Program-made: the position numbers and the translations under genes
The notes under the pieces: model-generated
Seen by the model: the letters and a program-made list of their open reading frames with translations, nothing else
Databases searched by the model: none
Told to the model about the DNA's origin: nothing
Part shown: piece after piece, positions 1 to 64,000 of the stretch
Numbering within the stretch: position 1 is the first letter of the stretch
Layout of the letters: every line of letters starts with the position of its first letter
From: Rhodanobacter sp. A1T4
GTDB lineage: Bacteria > Pseudomonadota > Gammaproteobacteria > Xanthomonadales > Rhodanobacteraceae
NCBI RefSeq assembly: GCF_014207185.1
Contig: NZ_JACHCP010000006.1
Coordinates: 372,001-436,000, forward strand
Reading direction: 5' to 3'
Length of the DNA stretch: 64,000 bases

Positions 1-1350
1 TATGCCGATCAAATAATCAAGGAAAGCACCAACGCTGAAAGTGCATGCAGGGGTTGGTTCTACAAGTCTGATGCGCTATTTGAAAGTGGCAGTGCACAGC
101 TGCCCATCGATCAGCTTCACAGTGGTACGGAAGCATGTGGCAAGGCAGGAAACACACTTTTTTCTCTTAGTTTTCAGTATTTGCTGGCGAGTTTCGACAT
201 GCGACAGGGTCGGCATGAGTCGGCCGTCCGCTTGTTGCAAGCGAGCTATCCCGAGGTTCTACAAGCGGGCTTTCCGCCACAGGTTTCTGAGTTCGAGGCT
301 ACGCTGGCCAAGGCTTACTGGAAGGATGGTGATCTTGCTTCTGCATCAAAATTTGCCAGCAGCGCCTTGACTACCAATGCCAACAGGCCATATTCGGAGT
401 CGACGGCCAACGCCTATCAAGTGCTTTACGAAGTCGACAAGAAAATGGGCGACAGCAGTAGTGCTCTGGCAAACCTCGAAAAATATGTCGTTGCCGAGGA
501 GGGCTACCTGAGTCGACTCAGCGCGAAGACGCTCGCCTATCAGATCGTCAAGCAGAAGGTGTTGGCGAAAAAACTGCAGATCGACGGACTGGATAAGAAG
601 AACAAGATTCTCACTTTGCAGGGAGAGCTGGATCGCCAGGCGGCGGAAACCAGTCGGCTGTACATCGTGTTGCTGTTGCTGGTCCTGGCAACGATCGCCG
701 TGTGGACTTACCGGATCAAGCGATCGCAGCTGCGCTTCATGAAGCTGGCCCGGCGCGATGGCCTTACTGGCATCTTCAATCGGCAGCATTTCGTCAATGA
801 GGCCGAGCTGCAATTGCATTACTGCCGGAAATCATCGCGTGATGCCTGTCTGGTGCTGATCGACCTGGATCATTTCAAAGCCGTCAACGACACTCATGGT
901 CATGCGGTAGGCGATCGCGTGCTGCAGCGTGCCGTCACGGCCTGCAAGGCCCACTTGCGTTCGACCGACATCTTCGGTCGCCTAGGTGGCGAGGAGTTCG
1001 GCATCCTGCTGCCCGAGTGCACGCTGGCACAGGTTCTCGTCCTGGCTGAGCAGATACGCGTGAAGATTGCGACCGCTTCCGCTGATGAGGACGCTTCCGA
1101 CATCCCGATCTCCGCCAGCTTTGGCATCTCCAGCGTGGTTCATTCCGGCTACGAATTGCGCCAGTTGCTGATCCATGCTGACGAAGCGCTGTACCGGGCC
1201 AAGCGTAAAGGCCGTAATCGGGTCAGCATAATCAATCACCCGGAATGTGATAATTCGACGACCCGGGATGATTTAGTGGATGGCAATCCACATCTGTTGC
1301 AAGGCACTTCGACTTTCAGATCAGCGCCGAGCGAGCAGGCAAACGAATGA
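1..1350 (+). CDS. TPR-GGDEF membrane diguanylate cyclase (5' partial)
   Basis: The reading frame is open from base 1 and the first residues (YADQIIKES) match residues about 175-183 of the paralogue at 2406-4208, so the gene begins before the window and roughly 175 residues are missing. What remains is a TPR-like helical region, a coiled-coil linker, one membrane segment (bases about 655-720) and a C-terminal GGDEF domain. The active-site motif is GGEEF (first Gly codon at 985) and an RSTD inhibitory I-site lies five residues before it, so both synthesis of cyclic di-GMP from two GTP and product inhibition are expected. By analogy with its paralogue the TPR part should lie in the periplasm and the cyclase in the cytoplasm. 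It ends with a polar tail of about 40 residues after the GGDEF fold that the paralogue only partly shares. Confidence 0.93.
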   Translation, partial: YADQIIKESTNAESACRGWFYKSDALFESGSAQLPIDQLHSGTEACGKAGNTLFSLSFQYLLASFDMRQGRHESAVRLLQASYPEVLQAGFPPQVSEFEATLAKAYWKDGDLASASKFASSALTTNANRPYSESTANAYQVLYEVDKKMGDSSSALANLEKYVVAEEGYLSRLSAKTLAYQIVKQKVLAKKLQIDGLDKKNKILTLQGELDRQAAETSRLYIVLLLLVLATIAVWTYRIKRSQLRFMKLARRDGLTGIFNRQHFVNEAELQLHYCRKSSRDACLVLIDLDHFKAVNDTHGHAVGDRVLQRAVTACKAHLRSTDIFGRLGGEEFGILLPECTLAQVLVLAEQIRVKIATASADEDASDIPISASFGISSVVHSGYELRQLLIHADEALYRAKRKGRNRVSIINHPECDNSTTRDDLVDGNPHLLQGTSTFRSAPSEQANE

Positions 1351-1521
1351 AGGCAGCCAGCTCCACCGTGAACATGGTCTGCCAGATCCCATCTCAGTTT
1401 GCTGGTGTGCCGGCAGACGGAATAGCCCAAACCGTAATAGTTCCGCTAACGCGTGCCATGCAGCCGATCACACGATCGGGGTCCGGCCGGCCGTGCTGGA
1501 CTTGACGATGGCTGCCCAGGT

Positions 1522-2082
1522 ATGAGCGGCGTGGCTGGTACGACTTTCGAACTCGAAACCGAGCGCTTGCAGCTACGGTTGCTGGAGGCCGGTGACGAGA
1601 CCTTGTTCTGCGGGCTTTATACCGATCCGGAAACCATGCGTTTTATTGCGCCGCCACTTTCAGCGGCACAGGCAATCAGTAGTTTTCGAAAAATCGTGGT
1701 TCGGCAGTACGAGCCATCCCTTGAAGGGCGTTTTCTGGCGGTGCTGGAGAGGGCGACGCGGCAGCCCGTGGGCATCTGCGGCACGTCGCAACACGATGTC
1801 GATGCGCTCCGGCTGGAAGTAGGCATACTATTGAGGTTGGAAGCCCGGGGAAGGGGATTGGCGCACGAGGCGCTCATGGCGTTGATGAAAAGGATCTTCG
1901 CCATGTCACCTATAGAGGAAATATGCGTGCGGTTTTCCGCGGAATGTCCAGCGGTCGAACGATTGAATATCAGGATTGGCTTCACGCCTTGTGCGGATGA
2001 GGTGCCGGGAGAGGGGCTGATGTCAAAACGTGTCTGGTCAGTGCATCGATCACCGTGGTACGTGGATCAAACAGTCAACTGA
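1522..2082 (+). CDS. GNAT family N-acetyltransferase (RimL-like)
   Basis: A 186-residue protein with the GNAT fold. It opens with a typical RimJ/RimL strand (LETERLQLRLLEAGD), and the acetyl-CoA pyrophosphate-binding loop is seen as RGRGLA around residue 110. Family members transfer acetyl from acetyl-CoA to an amine, often a protein N-terminus or small molecule; the substrate here cannot be read. The frame is open upstream to an ATG at 1453, but the acetyltransferase similarity starts just after 1522, so that start was chosen; its ribosome site is weak. It lies between two diguanylate cyclase paralogues and 23 bases before a small acidic protein gene, so co-transcription with that gene is plausible. 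Confidence 0.82.
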   Translation: MSGVAGTTFELETERLQLRLLEAGDETLFCGLYTDPETMRFIAPPLSAAQAISSFRKIVVRQYEPSLEGRFLAVLERATRQPVGICGTSQHDVDALRLEVGILLRLEARGRGLAHEALMALMKRIFAMSPIEEICVRFSAECPAVERLNIRIGFTPCADEVPGEGLMSKRVWSVHRSPWYVDQTVN

Positions 2083-2105
2083 AACCAGCAACAGGGGGAA
2101 TACTG

Positions 2106-2402
2106 ATGTCGAACGTAATCGATTTTCTTGAAAGAATGGGGCAGGACGCGCACCTGCGTCACGCATCACAGGATGAAGTGGAGCGGGCACTGACGGGCGC
2201 ACAAATCGATCCGGAGTTGCAGGCGGCGATCCTTGCCAAGGATCAGCGTCGGATCGAGACATTATTGGGACATTGCAACGTCTCCTGCATGTTGATGCCG
2301 GGTAAGGAAGACGAAGACGAAGACACTGAGGAGAGCCCGTCGCGGGACAACGAAGAGGTTACTTCGCAGTCCAAGTCTTGCACTGCGGCTTCGGTAGGCT
2401 AG
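2106..2402 (+). CDS. Small acidic protein with CxxxC motif, unknown function
   Basis: A 98-residue protein with a good ribosome site (AGGGGGA at 2092-2098) seven bases before the ATG. The N-terminal 55 residues are predicted helical (VIDFLERMGQDAHLR), then comes Cys57-x3-Cys61, followed by an extremely acidic run around residues 68-76 and a Ser/Thr-rich tail with Cys92. The helical leader with a short Cys-bearing distal part is reminiscent of Nif11-type or other peptide precursors, but I cannot confirm membership of any family and no modification enzyme other than the adjacent acetyltransferase is present. It ends three bases before the start of the downstream diguanylate cyclase, so the two are probably translated from one message. 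The function is unknown. Confidence 0.75.
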   Translation: MSNVIDFLERMGQDAHLRHASQDEVERALTGAQIDPELQAAILAKDQRRIETLLGHCNVSCMLMPGKEDEDEDTEESPSRDNEEVTSQSKSCTAASVG

Positions 2403-2405
2403 TCG

Positions 2406-4208
2406 ATGTTTTCATCGGGGAGGCGGCGCCAGGTGTTTTCCACCGGGCGGGCTTTGCTCGTGGTGTTGCTTATGGGCACGGCCATTGCGGCCGTGCCTGT
2501 ACCTAGCGATCCGGAGCTGCTGCTCGATCAGGCGGATAGTATCAAGACGTCGGATCATGCCAAGTTCGTCTTGATCATGGAACGGCTGGGCGACAGTACG
2601 ACGAAACTGTCTCCAGAGCAGCAACTCTATCTGCGTTATCTCAATGCGTGGCAGAGCGCCTATCGCGGTGATTACGATACGGCTATTCCAATGCTGAACG
2701 CAGTTATCGAGAAATCCACTGATGTGACCTTGCGATTTCGCGCGGGCGCCACAGTAGTGAACATGTTGGGGATCGGATTCCGTTATGAGGAAGCGTTTGC
2801 TCGATTGAGCCAGTTGCTCGATCAACTGCCACAGGTGACTGATAAGGCTGCGCGTGCGCAGGGCTTGAGTGTTGCAGCGCAGCTGTATATCAAGGCCGGG
2901 CAGTATGATCTGGCCTCGGGCTATGCCGATCAATTGATCAAGGAAAGCCTTACCGCTGATAGCGTCTGCAGAGGGAAATATTTAAAGCTTGAGGCACTTT
3001 TCAGAAGTGACAAGCTGGATGCGCCTAGTAACCAGTTCCAAGATGGTATTGATGCTTGTGGTGAGTCGCTCTTTGCTAACGGGATTCGTTATTTTGTTGC
3101 GAATTTAGAAATCCAGCAGGGCCGGCCAGTTGACGCCATCAAGTTGTTGCAAAAAAATTACGCTGCTGTTCAGCGCACTCACTATCCGCCTCTGATTTCA
3201 GAGTTCGACGCATCACTGGCACAGGCTTACTGGAAAGAAGGCGAACTCACTTTGTCGCAACAGTTCGCCCTTGACGCCGTAAACAGCAGCGTCAAGAACG
3301 AATATACCGAACCGCTGACCATCGCATATAAGGTGCTCTATCTGATCGCCCAGAAGCAGGGTGATATGGGCGCTGCTCTCGCTTACCACGAACGATACAT
3401 GGGCGCTGACAAGGGCTATCTGAGTGACGTCAGCGCAAAGGCACTGGCGTACCAAATTGTCAGTCAGCAGGTGCTGGCGAAAAAGCTGCAGATTGACACG
3501 CTGAACAAGCAGAACCAGATACTTGAGTTGCAGCAAGCGCTCGGCAAGAAAGCAGCGGAAACCAGTCGGCTCTATATCTTCGTGTTGTTGATGGTGTTGG
3601 CGTCGATTGCGCTATGGACCTACAAGCTCAAACGCTCACAGCTGAGCTTTATGAAGCTGGCCCGACGTGATGGGCTGACCGGCATTTTCAACCGCCAGCA
3701 TTTTGTCGCATCGGCCGAGCAGCAGCTGCAGTACTGTCAGAAGTCGGGGCGCGTGGCGAGCCTTATCGTGATTGATCTGGATAACTTCAAGACCGTCAAC
3801 GACACCCATGGCCATGCGGTAGGTGATCACGTTCTGAAGCGGGCTGTCGCCGCCTGTCAGGCGCATCTGCGTTCAACCGATGTATTCGGTCGTCTCGGTG
3901 GTGAGGAGTTTGGAATACTGATGCCCGAGTGTGGCAAGGATGTGATCGCTGGTCGGTCCGAATTGATTCGTCTAGCCATCGCCAGCGTGTCCGACAGCGA
4001 AGACGCCAGTGGTGTCGTGGTATCCGCCAGCTTTGGTGTCTCCACAACGCTCCAGTCTGGCTACAACCTGCGACAGCTGTTGATTCACGCGGACAAGGCG
4101 CTTTACAGCGCCAAGCGGGAAGGCCGCAATCGCGTGGTTTTATTTGATGACGATACTGCGGAGTCCATCAAGGCACCGTTGACGGTGTCGCCCTTGCACC
4201 GTCGGTGA
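2406..4208 (+). CDS. TPR-GGDEF membrane diguanylate cyclase
   Basis: A 600-residue protein making cyclic di-GMP. Domains in order: signal peptide (residues 1-29, cleavage likely after AIA), a long TPR-like helical region to about 350 that should lie in the periplasm, a coiled-coil segment (residues about 350-385), a membrane helix at about 389-409, and a cytoplasmic GGDEF domain. The active site is GGEEF at 498-502, with the RSTD product-inhibition site beginning at Arg489. This layout suggests that a periplasmic signal read by the TPR domain tunes cyclase output. It is a close paralogue of the gene at 1-1350 and follows the small acidic protein by three bases. No strong ribosome site precedes the ATG, consistent with coupled translation. 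Confidence 0.95.
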   Translation: MFSSGRRRQVFSTGRALLVVLLMGTAIAAVPVPSDPELLLDQADSIKTSDHAKFVLIMERLGDSTTKLSPEQQLYLRYLNAWQSAYRGDYDTAIPMLNAVIEKSTDVTLRFRAGATVVNMLGIGFRYEEAFARLSQLLDQLPQVTDKAARAQGLSVAAQLYIKAGQYDLASGYADQLIKESLTADSVCRGKYLKLEALFRSDKLDAPSNQFQDGIDACGESLFANGIRYFVANLEIQQGRPVDAIKLLQKNYAAVQRTHYPPLISEFDASLAQAYWKEGELTLSQQFALDAVNSSVKNEYTEPLTIAYKVLYLIAQKQGDMGAALAYHERYMGADKGYLSDVSAKALAYQIVSQQVLAKKLQIDTLNKQNQILELQQALGKKAAETSRLYIFVLLMVLASIALWTYKLKRSQLSFMKLARRDGLTGIFNRQHFVASAEQQLQYCQKSGRVASLIVIDLDNFKTVNDTHGHAVGDHVLKRAVAACQAHLRSTDVFGRLGGEEFGILMPECGKDVIAGRSELIRLAIASVSDSEDASGVVVSASFGVSTTLQSGYNLRQLLIHADKALYSAKREGRNRVVLFDDDTAESIKAPLTVSPLHRR

Positions 4209-4285
4209 TCCATTCAAACTTTGCCAGATATTCAAATGCCGTGGCCTAGTCGCAGCGTTCGACTTGCAACGCACGAGAGCCAATA

Positions 4286-5263
4286 TCAAGTGTGACCAGC
4301 CACTGCGTGCGGCACATAGGCTTCCTCAAGCTTGGCTATTTCATCGGCATCGAGCTTCAACGACAGTGCTGCCACCGCATCGTCAAGATGATGCGGTTTG
4401 GAGGCGCCAACGATGGGTGCGGTGACAAACGGTTTCTGCGCGACCCATGCCAGCGCCACCTGCGCCTTCGATACACCGCGCGCCTTCGCCACGGCAGCAA
4501 CTGCTTCCACCACTTTGCGGTCGGCATCAGGCACGGTGTAAAGCGTTTTGCCGAAGACGTCGGTGGATTCGCGCTCGCTACCATCATTCCAGTCGCGTGT
4601 TAGTCGGCCGCGCGCAAGTGGGCTCCATGGAATGACGCCAATGCCTTGCTCGTGGCATAGCGGCATCATCTCGCGCTCTTCCTCGCGATAAAGTAGGTTG
4701 TAGTGATTCTGCATCGTGGAAAAACGCGTCCAGCCGTTGCGCTCGGCTACGTACAACGCCTTGCTGAACTGCCAGGCGAACATCGATGACGCGCCGATGT
4801 AGCGCGCCTTGCCGGCTTTCACCACATCGTGCAGTGCTTCCAGGGTTTCCTCGATCGGCGTGCGTGGGTCCCAACGGTGGATCTGGTACAGGTCGACGTA
4901 GTCGGTGCCGAGTCGGCGTAGGCTGTGGTCGATCTCGCTCATGATCGCCTTGCGCGACAGGCCCATGCCGTTGGGGCCTTCGTGCATGCGGTTGAATACC
5001 TTGGTCGCCAGCACGATCTGATCGCGCGATCCGAAATCCTTCAACGCGCGACCAACGATCTCCTCCGAGGTACCGTCGGAATAGACGTTGGCGGTATCGA
5101 AAAAGTTGATGCCCAGATCGATGGCCTTGCGGATGAATGGCCGGCTGGTTTCTTCATCGAGCGTCCAGCTGTGCGCGCCGCGGTTGGACTCGCCATAGGT
5201 CATGCAGCCCAGGCAGACGCGTGATACATCGAGGCCGGTGCGTCCCAATTTTACGTATTCCAT
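4286..5263 (-). CDS. Aldo/keto reductase (YajO/YakC type)
   Basis: A 325-residue NADPH-dependent oxidoreductase with a TIM barrel. The aldo/keto reductase catalytic tetrad is complete: Asp56, Tyr61 (in NVYSDG), Lys88 and His129 (YQIHRWD). The C-terminal IVGASKPHHLDD segment is the usual cofactor-binding region. Two adjacent ATG codons (5266 and 5263) follow a GGAGA ribosome site; the second has the better spacing of six bases. The physiological carbonyl substrate cannot be told from sequence. It is transcribed away from the M28 peptidase gene and convergent with the diguanylate cyclase upstream in the window. Confidence 0.93.
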   Translation of the reverse strand: MEYVKLGRTGLDVSRVCLGCMTYGESNRGAHSWTLDEETSRPFIRKAIDLGINFFDTANVYSDGTSEEIVGRALKDFGSRDQIVLATKVFNRMHEGPNGMGLSRKAIMSEIDHSLRRLGTDYVDLYQIHRWDPRTPIEETLEALHDVVKAGKARYIGASSMFAWQFSKALYVAERNGWTRFSTMQNHYNLLYREEEREMMPLCHEQGIGVIPWSPLARGRLTRDWNDGSERESTDVFGKTLYTVPDADRKVVEAVAAVAKARGVSKAQVALAWVAQKPFVTAPIVGASKPHHLDDAVAALSLKLDADEIAKLEEAYVPHAVAGHT

Positions 5264-5551
5264 CATCGTCTCCAAACGCAGGGCAGCTAAGTAGGGGCAC
5301 CGCTGACAGTACTGATCGGTGCAATGCATATCACTGAGAATAACTCGCTATTGCTGTGCAAGTGATTTGCGTGGCGTGAAAGCGTACGACTGATGAACCC
5401 GGTCGTATGGGCTTGCGATATTTCGTAGCCGGCTGGCTCCGGCAGTTGGGTGGAATGGAGAGGGCTTTACGTCCATCACGCTCATTTTCCGTGGACAGCC
5501 ATCGACGAGCGCGCTACAACTGGGGTCTGTTCGCCCGTGCCGGAGTGTTTG

Positions 5552-7225
5552 ATGCGCCTCGTTTCAAAAGTTCTATTTACCGCCTTGTGCGTCGCTGTGG
5601 GCTCCACGCAGGCCACCGATCCTTCCGTGGCACTCGCGCCGCAGATCAACGCTGCTGATTTCGCCCAGTTCGACAAGACCCTCAGCTCGGATGCCTTCGG
5701 TGGTCGCAAGCCTGGCACGGCAGCCGAGCCCCTGACCACAAACTGGCTGGTCGAGCAGTACAAGCGTATGGGATTGCAGCCTGGCAACCACGGCTCGTGG
5801 TTCCAGACCGTGCCGGCCGACTCTACCCAGCTAGTGAATACCGATGTCACGCTGGATATTTCGGCGCAGGGCAAGGAGACCAAACTCGCCTATCGCACCG
5901 ACATGATTGTCGAGACGCTACAGGCGAAAGCTGCGGTCGATCTGAAAAATTCGCCGATCGTGTTCCTGGGCTTTGGCGCCGATGCCCCGCAGTGGCACTG
6001 GAACGATTACAAGGACATCGACGTGAAGGGCAAGACGGTGATCGTGCTGGTCAACGATCCCGGTTTCGCCACGCTCGATCCGAAACTGTTCAACGGCCGC
6101 GCAATGACCTACTACGGCCGCTGGACCTACAAATACGCCGAGGCTGCGCTCAAGGGTGCTGCTGCCTGTTTCATCGTGCATACCAGCGATGCGGCAGCCG
6201 GTTATCCATGGACGGTGATCAAGAACAGCGGTAGCGGCCCTCAGCTCAGCCTGCCTTCCAGCGTCGATCCGTCGCCGCGACTGCCGGTCGCCGGCTGGCT
6301 GACCCGTGATGCGGCCACACGATTGTTCGCCGCTGCCGGTCAGGATTTCGACAAGCTTGAAAAGGATGCCGCGAAGCCCGGCTTCAAGCCGGTGCCACTG
6401 CAGGCGACGGTGTCGGTGAGCCTGAAAAACAAGATCGGCCATATCGAATCGCACAACGTGCTGGCGATGGTGAAGGGCAGTAGCAAGCCCGACGAGGCGG
6501 TGATCTACACCGCGCACTGGGATCATCTCGGTACCGATCCCTCGCTGAAAGGCCATCAGGTTTACAGCGGCGCGATCGACAACGGCACCGGGCTTACCAT
6601 GTTGCTGGAGCTGGCTGACGCGTTCGCGCACCAGAAAACCCCACCGCAGCGCAGCGTGCTGTTCTTTATGCCGACGCTGGAGGAGTCCGGCTTGCTCGGC
6701 TCTCAGTACTACTCGTCCAAGCCGGTGTTCGCACTGGACAAGACCGTCGCCGATATCGCCGTCGATGCGTTGCCGATCATCGGCCGTGCCCACGACATGA
6801 CGGTGATCGGCAAGGGTCAGTCGCAGCTGGAAGACATGCTGGCCGACGTGCTGAAATCGCAGGGCAGGGTCACTTCACCGGAAACCACGCCGGAGAACGG
6901 CTTCTACTTCCGTTCCGATCATTTCAATTTCGCCAAGGTTGGCGTGCCGGCGATGCTCGCAAGTTCCGGTCTCGATCTGTTGAACGGTGGTCGCGACGCG
7001 GGCCAGAAAGCGGCCTCCGATTACACCGCACATCATTACCACACGCCCAACGACGTGTTCGATCCGAACTGGGATTACTCGGGCATTCTCGAGGACACGC
7101 AGGCGCTGTATGAGCTTGGGCAGAAGCTCAGCGAGGACAACGTCTGGCCCAAGTGGTACGCCGATAGCCCGTTTGGTACCAAGCGCGCGTCGTCGATGTC
7201 GAAGGCTGATGGCGCCGCGAAGTAA
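5552..7225 (+). CDS. Secreted M28 family zinc metallopeptidase
   Basis: A 557-residue exported aminopeptidase-like enzyme. The ATG at 5552 was chosen because GGAG lies six bases upstream and it gives a clean signal peptide (MRLVSKVLFTALCVAVGS); the frame is open further upstream without such support. Two-zinc M28 ligands are visible: His322 and Asp324 (AHWDH), Asp343 (AIDNGTG), catalytic Glu377/Glu378 (LEESG) and a C-terminal His in YHTPND. A PA-type insert precedes the peptidase domain (residues about 130-270). It probably removes N-terminal residues from peptides in the periplasm or outside the cell. Its stop lies nine bases from that of the convergent TetR gene. Confidence 0.94.
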   Translation: MRLVSKVLFTALCVAVGSTQATDPSVALAPQINAADFAQFDKTLSSDAFGGRKPGTAAEPLTTNWLVEQYKRMGLQPGNHGSWFQTVPADSTQLVNTDVTLDISAQGKETKLAYRTDMIVETLQAKAAVDLKNSPIVFLGFGADAPQWHWNDYKDIDVKGKTVIVLVNDPGFATLDPKLFNGRAMTYYGRWTYKYAEAALKGAAACFIVHTSDAAAGYPWTVIKNSGSGPQLSLPSSVDPSPRLPVAGWLTRDAATRLFAAAGQDFDKLEKDAAKPGFKPVPLQATVSVSLKNKIGHIESHNVLAMVKGSSKPDEAVIYTAHWDHLGTDPSLKGHQVYSGAIDNGTGLTMLLELADAFAHQKTPPQRSVLFFMPTLEESGLLGSQYYSSKPVFALDKTVADIAVDALPIIGRAHDMTVIGKGQSQLEDMLADVLKSQGRVTSPETTPENGFYFRSDHFNFAKVGVPAMLASSGLDLLNGGRDAGQKAASDYTAHHYHTPNDVFDPNWDYSGILEDTQALYELGQKLSEDNVWPKWYADSPFGTKRASSMSKADGAAK

Positions 7226-7234
7226 AGGTTTGGC

Positions 7235-7843
7235 TCAGCGTGAGCCGGTGGCGTGCAGCCGGCTCACCAAGGTAAGGCATGCCTCCTCGATGAGGCGTGC
7301 TTGCTCGGTTTTTTTCGGTGCGGGTTGCCAGGCAATCACGGAAAACCAATAGGCCGAAGATTTCAGCAGCGCCACAAAGATATCGGCAGCCACGTTTGCG
7401 TCGAGCTTGCCCAACTTGCCGGCCTCGCCAGCTTCGTGGAACCAGTGATACACGCTGTTTTCCTTCTCGCCAAACTTCTCCATCAGTCGCTGGCTCTGTA
7501 CCTCGGAGCGCATGCATTCGACCATCAGCACGCGGCTTAGCCGGATGAAATCCGGGTCGCAGATCAGCTGCATTTCCCTCATACCGACATCGCGTAACTG
7601 CTCAACGAAATCGCGCTGACTGTCGTAATGCAATTTGCTGAGCGGGTCTACCCGTTCCATCAGAAGCCTCAGCACCGCCTCGAGCACGGCTTCCTTGGAA
7701 GGGAAGTGTTTGTACAGCGTGCGCTTGGAAACCTCGGCGCGGGTCGCAATGGATTCCATGCTGGCACCGGCCAGTCCGTGTTCGGCGAGTTCGGCAATAC
7801 CGGCATCGAGCATGGCGTTGCGTTTGGTGGCGCTGCGGTTCAA
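7235..7843 (-). CDS. TetR family transcriptional regulator, TTG start
   Basis: A 202-residue repressor. The N-terminal helix-turn-helix is seen in the first 60 residues (SMESIATRAEVSKRTLYKHF), followed by a helical ligand-binding domain resembling the AefR-like C-terminal type. I place the start at a TTG (7843-7841), because AGGAG precedes it by seven bases and it puts the protein start just before the HTH, as in most TetR proteins. Longer in-frame starts up to 7942 would run the coding region through the two palindromic operators at 7903-7966. It is divergent from the metallo-hydrolase/SDR operon, which it very likely represses together with itself. Confidence 0.88.
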   Translation of the reverse strand: MNRSATKRNAMLDAGIAELAEHGLAGASMESIATRAEVSKRTLYKHFPSKEAVLEAVLRLLMERVDPLSKLHYDSQRDFVEQLRDVGMREMQLICDPDFIRLSRVLMVECMRSEVQSQRLMEKFGEKENSVYHWFHEAGEAGKLGKLDANVAADIFVALLKSSAYWFSVIAWQPAPKKTEQARLIEEACLTLVSRLHATGSR

Positions 7844-7902
7844 AAGGTTTGCTCCTGGCGTGATGCACTTGCAACAAGTGGGCCGCGTAACTTCAGGTTC
7901 AC

Positions 7903-7926
7903 AAAGTATACGGTATAGTTTACTTT
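7903..7926. promoter_or_regulatory. Palindromic operator O1 (TetR site)
   Basis: A 24-bp inverted repeat with half-sites AAAGTATAC and GTTTACTTT around a 6-bp centre GGTATA. The same half-sites recur exactly 40 bp away (7943-7966). It lies 60 bp upstream of the TetR start codon and inside the divergent intergenic region. The size and symmetry suit a TetR dimer; that this TetR protein is the binder is inferred from position. Confidence 0.8.
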
Positions 7927-7942
7927 CCTTATGGCCTGTCAT

Positions 7943-7966
7943 AAAGTATACGAAATAGTTTACTTT
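7943..7966. promoter_or_regulatory. Palindromic operator O2 (TetR site)
   Basis: The second copy of the 24-bp inverted repeat, half-sites AAAGTATAC and GTTTACTTT with centre GAAATA; only the centre differs from O1. It ends 17 bp before the metallo-hydrolase ATG, so a bound protein would block transcription initiation there. The 40-bp centre-to-centre distance puts both sites on the same face of the helix, which would favour cooperative binding. Confidence 0.8.
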
Positions 7967-7983
7967 TTGCCGGAATATCCATC

Positions 7984-9108
7984 ATGGTTATTGCATTTGT
8001 TCTTGTCGCTGCTTTTTGTCTTGGCTTGCTCGCTTGGCACGCCATAACGAAGCGTAGTCGCGTCGCACGGGCGCATAGCGGTTCGCCGGCATGGCGCAAT
8101 GGCCGCTTTCGCAACGTTGCCAATACAAGGGTTGCGAGCCTGGGCGAGGTGTGGAAGACGATGCGTGCCCATCGCGGCCTGCGCCGCAAACCGCAAAGTC
8201 CACTGCCGGTGGCGACGGTGCGCGCGGATGTGCTGAGCGGCCCCGCATCGCAGGCCTTGCAGGTGACATGGCTGGGCCATTCCAGCGTGCTGATTGAACT
8301 CGACGGACTGCGCCTGCTCACCGATCCCGTGCTAAGCGCCCGTGCGTCGCCGGTGCCGTTTGCGGGGCCGAAGCGCTTTGCGCCGCCAGCGCTTACCGTG
8401 GCGCAGTTGCCGCCGATCGATGCGGTCATCCTTTCACACGATCACTACGACCATCTTGATCGCGACACCATCCGTGCGCTGGCCGATCGTGTCGGCCACT
8501 TCTACACGACATTGGGTGTGGGTCAGCGACTGATCGCCTGGGGCGTGGACGCCAAGCGTGTGACCGAGCTGGACTGGTGGCAGGAAACACGCTTCGGTCC
8601 GCTCACTCTAGCCGCTACACCGGCCCAGCATTTTTCCGGCCGCGGCCTGCGCGACGGTAACTCGACGCTGTGGGCATCGTGGGTTGTGCTGGGCGCACAC
8701 GAGCGGCTGTTCTTCAGCGGAGACACCGGCATGCACGAGGGCTTTAGCAAGATCGGCGAGCGCTACGGGCCGTTCGATCTCACGCTGGTCGAATGCGGCG
8801 CCTACAACGAAACGTGGCCGGACGTACACATGCAGCCGGAGCAATCGCTCGCTGCGCACCAGCTGGTGCGCGGCAGGACGATGATGCCTGTGCACTGGGG
8901 TACCTTCGATTTGGCCTTCCATCGCTGGGACGAACCGGCCGAGCGCATTCGCGCGCTGGCGGCAGAGCAGGGCGTGCATCTGGTACAGCCGCGTCCTGGC
9001 GAAACCGTTCGTCCTGATACGGCTCTTCAATCCCCGTGGTGGCGGGCACTCGAAGTGAATGCCGTCAGCGATTCCACCATCAAGCTCATCAAGGAAACCA
9101 CCGCATGA
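7984..9108 (+). CDS. MBL-fold metallo-hydrolase (NAPE-PLD/UlaG-like), membrane-anchored
   Basis: A 374-residue protein with an N-terminal membrane helix (residues 1-20) and a metallo-beta-lactamase fold. The metal-binding motif HDHYDH is at residues 152-157, with later ligands in SGDTG and PVHWGT. The long N-terminal extension and overall pattern match the N-acyl-phosphatidylethanolamine phospholipase D / RomA-like group, whose members hydrolyse phosphodiester or other ester bonds; the substrate is not deducible. It lies directly behind two palindromic operators and its stop overlaps the start of the SDR gene (ATGA), so the two form an operon under TetR control. Confidence 0.9.
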   Translation: MVIAFVLVAAFCLGLLAWHAITKRSRVARAHSGSPAWRNGRFRNVANTRVASLGEVWKTMRAHRGLRRKPQSPLPVATVRADVLSGPASQALQVTWLGHSSVLIELDGLRLLTDPVLSARASPVPFAGPKRFAPPALTVAQLPPIDAVILSHDHYDHLDRDTIRALADRVGHFYTTLGVGQRLIAWGVDAKRVTELDWWQETRFGPLTLAATPAQHFSGRGLRDGNSTLWASWVVLGAHERLFFSGDTGMHEGFSKIGERYGPFDLTLVECGAYNETWPDVHMQPEQSLAAHQLVRGRTMMPVHWGTFDLAFHRWDEPAERIRALAAEQGVHLVQPRPGETVRPDTALQSPWWRALEVNAVSDSTIKLIKETTA

Positions 9109-10025
9109 GTGGCTTCACCATCAGCGACATTCCCTCACAGATCGGCAAACGCGTCATCGTTACCGGTGCCAACAGTGGCCTTGGCTACGAGACGGTACTG
9201 GCGTTGGCCAACACGGGGGCCGATGTGATCCTTGCAGCACGCAGCGAGAAAAAGGGTAGCGAGGCGCTGGCCAAAATCCGCGCGCTTTCGCCGCAGGCGA
9301 AGGTGCGGCTGGAGTTGCTCGATCTGTCCAGCCTTGCATCTGTCGCCGATTTCTCCGGAAGGCTAAATGCCGAAGGCCAGCCGCTGGATATGCTCATCAA
9401 CAACGCCGGTGTGATGGCCTTGCGCCAGCGCCAGACCACCGCCGACGGTTTCGAGATGCAGCTGGGCGTCAACTATCTCGGCCACTACGCGCTGACCGCG
9501 CAGCTGCTGCCGCTGCTGCATCGCGCGCCGGCACCACGCGTGGTCAACCTCAGCAGCTTGATGCATCGCATGGGTAAGATCCATTTCGATGACTTGCAGC
9601 TCGAACACGGTTACACACCCAACAAGGCTTACGGTCAGTCCAAGCTGGCGATGCTGATGTTTGCGTTGGAGCTGCAGCGACGGAGCGACGCCAATGGCTG
9701 GGGTCTCATGAGCAATGCTGCTCACCCCGGTTATGCGCGTACCGAACTGATTTCGAACGGTCCGGGATCGACGGGATTCATGTGGTATCTCAGCCGCTTG
9801 CTCGAACCGGCCGTCAGTCATTCCGCTGCCGCGGGTGCGCTGCCCACGCTTTATGCCGCGACCTCGCCGAAGGCAAAGGCTTCGGGCTATTACGGACCGG
9901 ATGGTTTTTCCGAACTCAAGGGCTCGCCAGCACCGGCCAATATTTCGGCAAGGGCAAATGATGTCGCGCCAGCTGCACGACTTTGGGATATTTCGGAAAA
10001 ACTGACCGGTGTGAGGTTTGCCTAA
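9105..10025 (+). CDS. Short-chain dehydrogenase/reductase
   Basis: A 306-residue oxidoreductase of the retinol-dehydrogenase/WW-oxidoreductase-like SDR group. The cofactor motif TGANSGLG is at about residues 20-27, NNAG at about 96-99, and the catalytic Tyr-x3-Lys appears as YGQSK. Its ATG overlaps the stop codon of the preceding hydrolase gene (ATGA), so translation is coupled and both are probably controlled by the divergent TetR regulator. The substrate is unknown; the pairing with a membrane-anchored lipid-type hydrolase suggests a lipophilic alcohol or ketone. Confidence 0.93.
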   Translation: MSGFTISDIPSQIGKRVIVTGANSGLGYETVLALANTGADVILAARSEKKGSEALAKIRALSPQAKVRLELLDLSSLASVADFSGRLNAEGQPLDMLINNAGVMALRQRQTTADGFEMQLGVNYLGHYALTAQLLPLLHRAPAPRVVNLSSLMHRMGKIHFDDLQLEHGYTPNKAYGQSKLAMLMFALELQRRSDANGWGLMSNAAHPGYARTELISNGPGSTGFMWYLSRLLEPAVSHSAAAGALPTLYAATSPKAKASGYYGPDGFSELKGSPAPANISARANDVAPAARLWDISEKLTGVRFA

Positions 10026-10150
10026 ACGGATGTCGGTGAATGGACACCGGTCACACCGAGAACCGGCATGACCTTTGATCCATGACCTCCGCTGTGTTCT
10101 TGATACATTGGGTCTTCCGCGAGAAAGCATTCGTAGAGGAATTCCGTTGT

Positions 10151-11059
10151 ATGAACCCCTGGGTCAGATGGATGACTGCAAGTGCGCTGATCACCGTCGC
10201 CATTAACCATGTTGAAGCGCAAGTCGCCCTGAGTGCGGCTGGCGATGGGCACGACGTGGTTCCAGTGACTGTCAATGGTCGCGGACCTTATCCTTTTGTG
10301 CTCGATACGGGTGCCGATGGCTCAGCGGTCTATCAATGGTTTGCCGACAAGGCCATGTTGAAGAAAGCTCCCGGTGGCACTGAGGAACTCTCGGGACAAA
10401 CAGGCAGCAGCCAGGTGACCATGTACTCAATCGGCAGCCTGGAACTTGATGGTTACCGTCTCAGACATGCAAAAGCCTATGGGTTACCCAATAGGCATGA
10501 CTCCGGCAAGGAGGCAGGAGTGCTGGGTAACGATTTCATGGATGGTGTGGTTGTTGCGTTCGATTATCTGTGCCGCAGGGTGGAGGTTCACGCAAAGCCG
10601 ATTGATCAGGACAAGGTCATAGGCAAAGGCGCGCCGGCGACATTGAGCGGACACGTCAAGGGTAATGATCTGCTGATTCTGCCGGTTATGGTGAATGGCG
10701 TCAGCGGCATGGCCATACTCGATACCGGTTCACGAAACACCCGCATGACGACCAGTTTCGCGCAAGCAGCTGGCATCGATGCGAGCTCGTCCGAATTTCA
10801 TGACGGAGAACCCATTTATGGGGCCAACTCCAAGCCGATGGTTCCCCGTAGCGGTCCCATTGGCAGCGTCGGCTTTGCGGGTGTCAGCGTCAATGCAGTG
10901 ACGGCGCAGGTCATCGATTTGCCGGTACTCAAAGAGGATTTCGGTGACAAGCCGGCGATGCTGCTCGGGGCGGATCTGTTGGGAAACTTCCGACTTCTCT
11001 ACGATCATCAGGCACGCGTGATCTGGGTTCGCCCATCGAGCTGTAGTGCGTCGAAGTAA
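10151..11059 (+). CDS. Exported retropepsin-like aspartic protease
   Basis: A 302-residue protein with a signal peptide (residues 1-23, cleavage near VEAQ) and two retropepsin-type active-site motifs: Asp52 in LDTGADGSA and Asp191 in LDTGSRNT. Two motifs in one chain suggest an internally duplicated protease that folds as a pseudo-dimer, as in pepsin-type enzymes, rather than a retroviral-style homodimer. An in-frame ATG at 10082 lies upstream, but 10151 gives the clean signal peptide and has AGAGGA about ten bases before it. It probably acts in the periplasm. It stands alone between the SDR gene and a serine hydrolase gene. Confidence 0.86.
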   Translation: MNPWVRWMTASALITVAINHVEAQVALSAAGDGHDVVPVTVNGRGPYPFVLDTGADGSAVYQWFADKAMLKKAPGGTEELSGQTGSSQVTMYSIGSLELDGYRLRHAKAYGLPNRHDSGKEAGVLGNDFMDGVVVAFDYLCRRVEVHAKPIDQDKVIGKGAPATLSGHVKGNDLLILPVMVNGVSGMAILDTGSRNTRMTTSFAQAAGIDASSSEFHDGEPIYGANSKPMVPRSGPIGSVGFAGVSVNAVTAQVIDLPVLKEDFGDKPAMLLGADLLGNFRLLYDHQARVIWVRPSSCSASK

Positions 11060-11187
11060 GGTCTCACGATAAGCAAATCGGGTCCTGGCACCTGAATACC
11101 GTTAGGCTTTCCCTTCTAGCGTGTCTGTTGCCGTGGTCGAACCCGGTTCGACCCGTAAATCTCTGGGGCCGGGTTGAAAGGGGGCTC

Positions 11188-12588
11188 GTGTCCAAGCAAA
11201 GAAAGTCGATCGGCGTCTACGTTGGGCGCATCTTTGTGGGGCTGTTGGTCATTCTGTTCGGGCTGATTCTGTGGAAGCGCCCGGACAATGCGATTCGTAT
11301 TGCGACCGCCAGCATTTCCGACGTGATGTGTTCCGGTGTGTTTGTTTCTGGACTGCCGCCGCAGCGTGCGTTTGATGAGAGCTTTGCGACTGACAAGGGA
11401 TTGAAGATTTTGTTGCCGGGTCTGCATTACGTGGTCGACCGCGCGAATCGCCGCATCACGACCGACTGGCACGGTCGCTTTTCCAGCGTGTCTACTTACT
11501 ACCCGTCCTACGGCTGTGCGCTGCCATGGCAGACACCGGGTGTTGGCACTCTGCAAGCTGCACACGAAGTAACGAATCCACCTGAAATCCGACCACTGGT
11601 CGAGTCAAACGATCCGGAGATTCGTGATGCGCTGGCACGTGCGTTTGCGGAGCCGGCGACAGGCGCTCGCCGTCATGTGCATGCGATCGTGGTGATGCAC
11701 AACGGCGACATTATCGCGGAGCGTTACGCGAATGGCTTTGATCCCGACACGCCGCTGTTGGCTTACTCGGTCAGCAAGTCGGTAATCAATGCACTGGTCG
11801 GCATATTGGTGAAGCAGGGCAGGCTGGACGTGCATGCGCTGGCACCGGTAGCCGCATGGAACGGCCCTGCCGATCCGCGCCATACGCTCACGCTGGATAA
11901 CCTGCTGCGCATGGCCTCTGGTCTTGCGCTGACCGAGGACGATAGCGGCTTCGATCCGGTGTCGATCATGATGTTCCAGAGATCCGACATGGCGACGTAT
12001 GCGGCGCAGGCAAAGTTGAAGGCGAAACCCGGTACCGAGTGGGAATACAGCAGTGGCAATACACTGATCGTCGCCGGTGTGCTGCGCGATGCCGTGGGAG
12101 GTGGCGCGGCTGGCATGATCCGTTTCGCGCACAGGGAGTTGTTCGATGCCATCGGCATGCGCCATGTGCTGATGGAGTTCGATGGCGCGCAAACCCTGAT
12201 CGGCTCGACCCGTATCTACGCCTCCGCACGCGACTGGGCGCGCTTCGGTCAGCTCTATCTCAATGATGGCGTGGCGAATGGCCGGCGAATTCTTCCGTCG
12301 CAATGGAACACCTATTCGAGCAGCCCCACGTTCGATGCGCCCTACGGTGCCGGTTTCTGGAGCAACGTGCCAGCACCGGGCGACAGGGAACCTCGCATTG
12401 CGGGCTTGCCAGCGGATGCCTATTTCGCCTCGGGCATGAACGGGCAGCGCATCGTGATCGTACCTTCGAAACACCTGGTGATCGTCAGGTTCGGCACGAC
12501 CGTCGACCCGCCGAATTTCGACATGAAGGGGCTCGTTCGTCTTGTTGCCGATGTATCTGGTGCAGTCAGTGACGCCTCGCCGAAGTGA
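11188..12588 (+). CDS. Class C beta-lactamase-fold serine hydrolase, membrane-anchored
   Basis: A 466-residue protein. The GTG start at 11188 follows a strong ribosome site (AAAGGGGG at 11177-11184). An N-terminal membrane helix (residues about 9-28) would hold it on the periplasmic face. The penicillin-binding-type active site shows Ser194-x-x-Lys197 (SVSK) and Tyr287-S-S (YSSGN); the third motif appears as a degenerate SGMNGQ. Family members include AmpC-like enzymes, esterases and D-aminopeptidases, so this need not confer resistance. A spacer domain of about 150 residues between anchor and catalytic fold is typical of the EstB/6-aminohexanoate-dimer-hydrolase-like group. Confidence 0.9.
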   Translation: MSKQRKSIGVYVGRIFVGLLVILFGLILWKRPDNAIRIATASISDVMCSGVFVSGLPPQRAFDESFATDKGLKILLPGLHYVVDRANRRITTDWHGRFSSVSTYYPSYGCALPWQTPGVGTLQAAHEVTNPPEIRPLVESNDPEIRDALARAFAEPATGARRHVHAIVVMHNGDIIAERYANGFDPDTPLLAYSVSKSVINALVGILVKQGRLDVHALAPVAAWNGPADPRHTLTLDNLLRMASGLALTEDDSGFDPVSIMMFQRSDMATYAAQAKLKAKPGTEWEYSSGNTLIVAGVLRDAVGGGAAGMIRFAHRELFDAIGMRHVLMEFDGAQTLIGSTRIYASARDWARFGQLYLNDGVANGRRILPSQWNTYSSSPTFDAPYGAGFWSNVPAPGDREPRIAGLPADAYFASGMNGQRIVIVPSKHLVIVRFGTTVDPPNFDMKGLVRLVADVSGAVSDASPK

Positions 12589-12685
12589 CGTTTGCCGCTG
12601 GATAGCAGACATGCGTAGAGATGACGGACACCACGATCCGAAACCCGGACTCACGCGAAGGGGCGCTACTGTTCTCGGTCAGCCG

Positions 12686-12714
12686 TTACGGCTCGTATAA
12701 ACGGCTCGTATAAT
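12686..12714 (+). promoter_or_regulatory. Candidate promoter with 13-bp tandem duplication
   Basis: The 13-mer ACGGCTCGTATAA occurs twice head to tail (12688-12700 and 12701-12713). The second copy completes a perfect TATAAT at 12709-12714; 17 bp before it is TTACGG as a possible -35. Initiation about seven bases downstream would leave almost no leader before the Sel1 gene ATG at 12728, which has no visible ribosome site. Confidence 0.5.
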
Positions 12715-12727
12715 AGGGCATGCCTCA

Positions 12728-13480
12728 ATGCCGCCAGTGGTCTCCCCCAGCATGACTGCTGACGAATTACGCAATCTGCTGAAACTCGATCCTGAGCACG
12801 CCGCGGAGACCGTTCAGGGGCTCGGTAACCAAGGACTCCTCGCAGCGCAGATTCTTTTTGGCCAGATGCTGCTGGAAGGCAAAGGGACTATAAGAAGCCG
12901 AGCCGCCGCGCTGGCTTGGTTCGAGCTGGCTGGAAAACAAGGCAGTGCCGAGGCCATAAATATGGTCGGGCGTTGCCTGGAAAATGGCTGGGGCACCGAA
13001 CCTGACGTAGCGCAGGCGCTGGCCTGCTACGTGTACGCCGCCAAGCTGGGGCATGACTGGGCACAGTACAACGTGGCCCGTATGTATTTCGACGGCGCCG
13101 GCGTCGAGCCCGATGCTGAGCGGGCCGCGCATTGGTACGCGCAGGCGGCGAACCAGGGTCATGCGCGGTCGATGAATCGGCTTGCGCGGTGTTACGAGCA
13201 GGGTTGGGGTGTCGTGCAGAACCAGTCAAGGGCCACGGACTGGTACCGACGCTCTGCCGAGGCCGGCTACTTCCGTGGGCAGTACAACTGGGCTACAGCC
13301 CTGGTGAGGGCGGGCAAGGTCGACGAAGCGGCGAACTGGCTGATCCGGGCCAGTCAGGAAGCGACGACCCAGTTGAAGAAGGCTATTGCCAGCTACGCCG
13401 CACAGATCGACCACCCCGCGATGCGCGCCGTTGCTTCGTCTCTGAACGAAGCACTTCGTGCACTAGATGCCTCAAAGTAG
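12728..13480 (+). CDS. Sel1-like (TPR) repeat protein
   Basis: A 250-residue protein without signal peptide. It carries four to five Sel1 repeats between about residues 45 and 210, recognised by recurring patterns such as ALAWFELAGKQG, ALACYVYAAKLG, AAHWYAQAANQG and ATDWYRRSAEAG at intervals of about 36. Such solenoids bind other proteins; the partner is unknown. The ATG at 12728 is near the predicted transcription start and lacks a Shine-Dalgarno sequence, so a leaderless or near-leaderless message is possible; an alternative ATG is at 12752. It is convergent with the M14 peptidase gene. Confidence 0.87.
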   Translation: MPPVVSPSMTADELRNLLKLDPEHAAETVQGLGNQGLLAAQILFGQMLLEGKGTIRSRAAALAWFELAGKQGSAEAINMVGRCLENGWGTEPDVAQALACYVYAAKLGHDWAQYNVARMYFDGAGVEPDAERAAHWYAQAANQGHARSMNRLARCYEQGWGVVQNQSRATDWYRRSAEAGYFRGQYNWATALVRAGKVDEAANWLIRASQEATTQLKKAIASYAAQIDHPAMRAVASSLNEALRALDASK

Positions 13481-13517
13481 AAGGCAAGCTCCGATGTGCT
13501 GAATGCATTGGGCTTGC

Positions 13518-13549
13518 GGATGGGCAGCCATCTCGATGACTGCCCATCC
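13518..13549. terminator. Bidirectional hairpin between convergent genes
   Basis: A 10-bp perfect inverted repeat, GGATGGGCAG and CTGCCCATCC, with a 12-base loop. It sits between the stops of the Sel1 gene (13480) and the M14 peptidase gene (13561). There is no T-tract on either side, so termination strength is uncertain. Confidence 0.5.
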
Positions 13550-13560
13550 AGAGAGCTGAC

Positions 13561-16311
13561 TTATGGTTCAGCCGTCTGGCCATCCAGTTGATTGAAGTGG
13601 GTGATGGCGTTGAAGACCAGGCCGTAGCTGCCTATGGTTTCGCCGCGCCAGATCGGGTTGCCGGCGAATAGCAGCACGTTGCCGTTGCCGTAGTGGGCGT
13701 CGACGACAGCGGCGCGTTCGGCCATTTCATCGCCACCGTCGAGCAGGCCGGCGATCAGCAGCTTGTCGGCATCGGCGTAGCGCAGGATCACCTGCGGACG
13801 CTGATCGGCGGGAATCGCCAGCGGGTTGTTACGCAGCTGCTCGGCGTTGAGCGGGGTGGCTTGCCAGGGCTTGGGATCGGGCAGGGCCGGTGGTGCTACC
13901 GAGGCGCGACCTTCGGGCGTGTCAGTGTCGTGCGGGCCACCGCGTCCGGTGGGGCGCTGGAAGTCCTTGGCATTCGGCAGGCCGTCGTCGCCGGTGATCT
14001 GGTTAGAGACGGTAAAGGACTGGCCCAACGAGCTGTATAGCGCCAGGTCGTCGCTGGCGTAACCGCTGGCGACAGGATTTTTGCGATCGACAAAAGTGCT
14101 TTGCAGCACGCTGCCGACGACCTTGAGGTTGTGTGTGGGCGTGACAAACACGCCCGGCGCCATGCCGCTGTCGATGGCGAACTTGGCGGTGTCCTCGGCG
14201 GTGACCAGCAGGCCGCCGGCGTGTACGAACTGTTTCAGGTTTTCGAGACCCTTGGCACCCAGGCCCGGTCGAATATCGTCAGTCGAATCGATCTTGCCGA
14301 TGTTGGGCGTGAGCTTGGTGGTTTTCCACGGCATGGGGTTACCCCACATCGGCAGGCCGTCGACGATCTGTTCTGCAGTAACACCGCCAATCGGGCCGAA
14401 CAGGATCACGTCGTACTTCGCATGCAGGTCGCTGCTGCGCGCCACATCCTGCGTGCTGATGTAGGTGTAGGGCACGTGCAGCTTGTCCAGCGCCATGCGC
14501 CACCAGCCTTCGGTCTGGGTATCCAGCCAGGTGTGCATCAACGCAATGCGTGGCAGCTTCGCCACTGGGATATCGATCGCGGCCAGTCCCTGCGGCGGCG
14601 TGATGGCATCGCTGACAGCGCTCATCGGTGCCTTCAGGATGGCATTGTCGGTGACTCGTACCACTTGGACGTTGAACAGGTCGCCCATCGACCAGGCGGT
14701 ATCGTCGTAGGGATGCTGCTGCGGGTCTTTCGGCGACCAGTACTGGCGGTCGAGCAGCGCGTCGGCAATTCGAGAGTACGGTTGGTCCATGCGCACCACA
14801 TAGCTACCGGTGGCGAAGGTGCGTGAACTGGCCTTGGCTTTCGGGTCATCGCCTTGTTTCGGCAGGGTGACCGTGACAGGTGCCGTGGTCCGGCTGATTT
14901 CGACGTGCTGCAGCTGCATGACGTGTAACAACTGAGACTGCGAGCCGGTACGCGTTTCATCCGCAGGAAACACGTAAGCGGCTGGGCCGGCTTCCTGCGG
15001 TTTCTCGATCGAGCGCTTGCCCTTGAGGTAGAAATTCTTCAGGAACAACGGGCCGTTGTCGGAGAAATAATTCAGTGCGGTGAGCAGACCGGTCTGTTCG
15101 TAGTTGTTGTTGTCGCGTTGCGACCAGAGTACCTCGGGCAACGGAGGGTTCGGCCGGTACCAGGTGCGTGCGTATTCCTTGGGGCTGAGCGTGCGTTTGA
15201 CCGTATCGGCACCGTCGTTACCGAAGGTTTCATACAGACGGCTGACGCCGTTGTGCATGGCGGCGATGAACATCAGATAGCCCGGGCTCCAGGTATCGAA
15301 GTCGCCGTGGGTGAACACGCCGGGCATGCCGAACTTGGTCAGCTCCTGCACGTTGTTCCAGCCCAGCTGTTGCCACTCGCCGGTCAGGATGGGGTCGATC
15401 CATGCGTTGTACGGGCCATCGCCGACGGTATTGTCGTAGAGGAACGGCACTGATTCGTGCAGATCGTGCAGCACTTGCGCATGCCAGCCGATATAGGCGT
15501 CGGCGATGTTGCGCGTCAGGTTCAGCGTCATGCCCATCGCGTCGCGGTTGTTGTCATGCGCCACGTAATGGCCCCAGTACATCAGCGGCGAGTAGTTCTG
15601 TCCCGGATGCGCCAGATGCCAGTTGTACAGATCGACCATGCGGTCGCGGCCGTCGACTTCGACGATCGGCGTGATCAGTGTGATCACGTGCGAGCGGATG
15701 TGCTTGATATACGGCGAATCGTCCACGGCGAGGCGATAGGCCAGCTCCATCAGCGCGGTTGGTGCGCCGGTTTCGGTGGAGTGGATGGTGCCGGTGATGT
15801 AATAAACCGGCGTCGATTGCGCGACCAGTTGATCGGCGGTGTCGTCGTTCATGCCGATAGTGCGAGGGTCGGCCAGCTTGGCCAGCCGCGCCTTGTTGGC
15901 GTCCAGATCAGCGAGCACGTTTTCGTCCGCAATGGCCACCGCAATCATCTCGCGGCCTTCTTCGCTTTTACCAATCGAGAACACTTTCACTCGTGGGCTG
16001 GCTGCGGCCAGTGCACGGAAATAGCGATAGACATCAGCGGAGTAGGGCAGATAATTCGGCGCGCCGGAAATATGGCCCAGTACCTTGTCGGGTGTTGGCA
16101 CGGTCGCGGAGGCGGGCAGGTAATCGGTCAGCGGCGAGTTGAACGATGGATCGGTGGTGAACTTAAGGATCTGGTCGGTGTATGCCTGATCAATTGCCTG
16201 GGCCGGATCGCGGGCATAGGACTTTGCTCCTGCCGTATCACTCGCTGCCGACGTTGCGCCAACACCAAGCGCCAGCAGCGCAGTCAGTGAAAGCCGGATG
16301 GACACGCGCAT
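13561..16311 (-). CDS. Exported M14 zinc carboxypeptidase-like protein
   Basis: A 916-residue exported protein. The start at 16311 has AGGGG nine bases upstream and gives a signal peptide (MRVSIRLSLTALLALGVGA). An M14 carboxypeptidase domain covers roughly residues 60-420: the zinc ligands His177 and Glu180 are in IHSTETG and a later His is in LHES. The C-terminal half (about 500-910) is a long extension with a glutamine-amidotransferase-like fold suggested by segments such as GGLLVTAEDTAKFAIDSG, seen in large secreted M14 proteins of Xanthomonadales. It probably trims C-terminal residues from peptides outside the cytoplasm. It is followed, in the same direction on the map, by further secreted peptidases. 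Confidence 0.9.
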   Translation of the reverse strand: MRVSIRLSLTALLALGVGATSAASDTAGAKSYARDPAQAIDQAYTDQILKFTTDPSFNSPLTDYLPASATVPTPDKVLGHISGAPNYLPYSADVYRYFRALAAASPRVKVFSIGKSEEGREMIAVAIADENVLADLDANKARLAKLADPRTIGMNDDTADQLVAQSTPVYYITGTIHSTETGAPTALMELAYRLAVDDSPYIKHIRSHVITLITPIVEVDGRDRMVDLYNWHLAHPGQNYSPLMYWGHYVAHDNNRDAMGMTLNLTRNIADAYIGWHAQVLHDLHESVPFLYDNTVGDGPYNAWIDPILTGEWQQLGWNNVQELTKFGMPGVFTHGDFDTWSPGYLMFIAAMHNGVSRLYETFGNDGADTVKRTLSPKEYARTWYRPNPPLPEVLWSQRDNNNYEQTGLLTALNYFSDNGPLFLKNFYLKGKRSIEKPQEAGPAAYVFPADETRTGSQSQLLHVMQLQHVEISRTTAPVTVTLPKQGDDPKAKASSRTFATGSYVVRMDQPYSRIADALLDRQYWSPKDPQQHPYDDTAWSMGDLFNVQVVRVTDNAILKAPMSAVSDAITPPQGLAAIDIPVAKLPRIALMHTWLDTQTEGWWRMALDKLHVPYTYISTQDVARSSDLHAKYDVILFGPIGGVTAEQIVDGLPMWGNPMPWKTTKLTPNIGKIDSTDDIRPGLGAKGLENLKQFVHAGGLLVTAEDTAKFAIDSGMAPGVFVTPTHNLKVVGSVLQSTFVDRKNPVASGYASDDLALYSSLGQSFTVSNQITGDDGLPNAKDFQRPTGRGGPHDTDTPEGRASVAPPALPDPKPWQATPLNAEQLRNNPLAIPADQRPQVILRYADADKLLIAGLLDGGDEMAERAAVVDAHYGNGNVLLFAGNPIWRGETIGSYGLVFNAITHFNQLDGQTAEP

Positions 16312-16409
16312 GATGCATTTCCCCTGATTGGCACGACGACAGATCGATGCACTCTGCCAGAACACGCAGAGTTTCGTGTAGCCCAAGAGTTGGGTAGCTA
16401 TCTGGCGAG

Positions 16410-16436
16410 AACCTGCCTTCTTCATGAAGGCAGGTT
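16410..16436. terminator. Hairpin between M14 and S9 peptidase genes
   Basis: An 11-bp perfect stem, AACCTGCCTTC and GAAGGCAGGTT, with a 5-base loop, lying 15 bases beyond the stop of the S9 peptidase gene. On the minus strand only a short T run follows the stem; the T-rich side (TTTTAT) is on the plus strand. It is most likely the terminator of the S9 gene. Confidence 0.6.
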
Positions 16437-16450
16437 TTATCTACGATGGC

Positions 16451-18451
16451 TCAATGCGTGGATGCTGTGCTGGTTGCAGCTGTTTCCGGTGCTGTTGCCC
16501 CGGGACCGATGTTGGTGCCGATGAATTGCAGCAGATCGGTATACAGCTCGGTACGATTTGCCTCATCGTAAAAGCCGTGCATTTCCCCCGGTTTGAGCAC
16601 CCATTCGTGAGCGATGTGCCGGTTCAACAACGCCTGATGCAGACTCATGCCCTGCATGGGGGGTACGCGCTCGTCCTTGCCACCAACGACCAGCATCACC
16701 CGCGCCTTCAGGGAGTCCAGCTGGTTGACCGGCGAGCGCGCTGTCAGAACTGTCATATCCTCGCCGAGCTCGCGCTTGAGAAAATCCTCGCCATAGACAG
16801 ATTGATGGGTGTCGCCCTCGTGGTACATCATCCTGAGGTCATAGACACCCACATAGCCGATCGCGCATTTGTACAGATCGGGTTCCTTTACTGCTCCCTC
16901 CAGCGCTGCATAGCCACCGTAGCTTGCCCCGAAGATGCAGATGCGCTGCGGGTTGGCAATATCCTGCGCGATCGCCCAGTGTGTGGCGTCGGTGACATCG
17001 TCCTGCATCTTTCCGCCCCATTCACGCGAACTGGCACTTTTAAACGCATAGCCACGGCCGGTGGAACCGCGAAAATTCACCTGCAATACGGCGTAGCCAC
17101 GTGTTGCCATGGCCTGTACTTCGGGGTCGTAATTCCAACTATCGCGAGCATTAGGGCCACCATGTACAAATACCACCATGGGCAGATGTTTGGCATTTTC
17201 CTGGCCCGGGGGAAAGGTCACATAACCCTGCAGTTTCAGACCGTCGCGAGCGGCGAACTCAAAAGGTTGCTTGCGCGCCATCTTTTCCGGGTTGATCCAT
17301 GGTGCGCGTGACAGCAGCACCGTGAGCTTGTTAGCTGTGTGATCGAAAAGGTAAAAGGCGCCTGGATCTGCATCGGCTTCGACCAGAACGACGCTGAGTC
17401 GTCCATCTCGCGTGCTTGAAGCAAAGTCGACACGCTCACCAGCGAATTGCTTCATCAACATCACCAAAGCCTTTGCATCGGCCGAGGTGCTATCAAACAA
17501 GGCGGTTCCCGGCCGTCCGTCCGTATAGGTGACTCCGATAAATTCATCATCCGTCAGACCCTGCATCAAGCCATCGGCTTCGACCTTGGGATTGCTCCAT
17601 AGTGGGGTCATGCTCTGCTTTGCCGGATCCCAGCTGCAGATTCCAAAGCCACCGGCAGTTCCCGGACAAGTGAAGTAAACAAGGCTATCGTCATGGTTGA
17701 ACGAGATGGGCCTGGAGCGAGTTTCGCCTGGTCCAGGCATGAGCTGCCAGCCATCACCGCCAACCGGATGGAGATACACCTTTAAGCTACCGTCATTGGC
17801 AGGACTGAAGGCAAAGCGGATTTTCCCGTGATGATCGGCGACAAATTCGGCACCGCGCATCGGTGCAGTGATGATCTTGATCTTGTCGCCGGTGCGGACA
17901 TCCATGCGATAAGCGCTTGGTAGGCTGAGCTCGTAGCCTGTGGTGTCCCATAGGCTGACGGAAACCAGGATATGCTCGGGATCGCCGGGAATGGCCGCGA
18001 TGAATTCCGCGTTGCCACGTTCGGCTCCCGTATGCCCTACGAGGGTACCGGTGGTCATGCCGGGTTTGCGGTAACCGTAGAGCATATTTGGGCTATTGCC
18101 GTCGGCGTTCACTGCGAATAGTTCGCCGGTCGCCATCGGTGAATCGTAACCACCCAATCGCGTACCAATGGCATAGATCACTCGCTTGGGCGACGCCCAC
18201 CAGAAGTCAGTGACGTCGTCGTCTTCGCGCGGACGGATAACGCTTACCTTCTTGTCGGAAAGATGGATCAAGGCCAGCACGGTGTGGCCTTTAACCACGG
18301 CGGTAGCGGCCAGGTATTCCCCGTCAGGAGAGATCTTGACGTCCTTGTATTCAGCATGCCTCGCCAAGTCCGCAAATGATGCCGATTGTGCGTGTACTGC
18401 AGAAACGCACAGCAAAAAAACCAATGCAGCAATCCTGCTTCCCCATTCCAT
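16451..18451 (-). CDS. Exported S9 family prolyl oligopeptidase-like peptidase
   Basis: A 666-residue exported serine peptidase. The start at 18451 has GGGGAG seven bases upstream and gives a signal peptide ending at VHAQ. An N-terminal beta-propeller (residues about 30-390) is followed by an alpha/beta-hydrolase domain with the catalytic triad Ser510 (GASYGG), Asp593 (GGKDERVP) and His625 (EMHGFYD). S9 enzymes cleave short peptides, often after proline or as dipeptidyl or acylaminoacyl peptidases. It lies between an M14-type and an M28-type exported peptidase on the same strand, which suggests a shared role in extracellular peptide use. Confidence 0.95.
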   Translation of the reverse strand: MEWGSRIAALVFLLCVSAVHAQSASFADLARHAEYKDVKISPDGEYLAATAVVKGHTVLALIHLSDKKVSVIRPREDDDVTDFWWASPKRVIYAIGTRLGGYDSPMATGELFAVNADGNSPNMLYGYRKPGMTTGTLVGHTGAERGNAEFIAAIPGDPEHILVSVSLWDTTGYELSLPSAYRMDVRTGDKIKIITAPMRGAEFVADHHGKIRFAFSPANDGSLKVYLHPVGGDGWQLMPGPGETRSRPISFNHDDSLVYFTCPGTAGGFGICSWDPAKQSMTPLWSNPKVEADGLMQGLTDDEFIGVTYTDGRPGTALFDSTSADAKALVMLMKQFAGERVDFASSTRDGRLSVVLVEADADPGAFYLFDHTANKLTVLLSRAPWINPEKMARKQPFEFAARDGLKLQGYVTFPPGQENAKHLPMVVFVHGGPNARDSWNYDPEVQAMATRGYAVLQVNFRGSTGRGYAFKSASSREWGGKMQDDVTDATHWAIAQDIANPQRICIFGASYGGYAALEGAVKEPDLYKCAIGYVGVYDLRMMYHEGDTHQSVYGEDFLKRELGEDMTVLTARSPVNQLDSLKARVMLVVGGKDERVPPMQGMSLHQALLNRHIAHEWVLKPGEMHGFYDEANRTELYTDLLQFIGTNIGPGATAPETAATSTASTH

Positions 18452-18612
18452 TGTCCTGCTCCCCTGTAACAAATTAAGTGCATGACCGCTCCCCAGCGAC
18501 CTTGTCACCGCAGCGTTATAGCAGTGAATGGAATAGGCAGGAAATGATTTCGCAGCGATCGCTGCGAAATCTGAGATTCTTCAGGTTCGTGTCGTGTAAT
18601 GGTTTAAACAGA

Positions 18613-18639
18613 AAGGGCGGCTCTTTTGGAGCCGCCCTT
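18613..18639 (-). terminator. Rho-independent terminator of the M28 peptidase gene
   Basis: An 11-bp perfect stem, AAGGGCGGCTC and GAGCCGCCCTT, with a 5-base loop. It lies 25 bases beyond the stop of the minus-strand M28 peptidase gene. On the minus strand it is followed by TTCTGTTT, giving a usable T-rich tail. Confidence 0.85.
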
Positions 18640-18663
18640 GGATACGTCATGCAAGCCCGAGAC

Positions 18664-20970
18664 TTATGGCGCAGGGTTGAGTATCGCCGTCAGCTGGTCA
18701 AGTTTTGCGCGGTAGCGGTCGATGACCTTGGCTGTGGTCACGGCGTATTGATTCGCCTCATCCCAACGACGTGCCTCCAGGGCCTCGCGCACGCCCGGCA
18801 GGGTCTTGACACCGTAGCCGGTCAGCATGCCGGGCGCATAGACCATGTGCTTGAACCATGGCCGTGTTGGCAAGCCGTCGGAATCGGTCAATGCCTGCTC
18901 CATGCGACCCATCTGCGTGTTCAGCTCAAGCACCTGTTTTGCCGGCAGGTTGAAGCCGGTGGCCGCGCGTTTGCCGTAGGCGGTTTCGAAAGCTTGCGCG
19001 CTCTGTGTGAGTTGCTTTGCTGCATGATCCAGTGGGGCGAGATCGATCGCTGGTACATCGGAATTGCGCTCAGGTGGTGCAATCGGACGGGTTGGGTCGG
19101 CATCGAGCGTGAATGCGTGAGCATCAAGCAGTTTGTGTTGCTCATCCGTTGCCTTGCGTGTTTTGTCGACGAGTTTGTGCAGCTCATCGACGTAACGATC
19201 GAGCGTGCTGCTGAAGTCGCCGAAGCGCATCGGCAGCACATTGGCATCCGCACTACGTAGCACGATGTGTCCGACAACCTTCGAGAGTGCCACGCCGTAT
19301 TCGAATGTCGGATCGCCGAAGCGCATGTAGTGATCGAACGAATCGTATTGCGAGTGGTAGATACCCTCATCGTCGTCCTCGTCGCCAAAGCCGAGATTCA
19401 GCGACGCAATGCCCAGGTGTTCCAGGAAGGCGCTGAAGTCGGAGCCGGAGCCGAGGGCCGACAGTGGCACATCCCCGCCTTGCGCGGCGATTTTCGCTAC
19501 ATCCTTGGCTTCGGGTTTGGCATCCTCATCATTGCCGGCGATCAGCATGTGTGCACGCAGGCGCTCCCGTACGCTGACGTGGGTTTCTGGATCGCTCACA
19601 CCATCGGCGACCTGGTTGACCAGGTGTTGCAGCGAGTGGCTGCCGCCAGCGTCGAGAAAGCCGCGGCCGTTGGTGTCGGAGTTGACGTACATCACGGCCT
19701 TGGCCTGCAATTCCTCGGCATGCGTTTCGGCCCACTCAGTAGAGCCGAGCAGGCCCGGTTCCTCGCCATCCCAGCTGGCGTAGACGAGGGTGCGCTGAGG
19801 GCGCCAGCCCTGCTTGACCAGGGCGCCGATGGCCTTGGCTTCGGCCATCAGCGCGACGTTGCCGGCAAGCGGATCCCATGCGCCGAAGACCCAGCCGTCG
19901 TGATGGTTGCCGCGCACAATCCACTGATCGGGCTCGGTACTGCCCTTGAGTTTGGCGATGACGTCATAGACTGGCTTTTGGCCCCAGTCCGACTGCACCG
20001 TCAGATGGACTTTGGCCGTGCTTGGGCCGACGTGATAAGTGAGTGGCAGCGAGCCGCGCCAGTTGGCGGGCGCCACCGGTCCAGCGAGCGCCTGTAGCAG
20101 CGGGGTGGCATCCGCGTAGGAAATTGGCAGCACCGGAATCTTCAACAGCGATGTAGCATCTTTGATGGCAAGGCGTTTGGCGCCGGGGACAGAGCCGATA
20201 CCTGGTGTCAACGGGTCACCAGGGTAGACCTGCATGTCCGCGACCGAACCACGCTGCACGCCGTCGGCCGGACGCCAGCCGCCCTTCGGGTAAACATCGC
20301 CTTTGGCGTAGCCGTCTTCGTGCGGATCGGAATAGATCAGGCAGCCGATCGCGCCATGCTGTTGGGCCAGCTTGGGTTTCAGACCACGCCAGCCGCCGCC
20401 GTAGCGGGTAAGCACGATCTTGCCGCGCACATCGATGCCGCGCCGCGCCAGATCCTTGTAGTCGTCTGGCATGCCGTTGTTGGCGTAAACCAGTTCGGCG
20501 GTGACATCGCCATCGGCGCCATAGACGTTGTAGGGCGGCAGAGCGCCATCGTGGATGCTCGATGTAGCATCGCCAGGAATCGTCGGTTCCTTGAGTGCAG
20601 CGGTGAAAGGGTGCGGGCCGAGTAGCTCAAGCGCCACTTTTTTTGGCGTGGGATAGAGCACGCTGAAGGTTTCGATATGCGCATCCCAGCCCCATTCGCG
20701 GAATTTCGCCAGCATGAACTCGGCATTGGCCTTGTCATGCGGTGAGCCGACCTGGTTCGGCTGCGACGACATTTGCTTGAGCCAGTTGCGCTGGTCGGCG
20801 GGGTCGAGCTGTGCATCGAAGCGTTGTTCAAGACTTTGTTGCTGGTCGGCGGCATGGTTGGTAAAGCCAAGCATCGCGTTGTTGTCCGTGCTGCCGTCGA
20901 CCGCGGCGGCAGCAAACGTCGCCAGCATGCAAGCCAGTGCCAGCAGCGGTCGGGTGGTCAATCGTGTCAT
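18664..20970 (-). CDS. Exported M28 peptidase, glutamate carboxypeptidase II-like
   Basis: A 768-residue exported protein of the M28B (PSMA/transferrin-receptor-like) group. A signal peptide covers residues 1-23 and GGGGAG lies ten bases before the ATG. Order of domains: N-terminal peptidase half, an inserted PA domain (about 130-330), zinc peptidase core, and a C-terminal dimerisation helical domain (about 620-768). Zinc-site residues are visible in GNHHDGW, DPLAGN, the catalytic pair in DGEEPGLLG, NSDT and YHSQYD. Human homologues remove C-terminal glutamate from peptides or folates; the substrate here is unknown. It carries its own terminator at 18613-18639. Confidence 0.94.
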   Translation of the reverse strand: MTRLTTRPLLALACMLATFAAAAVDGSTDNNAMLGFTNHAADQQQSLEQRFDAQLDPADQRNWLKQMSSQPNQVGSPHDKANAEFMLAKFREWGWDAHIETFSVLYPTPKKVALELLGPHPFTAALKEPTIPGDATSSIHDGALPPYNVYGADGDVTAELVYANNGMPDDYKDLARRGIDVRGKIVLTRYGGGWRGLKPKLAQQHGAIGCLIYSDPHEDGYAKGDVYPKGGWRPADGVQRGSVADMQVYPGDPLTPGIGSVPGAKRLAIKDATSLLKIPVLPISYADATPLLQALAGPVAPANWRGSLPLTYHVGPSTAKVHLTVQSDWGQKPVYDVIAKLKGSTEPDQWIVRGNHHDGWVFGAWDPLAGNVALMAEAKAIGALVKQGWRPQRTLVYASWDGEEPGLLGSTEWAETHAEELQAKAVMYVNSDTNGRGFLDAGGSHSLQHLVNQVADGVSDPETHVSVRERLRAHMLIAGNDEDAKPEAKDVAKIAAQGGDVPLSALGSGSDFSAFLEHLGIASLNLGFGDEDDDEGIYHSQYDSFDHYMRFGDPTFEYGVALSKVVGHIVLRSADANVLPMRFGDFSSTLDRYVDELHKLVDKTRKATDEQHKLLDAHAFTLDADPTRPIAPPERNSDVPAIDLAPLDHAAKQLTQSAQAFETAYGKRAATGFNLPAKQVLELNTQMGRMEQALTDSDGLPTRPWFKHMVYAPGMLTGYGVKTLPGVREALEARRWDEANQYAVTTAKVIDRYRAKLDQLTAILNPAP

Positions 20971-21228
20971 GCCATGTCACTCCCCGTGCGTTAATCGTTA
21001 TTGCGTTCTTGGTTGTCGCGTTGACAGTTACTTGTGTTGCACCGCAAACATCGATCGGCGATGGCGTTTGTCACTGGCTTTCTGGTTATACCCGGCAGTA
21101 ACAAAGATTTCGTAGGGCGTTAGTCATGCCTGTGCAGTCACAGGCAGTTGGCGGCACGTCGACAGGGTTTTAAATATGGATGGCTTTGTCCTGACAGAGC
21201 GTGAGATTTCTCTAGCGCAATCCAAGGT

Positions 21229-22587
21229 TCATTGAGGGGGAGTCGGCACAGTGTCTGAAACCGTGATGTGCTGGCTGAAAAGGGTTTGATCATCTGTTCC
21301 GATGGCGCTCAACTCGTACTCGCCAGGACGCAGATAAAGCTCGCCTACGGGGGCGCCGGACCCTTGCCGGATACGTTCTCCCATGGTGGGCATAAGTGGC
21401 AGGGGGTCGAGCACCATGCGATCGGCTGCAATGGCGTCCTTACCCTCCGCCGAATAGCGAGCCTCAATCAGGCAGGGATATTGTTCGTCGCATTTGTCGC
21501 CACTGACAAAAACAGGCTGTCGCAAGTTACCGAGCGTCAGCCAGGTAGGGCGCCCGCGGCGCAGTTTCTGTGGCGGAAAGATCACGCTGACGTTGTACCC
21601 CGGACGCAGCGACCATGGCTTTTCCGTCTTGTCGACGAAAACGATGGGCGTCGCGGGCTGAAAGTTCTTCACGATGGAGGCGTAGTAAGGATGGTCGTCG
21701 TCGCTGGACGGATGGGGAATCATCATCGTCTGTTCCACAGAAAGCCCATCAATGCCGGACAGTTTGTAAAGGTGCTCAGCCATGCTTTGGCCGCCCAGAA
21801 ACTCGCCTGATTTCTGGATGTGTGCATACCCGGCCTCGACTATCAGGCGCGCCTTTGGGTCTTTCTTGAACACTGCGGCATAGATATTTCGGGCTTGCTC
21901 GGCTTCACGTGCGTCACCGGTGGCGTCGGAAGTCGCTTCATAGGGGATGAGCTTGAATCCAAGCTTCAGCGCCGTGCGCACCAGTTCCGCGCTGATCGGT
22001 TCCTCGGTGTAGAAACCGCTTTTCGCAATGGGATAGCCGCGCGTTTGCAGCGCGGTGTCCGTCTGATAAAGCGTTTCTATGGCGAGATAGGTGAATCCAG
22101 ACTTGCGCAGTCCCGGAAGCAATTGCACGGTCAGCGTTCGGGTCAGTGGAATGTTGTGCGCTTCGTTGAGAAAAACCAGCTGATAGTTCTTTGCAAGTTC
22201 GGGAATGGCATCCAGTGCCGGCTGCGCGGTGTAATCGCCGTTGGCCACGGGCGAGGGGCGATCATCGCTTTCGCTTGGTTGCCGGATGGAAAAGCTCAAG
22301 GCCGCATCGGGGTAGTCGCCGATAAATGTCTGATACCAGCTCATGTATTGACCAAAAATCAGCCTGAATGCGGGACTCTTGTCCTCCGCGTAGGCATAGC
22401 GCATCACCTGATACTGGGCCAGCAGACCTTTGCGTGTATCCGCTTGCTTCATGATGCGCTCGGACTTGAGCGAAGCATCAAGCTGCTGAGTTCGCCACTG
22501 GGCAGGTGACTGGGCGCCCGCGGCCATTGGCAGGCAAACAAGTGACAGCAGACAGCTGAGCCTTTTCGCTAAACGGGACGACGACAT
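21229..22587 (-). CDS. Exported EreA/ChaN-like protein of unknown function
   Basis: A 452-residue exported protein with a signal peptide (residues 1-25) and a strong ribosome site (AGGGGAAG) before the ATG. The segment LVFLNEAHNIPLTRTL followed by LAIETLY resembles the Glu/His active-site region of the erythromycin-esterase-like and ChaN/TraB superfamily, which has an EAH-type motif near the N-terminus of the domain. A C-terminal beta-rich part of about 120 residues (with CDEQYPC) looks like a separate domain. No specific substrate can be assigned, and resistance should not be inferred. It has the same direction as the M28 gene but is separated by about 260 bases, which hold no other gene that I can see. 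Confidence 0.78.
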   Translation of the reverse strand: MSSSRLAKRLSCLLSLVCLPMAAGAQSPAQWRTQQLDASLKSERIMKQADTRKGLLAQYQVMRYAYAEDKSPAFRLIFGQYMSWYQTFIGDYPDAALSFSIRQPSESDDRPSPVANGDYTAQPALDAIPELAKNYQLVFLNEAHNIPLTRTLTVQLLPGLRKSGFTYLAIETLYQTDTALQTRGYPIAKSGFYTEEPISAELVRTALKLGFKLIPYEATSDATGDAREAEQARNIYAAVFKKDPKARLIVEAGYAHIQKSGEFLGGQSMAEHLYKLSGIDGLSVEQTMMIPHPSSDDDHPYYASIVKNFQPATPIVFVDKTEKPWSLRPGYNVSVIFPPQKLRRGRPTWLTLGNLRQPVFVSGDKCDEQYPCLIEARYSAEGKDAIAADRMVLDPLPLMPTMGERIRQGSGAPVGELYLRPGEYELSAIGTDDQTLFSQHITVSDTVPTPPQ

Positions 22588-22842
22588 TTCACTTCCCCTA
22601 AATTCGTTTTAGTGAGATCGCGCCGCACCGTTTTACCAGAGAGTGCCCGCCAGTGAGAAATAGTGTCGCTGGACGAGTTCTTGAGTGACGACGGCGAAAG
22701 TGCCTATTTACAACGTTGTCAGCCCCTTGAAAGGAGGATCTTGTTGATGCGGTTATACGCGGGCGCGGGTCCTTCACGGATGGTTGCGTGGCCCTATCCA
22801 TTCGAGCGCACAATGCGGCATCGTTTCCCCATGGAGTACCTC

Positions 22843-23616
22843 ATGCGTAAGACTCTGCTTGCTGTGTTGCTGGCTGTTGCGTTTCCCGCGATGACTGTTG
22901 CCCAGATGTCAGGTGCTCATACTGGTGCGATTTATGCCGTGGTGGCCAGGGCCGTGGGCGATCCCGCACGACAGGCGGACAAAGTGAATGACGAACGCCG
23001 CAAGATCAGCTCGATCATGGAGTTTGCCCACGTGCAGCCCGGGCAGAAGGTATTGGAGCTGATTCCCGGCAGCGGTTATTTCACCCGCGTGTTCAGCGCC
23101 ATCGTCGGGCCGACGGGCCACGTGTATGTGCTTTGGCCGAATGAGTACGCCAAAGAGGATGGCGACGATCTTTCCGCAATGAAAAAATTTGTGACCGAGC
23201 CGCATTACGCCAATGTCAGTGTGCTTGAGCAGCCCTCCAATCAGCTGAGCTCGCCGGAGCCGGTGGATCTGGTGTTCACCTCGCAGAATTATCACGACTA
23301 CCCGGACAAGTTCATGGGCAGCGTCGATCCGGCAGTACTGAACAAACAGGTATTCGATGCGCTCAAGCCGGGTGGCTTGTTCGTGGTGATCGATCACGTG
23401 GCTCCTACCGGCAGCGGCATGCAGGATACCGATACGTTGCACCGGATCGACCCGGCGATCGTCAAGCAACAGGTCGAGGCCGCGGGTTTTGTGTTTGATG
23501 GCGAGAGCGGCGCGCTGCGCAATTCGGCCGACACGCACACACTCAAGGTGTTCGATAAGTCGATCCGCGGCCATACCGATCAGTTCATCTATCGCTTCCG
23601 CAAACCGGCGAAATAG
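22843..23616 (+). CDS. Exported class I SAM-dependent methyltransferase-like protein
   Basis: A 257-residue protein with a signal peptide (MRKTLLAVLLAVAFPAMTVAQ) and a Rossmann-type methyltransferase fold. The glycine-rich SAM loop appears as LELIPGSGYFTRV, and the post-motif LKPGGLFVVIDH is present. GGAG precedes the chosen ATG by six bases; the frame is open further upstream, without a leader of that quality. Exported members of this family are common in Proteobacteria, yet SAM is cytoplasmic, so its true activity in the periplasm is unclear. It is convergent with the chitinase gene, with nine bases between the stops. Confidence 0.88.
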   Translation: MRKTLLAVLLAVAFPAMTVAQMSGAHTGAIYAVVARAVGDPARQADKVNDERRKISSIMEFAHVQPGQKVLELIPGSGYFTRVFSAIVGPTGHVYVLWPNEYAKEDGDDLSAMKKFVTEPHYANVSVLEQPSNQLSSPEPVDLVFTSQNYHDYPDKFMGSVDPAVLNKQVFDALKPGGLFVVIDHVAPTGSGMQDTDTLHRIDPAIVKQQVEAAGFVFDGESGALRNSADTHTLKVFDKSIRGHTDQFIYRFRKPAK

Positions 23617-23625
23617 GCGGAGCAA

Positions 23626-24792
23626 TCACTGCAGGTCACGCCAGATCGCGTCCAGCAGTACATTCTGCGGGTCTTCGCTTTGTTCCCAGTACATGATGCC
23701 GCCAAGGTGCTGCGCTTTTACGTAGGCAGCCTTGGCGGCGATTGACTGCGGATCGTCATAGCTGATGAAGGTATGGGTCGCTGCGTTCCACAGATAGGGT
23801 GCCTGCGCATCGGCATCCCAGTAGCGCACGAAGCCGTTCCGGCCGATGAAATCAGCTTCGAGCTGCGGCCATGGATGTTCGGTGCCGTAATGACCGTAAG
23901 CCTGGTACAGGCCGTTGTGGCTGGGCTTCACGTCGTCGAATTCGCGGCCATAGAACGCTGCACCGATCAGCAGTTTTTTCGGTGGAACACCGGCGGCGAG
24001 AAACTGGCTCACCGCGCGGTCGGTGGTGCGCGCATCGGCCGGGGTGAGCGGCGACGCATGCAGGCCTGTGTGATGTCCTGTTGTCGGCGTCATCGAATTG
24101 ACGAAGTCGTAGGTCATCAGGTTGAACCAGTCGAGATAAGGCGCGATGGCGGCGATGTCGATGCCATTGACGAACGGGCCGTCCGCGATCGCCATGCTGA
24201 GTGTGTAACGACGCGTGCCGCGGCGATCGTTCCCGTGAGTCGCGCTATCCAATGCGGCGCGGACGTCTTTCAGCAGCAAGGTCAGATGGGCGTGATCCTG
24301 TGGACTGGAGCGGATGCCTGATTCCGAATGCCCCGGATATTCCCAGTCCACATCGAGGCCATCGGCATCGTTATCCACCAGCAGTTTTGTCGCACTGTCC
24401 GCAAAGCGTTGCCGGCTGTCCGCCGTGCTGGCTGCCTCGGAAAAGCCACCCGCGCCCCAGCCGCCGACCGACACGACAACCTTTAGTTGCGGATGCGTCG
24501 ATTTCAACGCGGTCAGCTGATGCAGTCTCGATGCCGCAGCCGGATCGAGGACGACATGGTCGTCAACGACCCGGGCGAAGGCGAAGATCAAGGTGTCGAT
24601 CTTGTCAGCATCGATGTGATCCACGTCTTCTTTGACGACATCGTAGCCCACGACCCGATAGTGGGAGGGCTTCACCGCCGCGGCGCGTGCAGGCATGGCG
24701 CTGCAGACCGGTAGAAGCAACGCCAGGCACAGTGCCATGACCAGCCTTTTGCCGATGATGTTATCGCGATGTTGCCCGCCATCGATTCGCAT
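23626..24792 (-). CDS. Exported GH18 family chitinase-like glycosidase
   Basis: A 388-residue protein with an N-terminal signal segment and one GH18 TIM barrel. The family motif DxxDxDxE is seen as DGLDVDWE with catalytic Glu151, preceded by the SVGGWG strand, and followed by MTYD and the terminal MYWE segment. Complete catalytic residues suggest an active endo-chitinase or related N-acetylglucosaminidase. The ATG at 24792 has GGAA eight bases upstream; another ATG at 24798 is too close to that site. No carbohydrate-binding module is attached. Confidence 0.93.
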   Translation of the reverse strand: MRIDGGQHRDNIIGKRLVMALCLALLLPVCSAMPARAAAVKPSHYRVVGYDVVKEDVDHIDADKIDTLIFAFARVVDDHVVLDPAAASRLHQLTALKSTHPQLKVVVSVGGWGAGGFSEAASTADSRQRFADSATKLLVDNDADGLDVDWEYPGHSESGIRSSPQDHAHLTLLLKDVRAALDSATHGNDRRGTRRYTLSMAIADGPFVNGIDIAAIAPYLDWFNLMTYDFVNSMTPTTGHHTGLHASPLTPADARTTDRAVSQFLAAGVPPKKLLIGAAFYGREFDDVKPSHNGLYQAYGHYGTEHPWPQLEADFIGRNGFVRYWDADAQAPYLWNAATHTFISYDDPQSIAAKAAYVKAQHLGGIMYWEQSEDPQNVLLDAIWRDLQ

Positions 24793-24948
24793 GTGCATCG
24801 TTCCAATGAGTACGATCGGCTATCTTCGCAGTCACCGCTGGCCTTGCCTATGCCCAGCTTGAAAGATAGTGCTGGCGTCCATGTTGAGCTTCGCGTCGTT
24901 CGCTCGCACATGGGCTAGTGGTAGACGAAAAGGCGATCGCGACCATTC

Positions 24949-25140
24949 ATGCCAAACGATAAGCCACCGATGCACGACGTCGCCGTCGATCCTGCAGATC
25001 CGCCGCCAGTACGCCCAGTCGAGCCGGATGCCTCAGAGTGTTGTGGGGAAGGCTGCGTACCGTGCGTGTTCGACATTTACGAGCAGGCGCTGGAGCGCTA
25101 TCAGATCGCACTGGCGGCCTGGCGTGGGCGCCATGCTTGA
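24949..25140 (+). CDS. Oxidoreductase-like domain small protein (PF09791 type)
   Basis: A 63-residue protein with the layout of the oxidoreductase-like N-terminal family: a Pro-rich stretch, then CCGEGCVPCV and a helix with YEQALERYQIALAAW. The four clustered cysteines (CC-x3-C-x2-C) may bind metal or an Fe-S centre; this is inference. The function of the bacterial members is unknown. It is followed after about 85 bases by a DUF1993 gene. Confidence 0.8.
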   Translation: MPNDKPPMHDVAVDPADPPPVRPVEPDASECCGEGCVPCVFDIYEQALERYQIALAAWRGRHA

Positions 25141-25225
25141 AGTCAACGGCATAGCACCAGTCATGAGGGCATCACTGGACTACACTGCGCCGATCATTTC
25201 TCCATGCCATGTACCAGGAAATCCC

Positions 25226-25735
25226 ATGCCTCACGCCATCTATATCAGTTCGGTTCCCGTATTCCGCCAGATGCTCGGCGGGCTTGACGCCATCCTCGCC
25301 AAAGCCGAAGCGCATGTTGCAGCAAAAAGCATCGAGCCATCGGCGTTGACGCAGGCTCGGCTGTTTCCGGACATGTTTCCGCTGGCCAAGCAGGTGCAGA
25401 TTGCGTGTGATTTTGCGCGCGGTGTATCGGCACGTTTGGCGGGCGCCGAAGTGCCGAAATACGATGACAATGAGTTGAGCTTCGAGGCGCTGCGTGGGTT
25501 GATCGCGAAAACGATCGGCTTTATCGATGGTTTCGACAAGACCCTGTTCGACGACGCTGCAAAGCGCGACATCGTGACCCGGCCGGGCACGCCGAAAGAG
25601 CGTCATTTCACCGGTCAAACCTATTTGCTGAGCTACGGCTTGCCGCAGTTCTTCTTCCACGTGACCACTGCGTACGCGATCCTGCGGCACAACGGCCTGG
25701 AGATCGGCAAGCGCGATTACATGGGCGAGTATTGA
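25226..25735 (+). CDS. DUF1993 domain protein
   Basis: A 169-residue protein that matches the DUF1993 family along its whole length (start with ISSVPVFRQMLGGLDAIL, later FPLAKQVQIACDFA, and the end FFFHVTTAYAILRHNG..GKRDY). The fold is thought to be a DinB-like four-helix bundle; no activity is established. The ATG has AGGAA five bases upstream. The frame is open much further upstream (to about 24869), but overlapping the preceding gene makes that start unlikely. Confidence 0.88.
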   Translation: MPHAIYISSVPVFRQMLGGLDAILAKAEAHVAAKSIEPSALTQARLFPDMFPLAKQVQIACDFARGVSARLAGAEVPKYDDNELSFEALRGLIAKTIGFIDGFDKTLFDDAAKRDIVTRPGTPKERHFTGQTYLLSYGLPQFFFHVTTAYAILRHNGLEIGKRDYMGEY

Positions 25736-25870
25736 GCGAACGATTGAGTCAAAAAGGTCACGACGGCGAAGTGTCGTGCTGAGTGGCTTGAGTGCGATGC
25801 GTACAAGCCGGATACCTGCACCAGTCGTCGTGTGATGACTGGTGCAGCTACCGTCGGGCAGGCGGGACGA

Positions 25871-25975
25871 TTACTTGGCGTTCTTCTTCTTTTCCTGCTT
25901 GGCCAGCTTCTTTTCCTTCATGGTTTTTTCCGGCTTTTTCTTGTCACTTTTCTTGGAGTCCAAACCCTTGCTCAT
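25871..25975 (-). CDS. Lysine-rich 34-residue protein
   Basis: A very short gene. The protein begins MSKGLDSKKSDKKK and 15 of 34 residues are lysine, with no hydrophobic stretch. GGAGAG precedes the ATG by four bases, which supports translation. Short basic proteins of this kind, often starting MSKG and rich in Lys and Glu, recur in Xanthomonadales genomes; I know of no assigned function, though nucleic acid binding is an obvious guess. Confidence 0.6.
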   Translation of the reverse strand: MSKGLDSKKSDKKKPEKTMKEKKLAKQEKKKNAK

Positions 25976-26081
25976 GCTGCTCTCCGCGGTGTGGTAGGTG
26001 TGATGTAAAGCTCGGTCGCCCGCCGTTGCTTACGTTTCGAGAGACATGAAACAGCGTCGACAGGCTGATCCAAAGTTTACG

Positions 26082-26804
26082 CTAGATACGCTCGTGCGGC
26101 GCCAGATAACGCCACTGGCCCAGCGGCAATTTGGCCAGTGAAATACGGCCTATGCGCAGACGCTTCATCGCCAATACCTTCAGGCCGACCGCGTGGCACA
26201 TCGGCTCGATCTGGCTGGGCTGCAATACCTTGAACGCAAACCGCAGCCGTTGCTCGCTCTGCCAGCTGACTTTGATCGGCGGCATCGCGTAATTATTGAA
26301 GCGCAGGCCGTGATTGAGCAGGGCCAGCCCATTGGCGATCAGTTCGCCGCTGACATCAACCACGAATTCCTGCTCGACCCGGTCGATGTCCTCGGTGAGC
26401 TTGCGTGTCACCCGCCAGTCCTGGGTAAAGATCATCAGGCCAGTGGCTTCGGTCGACAGCGGTAGCGGCGAAGTCAGCCGCTGAAGGTGCCGTTTCAGAG
26501 GCCGTACGCCGGAGGCGTCATCTGGGGACCGCGTGTCCGGTGTGACCAGCGCACTGGCCGGATTCGGGCCATTGCCAGAGTCGTAGCCGGCAGGTTTGTG
26601 CAGCACGAGGGTTGCCGGTTCGGTGGCGATCAATTGGGCGCCGGGATCCAGTTCGACAGTCTGCGTATCAACCATGAACTGCGGCTTTTCGACCACCACG
26701 CCGTCCACGCGCACCCAGCCGCCCTCGATGTACTGCTCGGCCTCGCGCCGTGAGCATTGCGCAAGGGCGACGACGCGTTTGGCGAGGCGAACCGGGTCAG
26801 TCAT
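26082..26804 (-). CDS. S4-domain RsuA/RluF-like protein lacking the catalytic Asp
   Basis: A 240-residue protein with an N-terminal S4 RNA-binding domain ([20 protein letters not shown]) and a pseudouridine-synthase-like domain. In active RsuA-type enzymes the motif is GRLDxxTxGL; here the aligned segment is [12 protein letters not shown], so the catalytic Asp is Ser117 and the Arg is Pro115. The true RsuA in this window keeps its Asp102, as does the RluA-type enzyme (Asp140). The protein therefore probably binds RNA without isomerising uridine. The start at 26804 lies just before the S4 domain; its ribosome site is weak. It is divergent from the luciferase-like monooxygenase gene. Confidence 0.82.
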
Positions 26805-26948
26805 CGAGATGCCGTGAAAGAAGATGTGGCCATTGTAGGCGGGGTTCGGTCTCATGCATGCCGATCTGGCGCAGCTGGAGCAAAAGCCGTTGGCAATCCA
26901 CGCAACCGTCCCCAAATCATCGGCCATACGCTACTGCGAGAACACCCC

Positions 26949-27959
26949 ATGATTCCTTTTTCGATCCTTGATTTGGCACCCGTCACGGAAGGCAGCGATG
27001 CCGCGCAGGCATTCCGCAACACACTTGATCTGGCCCAGAACGCCGAGCGCCTGGGCTACTGCCGCTACTGGCTGGCCGAACACCACAATATGGCCGGTAT
27101 CGCCAGTGCGGCCACCGCGATACTGATCGGCTACGTAGCCGGTGGTACCTCGCGCATCCGCGTCGGTTCGGGTGGCATCATGTTGCCGAACCATGCGCCG
27201 CTGCAGGTGGCCGAGCAGTTCGGCACCCTGGCTTCACTGTATCCCGGGCGCATCGATCTGGGCCTCGGGCGCGCGCCGGGCACAGATCAACCGACCGCCA
27301 AGGCATTGCGCCGCTATTTCGACAGCGCCGATGCTTTTCCGCACGACGTGATGGAGCTGCTGGGTTACTTCGAACCGGTAAAACCGGGCCAACCGGTGCG
27401 CGCCGTGCCAGGTGCCGGAATCGACGTGCCGGTGTGGCTGCTGGGTTCGAGCCTGTTCAGCGCGACCTTGTCGGCCCGACTTGGCCTGCCGTTCGCATTC
27501 GCCTCGCATTTCGCGCCCGACGCGATGGATGAAGCGCTGGCGCTGTATCGACGCGACTTCCGGCCGTCGGCACGGCTGCAGCAGCCGTACGCGATGCTCG
27601 GGGTCAACGTTGTCGCCGCGGAAAGCGACGCCGAGGCGCGCCGGCTGTTCACCACCCAGCAGCAGAGTTTCATCAATCTGCGCCGCGGCCGGCCTGGGCT
27701 GATCCCGCCACCGATCGACGATATCGAGTCATACGCTTCGCCCATGGAACGACACGGCGTCGACCACGCGCTGGCCTGTGCCGTCATCGGCAATGCCGAT
27801 ACGGTGGAGGAGGGCATCGAGGCCTTCATCGAGCGGCACAGGCCAGACGAGCTAATGATCACGGCCAACGTATTCGACCATGCGGCAAGGCGTCGATCGT
27901 TCGAGATTGTGGCAGGCGTGCGCGACCGGCTCAGTGCGCCCAGCGTGCAGGCAAGCTGA
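26949..27959 (+). CDS. LLM class flavin-dependent oxidoreductase
   Basis: A 336-residue bacterial-luciferase-like TIM-barrel protein of the MsnO8/YhbW type. Characteristic segments are YWLAEHHN near residue 42, [17 protein letters not shown], and [10 protein letters not shown]. Such enzymes use reduced flavin and oxygen; the substrate is not identifiable. The chosen ATG gives the usual [12 protein letters not shown] start. It is expressed away from the pseudouridine-synthase-like gene and followed by the RIO kinase gene after 85 bases. Confidence 0.92.
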
Positions 27960-28044
27960 GGCCCGACAACGAGAAATAAGCGAGTAATGCCGCAGATCGG
28001 CCATAATCGGCGTTATTCCACGAATTGCTGAAGCTTTTCCACGC

Positions 28045-28902
28045 ATGAAGACACCCAAGGGCCTGCAGGATCTGATCGACGAAGGCGTTATCGACCAGGT
28101 CCTGCGACCGCTGAAGAGCGGCAAAGAAGCTTCCGTTTATGTCGTGCGCTCGGGCGACGATATCCGTTGTGCCAAGGTCTACAAGGACATGGCACAGCGT
28201 AGTTTCCAGGCGCGTGTGCAGTATCAGGAAGGCCGCAAGGTGCGCGGCAGCCGGCAGGCCCGTGCCATGGGCAAGGCCACCAAGTTCGGCCGCAAGGAGG
28301 CCGAGGCCGCCTGGAAGAACGCAGAGGTCGACGCGCTCTATGCGCTCACGGCCGCTGGAGTGCGTGTGCCCAAACCGTATGGTTATTTCAACGGCGTGCT
28401 GGTGATGGAGCTGGTCACCGACGCAGACGGCTACTCCGCCCCGCGTCTGGGCGAAGTGGAGTTGTCAGCGGATACCGCGCGTGATTACCACCGCTTTCTG
28501 ATGCAGCAGGTGGCGCGCATGCTGTGCGTAGGGCTGATCCACGGTGACCTCTCCGAATACAACGTGCTGGTCGGGCCGGAAGGCCCGGTCATCATCGACC
28601 TGCCGCAGGTGGTCAGTGCCTCCGGCAACAACTCGGCGCGCACCATGCTTCGCCGCGACGTCGGCAACATCACCATCAGCCTCTCGCGCTTCGCCGCGGA
28701 ATTGTTGGACAGCCACTACGCCGAAGAGATGTGGGCGCTGTTCGAACTGGGTGAACTGCACCCCGATACCGAACTCACCGGCCACTTCGAATTCGACGAA
28801 AGCATCGCCGACGTCGACAGCGTAATGCAGTCGATCATCGATGCGCGGGAGGAGGCGATCATTCGCCAGCAGGGCAGGGACGAGGCGGCGCAGGCGGATT
28901 GA
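28045..28902 (+). CDS. RIO-type serine protein kinase
   Basis: A 285-residue RIO kinase. The ATP-anchoring Lys44 (CAKVYKD), catalytic loop HGDLSEYN (Asp168, Asn173) and metal-binding Asp185 (IIDLPQ) are all present; there is no activation loop, as usual for RIO enzymes. In archaea and eukaryotes RIO proteins assist small ribosomal subunit maturation; the role of bacterial members is poorly known. A hairpin follows about 40 bases after the stop, and then the cassette cluster begins. Confidence 0.92.
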   Translation: MKTPKGLQDLIDEGVIDQVLRPLKSGKEASVYVVRSGDDIRCAKVYKDMAQRSFQARVQYQEGRKVRGSRQARAMGKATKFGRKEAEAAWKNAEVDALYALTAAGVRVPKPYGYFNGVLVMELVTDADGYSAPRLGEVELSADTARDYHRFLMQQVARMLCVGLIHGDLSEYNVLVGPEGPVIIDLPQVVSASGNNSARTMLRRDVGNITISLSRFAAELLDSHYAEEMWALFELGELHPDTELTGHFEFDESIADVDSVMQSIIDAREEAIIRQQGRDEAAQAD

Positions 28903-28942
28903 GGCGCTGTTTAGGAAGTTTCCGGCAGTCAGCGCAACACGC

Positions 28943-28963
28943 ACTCGTGAGCCGTTTACGAGT
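28943..28963. terminator. Inverted repeat after the RIO kinase gene
   Basis: Arms ACTCGT and ACGAGT (6 bp) around a 9-base loop, 40 bases past the kinase stop. There is no T-tract, so a terminator role is only suggested by position. Confidence 0.3.
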
Positions 28964-28982
28964 ACGGCATTCCATCTTTATG

Positions 28983-29093
28983 GGCGAACTTTGACTTGCC
29001 CTCGTGCATAAGCGGCTTGATATCGTCGTCCGATGATTGGGCTTCAGGTTATTACACGGCGTCGTAGCGGCTCACTTGTCCCAGTAGTTACAC
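28983..29093 (-). other. Possible degenerate attC site
   Basis: Read on the minus strand, this begins three bases after the stop of the gene at 29097-29558 with GTGTAAC (one mismatch to the attC R'' box RYYYAAC) and continues TACTGGGACAAG...CCGCTACGACG, which clearly resembles the left half of the attC at 30085-30131 (TACTCGTTCAAG...CGGCTACGCC). The right end is uncertain; GTTCGCC at 28983-28989 is the best candidate R' box. Internal pairing is poor, so this may be a decayed site. Confidence 0.35.
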
Positions 29094-29096
29094 CGC

Positions 29097-29558
29097 TCAT
29101 TTTTTGATACTGGCGTGATAAGTCCCGACGTCATGCACGCCTCCCCGACCAAACGTATATATATCGCCGGCTGACGAGCCATCCGATGTCACCATGCCGT
29201 CCATCACTAGATAGGCATCGCAGGTGCCCCCCGTGAGGTCGATCTTGATCTTGTTATCAACGAACCTGGCGACACCATATGACGCGAGGGGTAATGGTGG
29301 CGAGAGCACGTCGGGTCGAATGAAATCCACACGGAAGCCATCGCCAACGTCGCCCATACACGATCTTGCATGATCCGAAGTAATCAGCATTTCCAGCTCG
29401 CCGCGGCTTTTGCCATCGGCATTAACCACATCGACTTTCCATGGAATACCATGCGGAAATTTAGCTCGAAGCGCATCCATCGGAAGGGCGTCTGCCGCGA
29501 TGACTCGGCCGGCTGCCGATAAAACAAGAAAGGCAATAAATAGTTTGTGCGACAGCAT
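29097..29558 (-). CDS. Exported hypothetical protein on an integron-type cassette
   Basis: A 153-residue protein with a signal peptide (MLSHKLFIAFLVLSAAGRVIAA). I do not recognise the mature part, which contains two cysteines (SCMGD and GGTCD) that could form a disulfide, and alternating strands near the C-terminus. The start lies only five bases from the end of the attC site at 29564-29623, and its stop is three bases from a degenerate attC-like box, the tight packing expected of a gene cassette. Base composition is lower in GC than in the neighbouring kinase and peptidase genes. Confidence 0.75.
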   Translation of the reverse strand: MLSHKLFIAFLVLSAAGRVIAADALPMDALRAKFPHGIPWKVDVVNADGKSRGELEMLITSDHARSCMGDVGDGFRVDFIRPDVLSPPLPLASYGVARFVDNKIKIDLTGGTCDAYLVMDGMVTSDGSSAGDIYTFGRGGVHDVGTYHASIKK

Positions 29559-29563
29559 GAAGG

Positions 29564-29623
29564 GCCTAACGTTTGACTTAAGCGGACCGCCGAAGGCAGG
29601 TCCGCTTGAAGGAGGGGTTCGGC
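29564..29623 (-). repeat. attC recombination site (60 bp)
   Basis: On the minus strand the site runs from GCCGAAC (R'', one mismatch) to GTTAGGC (R', matching GTTRRRY). Between them is a near-perfect hairpin: a 9-bp stem AAGCGGACC/GGTCCGCTT, a single unpaired T, an inner GCC/GGC stem and a TTC loop. CTTCAAG and AAGTCAAAC occupy the usual L'' and L' positions. Length, boxes and extrahelical base are those of a typical integron attC. It lies between the stop of the VOC protein gene and the start of the next cassette gene, all read in the same direction. Confidence 0.82.
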
Positions 29624-29651
29624 GGCGCATCCTGGCCGATCAGACCAGGGC

Positions 29652-30038
29652 TCATTGGCCCTCGGGCGGCTGCCAGAGTTCGACCTTGTTCCCCTCTGGA
29701 TCCATGACCCAGCCGAACTTGCCATACTCGGAGTCATCCGTTTTCTCGAGTACGTTGCAACCTTCCTCGCGTAGTGCCTGAAGCAGCGAGGTCAAGTTCG
29801 CGACGCGATAGTTGACCATGAAGGTCGACAGGCTTGGCGCGAAGTGTTCGCCATCGGCGGCGCCGATGGACCATGCGGTCGTTCCGTTTGTCGGATTGCC
29901 GGCTGCATCCGCCCACGTAAACGCCGCGCCTCCCCATGCCTGGACGTCGATTCCCAAGTGCTGCTTGTACCAAGCTCGCAGCGCGACAGGTTCCTTCGCG
30001 TTGAAGAAGATCCCTCCGATACCTGTAACTCTCTTCAT
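29652..30038 (-). CDS. VOC/glyoxalase-fold protein on an integron-type cassette
   Basis: A 128-residue vicinal-oxygen-chelate protein. It starts with the usual MKRVTGIGGIFFNAKEP strand and ends with GWVMDPEGNKVELWQP, typical of small glyoxalase/bleomycin-resistance-fold proteins. The family covers glyoxalase, dioxygenases and drug-binding proteins; a specific role cannot be given. GGAGG precedes the ATG by five bases. It is bounded by attC-like sites at 30085-30131 (upstream) and 29564-29623 (downstream), so it is one complete cassette. Confidence 0.88.
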   Translation of the reverse strand: MKRVTGIGGIFFNAKEPVALRAWYKQHLGIDVQAWGGAAFTWADAAGNPTNGTTAWSIGAADGEHFAPSLSTFMVNYRVANLTSLLQALREEGCNVLEKTDDSEYGKFGWVMDPEGNKVELWQPPEGQ

Positions 30039-30084
30039 TTGCGCCTCCGAAGTGCGGCCAAGTTGGAGCGTACCGTGTTGCGGC

Positions 30085-30131
30085 GACTAACGCTGGAGGC
30101 GTAGCCGTCCGCCTTGAACGAGTAGTTAGGC
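30085..30131 (-). repeat. attC-like site (47 bp)
   Basis: On the minus strand: R'' box GCCTAAC (perfect), TACTCGTTCAAG as spacer and L'', a short stem GGCG/CGCC, CTCCAGC as L', and R' box GTTAGTC (one mismatch to GTTRRRY). It is nine bases after the stop of the 83-residue protein gene. The terminal part of the stem is shorter than in standard sites, so recombination competence is uncertain. Confidence 0.65.
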
Positions 30132-30140
30132 ATCGTAGAC

Positions 30141-30392
30141 TCAGCCATCATTCGGAGCTACCAAGATACGTGCCTGCTCCTGGCCATCCACGACGAATGC
30201 GACCCACTCACCACCACTTGGCTTGTGCTCGTGCACAAGATGACAAGGCAAACTGGGGTCCAAGCAGGCTAGACGCTTGACCAGCTGTTTGATCAGCTCG
30301 CGACCTTCCGCGTTGGGATGCGTGACGCCACCCTGAGCCATACCCTGGCGAAGCTTGTAGACCTGCAAGTAGTGTGAAACTGGCAAAGTCAT
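30141..30392 (-). CDS. Hypothetical 83-residue protein on an integron-type cassette
   Basis: A small cytoplasmic protein of unknown function. It begins MTLPVSHYLQVYKLRQGM and ends with a strand-rich segment (WVAFVVDGQEQARILVAP). No catalytic or binding motif is recognisable. The start codon lies seven bases from the R' box of the attC-like site at 30400-30450 and the stop nine bases from the next attC-like site, so the gene fills its cassette. There is no clear Shine-Dalgarno sequence, a common trait of cassette genes. Confidence 0.72.
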   Translation of the reverse strand: MTLPVSHYLQVYKLRQGMAQGGVTHPNAEGRELIKQLVKRLACLDPSLPCHLVHEHKPSGGEWVAFVVDGQEQARILVAPNDG

Positions 30393-30399
30393 GTTTAAT

Positions 30400-30450
30400 G
30401 CCTAACGCCAATTAGACCCCATATCGAGGCATATGCATCGGATGTTCGGC
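30400..30450 (-). repeat. attC-like site (51 bp)
   Basis: On the minus strand the boxes are GCCGAAC (R'', identical to that of the 60-bp site) and GTTAGGC (R', perfect), with CTAATTGGC before R' as in typical L' regions. Between them is a 5-bp stem CATAT/ATATG around GCCTCG. It marks the upstream edge of the 83-residue cassette gene. Confidence 0.58.
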
Positions 30451-30816
30451 TTTAGGTCGTAGCTCGTCAAGCGAGCAAATCTCGCAGATAGATAAGGGTT
30501 TGCCGGGTGACGGCTACGGTGTGGCGGAGCGAGGATGGCGTTCGCATATCTCACGGACTTGCCGTGCATGGCTAGGGCATGGATTTCCGAGGTAGAGCAA
30601 CACAGGAGCGGTTACCGAATGCCCGGCAAGCGCCAAGCGGGGTGTCGTTTTCTACGGGCGTACCGTCTGTCGCCTTACGGGCCTGCTTCGGCTGTTCACC
30701 CATGTTGCCGCGTGCGTGAGGACAAGTAAAAGCAAGCAACTCGGCCTCCGCAGGAGGACGAAAGCTAGCTTCAACGCGTTGATATCATCGCGGCCGTAGC
30801 CACAATACCGCCAACT
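30451..30816. other. 366-bp stretch without a recognisable gene
   Basis: No convincing coding region is seen on either strand between the outermost attC-like site and the FKBP gene. If the attC-like site at 30400-30450 belongs to a cassette, that cassette body should lie here, so this may be a decayed or non-coding cassette. A small inverted repeat GCTCG-tcaag-CGAGC is near 30460. There is no integrase gene. Confidence 0.45.
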
Positions 30817-31248
30817 TCAGGGTGTAACCCCCAGCAACTCCACATCAAACACCAGTGATGCGCCCGGCGGAATGGCATCGCCTGCGCCGTCGTCGCCATA
30901 TCCGAGTGTTGCCGGAATCAGCAGGGTGCGCTTGCCGCCGACGCGCATGCCAGCCACGCCCTGATCCCAGCCAGCGATGACCCGGCCTTCGCCGAGGGGG
31001 AAGGTGAAAGGCGTGCCGCTGTCGAGCGAGCTATCGAATTTCTTGCCGTGTTTGTCCTTGGCGGTTTCGTCGTAGAGCCAGCCGGTGTAGTGCACCTGCA
31101 CTTGCATGCCGGGCTTGGCCACCGCACCGGTGCCGACCTTCTGGTCGATCACGGTGAGCTTGTCCACGCTGCCGTTGGCATGCGCCTGTGGCGTGACGCT
31201 GCAGGCGGCGAGGGCGATCAGGGCGAGCAGGGGCAGCAACCAGCGCAT
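30817..31248 (-). CDS. FKBP-type peptidyl-prolyl isomerase, lipoprotein
   Basis: A 143-residue protein with a lipoprotein signal (lipobox LAAC, Cys16) and one FKBP domain (residues about 35-143). Typical FKBP positions are visible: VHYTGWLYD, KFDSSLDSGTPFTFPLG, VIAGWDQGVAGM and IPPGASLVFDVELL. It should catalyse cis-trans isomerisation of prolyl bonds in exported proteins from the outer or inner membrane. It stands upstream of nothing obvious in an operon; yaeQ lies in the same direction 135 bases before it. Confidence 0.95.
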   Translation of the reverse strand: MRWLLPLLALIALAACSVTPQAHANGSVDKLTVIDQKVGTGAVAKPGMQVQVHYTGWLYDETAKDKHGKKFDSSLDSGTPFTFPLGEGRVIAGWDQGVAGMRVGGKRTLLIPATLGYGDDGAGDAIPPGASLVFDVELLGVTP

Positions 31249-31383
31249 GGTGTGAGTCCTTGGAGTGGTTTGATTGAGGTGTGACTGGTTGAACCAGGAT
31301 CGGTTGAATCGGCGCGAGGCAGATTCAATCAGCGAGCAATTGTTCTCGAAAACGCGGCGATACGATAGTCGTATTGCGCTTGC

Positions 31384-31941
31384 TCAGCTGACGGCTTCAG
31401 CGACACCCATTCGTCGCAGCGGGTCGATCGTCACCGACTCAACATCGTTCATCAGCTGCAGCTGACCATCCTGGATCAGCGCCTGCAAGCGCATGCCACG
31501 CTGCAGCAGCGGCAAGAGTTCGGCGACGGTGGTGGCGGAGATGTCGAGCACGGTGAGATTTTTGTTGCGACCCAACGATGCGCCGACCTTGTTCCACCAG
31601 ATGTCGGCTGTATTGCCGCCGTAGTTGATCACCACGACCTGGCGTGAGCGGCCGCAGGCTTTGCGGATGCGCGCTTCATCGGGCTGACCCAGCTCGATCC
31701 ACAACTCGATTTCGTCGGTATAGGCCTTGCGCCATAGCGCTGGTTCATCCTCATCGCTGATGCCCTTGCCGAACTCCAGCCGATCGTCCGCATAGAGCGC
31801 GAACGCCAGCAGGCGTACCATCAGCCGCTCTTCGGTTTCCGACGGGTGCCGCGCCAGCGTCAGTGCATGGGTGGCGTAGTAATGCCGATCCATGTCGCTG
31901 ATCTGCAGTTCGACCTTGTAGATGGTGGAGTTGAGTGCCAT
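31384..31941 (-). CDS. yaeQ: YaeQ family protein
   Basis: A 185-residue protein that matches YaeQ along its length (MALNSTIYKVELQISDMDRH start, HPSETEERLMVRLLAFAL, DEPALW, YTDEIELWIELGQPDE, WW). YaeQ has a PD-(D/E)xK nuclease-like fold; its cellular role is unsettled, and early reports link it to suppression of RfaH-deficient phenotypes. The start at 31941 is the third Met of the open frame and gives the canonical N-terminus. Confidence 0.93.
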   Translation of the reverse strand: MALNSTIYKVELQISDMDRHYYATHALTLARHPSETEERLMVRLLAFALYADDRLEFGKGISDEDEPALWRKAYTDEIELWIELGQPDEARIRKACGRSRQVVVINYGGNTADIWWNKVGASLGRNKNLTVLDISATTVAELLPLLQRGMRLQALIQDGQLQLMNDVESVTIDPLRRMGVAEAVS

Positions 31942-32022
31942 GGGCATGCCTGGTGACGACAACCCACCATTCTACGCCTTGCGCGGGGCAATCACTTGTT
32001 ACGGCGAGCGATCCAGGCGATA

Positions 32023-34065
32023 TCAGTGCTCGTTCACCTGCAGATTCTTCACTAGCAGGTCGAGCTTGCTCTTCATGGCGTCCTGCGGCACCGAACCTTC
32101 CGCGGCGACGAATGTGGTGTAGAGCACGGTAGAAGAGTCGCTCGGCTGTCCTGCCACGGTGCCGATCTGGGTCATGTCGTCCTTGCTGTAGGCGATGCTG
32201 TCATCTGGCGGTTGACGATGTTTGAACTTGTCCCACCTATTGCGAAAGCTGTCCTCGAGATCGTCGGTGGGCGCGGCGTGCCGGGTTACATTGAATCGTT
32301 CCGCGTTATTGGCATTCGGCTTTGCCATGACATCGGTCACGTCCCAGGTCACCTTGCTGTGATCCCGGCTGGTGTTATCCGCGATGTAGCTAAAACCAAG
32401 CTCCAGATAGCTGCCCGGATCGATCTTCTGTAGTTCTGGCATATATGAAAGGCTGAAGCGCTTCGAGTGGAAGCTGAACTCGTGGCCATAGTCGATATGC
32501 AGGTCGATACCGGACAGTACGGCCGGTAGCAGAGCGGTATTGGTCAAGTAATCCTTCCACTGCGCCAGTGTGCCGCCGTAGGATACGTCGATGAAGTCAC
32601 AGGTTGCCTGCATGTCAATCATGATGGGATATCGTTCGCCGGCAGGTGCCAACTGAATCATCGTCACATAGCCATCTGGAACGGGCAGTGAGAAAGACAT
32701 CACCAGCGCGTTTCCGTAGGCCAACGGCCATAGGCGAACTTGCCAGTGTCGCCGGTAGACATCGTTGTAAACCGATTGCTGGGTTGGTTCGCCCAACGAA
32801 GTAACCCTGACCTTTTCCGAACCGATATCGCGGGAGAGCAACCAGCTTTTCAATATTAGATCCATCGACTGCCTGGCATCGCCGTAGAGCTGATTTGCCG
32901 ACAGATCATCCGGTTTACGCAGATGCATCAGTAACATGTTTCCGCCAACGACACTGGTTTCCAGATAGCCATTTTTCGGCAGCGGCGAGCGATTGGGCTG
33001 CGAACTGGTTAGCAGCCAAGTGCCGTTACTGTTGCGGCGGATGATTGAAGGAAACGTGTGCAAGTCGGCACTGGCGTGTAGCAGCCGATTGGAACCGTTC
33101 CCGTTCGGAAACAGCTTGTCGGCGTTCTTTTCGCGCAGAGTCTTTAGCTGATCATCGGCAAACGCATCACCGAACTTCAGATAGGTCGTGCTGAAATCGT
33201 CAAAGGTTTTTGGCAGCGCAAATTGTTGCTTGAAAACGCCGGCCTGTGTGTCGTTGAAGAACGTTGGCTGATAGGTCAGCCGCTTGTCGATCACGGCGAG
33301 GTTGTCTGGCGCCTTGAGTAATTCATCGATCGGCAGTGCGTAGTTGAGGTTCTCGTTTGGTGATTTCATCAGCACGATGCCGATGATCTTGCCGTCCTTG
33401 TCCAGCAGCGGGCCACCGCTGTTTCCGGGCGAGGCGGCAGCGGAAAAACGCATCCATTTCCAGCGGCCGTCCTGATCTTCCGGTGTATCGGAGGTGTACA
33501 GGCCGTCGCGAACAATGACGCCCGTACCCAGGGCATTGCCGACGGCGTAAACCGTCTCATTCAATTCAGGTTTTGTATCTGTCTCGAGTGTCGCCGTGTT
33601 TGGCGGCTGCTGGGTCAACGAGAACACCACGAAATCCTGACCAAGCGAAAACTTGATGATCTTGTCGATGGCATAAACGTGGCCGCTAGCATCGCGCAGC
33701 GCCGGTGCGCCCATCGGGCTACCGATGCCGATATCCAACACGTGTGCGGCAGTGACATAGCAATTTCCACCGAGTGCGAACGCTGTGCCGATGGATAAGT
33801 ATTTGTCATTGCGAAATTGATACGGCAACAGATCCAGCGGCAGCGGCTTTTCATACGTAAGCGGGTCGTCGATCGGCTTGGGAATGACCACTTCGAAGGT
33901 GGCGGCCGTCACCTTTTTCAAGACGCCAGGATCAAGACTGGCGGCAAGGCCGCGATCGCTGCAGCATAGGAAAAGGGAGAGAGCTAGCAAGGCGGCAGAA
34001 GCAAGCCGCGAGATAAGCGAGTGAGGGTGGAAAGTGGTTTGTCCAAAAACACGGGAAGCTTGCAT
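32023..34065 (-). CDS. Exported trypsin-like serine protease with large C-terminal extension
   Basis: A 680-residue protein. The ATG at 34065 has AAGGA six bases upstream and a signal peptide ends near residue 45. The S1/HtrA-like protease domain covers about residues 50-270 with the triad His108 (TAAHVLD), Asp144 (LGQDFVVF) and Ser216 (SPGNSGGP). No PDZ domain is evident; instead some 400 residues of beta-rich sequence follow that I cannot assign. The protein may be a periplasmic or surface protease whose C-terminal part binds a substrate. The divergent neighbour is the RluA-type synthase gene, with 180 bases of shared promoter region between them. Confidence 0.87.
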   Translation of the reverse strand: MQASRVFGQTTFHPHSLISRLASAALLALSLFLCCSDRGLAASLDPGVLKKVTAATFEVVIPKPIDDPLTYEKPLPLDLLPYQFRNDKYLSIGTAFALGGNCYVTAAHVLDIGIGSPMGAPALRDASGHVYAIDKIIKFSLGQDFVVFSLTQQPPNTATLETDTKPELNETVYAVGNALGTGVIVRDGLYTSDTPEDQDGRWKWMRFSAAASPGNSGGPLLDKDGKIIGIVLMKSPNENLNYALPIDELLKAPDNLAVIDKRLTYQPTFFNDTQAGVFKQQFALPKTFDDFSTTYLKFGDAFADDQLKTLREKNADKLFPNGNGSNRLLHASADLHTFPSIIRRNSNGTWLLTSSQPNRSPLPKNGYLETSVVGGNMLLMHLRKPDDLSANQLYGDARQSMDLILKSWLLSRDIGSEKVRVTSLGEPTQQSVYNDVYRRHWQVRLWPLAYGNALVMSFSLPVPDGYVTMIQLAPAGERYPIMIDMQATCDFIDVSYGGTLAQWKDYLTNTALLPAVLSGIDLHIDYGHEFSFHSKRFSLSYMPELQKIDPGSYLELGFSYIADNTSRDHSKVTWDVTDVMAKPNANNAERFNVTRHAAPTDDLEDSFRNRWDKFKHRQPPDDSIAYSKDDMTQIGTVAGQPSDSSTVLYTTFVAAEGSVPQDAMKSKLDLLVKNLQVNEH

Positions 34066-34245
34066 GGTGCGTCCTTGATGTTCGCAAAATCGATGCCAAG
34101 TCAACGCTCGACATGGATCATTTCCGGGCGAATTCTTGCCCGAATCGAGTGTATTTAATGTCACTCGTAAGTACATATGATGCGCATCGAAGCGATGATC
34201 GAAAGAAAGTGCAGGTGATTTGTTGCCGCGCACTACACTGGCTGC

Positions 34246-35136
34246 ATGAGCCTGCCCGCACCGCCTTATATTCGTGAAGCCGAAGCCAGCACTGTGCATC
34301 TACCTGCTGGCCCTTGGCAAACCGTGCTTGACGGGCTTTGCGCCGCGTTTCCCGCGATCAGCCGTGAGCAGTGGGTGGATCGCATGGCGCGTGGGCGAGT
34401 GCTGGATGCGCAGGGTGGGGCGATCACTTTGGCAACGCCGTATTCGCGAGTCGGGCAGCGCATTCATTACTACCGCGAAGTGGTCGATGAAACACCGATT
34501 CCATTTACCGAAACGGTATTGCACGTCGATGAGCATCTGGTGGTGGCCGACAAGCCACATTTTTTGCCGGTGGTCCCGAGCGGCAGTTTTGTCGAAGAAA
34601 CTTTGCTGCGAAGGCTGATGCGCCGGCTGGACAATCCAGATCTGGTGCCACTGCATCGGATCGATCGTGCGACCGCCGGACTGGTTTTGTTTTCGGCGAA
34701 TAGGGCGAGTCGATCCGCCTATCAGGCGCTGTTCCAGCAACAGCGTATCGAGAAGCGCTATGAAGCGCTGGCGCCGCCGTTGGCAGAGTCGTCGTTTCCA
34801 TTGACGCGACGCACGCGGCTGGTACGCGGCGAGCCGTTTTTCCGCACGCATGAAATCGATGGCGAATCGAACAGCGAGACGCGTATCGAAGTGATCGAGT
34901 GCGGCAATGATCTCTGGCGTTACGCGCTGCATCCGATTACCGGTAAGAAGCACCAACTGCGGGTGCATATGTCGGGGCTGGGTGCGCCGATTTTCAACGA
35001 TCCCTGGTATCCGACGTTGACCACCCAGGACGTTGACGACTATCAGCGTCCGCTGAAATTGCTGGCGAAAAGCTTGACGTTTGTCGATCCGCTTTCCGGC
35101 GAACTGCGCCGTTTCGAAAGCCGTCTGGGCCTGTAA
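34246..35136 (+). CDS. RluA family RNA pseudouridine synthase
   Basis: A 296-residue enzyme with the RluA-type catalytic motif HRIDRATAGL (Asp140), an N-terminal S4-like segment, and the C-terminal GKKHQLRVHM signature. The sequence ending YQRPLKLLAKSL with a short N-terminal domain resembles the group annotated as tRNA pseudouridine synthase C/RluA-like enzymes, but the target uridine cannot be inferred. It is divergent from the trypsin-like protease gene and followed by the OPT transporter gene after 107 bases. Confidence 0.92.
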   Translation: MSLPAPPYIREAEASTVHLPAGPWQTVLDGLCAAFPAISREQWVDRMARGRVLDAQGGAITLATPYSRVGQRIHYYREVVDETPIPFTETVLHVDEHLVVADKPHFLPVVPSGSFVEETLLRRLMRRLDNPDLVPLHRIDRATAGLVLFSANRASRSAYQALFQQQRIEKRYEALAPPLAESSFPLTRRTRLVRGEPFFRTHEIDGESNSETRIEVIECGNDLWRYALHPITGKKHQLRVHMSGLGAPIFNDPWYPTLTTQDVDDYQRPLKLLAKSLTFVDPLSGELRRFESRLGL

Positions 35137-35243
35137 AACATGTTTTTCGCACGGCCAAGCTATGCCGCAACGCCGGCAAAATCACCACGCACGGTGATTC
35201 CACGCTATCTTTCCCGGCAGAATCCGTCCGGGGAGAATCATTC

Positions 35244-37268
35244 GTGAGTGCACAGTTACCGTCCAGCGCCGCGCCGCGCGCCGAGTTGACCCTACGTGGC
35301 GTGATCATCGGTATCGTGATCACCGTCGTGTTCACCGCGGCCAACGTGTTCTTCGGCCTCAAAGCCGGCCTGACGTTCGCCACGTCGATTCCGGCGGCGG
35401 TGATCTCGATGGCGGTGCTGCGCTACTTCAAGGGCGCCACGATGCAGGAGAACAACATCGTGCAGACTGTCGCGTCAGCAGCTGGAACGCTGTCTTCGAT
35501 TATCTTCGTACTGCCTGGCTTGATTCTGATCGGCTGGTGGACCGGTTTCAATTACTGGACGTCGTTCGCGATCTGCGCTCTGGGCGGCATTCTCGGTGTG
35601 ATGTACTCGATCCCGCTGCGTCGTGCGCTAGTGACCAATTCCGATTTGCCGTATCCCGAAGGCGTGGCCTGCGCCGAAGTGCTGAAGGTGGGTGCTGGTA
35701 CCGGCGAAGGGATCAGCGCCGAGGCGGCGGCGGAATCCAATCGCGCTGGCCTGATGGCCGTCTTGTGGGGTTCGATCGTTTCGGCGGTTTTTGCTGTAGT
35801 GGTGGCAACGCGAGTGTTCGCAGGCGATGTGGTGCATTACTTTCGCGTCGGCGGCGACAAGGGCGGTGTGACCGGTTTTGATTTTTTCCTTTCGTTCGCC
35901 TTGTTCGGCATCGGCCACCTGGTGGGACTGTGGGTGGGCGTGGCCATGCTGGTGGGGGCGCTGATCGGCTGGGGCTGGGGGGTGCCGCATTTCTCCGCGC
36001 TGGCACCTTTGACCGGGTCGATTGCGGAACTGGCCGGCGCCACGTGGAGCCACAAGGTGCGCTTCGTCGGCGCGGGCACCATTGGCGTGGCTGCCGTCTG
36101 GACGCTTGCCAAACTGGTCAAGCCGGTGATCAGTGGGCTGACCTCGGCAATGGCCGCCTCGCGCGCGCGCGGCGCTGGCCATGCCGCCTCGTTGCCGCGG
36201 ACCGAGCAGGACATTCCGATCGGACAAGTCGGTCTGATTTCGCTGGTCTGTCTACTGCCGATTGGCTGGTTGATTGCCAACTTTGCCGCAACGGCAGGGC
36301 ACGGGTTGGGCGATCACATCACGGCACTCGTCGTCGGTGGACTGATCTTCGTGGTGTTGATGAGCTTCTTTGTATCGGCTGTGTGCGGCTATATGGCGGG
36401 TTTGATCGGCTCGTCGAACAGCCCGCTTTCAGGCATCGGCATCATCGTGGTAATCAGCGCTGCTCTACTACTTGTATTTGGTCTGCGTTCGATGCTGCCC
36501 GCCGATAGCGAAAAAGCCTTGGTGGCATTCGCGCTGTTCATTACCTCGATTGTGTTTGCCGCAGCGGCCATCGCCAACAACAACCTGCAGGATCTTAAGA
36601 CCGGTCAGCTGGTGGACGCCACGCCATCGAAACAACAGTGGGCGTTGGTTATCGGCGTGATTGCCGGTGCGGCGATCATTCCGCCCATCCTCGACTTGCT
36701 CAACCATGCGTATGGATTCGTCGGCGCACCTGGACCGCAACGCGCCAATGCACTTGCCGCACCGCAGGCGGGGCTGATCTCGGCGCTGGCGCAGGGAGTG
36801 ATCCAGAACAATATCGACTGGGGGCTGATCAAGATCGGTGGTGTAATCGGTGTGGTGATGATCGCCATTGACGAAACGCTGCGCCGCACGACCAAGTCCG
36901 CACACCTGTCGCCGCTCGCGGTGGGCCTTGGCATTTACCTGCCGACGCAGAGCACTTTGATGGTGGTAGTTGGGGCGGTGGCTGGCTGGTGGTTCGATCG
37001 CCGCGCGGACCACACTTCGAAAGATCCCGAGGCGACCAAGCAACTCGGCGTGCTTCTGGCTTCCGGCATGATCGTGGGCGAAGGCTTGCTCGGAGTCGTT
37101 ATCGCCGCCTTTGTGGCAGTTTCCGGCAAGGACTATCCGCTCGCCTTGGTCAGCGATGCGTTCGCGAGCGGCCCGGCGTTGTGGATCGGTGGCGCGACAT
37201 TCGCGGTCGTGATGATGCTGCTATACCGTTGGGTGGGGCGTCTGGGGCATGGCAACACGCCCCCTTGA
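35244..37268 (+). CDS. OPT family oligopeptide transporter
   Basis: A 674-residue inner-membrane protein with about 15-16 hydrophobic helices. It shows the OPT start (LTLRGVIIGIVITVVFTAANVFF broken over the first helix), the GLKAGLTFATSIPAAV motif and the SNSPLSGIG motif. Bacterial OPT members import small peptides or metal-peptide complexes using proton symport. The GTG start has a GGGGAGA ribosome site. Import of short peptides would fit with the many exported peptidases in this window; this is an inference. Confidence 0.94.
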   Translation: MSAQLPSSAAPRAELTLRGVIIGIVITVVFTAANVFFGLKAGLTFATSIPAAVISMAVLRYFKGATMQENNIVQTVASAAGTLSSIIFVLPGLILIGWWTGFNYWTSFAICALGGILGVMYSIPLRRALVTNSDLPYPEGVACAEVLKVGAGTGEGISAEAAAESNRAGLMAVLWGSIVSAVFAVVVATRVFAGDVVHYFRVGGDKGGVTGFDFFLSFALFGIGHLVGLWVGVAMLVGALIGWGWGVPHFSALAPLTGSIAELAGATWSHKVRFVGAGTIGVAAVWTLAKLVKPVISGLTSAMAASRARGAGHAASLPRTEQDIPIGQVGLISLVCLLPIGWLIANFAATAGHGLGDHITALVVGGLIFVVLMSFFVSAVCGYMAGLIGSSNSPLSGIGIIVVISAALLLVFGLRSMLPADSEKALVAFALFITSIVFAAAAIANNNLQDLKTGQLVDATPSKQQWALVIGVIAGAAIIPPILDLLNHAYGFVGAPGPQRANALAAPQAGLISALAQGVIQNNIDWGLIKIGGVIGVVMIAIDETLRRTTKSAHLSPLAVGLGIYLPTQSTLMVVVGAVAGWWFDRRADHTSKDPEATKQLGVLLASGMIVGEGLLGVVIAAFVAVSGKDYPLALVSDAFASGPALWIGGATFAVVMMLLYRWVGRLGHGNTPP

Positions 37269-37370
37269 TACACTTTGCGTTCGCGCGGTGTCAGCGGCCG
37301 CTTCAGGCCACGGCTTATCGATAGCAACGAAGACGATCGCAGGCAACAGGTTATTTACGACCTGAAATAG

Positions 37371-40070
37371 GTGAGGCTTTACACTAGACCGCTATCAGAG
37401 GGAGTTCGTCGTCGCGTGAAGCCACAGGGCGCAGAGCCACAAGACGTGCAGCAGGAAAAGATTGAGCCGGCTTTGAGCGCCGAACAGGCCCTGGCACCGC
37501 CAAGCCAGCGCATGGTGATACTGCGTCGGCTGGCCGGGCCGCTGTTCTCGGTAGCCATGCTGTGCCTGGCGCTGTGGGCACTGCATTTGCTGGCCAAAGA
37601 GGTGGATTACCACCAGGTTCGCAAGTACGTGAACCGGCTGTCGCGTCCGCGGCTGCTGCTGGCTGCGCTGTTCACTGCACTGGGTTATGCGGTGATGACG
37701 TTGTACGACCGTTACGCGCTGATCTCGATCGGGCGAAAGCTGCCGTGGCGACGGGTCAGCTTGATCTCGTTTATCAGTTACGCCTTCAGCAACGCCGTGG
37801 GCATGTCGTTGCTGGTGTCGGGTTCGATCCGCTATCGCTTCTACATACAGAACGGCTTGACTACCGCGGAGGTGGCCAAGGTGGTGCTGTTCTGCACCAC
37901 CAGCTTCTGGTTGGGCTTGCTGGCATTGACCGGCGTCACGTTGCTGTGCATACCGCTGCCGCTGGATTTCCCGATGGCGCCTTTACGCATGATGGCGGAA
38001 CTGCGTATCCCGATTGCGATGGCGCTGACTTTGGTGCCGCTGCTGTGGCTTGCTGGCGGTTTGTTGCATCGGCCACTGCGTATTTTTCGCCTGCGCATCA
38101 ACATGCCATCGGTATCGACCGGCTTTCGGCAGATCCTGATTGGTGCGTTTGACTGGGGTCTGGCGGCTGCGGTGCTGTACATACTGATGCCCGATCAGCT
38201 CAACAACGGTTTCGGGCATTTCCTGGCGATCTTCGTGATCGCGCAGATCGCCGGCTTGATCAGTCATGTGCCCGGCGGGCTGGGCGTATTCGAGGCGATC
38301 ATGCTGGCCGGTTTTGGTGCCACCGGCAACGAGGCGTTGGCAGCGCCCATCCTCGGCGCGCTGGTGGTGTTCCGGGTGGTCTACTATCTGCTGCCGCTGT
38401 GCGGCGCCATCGTGATGGTGCTGCAGCGAGAGGCGCGCGGCATCCGTGAGAAGTCGCTGCTGTCGCCGTGGTTCACCGGCTTGTTGCCATCGTTTTTTGC
38501 CGGGTTGACCCTGGTTTCCGGCGCGGTACTGCTGTTCTCCGGTGCTACGCGTGCGCTGCCCAACCGCATGGAGATGCTGCGCGAGGTGCTCCCGCTGTCC
38601 GTGCTGGAGGTGTCGCATCTGCTGGCCAGCGTGATCGGCATGCTGCTGCTGATTCTCGCGCGTGGGCTGCAGCGTCGGCTCGATGCGGCGTATGTGCTCA
38701 CGCTGATCCTGCTGGTGGCCGGTGCGATCTTTTCGCTGCTCAAGGGCATCGACTACGAAGAAGCAACCCTGCTCACCCTGCTGGCGATGGCGCTGGCGCC
38801 GGCGCATCGGTTGTTCTACCGACGCGCTTCGCTGTTCAGCACCACGTTTTCGTTGGGCTGGATTCTGGCGATTCTTGCGGTGCTGAGCTGCGCGGTGTGG
38901 CTGGTAACGTTCAGCTTCAAGCACGTCGACTACAGCAACAGCCTGTGGTGGGAATTCAGCTTCCATGAAGGTGGTGCACCGCGTGCGCTGCGAGCGCTGG
39001 TGGCGGCGGCGGCGGCGGGCATGCTGTTTGCGCTGGCCAGTTTGATCAAGCCAGTCAAGTTGCATCGCGAACCTCCCACGGAAACGGAGCTGGCACAGGC
39101 GCTGCCACTGATCAAACAGTTTCCATCGGCGCAGGCGCATCTGGCGCTGATGGGTGACAAGACCTTGCTGTTCGACGCCGAACACAGGGCGTTTGTGATG
39201 TACGACATTGAAGGCCGCAGCTGGGTCACGATGGGCGATCCGGTAGGCGCGAATGAGGATGTTCGCCGCGAGCTGGTATGGGCTTTTCTGGAACAGTGCG
39301 AACGCGCAGGTGGATGGCCGGTTTTTTATCAGGTCAGCCCGGCGGATCTCGACCTGTATCTCGAAGTGGGCATGAACCTGCTGAAGATCGGCGAAGAAGC
39401 ACGCGTGCGTCTGGACGGTTTCAACCTCGACGGCAAATCGAAAAAGGTGCTGCGCAACACAGTCAACAAACTCGGTCGCGATGGCCTGCGGCTGGAGATC
39501 GTGCCGGCCGAAGCGGTGGCAGCGTTGATGCCGCAGATCAAGCAGATTTCCGATGCGTGGATGGGCGACAAGCGCGGGCGCGAAAAACGCTTTTCGCTAG
39601 GCGCGTTCGACCCACGTTACCTGGTGCGTACGCCGATGGCGCTGGTGTGGCAGAACGACAAGCTGGTGGCCTTTGCCAACCTGTTTCTGACGGAAACACG
39701 TGAGGAAGCCTCGGTCGATCTGATGCGCTTTTTGCCCGATGGCCCCACCGGCATCATGGATTATCTGTTCGTGGAGCTGATGCAGTGGGCCAAGAGTGAG
39801 GGCTATCGCTGGTTCAACCTCGGCATGGCACCGTTGGCCGGTCTGCAGAACCGACGGCAGGCACCGTTGTGGAATCGCTTCGGCGCGTTGGTATTCGGAC
39901 GTGGCGAGCGTTTCTACAACTTCCGCGGGCTGCAGCGCTACAAGGACAAGTTCGATCCGGAATGGGAACCGCGTTACATGGCTGTGCCTGGTGGTATTGC
40001 CTTGCCAATGATTCTAACCAACGTTGCCAGCCTCATCGCTGGCGGCCTCACGGGTGTTGTACGTCGATGA
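37371..40070 (+). CDS. mprF: Bifunctional phosphatidylglycerol lysyltransferase/flippase MprF
   Basis: An 899-residue protein with an N-terminal flippase part of about 14 membrane helices (residues 50-555) and a C-terminal GNAT-like aminoacyl transferase domain (DUF2156, residues about 570-880). The transferase moves lysine or alanine from charged tRNA to phosphatidylglycerol, and the flippase brings the product to the outer leaflet, which lowers negative surface charge and affects sensitivity to cationic peptides. Which amino acid is used cannot be read. The start is uncertain: GTG 37371 gives the longest frame, GTG 37416 has AGAGGGAG eleven bases upstream, and ATG 37512 is another option. 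Its stop overlaps the virJ start (ATGA). Confidence 0.93.
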   Translation: MRLYTRPLSEGVRRRVKPQGAEPQDVQQEKIEPALSAEQALAPPSQRMVILRRLAGPLFSVAMLCLALWALHLLAKEVDYHQVRKYVNRLSRPRLLLAALFTALGYAVMTLYDRYALISIGRKLPWRRVSLISFISYAFSNAVGMSLLVSGSIRYRFYIQNGLTTAEVAKVVLFCTTSFWLGLLALTGVTLLCIPLPLDFPMAPLRMMAELRIPIAMALTLVPLLWLAGGLLHRPLRIFRLRINMPSVSTGFRQILIGAFDWGLAAAVLYILMPDQLNNGFGHFLAIFVIAQIAGLISHVPGGLGVFEAIMLAGFGATGNEALAAPILGALVVFRVVYYLLPLCGAIVMVLQREARGIREKSLLSPWFTGLLPSFFAGLTLVSGAVLLFSGATRALPNRMEMLREVLPLSVLEVSHLLASVIGMLLLILARGLQRRLDAAYVLTLILLVAGAIFSLLKGIDYEEATLLTLLAMALAPAHRLFYRRASLFSTTFSLGWILAILAVLSCAVWLVTFSFKHVDYSNSLWWEFSFHEGGAPRALRALVAAAAAGMLFALASLIKPVKLHREPPTETELAQALPLIKQFPSAQAHLALMGDKTLLFDAEHRAFVMYDIEGRSWVTMGDPVGANEDVRRELVWAFLEQCERAGGWPVFYQVSPADLDLYLEVGMNLLKIGEEARVRLDGFNLDGKSKKVLRNTVNKLGRDGLRLEIVPAEAVAALMPQIKQISDAWMGDKRGREKRFSLGAFDPRYLVRTPMALVWQNDKLVAFANLFLTETREEASVDLMRFLPDGPTGIMDYLFVELMQWAKSEGYRWFNLGMAPLAGLQNRRQAPLWNRFGALVFGRGERFYNFRGLQRYKDKFDPEWEPRYMAVPGGIALPMILTNVASLIAGGLTGVVRR

Positions 40071-40888
40071 AAAGCAGGCCGATGAAACGCAAGAAGCTGG
40101 TTGTGCTGGCCGTCGTGGTCGTCGTTGCTGTGGTGGTGTTGCTGATATGGCAGCCGTTCGCCCGCGTCAGTCTCGAAAGCGTTGCTGTGCCGATGCAGGT
40201 GAGCAGCTTCAGCTCGCCGCCACCGGCTGGCAAAAGCGACGTGATGGCAATCATCTATTCCGGCGACGGCGGCTGGGCCGATCTGGATCGACGCCTGGGC
40301 ATCGCCTTCATCGATCGTGGTATTCCCGTGCTCGGGATCAACACCTTCAAGTACTACTGGCGCAACCGCACGGCTGACGAATCCGCTGCTGAACTCGATG
40401 CGCTGATGACCAAGTACACCGCGGCATGGAACAAGCCACGCATCTGGCTGATCGGCTATTCCTTCGGTGCCGATCTGCTGCCCACACTCGTCAACAAGCT
40501 CAGTCCCGCCAATCGTGCGCGTATCACCCAGATGGTGTTGCTGGCACCGAGCAAAGAGGTCAATTTCGAAATTGAGCTCCAGGGTTACATGATCAAGCAG
40601 GGCTGGTTTCAGGACCACTTCAAGTCGCTGATGGAAAGCATCAACCCGATCAAGGAATACGACGCCATGCCGCCGTTGCAGGCGCTCGACAACAAGCCAC
40701 CAGTAGTCTGCTACTACGGCCTCGACGATGCGGATGACACCGTCTGCACCGAGCCGAACGTGCCCAAGTGGATCGTCATGCATCCGAAGAAGGGCGATCA
40801 CCATTTCCAAGGTGGCTACCAGCCACTGGCCAAGCAGATGATGGATGAGTTGCCAGTGCAGGTATCCACAGTGGGCGCCACGCGCTGA
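40067..40888 (+). CDS. virJ: VirJ/AcvB-type hydrolase, coupled to mprF
   Basis: A 273-residue protein with an N-terminal membrane helix (residues about 9-28) and an alpha/beta-hydrolase VirJ domain. The nucleophile Ser132 lies in GYSFGAD and candidate acid and base residues lie in GLDDADD and GDHHF. AcvB of Agrobacterium and PA0919 of Pseudomonas, encoded beside mprF homologues, hydrolyse aminoacylated phosphatidylglycerol on the periplasmic side. The four-base overlap with mprF here strongly suggests the same partnership: synthesis and removal of the same lipid. A second in-frame ATG at 40082 is an alternative start. Confidence 0.92.
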   Translation: MKSRPMKRKKLVVLAVVVVVAVVVLLIWQPFARVSLESVAVPMQVSSFSSPPPAGKSDVMAIIYSGDGGWADLDRRLGIAFIDRGIPVLGINTFKYYWRNRTADESAAELDALMTKYTAAWNKPRIWLIGYSFGADLLPTLVNKLSPANRARITQMVLLAPSKEVNFEIELQGYMIKQGWFQDHFKSLMESINPIKEYDAMPPLQALDNKPPVVCYYGLDDADDTVCTEPNVPKWIVMHPKKGDHHFQGGYQPLAKQMMDELPVQVSTVGATR

Positions 40889-41065
40889 ATCAACTCAGGT
40901 GTACTGGCTGGCGCCGGTATCCGTCACCCTGCCTGATATGACAAAACGGTGTTGAGCCGGGAATTTCCGCCAGCTCGTATAGCGGCTGGGTTGAACAGGT
41001 TCTTCTTGCACTGCAATGAAGCAATGCGATGATTAAGCAGTCTAAGACTGTGGTTACCAGAGACG

Positions 41066-42352
41066 ATGGTTCAAATACCGGCGAAGATGCGGCGTCCTCG
41101 TGTACCGCAAACAGCGAGCTTTGCCTTTTCTCGATACCTGTATATGGCAGGTTGCCTATTGCTTGCCTTGTTCTGGCTAGTGGTTGTGATCCGCGCACGC
41201 GCAACGAATACGCTGATCGTCGACGAATGGGCGCACACGGCGCAGATTTTCAGTTTCCTTCACGGTGACTTGCACGACGTCAATTCCAATCTGACCAATA
41301 TCCCAGGCTACCATTTGCTATTGGCTGCCATCATGAAACTGTTCGGTAGCCAGTCGCTGGCTGGTGCGCGAACGGTCAACATGTGCTTTGGCCTGCTCGG
41401 CGGCGTGTTCTTTTATCTGGTGCGACGAGAGTTGGCGCAGGAGCACTTGTCGCGCACAGTTGCGCAGTTCCTGTTCTTTCCATTGCTGTATCCGTACTGC
41501 TTCCTGGCCTATACGGATGTCTTATCGGTAGCGCTGGTGCTCGCCGCATTCTGGGCTACATTGCGTGATCGTCATCTGTGGGCTGCCCTGGTCTTGATTG
41601 CAGCAATCGCAGTGCGGCAGAACGATGTCGTATGGGCAGGCTTCCTGGCCATGTATGCACTCTGGCCTATCTTGCGGGAGACGGGCTGGCGCCCTTGGCT
41701 TGCGACATCCGAGGTATTCCGCATTGTGTGGCCATATTGCGTTGCAACGCTTTTGTTTCTGGCGTACTGGGCATGGAACGGCAGCATCGTTTTCGCAAAT
41801 GCCTTGGCCAATATCCATCCGGACGCCAGCCTCCATTGGGGTAATCCGTTTTTCTTCCTTTTCGTTGCGGGCATCTTCCTCCCACTGCAGTTATGGGGTG
41901 GTTTGCGGCGATTCGCGCTGACCGCGTATGCGAACTCTTGGTGGTTACTATTCCCACTGGGGATTTTTGCGATCTATGCCGCGGGTTTCGCGGTTACCTG
42001 CTTTGGCAACCTGATTGCGGCGGATCATTTTCTGCACAACGCCGTGCTTGTTGCAGTTACCCGAAATCACTGGGCTTGGTGGGGATTCGGCCTAGTCGCA
42101 ACTATTGCAGCTTGCGGGCTGGCCCATACGCAGTTCAGCGCTCCACAGGGTTGGCTGCTTTTTCCGTTTGCCACTTTCTATCTGGCGGCATCCTGGTTGA
42201 TTGAAGGACGCTACACATTAATCCCCTTCGCATTGTGGTTTGCATTGAGGCGACAGGAGAACGACACGGCTGAACGTATCACGCTTGGTGTCTGGGTAGT
42301 GCTGGCGCAGTTCTTCGCGCTAAGCATCCTGGCGTCGCGCTTCATGCTTTGA
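41066..42352 (+). CDS. Polytopic membrane glycosyltransferase (ALG10/DIE2-like)
   Basis: A 428-residue protein with about ten to eleven hydrophobic helices. The first periplasmic loop has an acidic motif (IVDEWAHTAQIF) followed by NIPGYH, and a later RQNDVVW segment; both recall the DIE2/ALG10 family of GT-C glycosyltransferases (DE-type motif and RQTN.VW). Such enzymes use polyprenyl-phosphate sugars. The similarity is judged by eye, so the family call is tentative; a GT-C type membrane enzyme is more secure. It stands alone, about 175 bases after virJ. Confidence 0.72.
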   Translation: MVQIPAKMRRPRVPQTASFAFSRYLYMAGCLLLALFWLVVVIRARATNTLIVDEWAHTAQIFSFLHGDLHDVNSNLTNIPGYHLLLAAIMKLFGSQSLAGARTVNMCFGLLGGVFFYLVRRELAQEHLSRTVAQFLFFPLLYPYCFLAYTDVLSVALVLAAFWATLRDRHLWAALVLIAAIAVRQNDVVWAGFLAMYALWPILRETGWRPWLATSEVFRIVWPYCVATLLFLAYWAWNGSIVFANALANIHPDASLHWGNPFFFLFVAGIFLPLQLWGGLRRFALTAYANSWWLLFPLGIFAIYAAGFAVTCFGNLIAADHFLHNAVLVAVTRNHWAWWGFGLVATIAACGLAHTQFSAPQGWLLFPFATFYLAASWLIEGRYTLIPFALWFALRRQENDTAERITLGVWVVLAQFFALSILASRFML

Positions 42353-42551
42353 CCGCTGATGCCAGCAGGAGCCATGGCAGCCCCTGCGACAGACAGCATG
42401 CGTGACAGAGTGACTTTTTGCTTGGCGTTGGCGTGCCGTGGATCACTGGCGACATGCCCGGCTCGCTCAATTGTGGGTGATCACCTGCTACCGGCTGCGC
42501 AGGTGCCGGGGACTGCCGACGCAGATGCGCAAGATTGACTACGCACCCTAG

Positions 42552-42818
42552 CAGGCCGTTGAAAAACGCACTGACCGCGCACTCACATCACGCGGTCCAC
42601 TTTATTTTCTCATCGTCGAAGAGCGTCTCGATCCATTTTCGTATGCAAGACCGGTGCCTTACGGCGGAGGTCGAGGCAACTCGGCCTCATCTTGCGCTCC
42701 CTGCCAGAATGTTGCGCATTCGCACCAGGTTCCAGCCCATCATGGTGGTCTGCAAGAACGCATTCATCCGTCCGGACAAGATTCGTCCGGCTGCAACCCA
42801 CACCCATACGTGCTGAAG
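42552..42818 (-). mobile_element. Terminal remnant of an insertion sequence
   Basis: The stretch starts with CAGGCCGTTGAAAAACGC, the kind of outer end found on several insertion sequence families, and contains on the minus strand the last 43 or so codons of a transposase. No matching opposite end or complete transposase is found before the GST gene at 43019, so the element is truncated. The remaining 660 bp between 42353 and 43018 holds no other gene that I can support. Confidence 0.6.
42687..42818 (-). pseudogene. Transposase C-terminal fragment
   Basis: On the minus strand this frame encodes a peptide ending NAFLQTTMMGWNLVRMRN plus a few residues and a stop, which is the typical C-terminus of IS5/IS4-type DDE transposases (helix with NLVRMRN). 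An in-frame stop immediately upstream (42819-42821) and lack of any N-terminal part show that it is a relic. Confidence 0.6.
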
Positions 42819-42893
42819 TCAAGGAAGAATCAGGGGCTTTCAGTGCTTGCCAGGGCCGGTTCCGTCTCCTGGGCTCAATGGAATCCATGACGA

Positions 42894-42920
42894 TGTCGAT
42901 TCGGGTCGATCCCGTTCGTC
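42894..42920 (+). promoter_or_regulatory. Candidate ECF42-type promoter upstream of the GST gene
   Basis: TGTCGA (42894-42899), 17-bp spacer, CGTC (42917-42920). As I recall, ECF42 sigma factor targets carry TGTCGA at -35 with a short CG-rich -10. A similar pair lies before the second DGPF gene. The hexamer is short, so chance occurrence is possible. Confidence 0.35.
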
Positions 42921-43018
42921 ATGGAGGCATAGAGTCGATTTTTGGCTCTTTACTGAGAAGGCCTGCTGCTTCCCCCGAAGAGCCGTCCTGAACTCGATGA
43001 GCCAAAGGATCGCCGATC

Positions 43019-43627
43019 ATGAAACTCTATTACTCAGACGTGCTGTCCCCGCGCAAAGCCTGCGCCGTGGCGAAGTATCTGCAGATACCCGTCGAGTACA
43101 TTTTTCTCGATCTCAGTCGTGGCCAGCAGAAGACATCACATTATCTGGCGATCAATCCGAACGGCCATGTGCCAACACTGGTCGATGACGATCGGGTCTT
43201 TTGGGAGGCCGATGCCATCACCTGCCATCTGGCCACGCGCGCCGGTTCGGACCTCTGGCCACAAGACGAGCGGCAGATCGAGATCATCCGCTGGTTGAGT
43301 TGGGCAGCTCAGCATTTCAACCGCTATGCCGGTGAGCTGTATTTCGAATACATCATCAAGGCGCGCTTCGGTCTCGGTGATCCCGATCCTGGTGTTGTCA
43401 CAGATGCACAGCAGCAGTTCCGCCGTTATGCCGCCGTTCTTGATGCGCATTTGGAGGGCCGTCGCTGGCTGGTCGGCAATCAACTCAGCGTGGCGGATTT
43501 CACGGTGGCAATCACGTTGCCCTATGCAGAACACGCGCACATCCCGCTGGATGATTTTCGCCATGTGCGCGATTGGCACAACCGCCTGAATGAACTGGAG
43601 GCCTGGCGTGAGCCTTTCCCGACTTGA
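43019..43627 (+). CDS. Glutathione S-transferase family protein
   Basis: A 202-residue protein with an N-terminal thioredoxin-like domain (MKLYYSDVLSPRKACAVAKY, then NPNGHVPTLVDDD with the cis-Pro and WEADAITCHLA) and a C-terminal all-helical domain (WLVGNQLSVADFTVA N-cap motif). It may conjugate or reduce electrophiles with glutathione. It heads a run of plus-strand genes leading to the ECF42 sigma factor; such detoxification-like genes are common in those clusters. Confidence 0.92.
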   Translation: MKLYYSDVLSPRKACAVAKYLQIPVEYIFLDLSRGQQKTSHYLAINPNGHVPTLVDDDRVFWEADAITCHLATRAGSDLWPQDERQIEIIRWLSWAAQHFNRYAGELYFEYIIKARFGLGDPDPGVVTDAQQQFRRYAAVLDAHLEGRRWLVGNQLSVADFTVAITLPYAEHAHIPLDDFRHVRDWHNRLNELEAWREPFPT

Positions 43628-43702
43628 ATCCACTGTGGTGATGCATGTCTGTTGAGGCTAATGCTTGCCATACACCACACAGGTTTTATCGAGGAGAACA
43701 CC

Positions 43703-44116
43703 ATGAAATTGATTACCTACCTGTTTTTCGATGGCCAATGCGAGGCGGCGTTCAAGTTCTACGAGCAGTGTCTGGGAGGCACGATGGACAGGATCGTGCG
43801 GGCGAGCGAGGCACCCGGCTGCGACGCGATGCCGGCCGAATGGCGCGACAGAATCATGCATGCCCATCTGATCTTCGGTGATCAACAGCTGATGGGCAGT
43901 GACTGGATAGCTGATCAGCCGTTCGGACAAGCCAAGGGTTTCTCCGTATCGCTCAATGTCGATACCGTCGCCGAGGCCGAGCGCGTGTTCGCAGCGCTGA
44001 CGGAAGGTGGCGAGATACGGATGCCAATGGAAAAGACCTTTTTTGCCGTCCGGTTCGGCATGCTGGTCGACCGCTTCGGTACGCCCTGGATGGTCAACTG
44101 CGAAAAGGACGGCTGA
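43703..44116 (+). CDS. PhnB-like VOC family protein
   Basis: A 137-residue protein of the PhnB/DUF1428-like VOC group: ITYLFFDGQCEAAFKFYEQ at the start, MHAHLIFGDQQLMGSD in the middle and FGMLVDRFGTPWMVN at the end. Proteins of this type recur beside DGPF proteins and ECF sigma factors. Its activity is unknown. GAGGAGA precedes the chosen ATG by five bases. It is 24 bases upstream of the DUF899 gene. Confidence 0.92.
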   Translation: MKLITYLFFDGQCEAAFKFYEQCLGGTMDRIVRASEAPGCDAMPAEWRDRIMHAHLIFGDQQLMGSDWIADQPFGQAKGFSVSLNVDTVAEAERVFAALTEGGEIRMPMEKTFFAVRFGMLVDRFGTPWMVNCEKDG

Positions 44117-44140
44117 GCCGTTGCAAACCGGAGTACACGC

Positions 44141-44824
44141 ATGAATCTTCCTCCCATCGTGTCGAAAGACGAATGGCTGATCGCACACGCGCGGCTATTG
44201 ACGAAAGAGAAGCAAGCGACCCGCGCACGGGATGCATTGGCTGCGGAGCGGCGTCGTCAGCCGATGGTTCGTATCGACAAGGACTATCGGTTCCACACGC
44301 CCGAAGGCGAAGCTTCTCTATTGGGCCTGTTCGAGGGCCGCCGCCAATTGATCCTCTATCACTTCATGTTTGCGCCGGGCGTGCACGGCTGGCCGAACGC
44401 CGGTTGCCCGGGTTGTTCGATGTTCGTCGATAACCTGGGGCAATCCGCGCACCTGCATGCCCGCGAGACTTCAATGGTGTTGGTGTCACGCGCACCGCTG
44501 GCAAATCTGCAGGCTTACCGTCAACGCATGGGCTGGACGGTGCCCTGGTATTCGTCGATCGACAGCGATTTCAACACCGACTTCGGGGTCACTTCCGATC
44601 AAGGCGAAGCATTCGGCCTTAGCGTGTTTCTGCGAGATGGCACGGATGTCTTTCGCACCTATTTCACTACCGGGCGCGGCGTTGAAGCGCTCGGCAGCCA
44701 CTGGACGCTGCTCGATCTGACTCCGCTGGGCCGCCAGGAGGATTGGGAAAATTCACCCAGCGGCCATCCGCAAACCGCGCCCTACCTATGGTGGCGCCGA
44801 CATGACGAGTACGACGACGTATAG
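44141..44824 (+). CDS. DUF899 thioredoxin-like protein
   Basis: A 227-residue protein matching DUF899 from end to end (IVSKDEWLIAHARLLTKEK, VRIDKDYRFHTPEG, LILYHFMFAP, GCPGCSMFVDN, WTLLDLTPLGRQE). The thioredoxin-like fold has a CxxC here (CPGC), so a redox role is possible. Members are frequently found with ECF sigma factors and DGPF proteins, as here. It lies in the middle of a likely operon. Confidence 0.92.
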   Translation: MNLPPIVSKDEWLIAHARLLTKEKQATRARDALAAERRRQPMVRIDKDYRFHTPEGEASLLGLFEGRRQLILYHFMFAPGVHGWPNAGCPGCSMFVDNLGQSAHLHARETSMVLVSRAPLANLQAYRQRMGWTVPWYSSIDSDFNTDFGVTSDQGEAFGLSVFLRDGTDVFRTYFTTGRGVEALGSHWTLLDLTPLGRQEDWENSPSGHPQTAPYLWWRRHDEYDDV

Positions 44825-44908
44825 ACGACTTCACAGCAAGGAAGGCTGCAAGTCACAGTTGGTTCGAGAGCAGGATTCGAGGCACGGTCCAACACGGGAG
44901 GCACGACG

Positions 44909-45322
44909 ATGCGATTCATGGTGATGGTGAGGGCTACGGCGGACTCAGAAGCAGGCACGATGCCCAGTGAGCAGCGGCTGGCCGAAATGGGCCGTTTCAA
45001 CGAGGAGCTGGTCAAGGCCGGTGTGATGCTGGCCGCCGAGGGACTGCAGTCCAGCTCTAAGGGTGTACGGGTCGTTTTTTCCGGTGCCAGACGCACCGTG
45101 GTCGATGGTCCGTTTGCCGAAACCAAGGAGCTGATCGCCGGCTTCTGGTTGTGGCAGGTGCGCTCGCGGGAAGAGGCGATCGAATGGGTCAAGCGCTGCC
45201 CCAATCCGTTCGACGGGGAATCCGAAATCGAGATTCGTCAGGTGTTCGAGGCGGAGGATTTCGGTGAGGCATTGACGCCAGAACTACGCGAGCAGGAGCG
45301 GCGGCTGCGTTCGAGATCGTGA
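44909..45322 (+). CDS. DGPF/YciI family protein
   Basis: A 137-residue YCII-related protein. It has the VDGPFAETKE motif that names the DGPF group (residues about 70-79) and the usual MRFMVMVRA start. These ferredoxin-like-fold proteins accompany ECF42 sigma factors and may take part in signalling or detoxification, but their biochemical role is not known. The sigma factor gene follows after 59 bases. Confidence 0.93.
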   Translation: MRFMVMVRATADSEAGTMPSEQRLAEMGRFNEELVKAGVMLAAEGLQSSSKGVRVVFSGARRTVVDGPFAETKELIAGFWLWQVRSREEAIEWVKRCPNPFDGESEIEIRQVFEAEDFGEALTPELREQERRLRSRS

Positions 45323-45326
45323 GTCC

Positions 45327-45344
45327 GTGTCGCATTTCCGACAC
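45327..45344. repeat. Inverted repeat upstream of the sigma factor gene
   Basis: GTGTCG and CGACAC separated by six bases, 38 bases before the sigma factor start. The left arm resembles the TGTCGA-type -35 of ECF42 promoters (TGTCGC here). It may be a binding site, a weak promoter or chance. Confidence 0.3.
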
Positions 45345-45381
45345 TTGCATCGGTCAGTCGGCAATGGTTTGATCGGCGGCT

Positions 45382-46638
45382 ATGACGTCGACCGATCTTC
45401 AGCGCCGCATCGAGGCGCTCTGGCGCATCGAATCACCGCGATTGATCGCGGTGCTGGCACGGATGCTGCGCGATGTCGGCGTGGCCGAGGAACTGGCGCA
45501 GGATGCTCTGGTGGCTGCGATGGAATCCTGGCGGCAAACCGGTGTTCCGGACAACCCGGCGGCGTGGCTGACAACCACCGCCAAACGCCGTGCCATCGAT
45601 CATCTGCGCCGCCAGAAGCTGCTGGAACGCAAGCATGTGCAGCTCGGCTACGAACTGGAGTCCGAACAGGAGCAGCGCACGGCCGACATCGAGGATGCCA
45701 TGGATGACGAGATCGGCGACGACCTGCTGCGCCTGATGTTCGTGGCCTGCCATCCGGTGCTCTCCACCGATGCGCGCGTGGCATTGACCCTGCGCCTGCT
45801 CGGCGGACTCACGACCAGCGAGATCGCCCGCGCATTCCTGCAGCCGGAGCCGACCATCGCCCAGCGTATCGTGCGCGCCAAACGTCAGCTGGCTGAAAAG
45901 AAGGTGGCGTTCGAGGTGCCAAGAGCCGCCGAATTGGGCGAACGCCTGGCATCGGTGCTGGAAGTCATCTATCTGATTTTCAATGAGGGTTACACAGCGA
46001 CTGCCGGTGACGACTGGATGCGTCCTGGCCTGTGCGAGGACGCCTTGCGCCTGGGCCGTGTGCTGGCCGCACTGATGCCGGCTGAGGCTGAAGTCCATGG
46101 GTTGGTGGCATTGATGGAAATCCAGGCATCGCGTGCACGAGCCCGCATCGACGCTGGAGGGAATCCGGTGCTGCTGCTGGAGCAGAACCGTTCGCTTTGG
46201 GATCGCCTACTGATCCAGCGCGGTTTCGATGCGTTGGGTCGCGCGATAAAAGTCGGTCCCGTCGGTCCATATACCCTGCAGGCAATGATCGCTGCCTGCC
46301 ATGCACGTGCCCTGGCCGCCGAGCTAACCGACTGGCCGCGCATCGCCCAGCTATATGCGACGCTGTCGCAGCTGACGCCGTCACCGGTCATCGAATTGAA
46401 CCGTGCCGTAGCGGTATCGATGGCGTTCGGCGCCCAGGCGGGGCTGGACTTGGTCGATGCGCTGGTCAAGGCGTCTGCGCTGGATAACTACCATCTGTTG
46501 CCCAGCGTACGTGGTGACCTGCTGAGCCGACTGGGGCGCGTGGACGAGGCTCGTGATGAATTCCTGCGGGCTGCCGCGCTCGCCAGCAATGCCTGCGAGC
46601 ACGGACTGCTGCTGAAGCGCGCCGCCGCCTGTGGTTGA
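45382..46638 (+). CDS. ECF42-type RNA polymerase sigma factor with C-terminal TPR extension
   Basis: A 418-residue sigma factor, more than twice the usual ECF length. Region 2 is at about residues 10-80 (AEELAQDALVAAMESWRQ), region 4 at about 120-175 (LRLLGGLTTSEIARAFLQPEPTIAQRIVRAKRQ). A C-terminal extension of about 230 residues with TPR-like helices (ALMEIQASRARARIDAGG, LYATLSQLTPSPVIELNRAVAV) is the mark of the ECF42 group. There is no anti-sigma gene beside it; in ECF42 the extension is thought to control activity. It lies between two DGPF genes and probably activates the whole run from 43019 to 47088. Confidence 0.94.
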   Translation: MTSTDLQRRIEALWRIESPRLIAVLARMLRDVGVAEELAQDALVAAMESWRQTGVPDNPAAWLTTTAKRRAIDHLRRQKLLERKHVQLGYELESEQEQRTADIEDAMDDEIGDDLLRLMFVACHPVLSTDARVALTLRLLGGLTTSEIARAFLQPEPTIAQRIVRAKRQLAEKKVAFEVPRAAELGERLASVLEVIYLIFNEGYTATAGDDWMRPGLCEDALRLGRVLAALMPAEAEVHGLVALMEIQASRARARIDAGGNPVLLLEQNRSLWDRLLIQRGFDALGRAIKVGPVGPYTLQAMIAACHARALAAELTDWPRIAQLYATLSQLTPSPVIELNRAVAVSMAFGAQAGLDLVDALVKASALDNYHLLPSVRGDLLSRLGRVDEARDEFLRAAALASNACEHGLLLKRAAACG

Positions 46639-46668
46639 TCGGTGGGGCTATCGCGAATGGATCTATGC

Positions 46669-46693
46669 TGTCGACGACTTTGCCATTACCGTC
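46669..46693 (+). promoter_or_regulatory. Candidate ECF42-type promoter upstream of the second DGPF gene
   Basis: TGTCGA (46669-46674), 15-bp spacer, CGTC (46690-46693), followed by an AAGGAG ribosome site and the ATG at 46732. It shares the TGTCGA...CGTCAT pattern with the site upstream of the GST gene, though the spacer is two bases shorter. Confidence 0.38.
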
Positions 46694-46731
46694 ATCGACC
46701 CGATCCGACCAAATTATCGAAGGAGCATTTC

Positions 46732-47088
46732 ATGGCTTACTTGTTGCTGATCGTCGAACCCCGCGGCCAGCGTGAAGCTCGTACGCCCGATGAGGGTCGC
46801 CAGGCTTACGCGCAAATGGTGGCGTTCGGTGAGAGCTTGAAGGAGCGTGGCCTGCTGACGGCGAGCCATTCGCTGCTCCCCGATGTTCACGGCGTGCGCG
46901 TACAGCAACGCGAAGGCAAAAGCGTGCTGAAGGACGGCCCGTTTGCAGAGGCCAAGGAAATGGTCGGCGGTTTCTTTCTGCTGGATTGCACAAGCAGGGA
47001 CGAAGCGATAGCTGCTGCTGCCGAGTGCCCGGCGGCGGCGTGGGCCACCGTCGAAGTGCGCGAGACGGGCCCTTGTTTCGTGAGTTGA
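46732..47088 (+). CDS. DGPF/YciI family protein
   Basis: A 118-residue YCII-related protein with the motif KDGPFAEAKEMVGGFFLL (residues about 65-82). It is a second member of the family in this cluster, more divergent from the one at 44909-45322 than a recent duplicate would be. AAGGAGC precedes the ATG by five bases. It is the last gene of the sigma factor cluster and has its own candidate promoter. Confidence 0.93.
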   Translation: MAYLLLIVEPRGQREARTPDEGRQAYAQMVAFGESLKERGLLTASHSLLPDVHGVRVQQREGKSVLKDGPFAEAKEMVGGFFLLDCTSRDEAIAAAAECPAAAWATVEVRETGPCFVS

Positions 47089-47201
47089 CGCCGAACGCCC
47101 CATGGCTTGGAAGTGCTGCATGAGGCAACCCTAGGCGATATTCGATGTCCGAACTTGCCACGACGTACAATGTCACGCCTATTCAGCGTTGAAGCCTTTA
47201 C

Positions 47202-48272
47202 GTGACAGCTATCGGTGTTTTCGCAGCGCCGCCCGATGCGGCGCTGGATGCCTTGTTCGTACCACTTGATACGGGAGAATTGCGCCTGCCGGCGGACGGT
47301 CGCGTGCTTTTTCTGCGCGCGCGTGCGGGCCTGCGTTTGCGCGAAAAGGCATCGAAAAGCTGGCTATGCGAGCAGAGCTTCATGCCGTTCGCGGATGAGC
47401 TCGGTCGAAATGGCTTTAGCGTAGGTGAGCCGGGTGAGAGCGAAACGTTTTCGCTGATCGTGCTATTGCCGCCGCGTCAGCGCGAGGAGGCGCGAGCCTT
47501 GTTTGCGCGCGCGTTGCGGCATCTGGCGCCGGGTGGGACAGTGCTTGCCAGCATGCCGAATACGGAAGGGGCGAAGTCGGGTGAGGCGGATCTGGCGAAA
47601 CTGGCCGGTGCTGTGCAGCATCTGTCGAAGCATAAATGTCGCGTGTTCTGGAGCACGCCAAGCGTGACGGACATCGATCAGTTATTGCTGGGCGAGTGGC
47701 TGTTGCTGGACGCGCCGCGAGAAATCATGGATGGCTATATCAGCAGGCCTGGTCTGTTTGCGTGGAATCGCATCGACCGCGCGTCAGCGCTGCTGGCGGC
47801 GCATTTGCCGGCGGATCTACATGGTCGTGTAGCCGATCTCGGCGCCGGTTATGGTTACCTCGCCACGCAGGTAATCGCGCGCTGTCCCAAAGTATCCGCG
47901 ATTGATCTCTACGAAGCCGAGGCGCGTGCATTGGAATCGGCGCAGATCAATCTGGACAATGCGCGTAACAGCAGCGGTCGAGCCGTGGAGGCTTCGGTGC
48001 ACTGGCATGATGTGACACGCGGGCTGCCGCAAAAATATGATGCCATCGTCAGCAATCCGCCATTCCATCAGGGGCGTGCGGATTTGCCCGCGTTGGGTCA
48101 GGCATTCATCGTCAGCGCGGCCGATGCGCTGCTACCGGACGGTTGCCTGTGGCTGGTGGCGAATCGGCATCTGCCTTACGAGGCGTTGCTGATGAAGCGT
48201 TTCCGCGAGGTGCATGCGGTGACGATGCAGGATGGTTTCAAAGTGATCGAAGCTCGCGGAGTGCGTGGATGA
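47202..48272 (+). CDS. rsmC: 16S rRNA (guanine1207-N2)-methyltransferase RsmC-like
   Basis: A 356-residue protein with two methyltransferase-like halves, as in RsmC: a degenerate N-terminal copy and an active C-terminal copy with the SAM loop VADLGAGYGYLA and the catalytic NPPF motif (VSNPPFHQG). Enzymes of this type methylate N2 of guanine in small-subunit rRNA. The start is GTG at 47202. Its stop overlaps the rsuA start (ATGA), so two rRNA modification enzymes are co-translated. Confidence 0.88.
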   Translation: MTAIGVFAAPPDAALDALFVPLDTGELRLPADGRVLFLRARAGLRLREKASKSWLCEQSFMPFADELGRNGFSVGEPGESETFSLIVLLPPRQREEARALFARALRHLAPGGTVLASMPNTEGAKSGEADLAKLAGAVQHLSKHKCRVFWSTPSVTDIDQLLLGEWLLLDAPREIMDGYISRPGLFAWNRIDRASALLAAHLPADLHGRVADLGAGYGYLATQVIARCPKVSAIDLYEAEARALESAQINLDNARNSSGRAVEASVHWHDVTRGLPQKYDAIVSNPPFHQGRADLPALGQAFIVSAADALLPDGCLWLVANRHLPYEALLMKRFREVHAVTMQDGFKVIEARGVRG

Positions 48273-48973
48273 AACTGGTCAAACTGATTGCAAACCTGGG
48301 CTACGGCAGCCGCAAGGATGTCTCGCAGATGTTCCGCGCCGGGCGCATTACCGATCTCGAAGGTGAAGTGCTGTATGCCGATGACGTGGTCGCGCACGAA
48401 ACCATTCGCATTGACGACGAGCCGATCGATCCGCCGGTTGGCCTGGTGCTGATGATGAACAAGCCGTTGGGCGTGACTTGCTCGCGCAAAGACCCGGGCC
48501 GCGTGGTCTACGACTTGCTACCGCCGCGCTACAGCGTGCGTACGCCGGCGTTATCCAGCGTGGGACGGCTCGATCGCGATACCAGTGGCTTGCTGTTGTT
48601 TACCGACGATGGTGCGTTGCTGCACCGGATCATCTCCCCCAAAGCACAAGTAGCCAAGGTCTACGAGGCCACGCTGGCGCAGGATCTGCGCGGCGATGAG
48701 GGCGAATTGTTCGCCAGCGGTACGCTGATGCTGGAGTCGGAAAAGGAGCCGCTGGCGCCAGCCGTGCTCGAAGTGCTTGCGCCGCGCCATGCGCGACTGA
48801 CCGTTACCGAGGGGCGCTATCACCAGGCACGACGAATGTTTGCCGCGGCAGGCAACCATGTGGAAACATTGCGGCGTGTTTCGGTGGGTGGACTCACCCT
48901 GGGTGAGTTGCCGCTCGGCGAATGGCGAGCAATGGACGCTGGCGAAGTCGCGCGGATTTTCGATACCGATTGA
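48269..48973 (+). CDS. rsuA: 16S rRNA pseudouridine synthase RsuA-like
   Basis: A 234-residue enzyme with an N-terminal S4 domain (LVKLIANLGYGSRKDVSQMF) and the catalytic motif GRLDRDTSGLLL with Asp102. The pattern PLGVTCSRKDP and the short length fit RsuA, which makes pseudouridine 516 in 16S rRNA. It overlaps rsmC by four bases. It also serves as an internal reference showing what the catalytically altered protein at 26082-26804 lacks. Confidence 0.9.
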   Translation: MKLVKLIANLGYGSRKDVSQMFRAGRITDLEGEVLYADDVVAHETIRIDDEPIDPPVGLVLMMNKPLGVTCSRKDPGRVVYDLLPPRYSVRTPALSSVGRLDRDTSGLLLFTDDGALLHRIISPKAQVAKVYEATLAQDLRGDEGELFASGTLMLESEKEPLAPAVLEVLAPRHARLTVTEGRYHQARRMFAAAGNHVETLRRVSVGGLTLGELPLGEWRAMDAGEVARIFDTD

Positions 48974-49016
48974 TTCGTTGGTAATAACGAACGAGGAATC
49001 TTCATCAGATCAGTCG

Positions 49017-49349
49017 TCAGATCAGATTGACCTGCGTCGGAATCGACTCGCCATACCACTTTTGCCGCTCGTCCTGGCAGCTCGGGCTGCCCATCGCGTA
49101 CTTGCGACAGATGGAGGGTCGCTCGTCGTAGATGGTGCAACGGGAGGTGTTGGGATCAACCGCCGCGCACCAACCATCCTCACCCTTGGCCAACGTTTCC
49201 ATGCCGCGCAGATCGCGGTGGATCAACCATTCGGGCACGTGATCGTCGGGCATCAGTACGACCGTCAGGCGACAGCAGATGGCTTCACATGACGTGCAGC
49301 GAATGCTGGGGTCGATGCTTTCCGCGTAGGGATTGGGGAGATTTTTCAC
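49017..49349 (-). CDS. YkgJ family cysteine cluster protein
   Basis: A 110-residue protein with the YkgJ-type cysteine pattern: CTSCEAICC near the N-terminus, then WCAAVDPNTSRCTIYDERPSIC split around two further cysteines, and a final Cys in PSCQD. The eight or so conserved cysteines are expected to bind a zinc or iron-sulfur centre. The cellular role is unknown. The start is a GTG at 49349; the ribosome site is weak. It is convergent with rsuA. Confidence 0.88.
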   Translation of the reverse strand: MKNLPNPYAESIDPSIRCTSCEAICCRLTVVLMPDDHVPEWLIHRDLRGMETLAKGEDGWCAAVDPNTSRCTIYDERPSICRKYAMGSPSCQDERQKWYGESIPTQVNLI

Positions 49350-49410
49350 TCGTCAGCATGACAGCATCGATGGCGATGCACCTGAACCGGGAGAATTCAG
49401 TCGCGCGCCG

Positions 49411-50001
49411 TCACCCGGCGTTATCGCGCCACAGCGCCTGCCAGCCATCGGTGCCCAGGCGCTGCAGTGTGTCCATGTTGCGGCGATAAATGGCATCGGT
49501 ATCGGTCATTGCTTTCATCGCACGCTCCACGCTGGCTTCGCGCAGCAGGTGCAGGGTGGGGTAGGGCGAGCGGTTGCTGAAATTCTCGATATCGTCAGGT
49601 GCACTCTCGGCAAACTGGTAATGCGGATGAAAACTGGCGACCTGCAGCGCGCCTTCCAGACCCAGCGTTTCCACCGCTGCGTCGGCACTGTCGAGGAAAT
49701 CGTTGTAGTCGAGAAAATCGCCCAGCACATAGGGGTGAATTAGCAAGGTAGTTTCGCATTCGCTGGCGTCGATGGCGTTCAGGCTTTGCAGTTCTCCCAG
49801 CAGATCGTCCAGCAAGGTGTCGGTATCGCGCGCATGGCTCACGGCGTAGCGAATCTTCTGTTGCACCATTGGCGCCCGTGCGAACGGGCACAGGTTGAGG
49901 CCGACCACCGCACGTTCCACCCAGCGACGCGTGGCATCGATATAGGGTGCATCTTCAGGCTGCAAATCGGCGGTGATGAAAGGGCTGACGGTGTCGTTCA
50001 T
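49411..50001 (-). CDS. DUF1415 domain protein
   Basis: A 196-residue protein of the DUF1415 family: WVERAVVGLNLCPFARAP near residue 30, then ETTLLIHPYVLGDFLDYNDFL, FHPHYQFAES and SPYPTLHLLREASVERA. No activity is established for the family. The start at 50001 is chosen because family similarity begins there; the frame remains open for another 72 codons into the selO promoter region. It is divergent from selO. Confidence 0.9.
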   Translation of the reverse strand: MNDTVSPFITADLQPEDAPYIDATRRWVERAVVGLNLCPFARAPMVQQKIRYAVSHARDTDTLLDDLLGELQSLNAIDASECETTLLIHPYVLGDFLDYNDFLDSADAAVETLGLEGALQVASFHPHYQFAESAPDDIENFSNRSPYPTLHLLREASVERAMKAMTDTDAIYRRNMDTLQRLGTDGWQALWRDNAG

Positions 50002-50115
50002 GTCGTACGGTAGCAACGGAGAAAGTGCGACTATAGCGGTTGCGCCAGCCAGCATCGTTGGCGAGGGCCAACTGCACCCCCATATAAGTGGTTTGACCAT
50101 CCGGGCCAGCACCGC

Positions 50116-51675
50116 ATGCACCAGCCGACTTTCGACAATGCGTTCATCCGCGATTTGCCGGGCGACCCGGAGCAGGGCTCGCGTCGGCGCCAGGTGGAGA
50201 CCGCACTTTATTCGCACGTCGATCCATCGCCGGTAAGCCAGCCACGTGTACTGGCCTATTCACGCGAGATGGCGAACACGCTTGGGTTCAGCGCCGAGGA
50301 TGTTGCCTCGCCGGAATTTGCACAGGTATTCGGCGGTAATGCGCTGCTTGATGGCATGCAGCCGTACGCCGCCAACTACGGTGGTCATCAGTTTGGCAAC
50401 TGGGCCGGGCAGCTGGGTGACGGGCGGGCGATTTCGCTTGGCGAAACGATCAATGCGGCGGGCGAGCGTTGGGAGTTGCAGCTGAAGGGCGCGGGTCTGA
50501 CACCTTACTCGCGCGGCGCGGACGGTCGTGCCGTGCTGCGTTCGTCGGTGCGTGAATTCCTGTGCAGTGAGGCGATGCATCATCTCGGTGTACCGACCAC
50601 ACGCGCGCTGAGTCTGGTCGATACCGGCGAGCAGGTTGTGCGTGACATGTTCTATGACGGCAATGCGGCGCCCGAACGTGGCGCGATCGTCTGCCGCGTG
50701 GCACCGTCGTTCATCCGCTTCGGCAACTTCGAACTGCCCGCCTCACGCGGTGATACCGTGTTGCTCAGGCAGCTGGTGGATTTCACCATTCGCCGCGATT
50801 TTCCCGAGCTGAAGGGCGAAGGCGAGACAATGTACGCGGCGTGGTTTGCGCAAGTGTGCGAGCGTACTGCGCAGATGGTGGCGCACTGGATGCGTGTGGG
50901 CTTTGTGCATGGCGTAATGAACACCGACAACATGTCGATCCTCGGTCTCACCATCGACTACGGCCCGTACGGCTGGGTCGATAATTTCGATGCGGACTGG
51001 ACGCCCAACACCACCGATGCGCAGCGCCGGCGTTATCGCTTCGGTCAGCAGCCCAATGTGGCATGGTGGAATCTCAGCCGGCTGGCCGGCGCGCTGGCGC
51101 CGTTGTTTGCCAGCACCGATCCGCTGCAGGCTGGGCTCGATCATTATGCCGCCGCGTTCGGTATGGCCGATCGCGCCAATATCGCCGCGAAATTCGGACT
51201 GGTCGAATGCCACGATGATGACGTGGCACTCATGCAGTCGCTGCAATCGCTGATGCAACAGGCCGAAGTCGATATGACGTTGTGGTTTCGCGCACTGGCC
51301 GACGTTGATGTCAGCGCTCCGAGCCTCGCGTTGTTCGATGACGCTTTTTATGACGAAGCCAAGAAGCTTGATGCGACGGGAGACCTCAACGACTGGCTGA
51401 GGCGCTACACGTCTCGACTGGCCAGTGATCCGCAATCGACCGGGCAGCGACGCGCAGGCATGAATGCCGCCAACCCCCGCTACGTGCTGCGCAATTACCT
51501 CGCGCAGCAGGCGATCGATCTTGCCGAGCGGGGCGACAACAGCGGCATCGACGAACTGCTTGAGGTGATGCGCCGTCCCTATGATGACCAGCCCGGCCGT
51601 GAGCGTTACGCGCAAAAACGTCCAGACTGGGCTCGGCAAAAAGCCGGCTGCTCAATGCTCTCGTGCAGCTCGTGA
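50116..51675 (+). CDS. selO: Protein adenylyltransferase SelO
   Basis: A 519-residue pseudokinase-fold enzyme that transfers AMP to Ser, Thr or Tyr of proteins. Family hallmarks are all present: [57 protein letters not shown] and [20 protein letters not shown] with the catalytic Asp region. The C-terminus ends SCSS; in many eukaryotic and some bacterial members the penultimate Cys position is selenocysteine, here an ordinary cysteine codon is used. SelO has been linked to redox stress control. A strong hairpin follows at 51714-51736. Confidence 0.95.
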
Positions 51676-51713
51676 GCTGATGCACATGGCGTCGGGCAGA
51701 TTTCTGAAACGAC

Positions 51714-51736
51714 AAAGGCCGGCATCGCCGGCCTTT
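51714..51736. terminator. Bidirectional terminator between selO and tRNA-Arg
   Basis: A perfect 10-bp stem, AAAGGCCGGC and GCCGGCCTTT, with a 3-base loop. It stands between the selO stop (51675) and the 3' end of the minus-strand tRNA gene (51749), and so can serve both. Confidence 0.82.
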
Positions 51737-51748
51737 GCATTCAAGCAG

Positions 51749-51825
<77 letters not shown>

Positions 51826-51970
51826 AGCGGCGAGATTTTCGCATGGATCCGGTCGTGGCGCGATTTCGTCGTACTGGCCAGCCGCGTCTTAACTGCCGAA
51901 TTAGGGATGTTTGTATACCGGGTGATCCAACTTACTATGACATATTGTATCTGGCTCAAGAGCCCAAGCC

Positions 51971-52270
51971 ATGAATCAACCCAGAGTTGCTGTATTGACG
52001 GGGTTCGCAGCGAAACAAAGGATGACGCCTATCGCGCAGGTCATCGGCCTGGTCTTTGTGGTTGGCTCTGCAGCGCTGGGCATTCCTTTGGTAAGTGAGT
52101 GCCTGCATACCAGTTTGGTGCCGCGCTTTCCCACAGTCATTTTGGCTACGGGCGTCATGTTGCTGGGCATGCTCAGCTTCGTGACTGGCTTAGTATTGGA
52201 TACGGTGACCCGAGGTCGGCGTGAGATGAAGATGTTGGCCTATCTGAGTTATCCGTTTTACGAAGGTTGA
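51971..52270 (+). pseudogene. C-terminal remnant of a GtrB-type glycosyltransferase (or small membrane protein)
   Basis: A 99-residue protein with two hydrophobic helices. Its last 30 residues (GLVLDTVTRGRREMKMLAY) look like the C-terminal tail of membrane-bound GT2 polyprenyl-phosphate glycosyltransferases of the GtrB/DPM1 type, in which two helices are followed by LDTVTRGRRE. The catalytic GT2 domain is absent upstream, where only about 145 bases separate it from the tRNA. It is therefore probably a remnant, though expression as a small membrane protein is possible. The adjacent YfhO-type gene would be a natural partner for such a transferase. Confidence 0.55.
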
Positions 52271-52299
52271 AGCCAACATCGAGCCAATCAAGGATTTGA

Positions 52300-55017
52300 G
52301 TGCTTTTGTCTAAATTTCATACGGGTAACCGGTTTTGCATCTGGTTACTGATCCTTTTGCCTGTGCTGATGCGCTTGCCAGCATTGCTGGGTTACTGGGA
52401 CCCCGATCCCTCCCTCTTTGTTGGGGCGGTGGGTGATCACTTCAAAGCTGGCGGAGGCTATCCATGGATAGATCCAAACGTTGGATTCCAAGCTCAAGCT
52501 TTAGGCAAGCTTTCGGCTGATCAGTGGTTAAGTGGTCAAGTACCCTGGTGGAACTCGTATACAGGCGTGGGTCTGCCACTGGCAGCTGAAGCTCAGCCAG
52601 GCTCTTTCTTTCTTCCTTTTGTTTTGCTCTATCACTTTCGTGCAGGGGGACTCTGGGTAGAAATAGTTTTGCAAATCATCGCGGGCTTATGTACTTATGC
52701 CCTGCTGCGTAGGCTCAGTCTTACTGTCTTGGCTTCGTTGGTCGGAGCAGTACTATTCGAGTTCAACGGAACTTTTGCCTGGCATGGTGCCCCCATAGCG
52801 GCGCCGATAGCCTTCTTGCCTATGCTTTTGTTAGGTATAGAGCAGTTGCGTGGGCGGATAGGTAGTGGTCATTCCGGCAGCTGGCTACTGATACCCTCGG
52901 CATTAGCTTGGTCGCTTTATGCTGGATTTCCAGAAACAGCTTATATCGACGGCTTATTTGCCGGGTTGTGGGTAATCGCTCGACTTGATGGACTTACCCG
53001 GCGTCAGCAATTTGTATTTGCTGGCAAGCTTTTTATAGCTGTATGCGTTGGCCTTCTGTGTAGTTTGCCACTCCTTGGTCCTTTCGCTGAGTATCTAGGC
53101 CGCGCGTATATCGGGGGCCACGATGGCGCCTTTGCTCATGTTGCATTGCCGGGAGCATCGTCGCTGCTGTCATTGATACCCTGGCTGTTCGGACCTATTG
53201 ATCGCTTCAATGACCAAACTCCCTTGCTTGGTGCTATTTGGGGCAACATCGGTGGGTATTTCACGGCCTTGCAACTGGCTTTTGCAATCATGGGCATCAT
53301 GTTTGCGCCACGCCGGCTTACCGCGTGCCTGTTCGTCTGGATGTTCCTATGTCTTGCAAAGACGTTTGATTGGCGGCCTTTTAGCGACTTGATGAATGTG
53401 CTTCCTATGGTCAAATCAGCCGCTTTTTTTCGCTACTCAAATCCGTCTTGGGAGTTTGCCGGAGTGGTAATGGTTGCTCTGGGTATTGACGGTCTACAAC
53501 GGAATGTACCTTCTTCGTACAAAAGACAGTTGCTGGTTTTTTTGATTATTCTGATCGTGATTTCTGGTGGCTTATGGTCGGCTCGGGATATGATTAAAAA
53601 TCTATCACTATCCATAGATTATAGGTCGTATTTTTATTTGTCGGTATTTTGGTTGTTATTTTCGCTGTTGGCAGGAATGGTGCTCATTGGATTGCATAAG
53701 CACTGGCGCCGCTGCGCTGAAATGATAGTGTTACTACTATGCGTTGATTCATGCATTGCTTTTTCCCTGCCGATATGCAGCGGTGGACGGGATGTTGTTA
53801 AGCAGGAGTCGGGTGTTGCTTTTCTGCAGGTTCATACTGCGCTGCAGAGAATTTACTCGCTGGGTCCGCTTGCTCCCAACTATGGATCCTATTTTCGTAT
53901 TGCCCAGATTAATCATAATTATTTGCCTGTAAGTCAAGATTGGATGGATTATATTCATAAACATATTGATCCATCGGCAGACAACGTAACTTTTATTGGT
54001 GAAGATCCTCGTAGCGATCACGAAATTTCCGTCGAAGAGGAGTTGGCAACACGTCGCTCGGCTTATGAAGAGTTGGGAGTGAAATATGTACTTTCAAACC
54101 ACGAAAAAAATCCTTTCATCAAATTGTTGAGCACAGATATTCGTGACGGGGGTAATCAGCCGTTGTCCTTGCAGGACGGTCAGGTTGCAGTATTTCACTG
54201 GAATTTGCCGTCCAGTGCAGCAGGTCGACATATCACCGGACTCACTGTAACGATCGGCAATTACGGTGACCATGCCGATGGTGTTTTGACCGCTCAACTC
54301 TGTATTGATCGCGGCGCATGCGCTGCCGGTGAACGTAATCTGCGTGAGTCGGTAGATAACGCAGCATTGAAGATCACGTTACATCAAGCGCTCGTCATGC
54401 CATCCGCTGGACCGATGCGTCTCACCGTCAAGTTGGGTCATCAACAAAGCCGTTCGGCAGTTGCCATATGGATTTGGCCCGTGACGCCCGGTTCGTCACA
54501 ACAATTGACGCTGGACAACGCAGCGCCTGGCTTTGCCCCGGCAGTAAGCCTTCAATTGGCTCCGAAGGGTCAAGACGCAGCGGAGGAAAAACTTGTTTAC
54601 AGTGGGCGGGATATGGACATCTACGAGCTACCAAATCCCAAGCCGTATTTCGAAGTGGATGGTGGCCCCTGCGATCTGAAGAGCGTATCGCGACGAGAGG
54701 CCGATCTGGATTGCCAGGGTCCCGCAAAGCTCATACGTCGCGAGGCTTTCTATCCGGGATGGATGGCCAGTGTTAATGGCTCTGATAGTCCGCTGGAACG
54801 CACAGGAGAGATATTCCAGCGAGTCAATCTAGCCGCCGGCAAACAGAGGGTACTTTTCGATTACCGCCCAAGCCATTTCTGGCTGATTCTCTTTGGATTT
54901 GGCTTGGGCATCGCCGGTTTGCTCTATGCGGCCTGGCGGGACTGGGAGGAGTTCAGGCGTGAGCCCGGTAATGCATCGGCAAAGCAAGTGCTGACGCCAA
55001 ACAACCTGGCAATGTGA
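52300..55017 (+). CDS. YfhO family large membrane protein
   Basis: A 905-residue protein with about twelve N-terminal membrane helices (residues 10-470), a large extracytoplasmic domain (about 480-860) and one final helix. The segment FYPGWMASVNGSDSPLERT near the C-terminus is the typical YfhO end (FYPGW.A.VNG). YfhO proteins are GT-C-like enzymes implicated in transferring sugars from polyprenyl phosphate to surface polymers such as teichoic acid in Firmicutes; the polymer here is unknown. The GTG start has AAGGA upstream. Base composition is strikingly AT-rich, especially about 53500-54150, unlike flanking genes, which points to horizontal acquisition. Confidence 0.85.
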   Translation: MLLSKFHTGNRFCIWLLILLPVLMRLPALLGYWDPDPSLFVGAVGDHFKAGGGYPWIDPNVGFQAQALGKLSADQWLSGQVPWWNSYTGVGLPLAAEAQPGSFFLPFVLLYHFRAGGLWVEIVLQIIAGLCTYALLRRLSLTVLASLVGAVLFEFNGTFAWHGAPIAAPIAFLPMLLLGIEQLRGRIGSGHSGSWLLIPSALAWSLYAGFPETAYIDGLFAGLWVIARLDGLTRRQQFVFAGKLFIAVCVGLLCSLPLLGPFAEYLGRAYIGGHDGAFAHVALPGASSLLSLIPWLFGPIDRFNDQTPLLGAIWGNIGGYFTALQLAFAIMGIMFAPRRLTACLFVWMFLCLAKTFDWRPFSDLMNVLPMVKSAAFFRYSNPSWEFAGVVMVALGIDGLQRNVPSSYKRQLLVFLIILIVISGGLWSARDMIKNLSLSIDYRSYFYLSVFWLLFSLLAGMVLIGLHKHWRRCAEMIVLLLCVDSCIAFSLPICSGGRDVVKQESGVAFLQVHTALQRIYSLGPLAPNYGSYFRIAQINHNYLPVSQDWMDYIHKHIDPSADNVTFIGEDPRSDHEISVEEELATRRSAYEELGVKYVLSNHEKNPFIKLLSTDIRDGGNQPLSLQDGQVAVFHWNLPSSAAGRHITGLTVTIGNYGDHADGVLTAQLCIDRGACAAGERNLRESVDNAALKITLHQALVMPSAGPMRLTVKLGHQQSRSAVAIWIWPVTPGSSQQLTLDNAAPGFAPAVSLQLAPKGQDAAEEKLVYSGRDMDIYELPNPKPYFEVDGGPCDLKSVSRREADLDCQGPAKLIRREAFYPGWMASVNGSDSPLERTGEIFQRVNLAAGKQRVLFDYRPSHFWLILFGFGLGIAGLLYAAWRDWEEFRREPGNASAKQVLTPNNLAM

Positions 55018-55209
55018 GCATTAAAAACTTGCCGATGGTGGTCGAGTGTCACGTAGGCAGTTCCTCGCTCTTTGGATGCCAATCGACGATTGTCGTGTGC
55101 GTGTTGCAGGTGCAGCCGGTCAGGCTCCCTTTTGCCGCCTGCTAGAATGGTGGGCTAGCTACTTCAATTCACGGCACCGGCAGGTGCCACGTCGTCTCAG
55201 GAGTCATCC

Positions 55210-56745
55210 ATGTCCCATGCAATCCTCAATGCGCTCAGCCTTACGGACGCGCAGTCCGGCACGTATCTCGGTCAGGGCGAGTGGTCGAAAACCACCGATG
55301 CCGGCACGTTGCAGCCGGTGAATCCGGCTAGTGGTGAGGTGATTGCCACGGTGCATGCGTCCAGCGCAGCGGACTACGCGAAGATCGTCGAGCGCGCCCA
55401 GGCCGCCTTCAAGGTCTGGCGCACGACGCCGGCGCCCTTGCGTGGCGAAGCGGTACGCTTGTGCGGGGAAGCCTTGCGCAAGCACAAGGATGCGCTGGGT
55501 TCGCTGGTCGCTTTCGAGATGGGCAAGATCAAGCCCGAGGGCGATGGTGAAGTGCAGGAGATGATCGACATCGCCGATTTTGCGGTCGGCCAGAGCCGCA
55601 TGATGTACGGCGCCACCATGCATTCGGAACGTCCGGGCCATCGCATGTATGACCAGTACCACCCGCTTGGCTTGGTCGGCATCATCAGCGCGTTCAATTT
55701 TCCGGTCGCCGTGTGGGCGTGGAATGCGATGCTTGCCACGATTGCCGGTGACATCTGCATCTGGAAGCCGTCGCCGAAGACACCGCTGTCGGCCATCGCC
55801 ACGATCAAGATTTGCAACGAGGCGCTGAAGGCCGGTAGCTTCCCGGACCTGTTTTTCCTGTTCAACGATGCTGGCACCGAGCTGTCGCAGGCCTTTGTCG
55901 ACGACAAGCGTATCCCGCTGATCAGTTTCACTGGCTCGACCAAGGTCGGCCGCATGGTCGGCGAGCGTGTGGCACATCGTATGGGCCGTTCGCTGCTGGA
56001 GCTGGGCGGCAATAATGCGATCATCCTCGATGAAACCGCTGACCTGAAGCTGGCCATTCCCGGCATCGTGTTCGGCGCCGTCGGCACCGCCGGCCAGCGC
56101 TGTACCACCACACGCCGCCTGTTCGTGCATCACTCGATCCACGACAGCGTGGTCGAGACCCTGGTAAAGGCCTACGGTCAGGTTGAAGGCAAGATCGGCG
56201 ATCCCACGCTTGCTACCACGTTGATGGGTCCGCTCAACAGCCCCGAGGCAGTGCAGGGTTATCTGGCCGCTATCGAAAAGGCCAAGGCTGCCGGCGGCAA
56301 GGTGCTGACGGGTGGCAAGGCGCTGACCGATCGCAAGGGCAACTTTGTGCTGCCGACGATCATCACGGGCATTGCCAATTCGCATGAAGTCGTGCAAACA
56401 GAAACCTTCGCGCCGATCCTCTACGTGATGCCGTTCAGCACGCTGGACGAAGCCATCGAGATGCAGAACGACGTGCCGCAAGGCCTGTCCTCGTCGGTGT
56501 TCACCAACAACCTGCGTTCGGCCGAGCAGTTTCTGTCGGCGGCCGGTTCGGATTGCGGCATCGCCAACGTCAACATCGGCACCTCGGGTGCGGAAATCGG
56601 TGGCGCGTTTGGCGGCGAAAAGGAAACCGGCGGCGGTCGCGAATCCGGCTCGGACGCCTGGAAGGTCTACATGCGCCGCCAGACCAACACCATCAACTAC
56701 TCCGACTCGTTGCCGCTGGCCCAAGGAATCAAATTTGATTTGTAG
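55210..56745 (+). CDS. amaB: Aldehyde dehydrogenase, ALDH7 type (aminoadipate semialdehyde/piperideine-6-carboxylate)
   Basis: A 511-residue NAD-dependent dehydrogenase. The catalytic Cys298 lies in TAGQRCTT, the general-base Glu in LELGGNNA and the cofactor loop in FTGSTKVG. The motifs [14 protein letters not shown] and [18 protein letters not shown] are characteristic of the ALDH7/antiquitin group, which oxidises L-alpha-aminoadipate semialdehyde in lysine breakdown (AmaB in pseudomonads). The gene symbol is by similarity of the group; the enzyme could act on other semialdehydes. A terminator follows at 56787-56818. Confidence 0.88.
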
Positions 56746-56786
56746 CATCAAGTTCGACCTGTAAGTTCTATCTGTAATGCCGATAG

Positions 56787-56818
56787 CGAAAGGCGGATGA
56801 TGGATCGTCCGCCTTTCG
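56787..56818 (+). terminator. Hairpin terminator after the aldehyde dehydrogenase gene
   Basis: An 11-bp perfect stem, CGAAAGGCGGA and TCCGCCTTTCG, with a 10-base loop, 41 bases past the stop. A run of T is lacking, but stem strength and position support termination. Confidence 0.7.
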
Positions 56819-56861
56819 GTCACGAAGGCGTTGTTCCCACCCGGCATCCGTGAGCTAACCG

Positions 56862-57158
56862 ATGAGCTATCAACCTTCCTACCAGTCGACGACTACCAGC
56901 ACGCTGGCGATCGTCAGCCTTGTGTTCGGCATTCTCACCTGGTTGCTGCTGCCGTTTATCGGCGCGATCGTGGCGATCGTCTGCGGCCATCTGGCACGCA
57001 GCGAAATACGCCGCGCTCCCGCAGGAACCTTAGTGGAAGGTAATGGGATGGCGATCGCTGGACTGGTACTGGGCTACGTGCATCTGGCTTTTGCGGTGCT
57101 GGCGGTGCTGGTAATTATTGGCGTGCTGTTCCTCAGCGTCGGCACGTTCTGGCACTGA
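56862..57158 (+). CDS. DUF4190 small membrane protein
   Basis: A 98-residue protein with two long hydrophobic segments (residues about 15-42 and 62-95) separated by GHLARSEIRR. The pattern STLAIVSLVFGILTW...IVCGHLA..EIRR...GNGMAIAGLVLGY is typical of DUF4190. The function is unknown. It lies six bases before the SDR gene and is probably co-transcribed with it. Confidence 0.88.
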   Translation: MSYQPSYQSTTTSTLAIVSLVFGILTWLLLPFIGAIVAIVCGHLARSEIRRAPAGTLVEGNGMAIAGLVLGYVHLAFAVLAVLVIIGVLFLSVGTFWH

Positions 57159-57164
57159 TTTGTC

Positions 57165-57941
57165 ATGGCCGAGCTATCGCCATCCAGTCCGTTTGATTAT
57201 CGCGATTATCGCGTCGTCATTGCCGGTGGTAGCCGCGGTATCGGTCGCAGCATGGCGCTGGCGTTCGCGCAGGCCGGTGCTGCCGTGTCGATCTGCGCAC
57301 GTGGCGAAGCCGCATTGGAAGAGACCCGTAAACAGGTGGCCGAGTTCGGCGGCGTTACCCATGCACAGCGTTGTGATCTCGCCGAGGCTGCTCACATAGA
57401 TGGCTATATCGCTGGCGCAGCTGACGCGCTGGGCGGTATCGACGTACTGATCAACAACGGCACCGGCTTTGGCTTTGGCGATGACGAAGAGAGCTGGGCG
57501 TCCGGCATCAACGTGGATCTGCTTGCTGCCGTTCGCGCCTCACGTGCGGCACTGCTGTTTCTGCAGGCGTCGCCGCGCGCGTGCATCCTGCACACCACAT
57601 CGATCGCCGCGCTGCGTCCTCGCGGCAGCGGTGCGCCATATGCTGCAGTGAAGGCGGCACTGACGCACTACACGGGTTCGCAGGCGCTCGTGCTGGCAAA
57701 GCACGGCATTCGCGTCAACGCGATAGCGCCCGGTTCAATCGAATTCGCCGACGGTCTGTGGGAGCGACGTAGTCACGAGGCGCCGGAGGCCTATCGCGCC
57801 ACGTTGGCGAAGATTCCGTTCGGTCGCTTCGGCAGGCCGGAGGAAGTGGCGCATGCGGCGCTGTTTCTGGCATCGCCTTACGCGGCTTGGATCACCGGCC
57901 ATACACTGGTGGTTGACGGTGGCCAGATGCTCAATGGCTGA
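57165..57941 (+). CDS. Short-chain dehydrogenase/reductase
   Basis: A 258-residue classical SDR. Cofactor motif GGSRGIGR at about residues 22-29, INNGTG at about 90 in place of the usual NNAG, catalytic Ser in TTSIAA and Tyr-x3-Lys in YAAVK. The end GHTLVVDGGQMLNG is typical of the FabG-like group. The substrate is unknown. It follows the DUF4190 gene by six bases. Confidence 0.92.
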   Translation: MAELSPSSPFDYRDYRVVIAGGSRGIGRSMALAFAQAGAAVSICARGEAALEETRKQVAEFGGVTHAQRCDLAEAAHIDGYIAGAADALGGIDVLINNGTGFGFGDDEESWASGINVDLLAAVRASRAALLFLQASPRACILHTTSIAALRPRGSGAPYAAVKAALTHYTGSQALVLAKHGIRVNAIAPGSIEFADGLWERRSHEAPEAYRATLAKIPFGRFGRPEEVAHAALFLASPYAAWITGHTLVVDGGQMLNG

Positions 57942-57980
57942 GCATGCATAAAGAGTTGCATGAAGTTTGGAGTGTATGAA

Positions 57981-58061
57981 ATGCCGGATTCAAATGAAAC
58001 AAGGTCAAATAAAACGCGGCCAAATAAAGCAACGCCAAATAACCGCGGCCAAATAAAATGA
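57981..58061 (+). CDS. 26-residue leader peptide with pentapeptide repeats
   Basis: ATG at 57981 has GGAG eight bases upstream and opens a 26-codon frame that ends in TGA overlapping the methyltransferase start (ATGA at 58058-58061). The peptide consists largely of five-residue repeats: SNETR, SNKTR, PNKAT, PNNRG. At the DNA level CAAATAAA or a one-base variant recurs at 57991, 58006, 58021, 58036 and 58050. Translation of this leader would be directly coupled to the methyltransferase, which has no ribosome site of its own. Whether it is a regulator or only a relic of repeat expansion is unknown. Confidence 0.45.
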   Translation: MPDSNETRSNKTRPNKATPNNRGQIK

Positions 58062-58825
58062 CCAGCCTGCAATCCACGGCGCGTTTCAGCGATCGGGTCG
58101 ATGACTACGTGCGCTATCGTCCCGACTATCCAACTGCGCTGCTCGACTGGCTGCAGCGCGAGCATGCTGTCAGCACCGATTGGCTCGTCGCGGATATCGG
58201 CGCCGGCACCGGCATCTCGTCGAAGATGTTGCTCGATGCGGGTTACCGCGTGATAGCGGTCGAGCCGAATGCGCCTATGCGCGCGGCGGCTGAAAGGTGG
58301 TTGGGCGGCAACGCCCATTTCAGCACCATCGATGGCCGCGCCGATGCTACTGGCCTGGATGACGCCAGCGTCGATCTGATCACGGTAGCGCAGGCGTTTC
58401 ACTGGTTTGACGAGGAAACGACGCGGCGCGAGTTTGCGCGCATTCTCAGGCCCGGTGGTCTCGCAGCGATCTGGTGGAACTCGCGCCGACTCACCGGCAC
58501 GCCGTTTCTGGAAAGCTACGAGTTATTGCTGCAAACCTACGGTACGGATTACACCAGCGTTGCCGAGCGCTATGCCGATGATGCCCGTATGCGAGCATGG
58601 TTCGGCAAGGGCTTTGTCGGCAGCGCCCGTTTCGCGCATAGCCAGCAGCTGGATTTCGAGGCGCTGCGCGGGCGTCTGATGTCATCGTCGTACGCGCCGA
58701 AGGAAGACCATCCCAACCATGCGCCGATGCTGAAAGCGCTGCGCGAATTATTCGATGCCTGTACCGAGCACGGCACGATAAGCTTCGACTACGACACCCG
58801 CGTGTTCGCGGGACACCTGGCCTGA
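58058..58825 (+). CDS. Class I SAM-dependent methyltransferase
   Basis: A 255-residue cytoplasmic methyltransferase with the SAM loop VADIGAGTGISS (residues about 44-55), acidic VIAVEPNAPMR, and post-motif LRPGGLAAIWWN. The segment AQAFHWFD is typical of the yeast-TMT1-like/UbiE-related group acting on small molecules. No Shine-Dalgarno sequence lies before the ATG, which overlaps the stop of the upstream leader peptide. pyrD starts two bases after its stop, so the two are likely co-transcribed. Confidence 0.9.
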   Translation: MTSLQSTARFSDRVDDYVRYRPDYPTALLDWLQREHAVSTDWLVADIGAGTGISSKMLLDAGYRVIAVEPNAPMRAAAERWLGGNAHFSTIDGRADATGLDDASVDLITVAQAFHWFDEETTRREFARILRPGGLAAIWWNSRRLTGTPFLESYELLLQTYGTDYTSVAERYADDARMRAWFGKGFVGSARFAHSQQLDFEALRGRLMSSSYAPKEDHPNHAPMLKALRELFDACTEHGTISFDYDTRVFAGHLA

Positions 58826-58827
58826 AC

Positions 58828-59865
58828 ATGTACGATTTTTTGCGGCCCCTGCTGTTCAAGCTCGATCCCGAAGTCGCGCATGGCCTTACCCTTTATGGCC
58901 TCAGCGTGGCTGAGCGTAGCGGCTTCGCGCACTGGCTGGCCAAGCGGCCGGCCGATCTGCCGACGACGGCCTTCGGCATCATGTTTCCCAATCCAGTGGG
59001 ACTCGCGGCGGGTCTGGACAAGAATGCCGACCATCTCGATGCACTGGCCACGCTGGGTTTCGGCTTTATCGAAGTGGGTACGGTCACGCCGCGGCCGCAG
59101 CTGGGCAATGACAAGCCGCGCATGTTTCGGCTCGCAGGACATGAAGCGATCATCAATCGGCTGGGCTTCAATAACGGCGGCGTCGAGGCATTGGTAAGCA
59201 ATGTGCAGAAGGCGGCGTATCGCGGCGTGCTCGGCATCAACATCGGCAAGAACAAGGACACGCCGAACGAGCGGGCTGTCGACGATTACCTGATCTGTCT
59301 GCGTCGCGTGCATGAACACGCCAGCTATATCACGGTGAACATTTCCTCACCGAATACGCAGGGCCTGCGGGATCTGCAGGAAGAGGCGACGCTGCGTCGT
59401 TTCATCACCACGTTGCGCGAGGCGCAGGAGCAACTCGGCTCACAGCAGGGCAAACGCAAGCCGATGCTGTTGAAGATCGCACCCGATCTTGCCGAAGCGG
59501 AGCTCGATGCGATCGCCGAGGTGTTGCTCGATACCGGCATCGACGGCGTCATCTGCAGCAACACCACGATCGACCACGCATCGGTGGCCGACGACCCGCA
59601 AAGCGCCGAGATGGGCGGCCTTTCCGGCAAGCCATTGTTCGATCGTGCCACGGCAGTGCTGGCCGGTATGAGCAAACGGGTACAGGGGCGTATTCCGCTG
59701 GTCGGCGTGGGCGGCATCATCGATGGCAGCAATGCTGCCGAAAAAGTCGAGGCCGGTGCGGCCTTGGTGCAGATTTATTCCGGGTTGATCTATCGCGGTC
59801 CGCAGCTGGTCAACGAATGCGTCGATGAAATGCGTCGGCAGAGGGAAGACTCGCATGCCGGTTGA
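58828..59865 (+). CDS. pyrD: Dihydroorotate dehydrogenase (quinone)
   Basis: A 345-residue class 2 enzyme of pyrimidine synthesis that oxidises dihydroorotate to orotate with FMN and passes electrons to membrane quinone. The N-terminal helix (MYDFLRPLLFKLDPEVAHG) is the membrane-associating part of class 2 enzymes, GLAAGLDKNAD and RLGFNNGG are FMN and substrate motifs, and the catalytic Ser is in NISSPNT. It is tightly packed between a methyltransferase gene and murB. Confidence 0.97.
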   Translation: MYDFLRPLLFKLDPEVAHGLTLYGLSVAERSGFAHWLAKRPADLPTTAFGIMFPNPVGLAAGLDKNADHLDALATLGFGFIEVGTVTPRPQLGNDKPRMFRLAGHEAIINRLGFNNGGVEALVSNVQKAAYRGVLGINIGKNKDTPNERAVDDYLICLRRVHEHASYITVNISSPNTQGLRDLQEEATLRRFITTLREAQEQLGSQQGKRKPMLLKIAPDLAEAELDAIAEVLLDTGIDGVICSNTTIDHASVADDPQSAEMGGLSGKPLFDRATAVLAGMSKRVQGRIPLVGVGGIIDGSNAAEKVEAGAALVQIYSGLIYRGPQLVNECVDEMRRQREDSHAG

Positions 59866-59896
59866 GCGCATGAACAGGTCGCCGCAAGGCACGGAT

Positions 59897-60931
59897 ATGG
59901 GCGGTTACACGCTGATCGAAAACGCATCGCTGGCGACGCGCAACACCCTGCGTGTGGCGGCGAAGGCTAGCCTGCTGGCGGAAATCCGCGATGCCAGCAA
60001 GTTGCCCGAACTGCTGCAGTTTCCGGCCATCCGCAACCGCCCGCTGCTGGTGTTGGGCGAAGGCAGCAACGTGCTGTTCACCGGCGACTTTGACGGCACC
60101 GTACTCGTGATGGCCACCCGCGGAGTCCAAGTTGAGAGCGATGACGACAGCGCGCGCATCGCGGTGGCCGCAGGCGAACGCTGGGACGACTTCGTGCGCT
60201 GGACCCTGGGTCAGGGTTACGCGGGCATGGAGAATCTCATTCTGATTCCCGGCACGGTCGGGGCGGCGCCGATCCAGAACATCGGCGCCTACGGTTGCGA
60301 AGTGGCCGAGTTCGTCGAGAGTGTCGAGGCGTGGGATATCCGCGAGCATCGAGTGGTGACGCTGGATCATGCCACTTGTGCATTCGCTTATCGCGACTCG
60401 CTGTTCAAGCGTGAGCCGGGTCGTTACATCGTCACCGCCGTGCGCTTCGTGCTGCCGCGCCAGCGCGAGCTGCGCACCGACTACGCCGGCATCCACGACG
60501 AGCTGCAGCGCATGGGCGTGGACAAGCCCGCGCCGTTCCACGTGGCTGAAGCCGTGGTGCACCTGCGCACGAAAAAATTGCCCGACCCGGATGTGATCGG
60601 CAACGCCGGCAGTTTCTTCAAGAACCCGATCGTCGACAGCACGTTGGCCGAGTCGCTGGCACGTGAGCATGCGGGGCTGGTGTCGTGGCCGGCCGGCGAA
60701 GGCCGCAGCAAACTGTCCGCCGCGTGGCTGATCGAGACGGCCGGCTTCAAGGGCCTGCGTGAAGGCGATGCGGGCATCTCCAATCGCCACGCGCTGGTGC
60801 TGGTCAATCACGGCAAGGCCAGCGGTGAGCAACTTTGGGCGCTGGCGCAGCGCGTGATGGACGGTGTGAAAGCAAGCTTCGGCGTGCAGCTGGAGCCGGA
60901 GCCATTGGTAATCGGTGCACGCCTCGACTAG
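59897..60931 (+). CDS. murB: UDP-N-acetylenolpyruvoylglucosamine reductase
   Basis: A 344-residue FAD enzyme of peptidoglycan synthesis that makes UDP-MurNAc with NADPH. The N-terminus YTLIENASLATRNTLRV, the FAD-binding GEGSNVLF, the type I tyrosine loop FAYRDSLFK and the catalytic Ser in GSFFKNPIV are present. ATG 59897 (AAGG seven bases upstream) gives the canonical N-terminus; ATG 59855 with AGGGAAG upstream would add 14 residues and overlap pyrD by 11 bases, and cannot be excluded. Confidence 0.95.
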   Translation: MGGYTLIENASLATRNTLRVAAKASLLAEIRDASKLPELLQFPAIRNRPLLVLGEGSNVLFTGDFDGTVLVMATRGVQVESDDDSARIAVAAGERWDDFVRWTLGQGYAGMENLILIPGTVGAAPIQNIGAYGCEVAEFVESVEAWDIREHRVVTLDHATCAFAYRDSLFKREPGRYIVTAVRFVLPRQRELRTDYAGIHDELQRMGVDKPAPFHVAEAVVHLRTKKLPDPDVIGNAGSFFKNPIVDSTLAESLAREHAGLVSWPAGEGRSKLSAAWLIETAGFKGLREGDAGISNRHALVLVNHGKASGEQLWALAQRVMDGVKASFGVQLEPEPLVIGARLD

Positions 60932-61099
60932 CCATCGGATGCTTAACCGATAAACACATGCATCGCGCAATCATGTCTTATGGCACACGGACTGGAGACG
61001 CTGGACACCCAGAATCGCTAGGCTTGTCCCCGATTCATCAACGCAAACGCTGCGGCGAACACCGCACCACAACCGGCAAACCACAAGGAATCACAGGCA

Positions 61100-63805
61100 A
61101 TGATGTTGAACAAGCTCAAACCCCTGACATGGAGCGTATTGCTGGGTATCGGTTTGCTGGGTGGGGTGGCGCATGCCGCTGACGCCGCAGCGCCAGCCCC
61201 GGCCAGCGAAGCCGGCAACGTCACCCGCGCCACATTGAAGAACGGTTTGCGCGTGGTGATCGTGCGCGACACGCTGGCGCCGATGGTGACCACCCAGATC
61301 ACCTATCTGGCCGGTGGTTACGAGACGCCGAAGGGTTACCCCGGCACCGCGCATGCGCTGGAACACATGATGTTCCGCGACAGTACCGGCATGACCGGCG
61401 CGCAGTTGAACGAGATGACCGGCAAGATGGGTGGCGACAACAACGCCTTCACCACCAACGACGCAACCCAGTATTACTTTGTGGCGCCGTCGGCTTACCT
61501 CGACATCTTGTTGCACATCGAAGCGACCCGGATGCAGGGCTTGCTGGTCAGCGACAAGGACTGGGGACTGGAGAAGGGCGCAATCGAACAAGAGGTGTCG
61601 CGCGATATTTCCGATCCCGGTTTCCTGGCGTTCGAGAAGGCCGAGGGTGCGCTCTACGCCGGTACCGGCTACGAGGCCGATCCGCTGGGTACGCGGCCGA
61701 CGTTCGACAAGACCACCTCCGGCGTGCTGAAGCAATTCCACACCCATTGGTACGTGCCGAACAATGCGATCTTCGTGATTGTTGGTGACGTCGATCCGCA
61801 GGCCACGCTGGCTAAGGTGCAGCAACTGTTCGATCCGATTCCTCAGCGCGCCACGCCGGCGCGCGTGCCGATCGAGCTGAAACCATTCAAGCCGCAGACC
61901 ATCGCCAGCAGTACGCCACAGGGCACTGGCTCGGTGCAATTTCTGTATCGCATGCCGGGTATGCAGACGAAGGACTACGCGGCGGCACAGGTACTGATGG
62001 ACGTGCTGAGCAATGCGCGCAGCAGCCTGTCCGAGCTGGCGGCGCAGGGTAAGGTACTGACCGCCGATGCACAGATGCAGCCGTTCACCCGCGGCGGCAT
62101 CGGTGTGGTCGAGGCCAGCTTCCCCAAGGGCGGCGACGCAAAGCAGACGCAGGCCAGTCTCGATGCAGTCGTCGCACAGCTGCTCAAGGAAGGCGTATCG
62201 CCCGAGCTGGTCGATGCCGCCAAGCGCTCCGAACTGGCCCAGGCCGAGTTCAACAAGAATAGTGCAGTGACTCTGGCGAGCGCGTGGTCGCAGGCACTGG
62301 CATGGCAGGGCGTGGATTCACCCGAGGCGGCCGAAAAACTGATTGGCGGCGTGACGGTCGACGATGTCAACCGTGTGGCGCGTGAGTATCTGAAATCGCA
62401 TCAGCGCATTACCGTGGTGCTGACGCCGAGCGAGGACGGCAAGCGTCCGCCGGACAGCAGCGGCTTTGGCGGTACCGAATCGTTTGGTGGCGACGACAAG
62501 CTCGACGCGCCGCTGCCGGAATGGGCCGAGAAGGCGCTCGGCACGTTGCAGATGCCGCATTGGACGTTGGCGCCTACCGATATGACGCTGGCCAATGGCC
62601 TGCGTTTGATCGTGCAACCGGAAAGCATCAGCAAGACGGTGACCGTGGTCGGCCACGTCGATCATGACGCTGGCCTGCAGGAGCCGGCGGGGCAGGAGGG
62701 TGTCGGTCGGCTGCTGGCCTCGCTGTTCGATTACGGCACCACCAACCTCGATCGCACCGCCTTCCACAAGGCGCTGGATGACATCTCCGCCACGGCGTCG
62801 GGCGGCAGCGATTTCAAGCTCGCCGTGCCCAGCGGCGCATTCGACAAGGGCATGCAGCTATTGGCCGACAACGAGTTGCATCCGGCGCTGCCGCCACAGG
62901 CGTTCGAGGTGCAGCGCAGCACGCTGGCGCGTACGCTCGCCGGCGAGATCGAATCGCCCGAGTACAAGATGTTCCACGCGTTGACCAAGGGCATGTTGCC
63001 GGCGGGTGACTCCGGCTTGCGCGAGGCATTGCCGACCACGGTGAACGCGCTGACCCTGCCGAACGTAAAAAGCTATTTCGACGCGACCTATCGTCCCGAT
63101 CTGACCACCCTTGTCGTGGTCGGCGATGTGACGCCGGAACAGGCCAAGGCCACCGTCGAAAAATATTTCGGCGATTGGAAGGCCAGCGGACCCAAGCCCA
63201 ATGTGATCCCGAAGCCAGTGCCGCTGCATCCGGCCGCCTACACCGTAGTCAATAACTCGTTTGCATCGCAGGACCAGGTGTTGATGGGCCAGATGCTCGA
63301 TCTGAATCTGACCAATTCTGACCGCTACGCGATGAACCTCGGCAATGACGTGCTGGGTGGCAACGGCTTCGCCTCGCGTCTGATGGTGGACGTGCGCGTC
63401 AAGCACGGCTACGCCTACGGCGCCAGTTCCGGCCTGCGTTTCAACCGCTCACGCTCGATCTTCTTCGTGGAGTACGGCAGTGATCCGGGCAAGGTCGCAC
63501 CGGTCGATGGTCTGATCCGGCAGAACCTGGCCGATATGCAGAATAAGCCGGTGAAGCCGGAGGAGCTGGTCAACGCGCGCCAGTTCGAGATCCGCTCGAT
63601 TCCCCTGGGCGTGTCCAGCGTTGATCAAATCGCCAGCTCGCTGGTGGGCTGGGCTTACAAGGGCCAGCCGCTGGACGAGCCGATGGTTGCCGCCAAGTAC
63701 TACCTCAACCTCACCGCACCGCAGGTGCAGGACGCGTTCAAGAAATACCTGCAACCGGCGCATATCGTGCAGGTGGTGCAAGGGCCTGCTCCATCGACAC
63801 ATTGA
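61100..63805 (+). CDS. Exported M16 family zinc metallopeptidase
   Basis: A 901-residue protein with a signal peptide (residues 1-27) and two M16 halves. The N-terminal half is catalytic, with the inverted zinc motif HALEH at 85-89 and the third ligand in KGAIEQEV; the C-terminal half (about 480-901) lacks the motif and contributes to the substrate chamber. Pitrilysin/insulinase-type enzymes degrade short peptides. Secreted or periplasmic members are common in Xanthomonadales. Adjacent ATGs at 61100 and 61103 are both possible starts. Confidence 0.95.
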   Translation: MMLNKLKPLTWSVLLGIGLLGGVAHAADAAAPAPASEAGNVTRATLKNGLRVVIVRDTLAPMVTTQITYLAGGYETPKGYPGTAHALEHMMFRDSTGMTGAQLNEMTGKMGGDNNAFTTNDATQYYFVAPSAYLDILLHIEATRMQGLLVSDKDWGLEKGAIEQEVSRDISDPGFLAFEKAEGALYAGTGYEADPLGTRPTFDKTTSGVLKQFHTHWYVPNNAIFVIVGDVDPQATLAKVQQLFDPIPQRATPARVPIELKPFKPQTIASSTPQGTGSVQFLYRMPGMQTKDYAAAQVLMDVLSNARSSLSELAAQGKVLTADAQMQPFTRGGIGVVEASFPKGGDAKQTQASLDAVVAQLLKEGVSPELVDAAKRSELAQAEFNKNSAVTLASAWSQALAWQGVDSPEAAEKLIGGVTVDDVNRVAREYLKSHQRITVVLTPSEDGKRPPDSSGFGGTESFGGDDKLDAPLPEWAEKALGTLQMPHWTLAPTDMTLANGLRLIVQPESISKTVTVVGHVDHDAGLQEPAGQEGVGRLLASLFDYGTTNLDRTAFHKALDDISATASGGSDFKLAVPSGAFDKGMQLLADNELHPALPPQAFEVQRSTLARTLAGEIESPEYKMFHALTKGMLPAGDSGLREALPTTVNALTLPNVKSYFDATYRPDLTTLVVVGDVTPEQAKATVEKYFGDWKASGPKPNVIPKPVPLHPAAYTVVNNSFASQDQVLMGQMLDLNLTNSDRYAMNLGNDVLGGNGFASRLMVDVRVKHGYAYGASSGLRFNRSRSIFFVEYGSDPGKVAPVDGLIRQNLADMQNKPVKPEELVNARQFEIRSIPLGVSSVDQIASSLVGWAYKGQPLDEPMVAAKYYLNLTAPQVQDAFKKYLQPAHIVQVVQGPAPSTH

Positions 63806-63824
63806 TCTGACACGCACAACAAAC

Positions 63825-63847
63825 CGGCCCGCCATGACAGCGGGCCG
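63825..63847. terminator. Rho-independent terminator after the M16 peptidase gene
   Basis: An 8-bp perfect stem, CGGCCCGC and GCGGGCCG, with a 7-base loop, followed on the plus strand by ATTTTTATTT. It lies between convergent genes and may serve both. Confidence 0.88.
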
Positions 63848-63856
63848 ATTTTTATT

Positions 63857-64000
63857 TCAGACGGCAGACAGCTTGGCGTGTCGAGGTCGCTCAAGGTTCG
63901 GCAGAAACACGGTGATCAAGCCCATCAGCGGTAGATACGCGCACAGTCGGTAGACATACTCGATGCCATGGCTGTCGGCCACATGCCCCAGCACCGCCGC
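63857..64000 (-). CDS. MFS transporter, C-terminal part (partial)
   Basis: On the minus strand a frame runs from the window edge to a stop at 63857-63859. The 47 residues include HVADSHGIEYVYRLC and LPLMGLITVFLPNLE, a membrane helix followed by a short basic tail. This matches the last helix of the major facilitator superfamily, with most resemblance to fosmidomycin-resistance-type (Fsr) exporters. The rest of the gene lies beyond the window, so substrate and completeness are unknown. Confidence 0.72.
   Translation of the reverse strand, partial: AAVLGHVADSHGIEYVYRLCAYLPLMGLITVFLPNLERPRHAKLSAV

Follow-up and report, generated by a model that had tools for sequence, protein, structure and literature searches.

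Between a RIO kinase gene and a gene for an FKBP-type isomerase, the window (the whole 64-kb stretch analysed here, G000:C6:372001-436000, from a genome of 5.08 Mb in 31 contigs) holds three cassettes that run leftwards from an attI and its leader (Table 1). The three minus-strand ORFs of 153, 128 and 83 residues reported in a preliminary description of this DNA are all present, and, as it also stated, no integrase gene (intI) adjoins the cassettes; none was found on their FKBP side. NCBIfam returned nothing above cut-off for the three cassette ORFs, Rfam had no match in the window at gathering thresholds, and a plasmid collection searched with 28900-30800 likewise gave none. A promoter and terminator scan of 28900-30820 did not rise above shuffles, and we claim no cassette promoter (Pc).

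Table 1. Features of the RIO kinase-FKBP interval (window coordinates)
Feature	Position	Strand	Evidence
RIO kinase, left flank	28045..28902	+	Pfam RIO1 E 2.4e-40
Cupin gene remnant	28956..29030	-	58/76 identities, E 1e-10, to cupin ORF of G025
Possible worn attC, cassette 1	29051..29090	-	Local alignment to attC consensus; not called by model R1
Cassette 1 ORF, 153 aa	29097..29558	-	No Pfam/NCBIfam match
Intact attC, end of glyoxalase cassette	29563..29623	-	R1 37.9 bits, E 1.8e-7 (window)
Cassette 2 ORF, 128 aa, glyoxalase-like	29652..30038	-	Pfam PF18029 (Glyoxalase_6) E 1e-5, above cut-off
attC with 10-base stem deletion, end of cassette 3	30084..30131	-	R1 30.4 bits, E 2e-5; pattern and BLAST match to C12/C5 attC
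Cassette 3 ORF, 83 aa, adjoins attI	30141..30392	-	ORF list; no NCBIfam match over cut-off
attI core	30400..30498	-	Model R2 73.8 bits, E 5e-21
attI and leader, homologous to C12	30402..30557	-	133/157 identities, E 1e-44
Gap, leader to FKBP	30558..30816	.	tblastn with C12 intI: no intI remnant
FKBP-type isomerase, right flank	30817..31248	-	Pfam FKBP_C E 1.4e-32

The attC sites were sought with a covariance model (R1) trained on 13 attC from the arrays on C12 and C5 of the same genome, with no window sequence included, and run with filters off across all 64 kb. Exactly two sites in the window have E below 3, 29563-29623 and 30067-30131, the attC proper within the latter being 30084-30131; both have the same orientation. 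At genome scale, the first (E 1.4e-5) is the sole window site under E 1e-3. The second misses this threshold and is supported by 32/35 BLAST identities to a C12 attC together with a pattern match, which reveals a 10-base gap in the stem. Folding as single-stranded DNA gives z of -3.2 and -4.3 for 29562-29625 and of -0.7 and -1.9 for 30084-30131; as an intact C12 attC reaches only -2.1 and -1.5, this measure discriminates poorly. An attC-like trace beyond cassette 1 (29051-29090) is matched in score by 26 of 2000 shuffles and may be the worn last attC of the array.

Of four attC sites originally proposed, therefore, the one at 29564-29623 holds firm, and that at 30084-30131 is real, minus ten bases of its stem. 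The other two go unrecognised as attC by R1, in a covariance-model search of the kind that the preliminary description had itself recommended. Its site at 28983, rejected here, sits inside the remnant of a cupin gene; the corresponding ORF is intact in the nearest relative (G025; Pfam Cupin_2 E 7.7e-11), and the window remnant matches its end. Its rightmost site (30399-30450), put forward as a third attC, is rejected because the sequence is attI. A further attC lies near the end of the window's contig (L222, G000:C6:456534-456594) and is 85% identical over 65 bases to the intact attC of the window.

The attI and leader at the head of the array are 85% identical to those of a complete integron on contig C12. 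The homology stops ten bases before the ATG of intI (MSYDPG...), and another in-frame ATG, farther upstream, lies within the leader common to both. The core is recognised by a second model (R2), built from 12 intI-attached attI of the genus without any window sequence. Past the leader, tblastn with the C12 integrase gave no match even at E 10. The locus thus has the attI and the one-orientation attC cassettes of a complete integron and lacks the adjacent intI; since the array retains its attI, it is to be classed as an integron platform lacking intI rather than as attC clustered on their own. Across the genus, the attI core displays a conserved inverted repeat (CCCC-GAT-TGGGG) beside the crossover, one arm of which is altered in the window copy (30402-30440).

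A RIO kinase gene was found in 43 of the 45 genomes of the genus, and in 38 it is convergent with the FKBP gene on one contig; outside this count are G029 and G041 (no RIO match), G027 (no FKBP), G011, G031 and G037 (different contigs) and G021 (other orientation). The comparison of relatives proposed in the preliminary description reveals that the locus is not fixed: in 34 of the 38 scorable genomes, the gap between the two genes is just 23-356 bp. Among the four larger gaps, attC are seen only in those of the window and of G025; G014 and G039 have other genes in theirs, without attC. The 6.7-kb gap of G025 contains the cupin gene in intact form, a glyoxalase gene 72% identical to cassette 2 and at the same place, and an attC in decay (E 0.001). 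Hence, cassettes were present at this locus before the two genomes diverged, and wear has taken a different course in each copy since. In the stretches around RIO-FKBP from 20 relatives, G025 included, no attI was found (best E 0.14), and attC were found only in G025. Separately, a record titled Nitrococcus mobilis Nb-231 (L061, NZ_CH672427.1) has a RIO kinase with 89% identity to the one in the window, closer than expected for Nitrococcus; transfer and a mixed record are alternative explanations.

The distant integrase that the preliminary description had entertained, along with a genome-wide search for it, does exist. Contig C12 encodes a full-length IntI (C12:130024-130965; TIGR02249 480 bits against a cut-off of 265; both Pfam integrase domains), followed by attI, ten attC (E up to 1e-3) and the contig end. 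On C5, a truncated intI (profile positions 2-107) accompanies an attI and its array. Altogether, the genome has eight attI, six of them without intI, including that of the window, and at each of these orphans attC lie downstream in the correct orientation. It has at least 79 attC at E 1e-3 (R1; 150 of 7107 candidates scored), of which the window supplies one, and the C12 and C16 arrays have 527 bp in common at 98.7%. A transposon with two ORFs, IS3-like by our reading, is inserted at almost identical positions in two of the attC on C12 (L009:6237-7577 and L009:9942-10376), which suggests that it targets attC.

Such orphans, defined as attI that have no match to intI (E up to 1e-30) in the 1.5 kb on the side where it would be expected, recur throughout the genus. 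Model R2 identified 115 attI (E up to 1e-3) in 40 of the 45 genomes: 35 have intI and 80, distributed over 31 genomes, are orphans. Among the attI scoring at least 60 bits, 12 are with intI and 20 without it. An attC lies at most 2 kb downstream in 54 of the 80 orphans (median distance 452 bases); of the rest, 7 reach a contig end within 400 bp and 19 are without attC by the 2-kb rule, including one (L176) with an attC at 2034 bases and some on short contig ends. Many orphans retain a stump of the intI 5' end, and at an E of 1e-8 tblastn searches with the integrase of C12 detect intI fragments at one of the 80. The idea of a single fixed end point in intI for all orphan units was dropped, as the retained 5' end varies. 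An intI match (1e-30), in some cases partial, is present somewhere in 27 of the 31 orphan-bearing genomes; there is none in the other four (G011, G025, G040 and G041), where nothing can therefore serve the orphans in trans now. A 253-bp unit of attI and intI stump occurs twice in G009 (L150 and L151; G009:C1:3010208 and 3081037). The two copies are 96% identical and their flanks are unrelated, as though the platform had itself been duplicated.

When upstream flanks are grouped by single linkage, 47 orphans fall into 11 orthologous clusters, each with 2 to 10 loci. In one cluster, the loci of three species align unbroken across the truncated intI up to the crossover; thus, the loss of intI predates the split of these species. 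The three nevertheless hold different cassettes: the one matching piece, found in two of them, lies far along on the array side. More generally, among 37 ortholog pairs in which both members have attC, 35 lack any match of at least 100 bp in the first kilobase. The other two have a match that lies in the first kilobase in both copies: 103 bp at 79% in one pair and 152 bp at 90%, near position 850, in the other. Of 72 pairs chosen less strictly (at least 800 bp on both sides), none has a match of 150 bp that begins within 400 bp of attI. As a counterexample, L175 and L180, orthologs that the flank rule does not link, share 833 bp at 95% beside attI, where there is no attC. In each of the five ortholog groups examined, the 60 bp of attI adjoining the crossover show higher conservation than the two segments that follow; in these comparisons, which covered orphan attI, the core is conserved less than the flanking genes.

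Cassette sequence also recurs in separate arrays. In G016, a 352-bp cassette bounded by GTTAGGC at each end lies at the attI of the orphan on C1 and, 100% identical, inside the orphan array on C25; the one intI match of this genome is on C7, away from both arrays, whose attI are weak (35.1 and 30.8 bits). Two orphan arrays of G009 have two stretches in common, one of 1195 bp at 99.6% and one of 462 bp at 98%, and the only intI match of that genome is without profile positions 1-37. In G004, the first cassette of one orphan has a counterpart in an orphan array of G007, with 98.3% identity over 470 bp. These near-identical repeats may be read as signs of movement.

In integrons generally, IntI joins attI to the folded attC strand of a circular cassette at GTTAGGC. 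The usual picture is of one integrase with one attI beside it, integrase-less arrays being frozen leftovers or stray insertions. From the comparisons above, we infer that orphan attI may also be loaded in trans. The window locus is an integrase-less platform, one of many orphan attI at fixed sites, and we consider it probable that one integrase serves many of these in trans. An IntI encoded elsewhere, in this genome on C12, would bind both an orphan attI and a circular cassette, the latter at its folded attC strand, and would join the two at GTTAGGC. The orphan platforms would be kept as landing sites while extra copies of the integrase are lost. Comparative signs of cassette insertion after the loss of intI come from other orphans, the window copy not being among them. 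The latter may have received its cassettes in trans or in cis from an intI once present.

The most serious competing explanation is that a complete integron was loaded in cis and then lost its intI, with nothing happening in trans. It is consistent with the intI 5' stumps at many orphans, with the intermediate on C5 of the own genome, where an attI adjoins a truncated intI, with the decay of the window copy itself and with the report, in the part of PMC12444791 available, that Xanthomonas strains sharing an intI lesion usually hold identical arrays. However, cassettes differ at the orthologous orphans with a shared loss of intI, and in G016 one orphan attI carries a cassette identical to one in another array; both points make a history purely in cis unlikely, though by no means far-fetched. 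Differing first cassettes could also stem from the loss of different parts of one older array.

Two other origins of the locus appear much more remote. The window attI might itself have been carried by an unusual cassette, of the delta-attI type known in mobile integrons (according to the abstract of PMC12901181), and inserted like one; the attI that lies within an array on G024:C10 and the twofold attI unit of G009 with its different flanks would fit such a history. Yet, G024:C10 is the sole orphan among 80 with a same-orientation attC on the intI side (by eye, within the fetched stretch), and in the window there is no attC between attI and FKBP, so that we hold this origin to be highly improbable. 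We give next to no credence to the seeding of a cassette cluster at a random chromosomal site (attG-type) by a distant integrase: such an integrase is available on C12, and insertion of this kind was reported by Loot et al. 2024, as cited in the accessible part of PMC12444791, but the array starts at a full attI with its leader, which insertion at attG would not bring.

The window copy is a decaying member of the set of orphan platforms and has probably almost reached the end of its life. We regard it as close to dead because one of its attC is intact, one has a stem deletion and one is hardly recognisable.

The definition of a CALIN (cluster of attC sites lacking an integron integrase) covers attC alone. 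The window resembles one in having two model-recognised attC in one orientation and no intI alongside; with R1 in the window it reaches the threshold of two attC (given in the part of PMC12444791 available), the second attC lying above E 1e-3 genome-wide. It differs from a CALIN in the attI at its head. Accordingly, the 'CALIN-like' label of the preliminary description, and its reading of the locus as a relic or a cluster seeded by a distant integrase, capture the integron-derived, attC-bearing cassettes without a local integrase and the existence of a distant one, and miss the retained attI that makes this an integron platform.

Another parallel comes from Xanthomonas, where, in the sections of PMC12444791 at hand, a sedentary chromosomal integron at ilvD with an inactivated intI is described along with further CALINs at conserved loci. 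There, as here, an array is headed by attI after the loss of intI, and additional clusters occupy conserved positions; here, in contrast, there are many attI per genome, and the arrays differ at orthologous orphan sites rather than being frozen. The delta-attI-type cassettes of mobile integrons (PMC12901181, in part) similarly place attI-derived sequence away from its intI; in these, however, part of attI forms the recombination site of the cassette, whereas here attI and leader head the array at a fixed site. In the open PubMed Central papers covered by our searches, we met no description of recurrent attI-headed integrase-less arrays or of their service in trans.

Orphan attI thus recur and head attC arrays while intI lies elsewhere in the genome, as on C12 here. 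We lean towards the broader view that in Rhodanobacter and related genera a single IntI, or a small number of them, serves in trans many conserved attI that have no intI beside them (a 'distributed integron'). If such loading in trans does take place, a single integrase could put captured genes into many places on the chromosome, and some of the arrays now filed as CALIN would be live, which would offer a testable account of how CALINs originate and persist. Outside the genus, R2 detected 94 attI in 43 of 147 sampled genomes of the family, 27 beside intI and 67 not; the latter, counted by the attI model alone, span 34 genomes and 11 genera.
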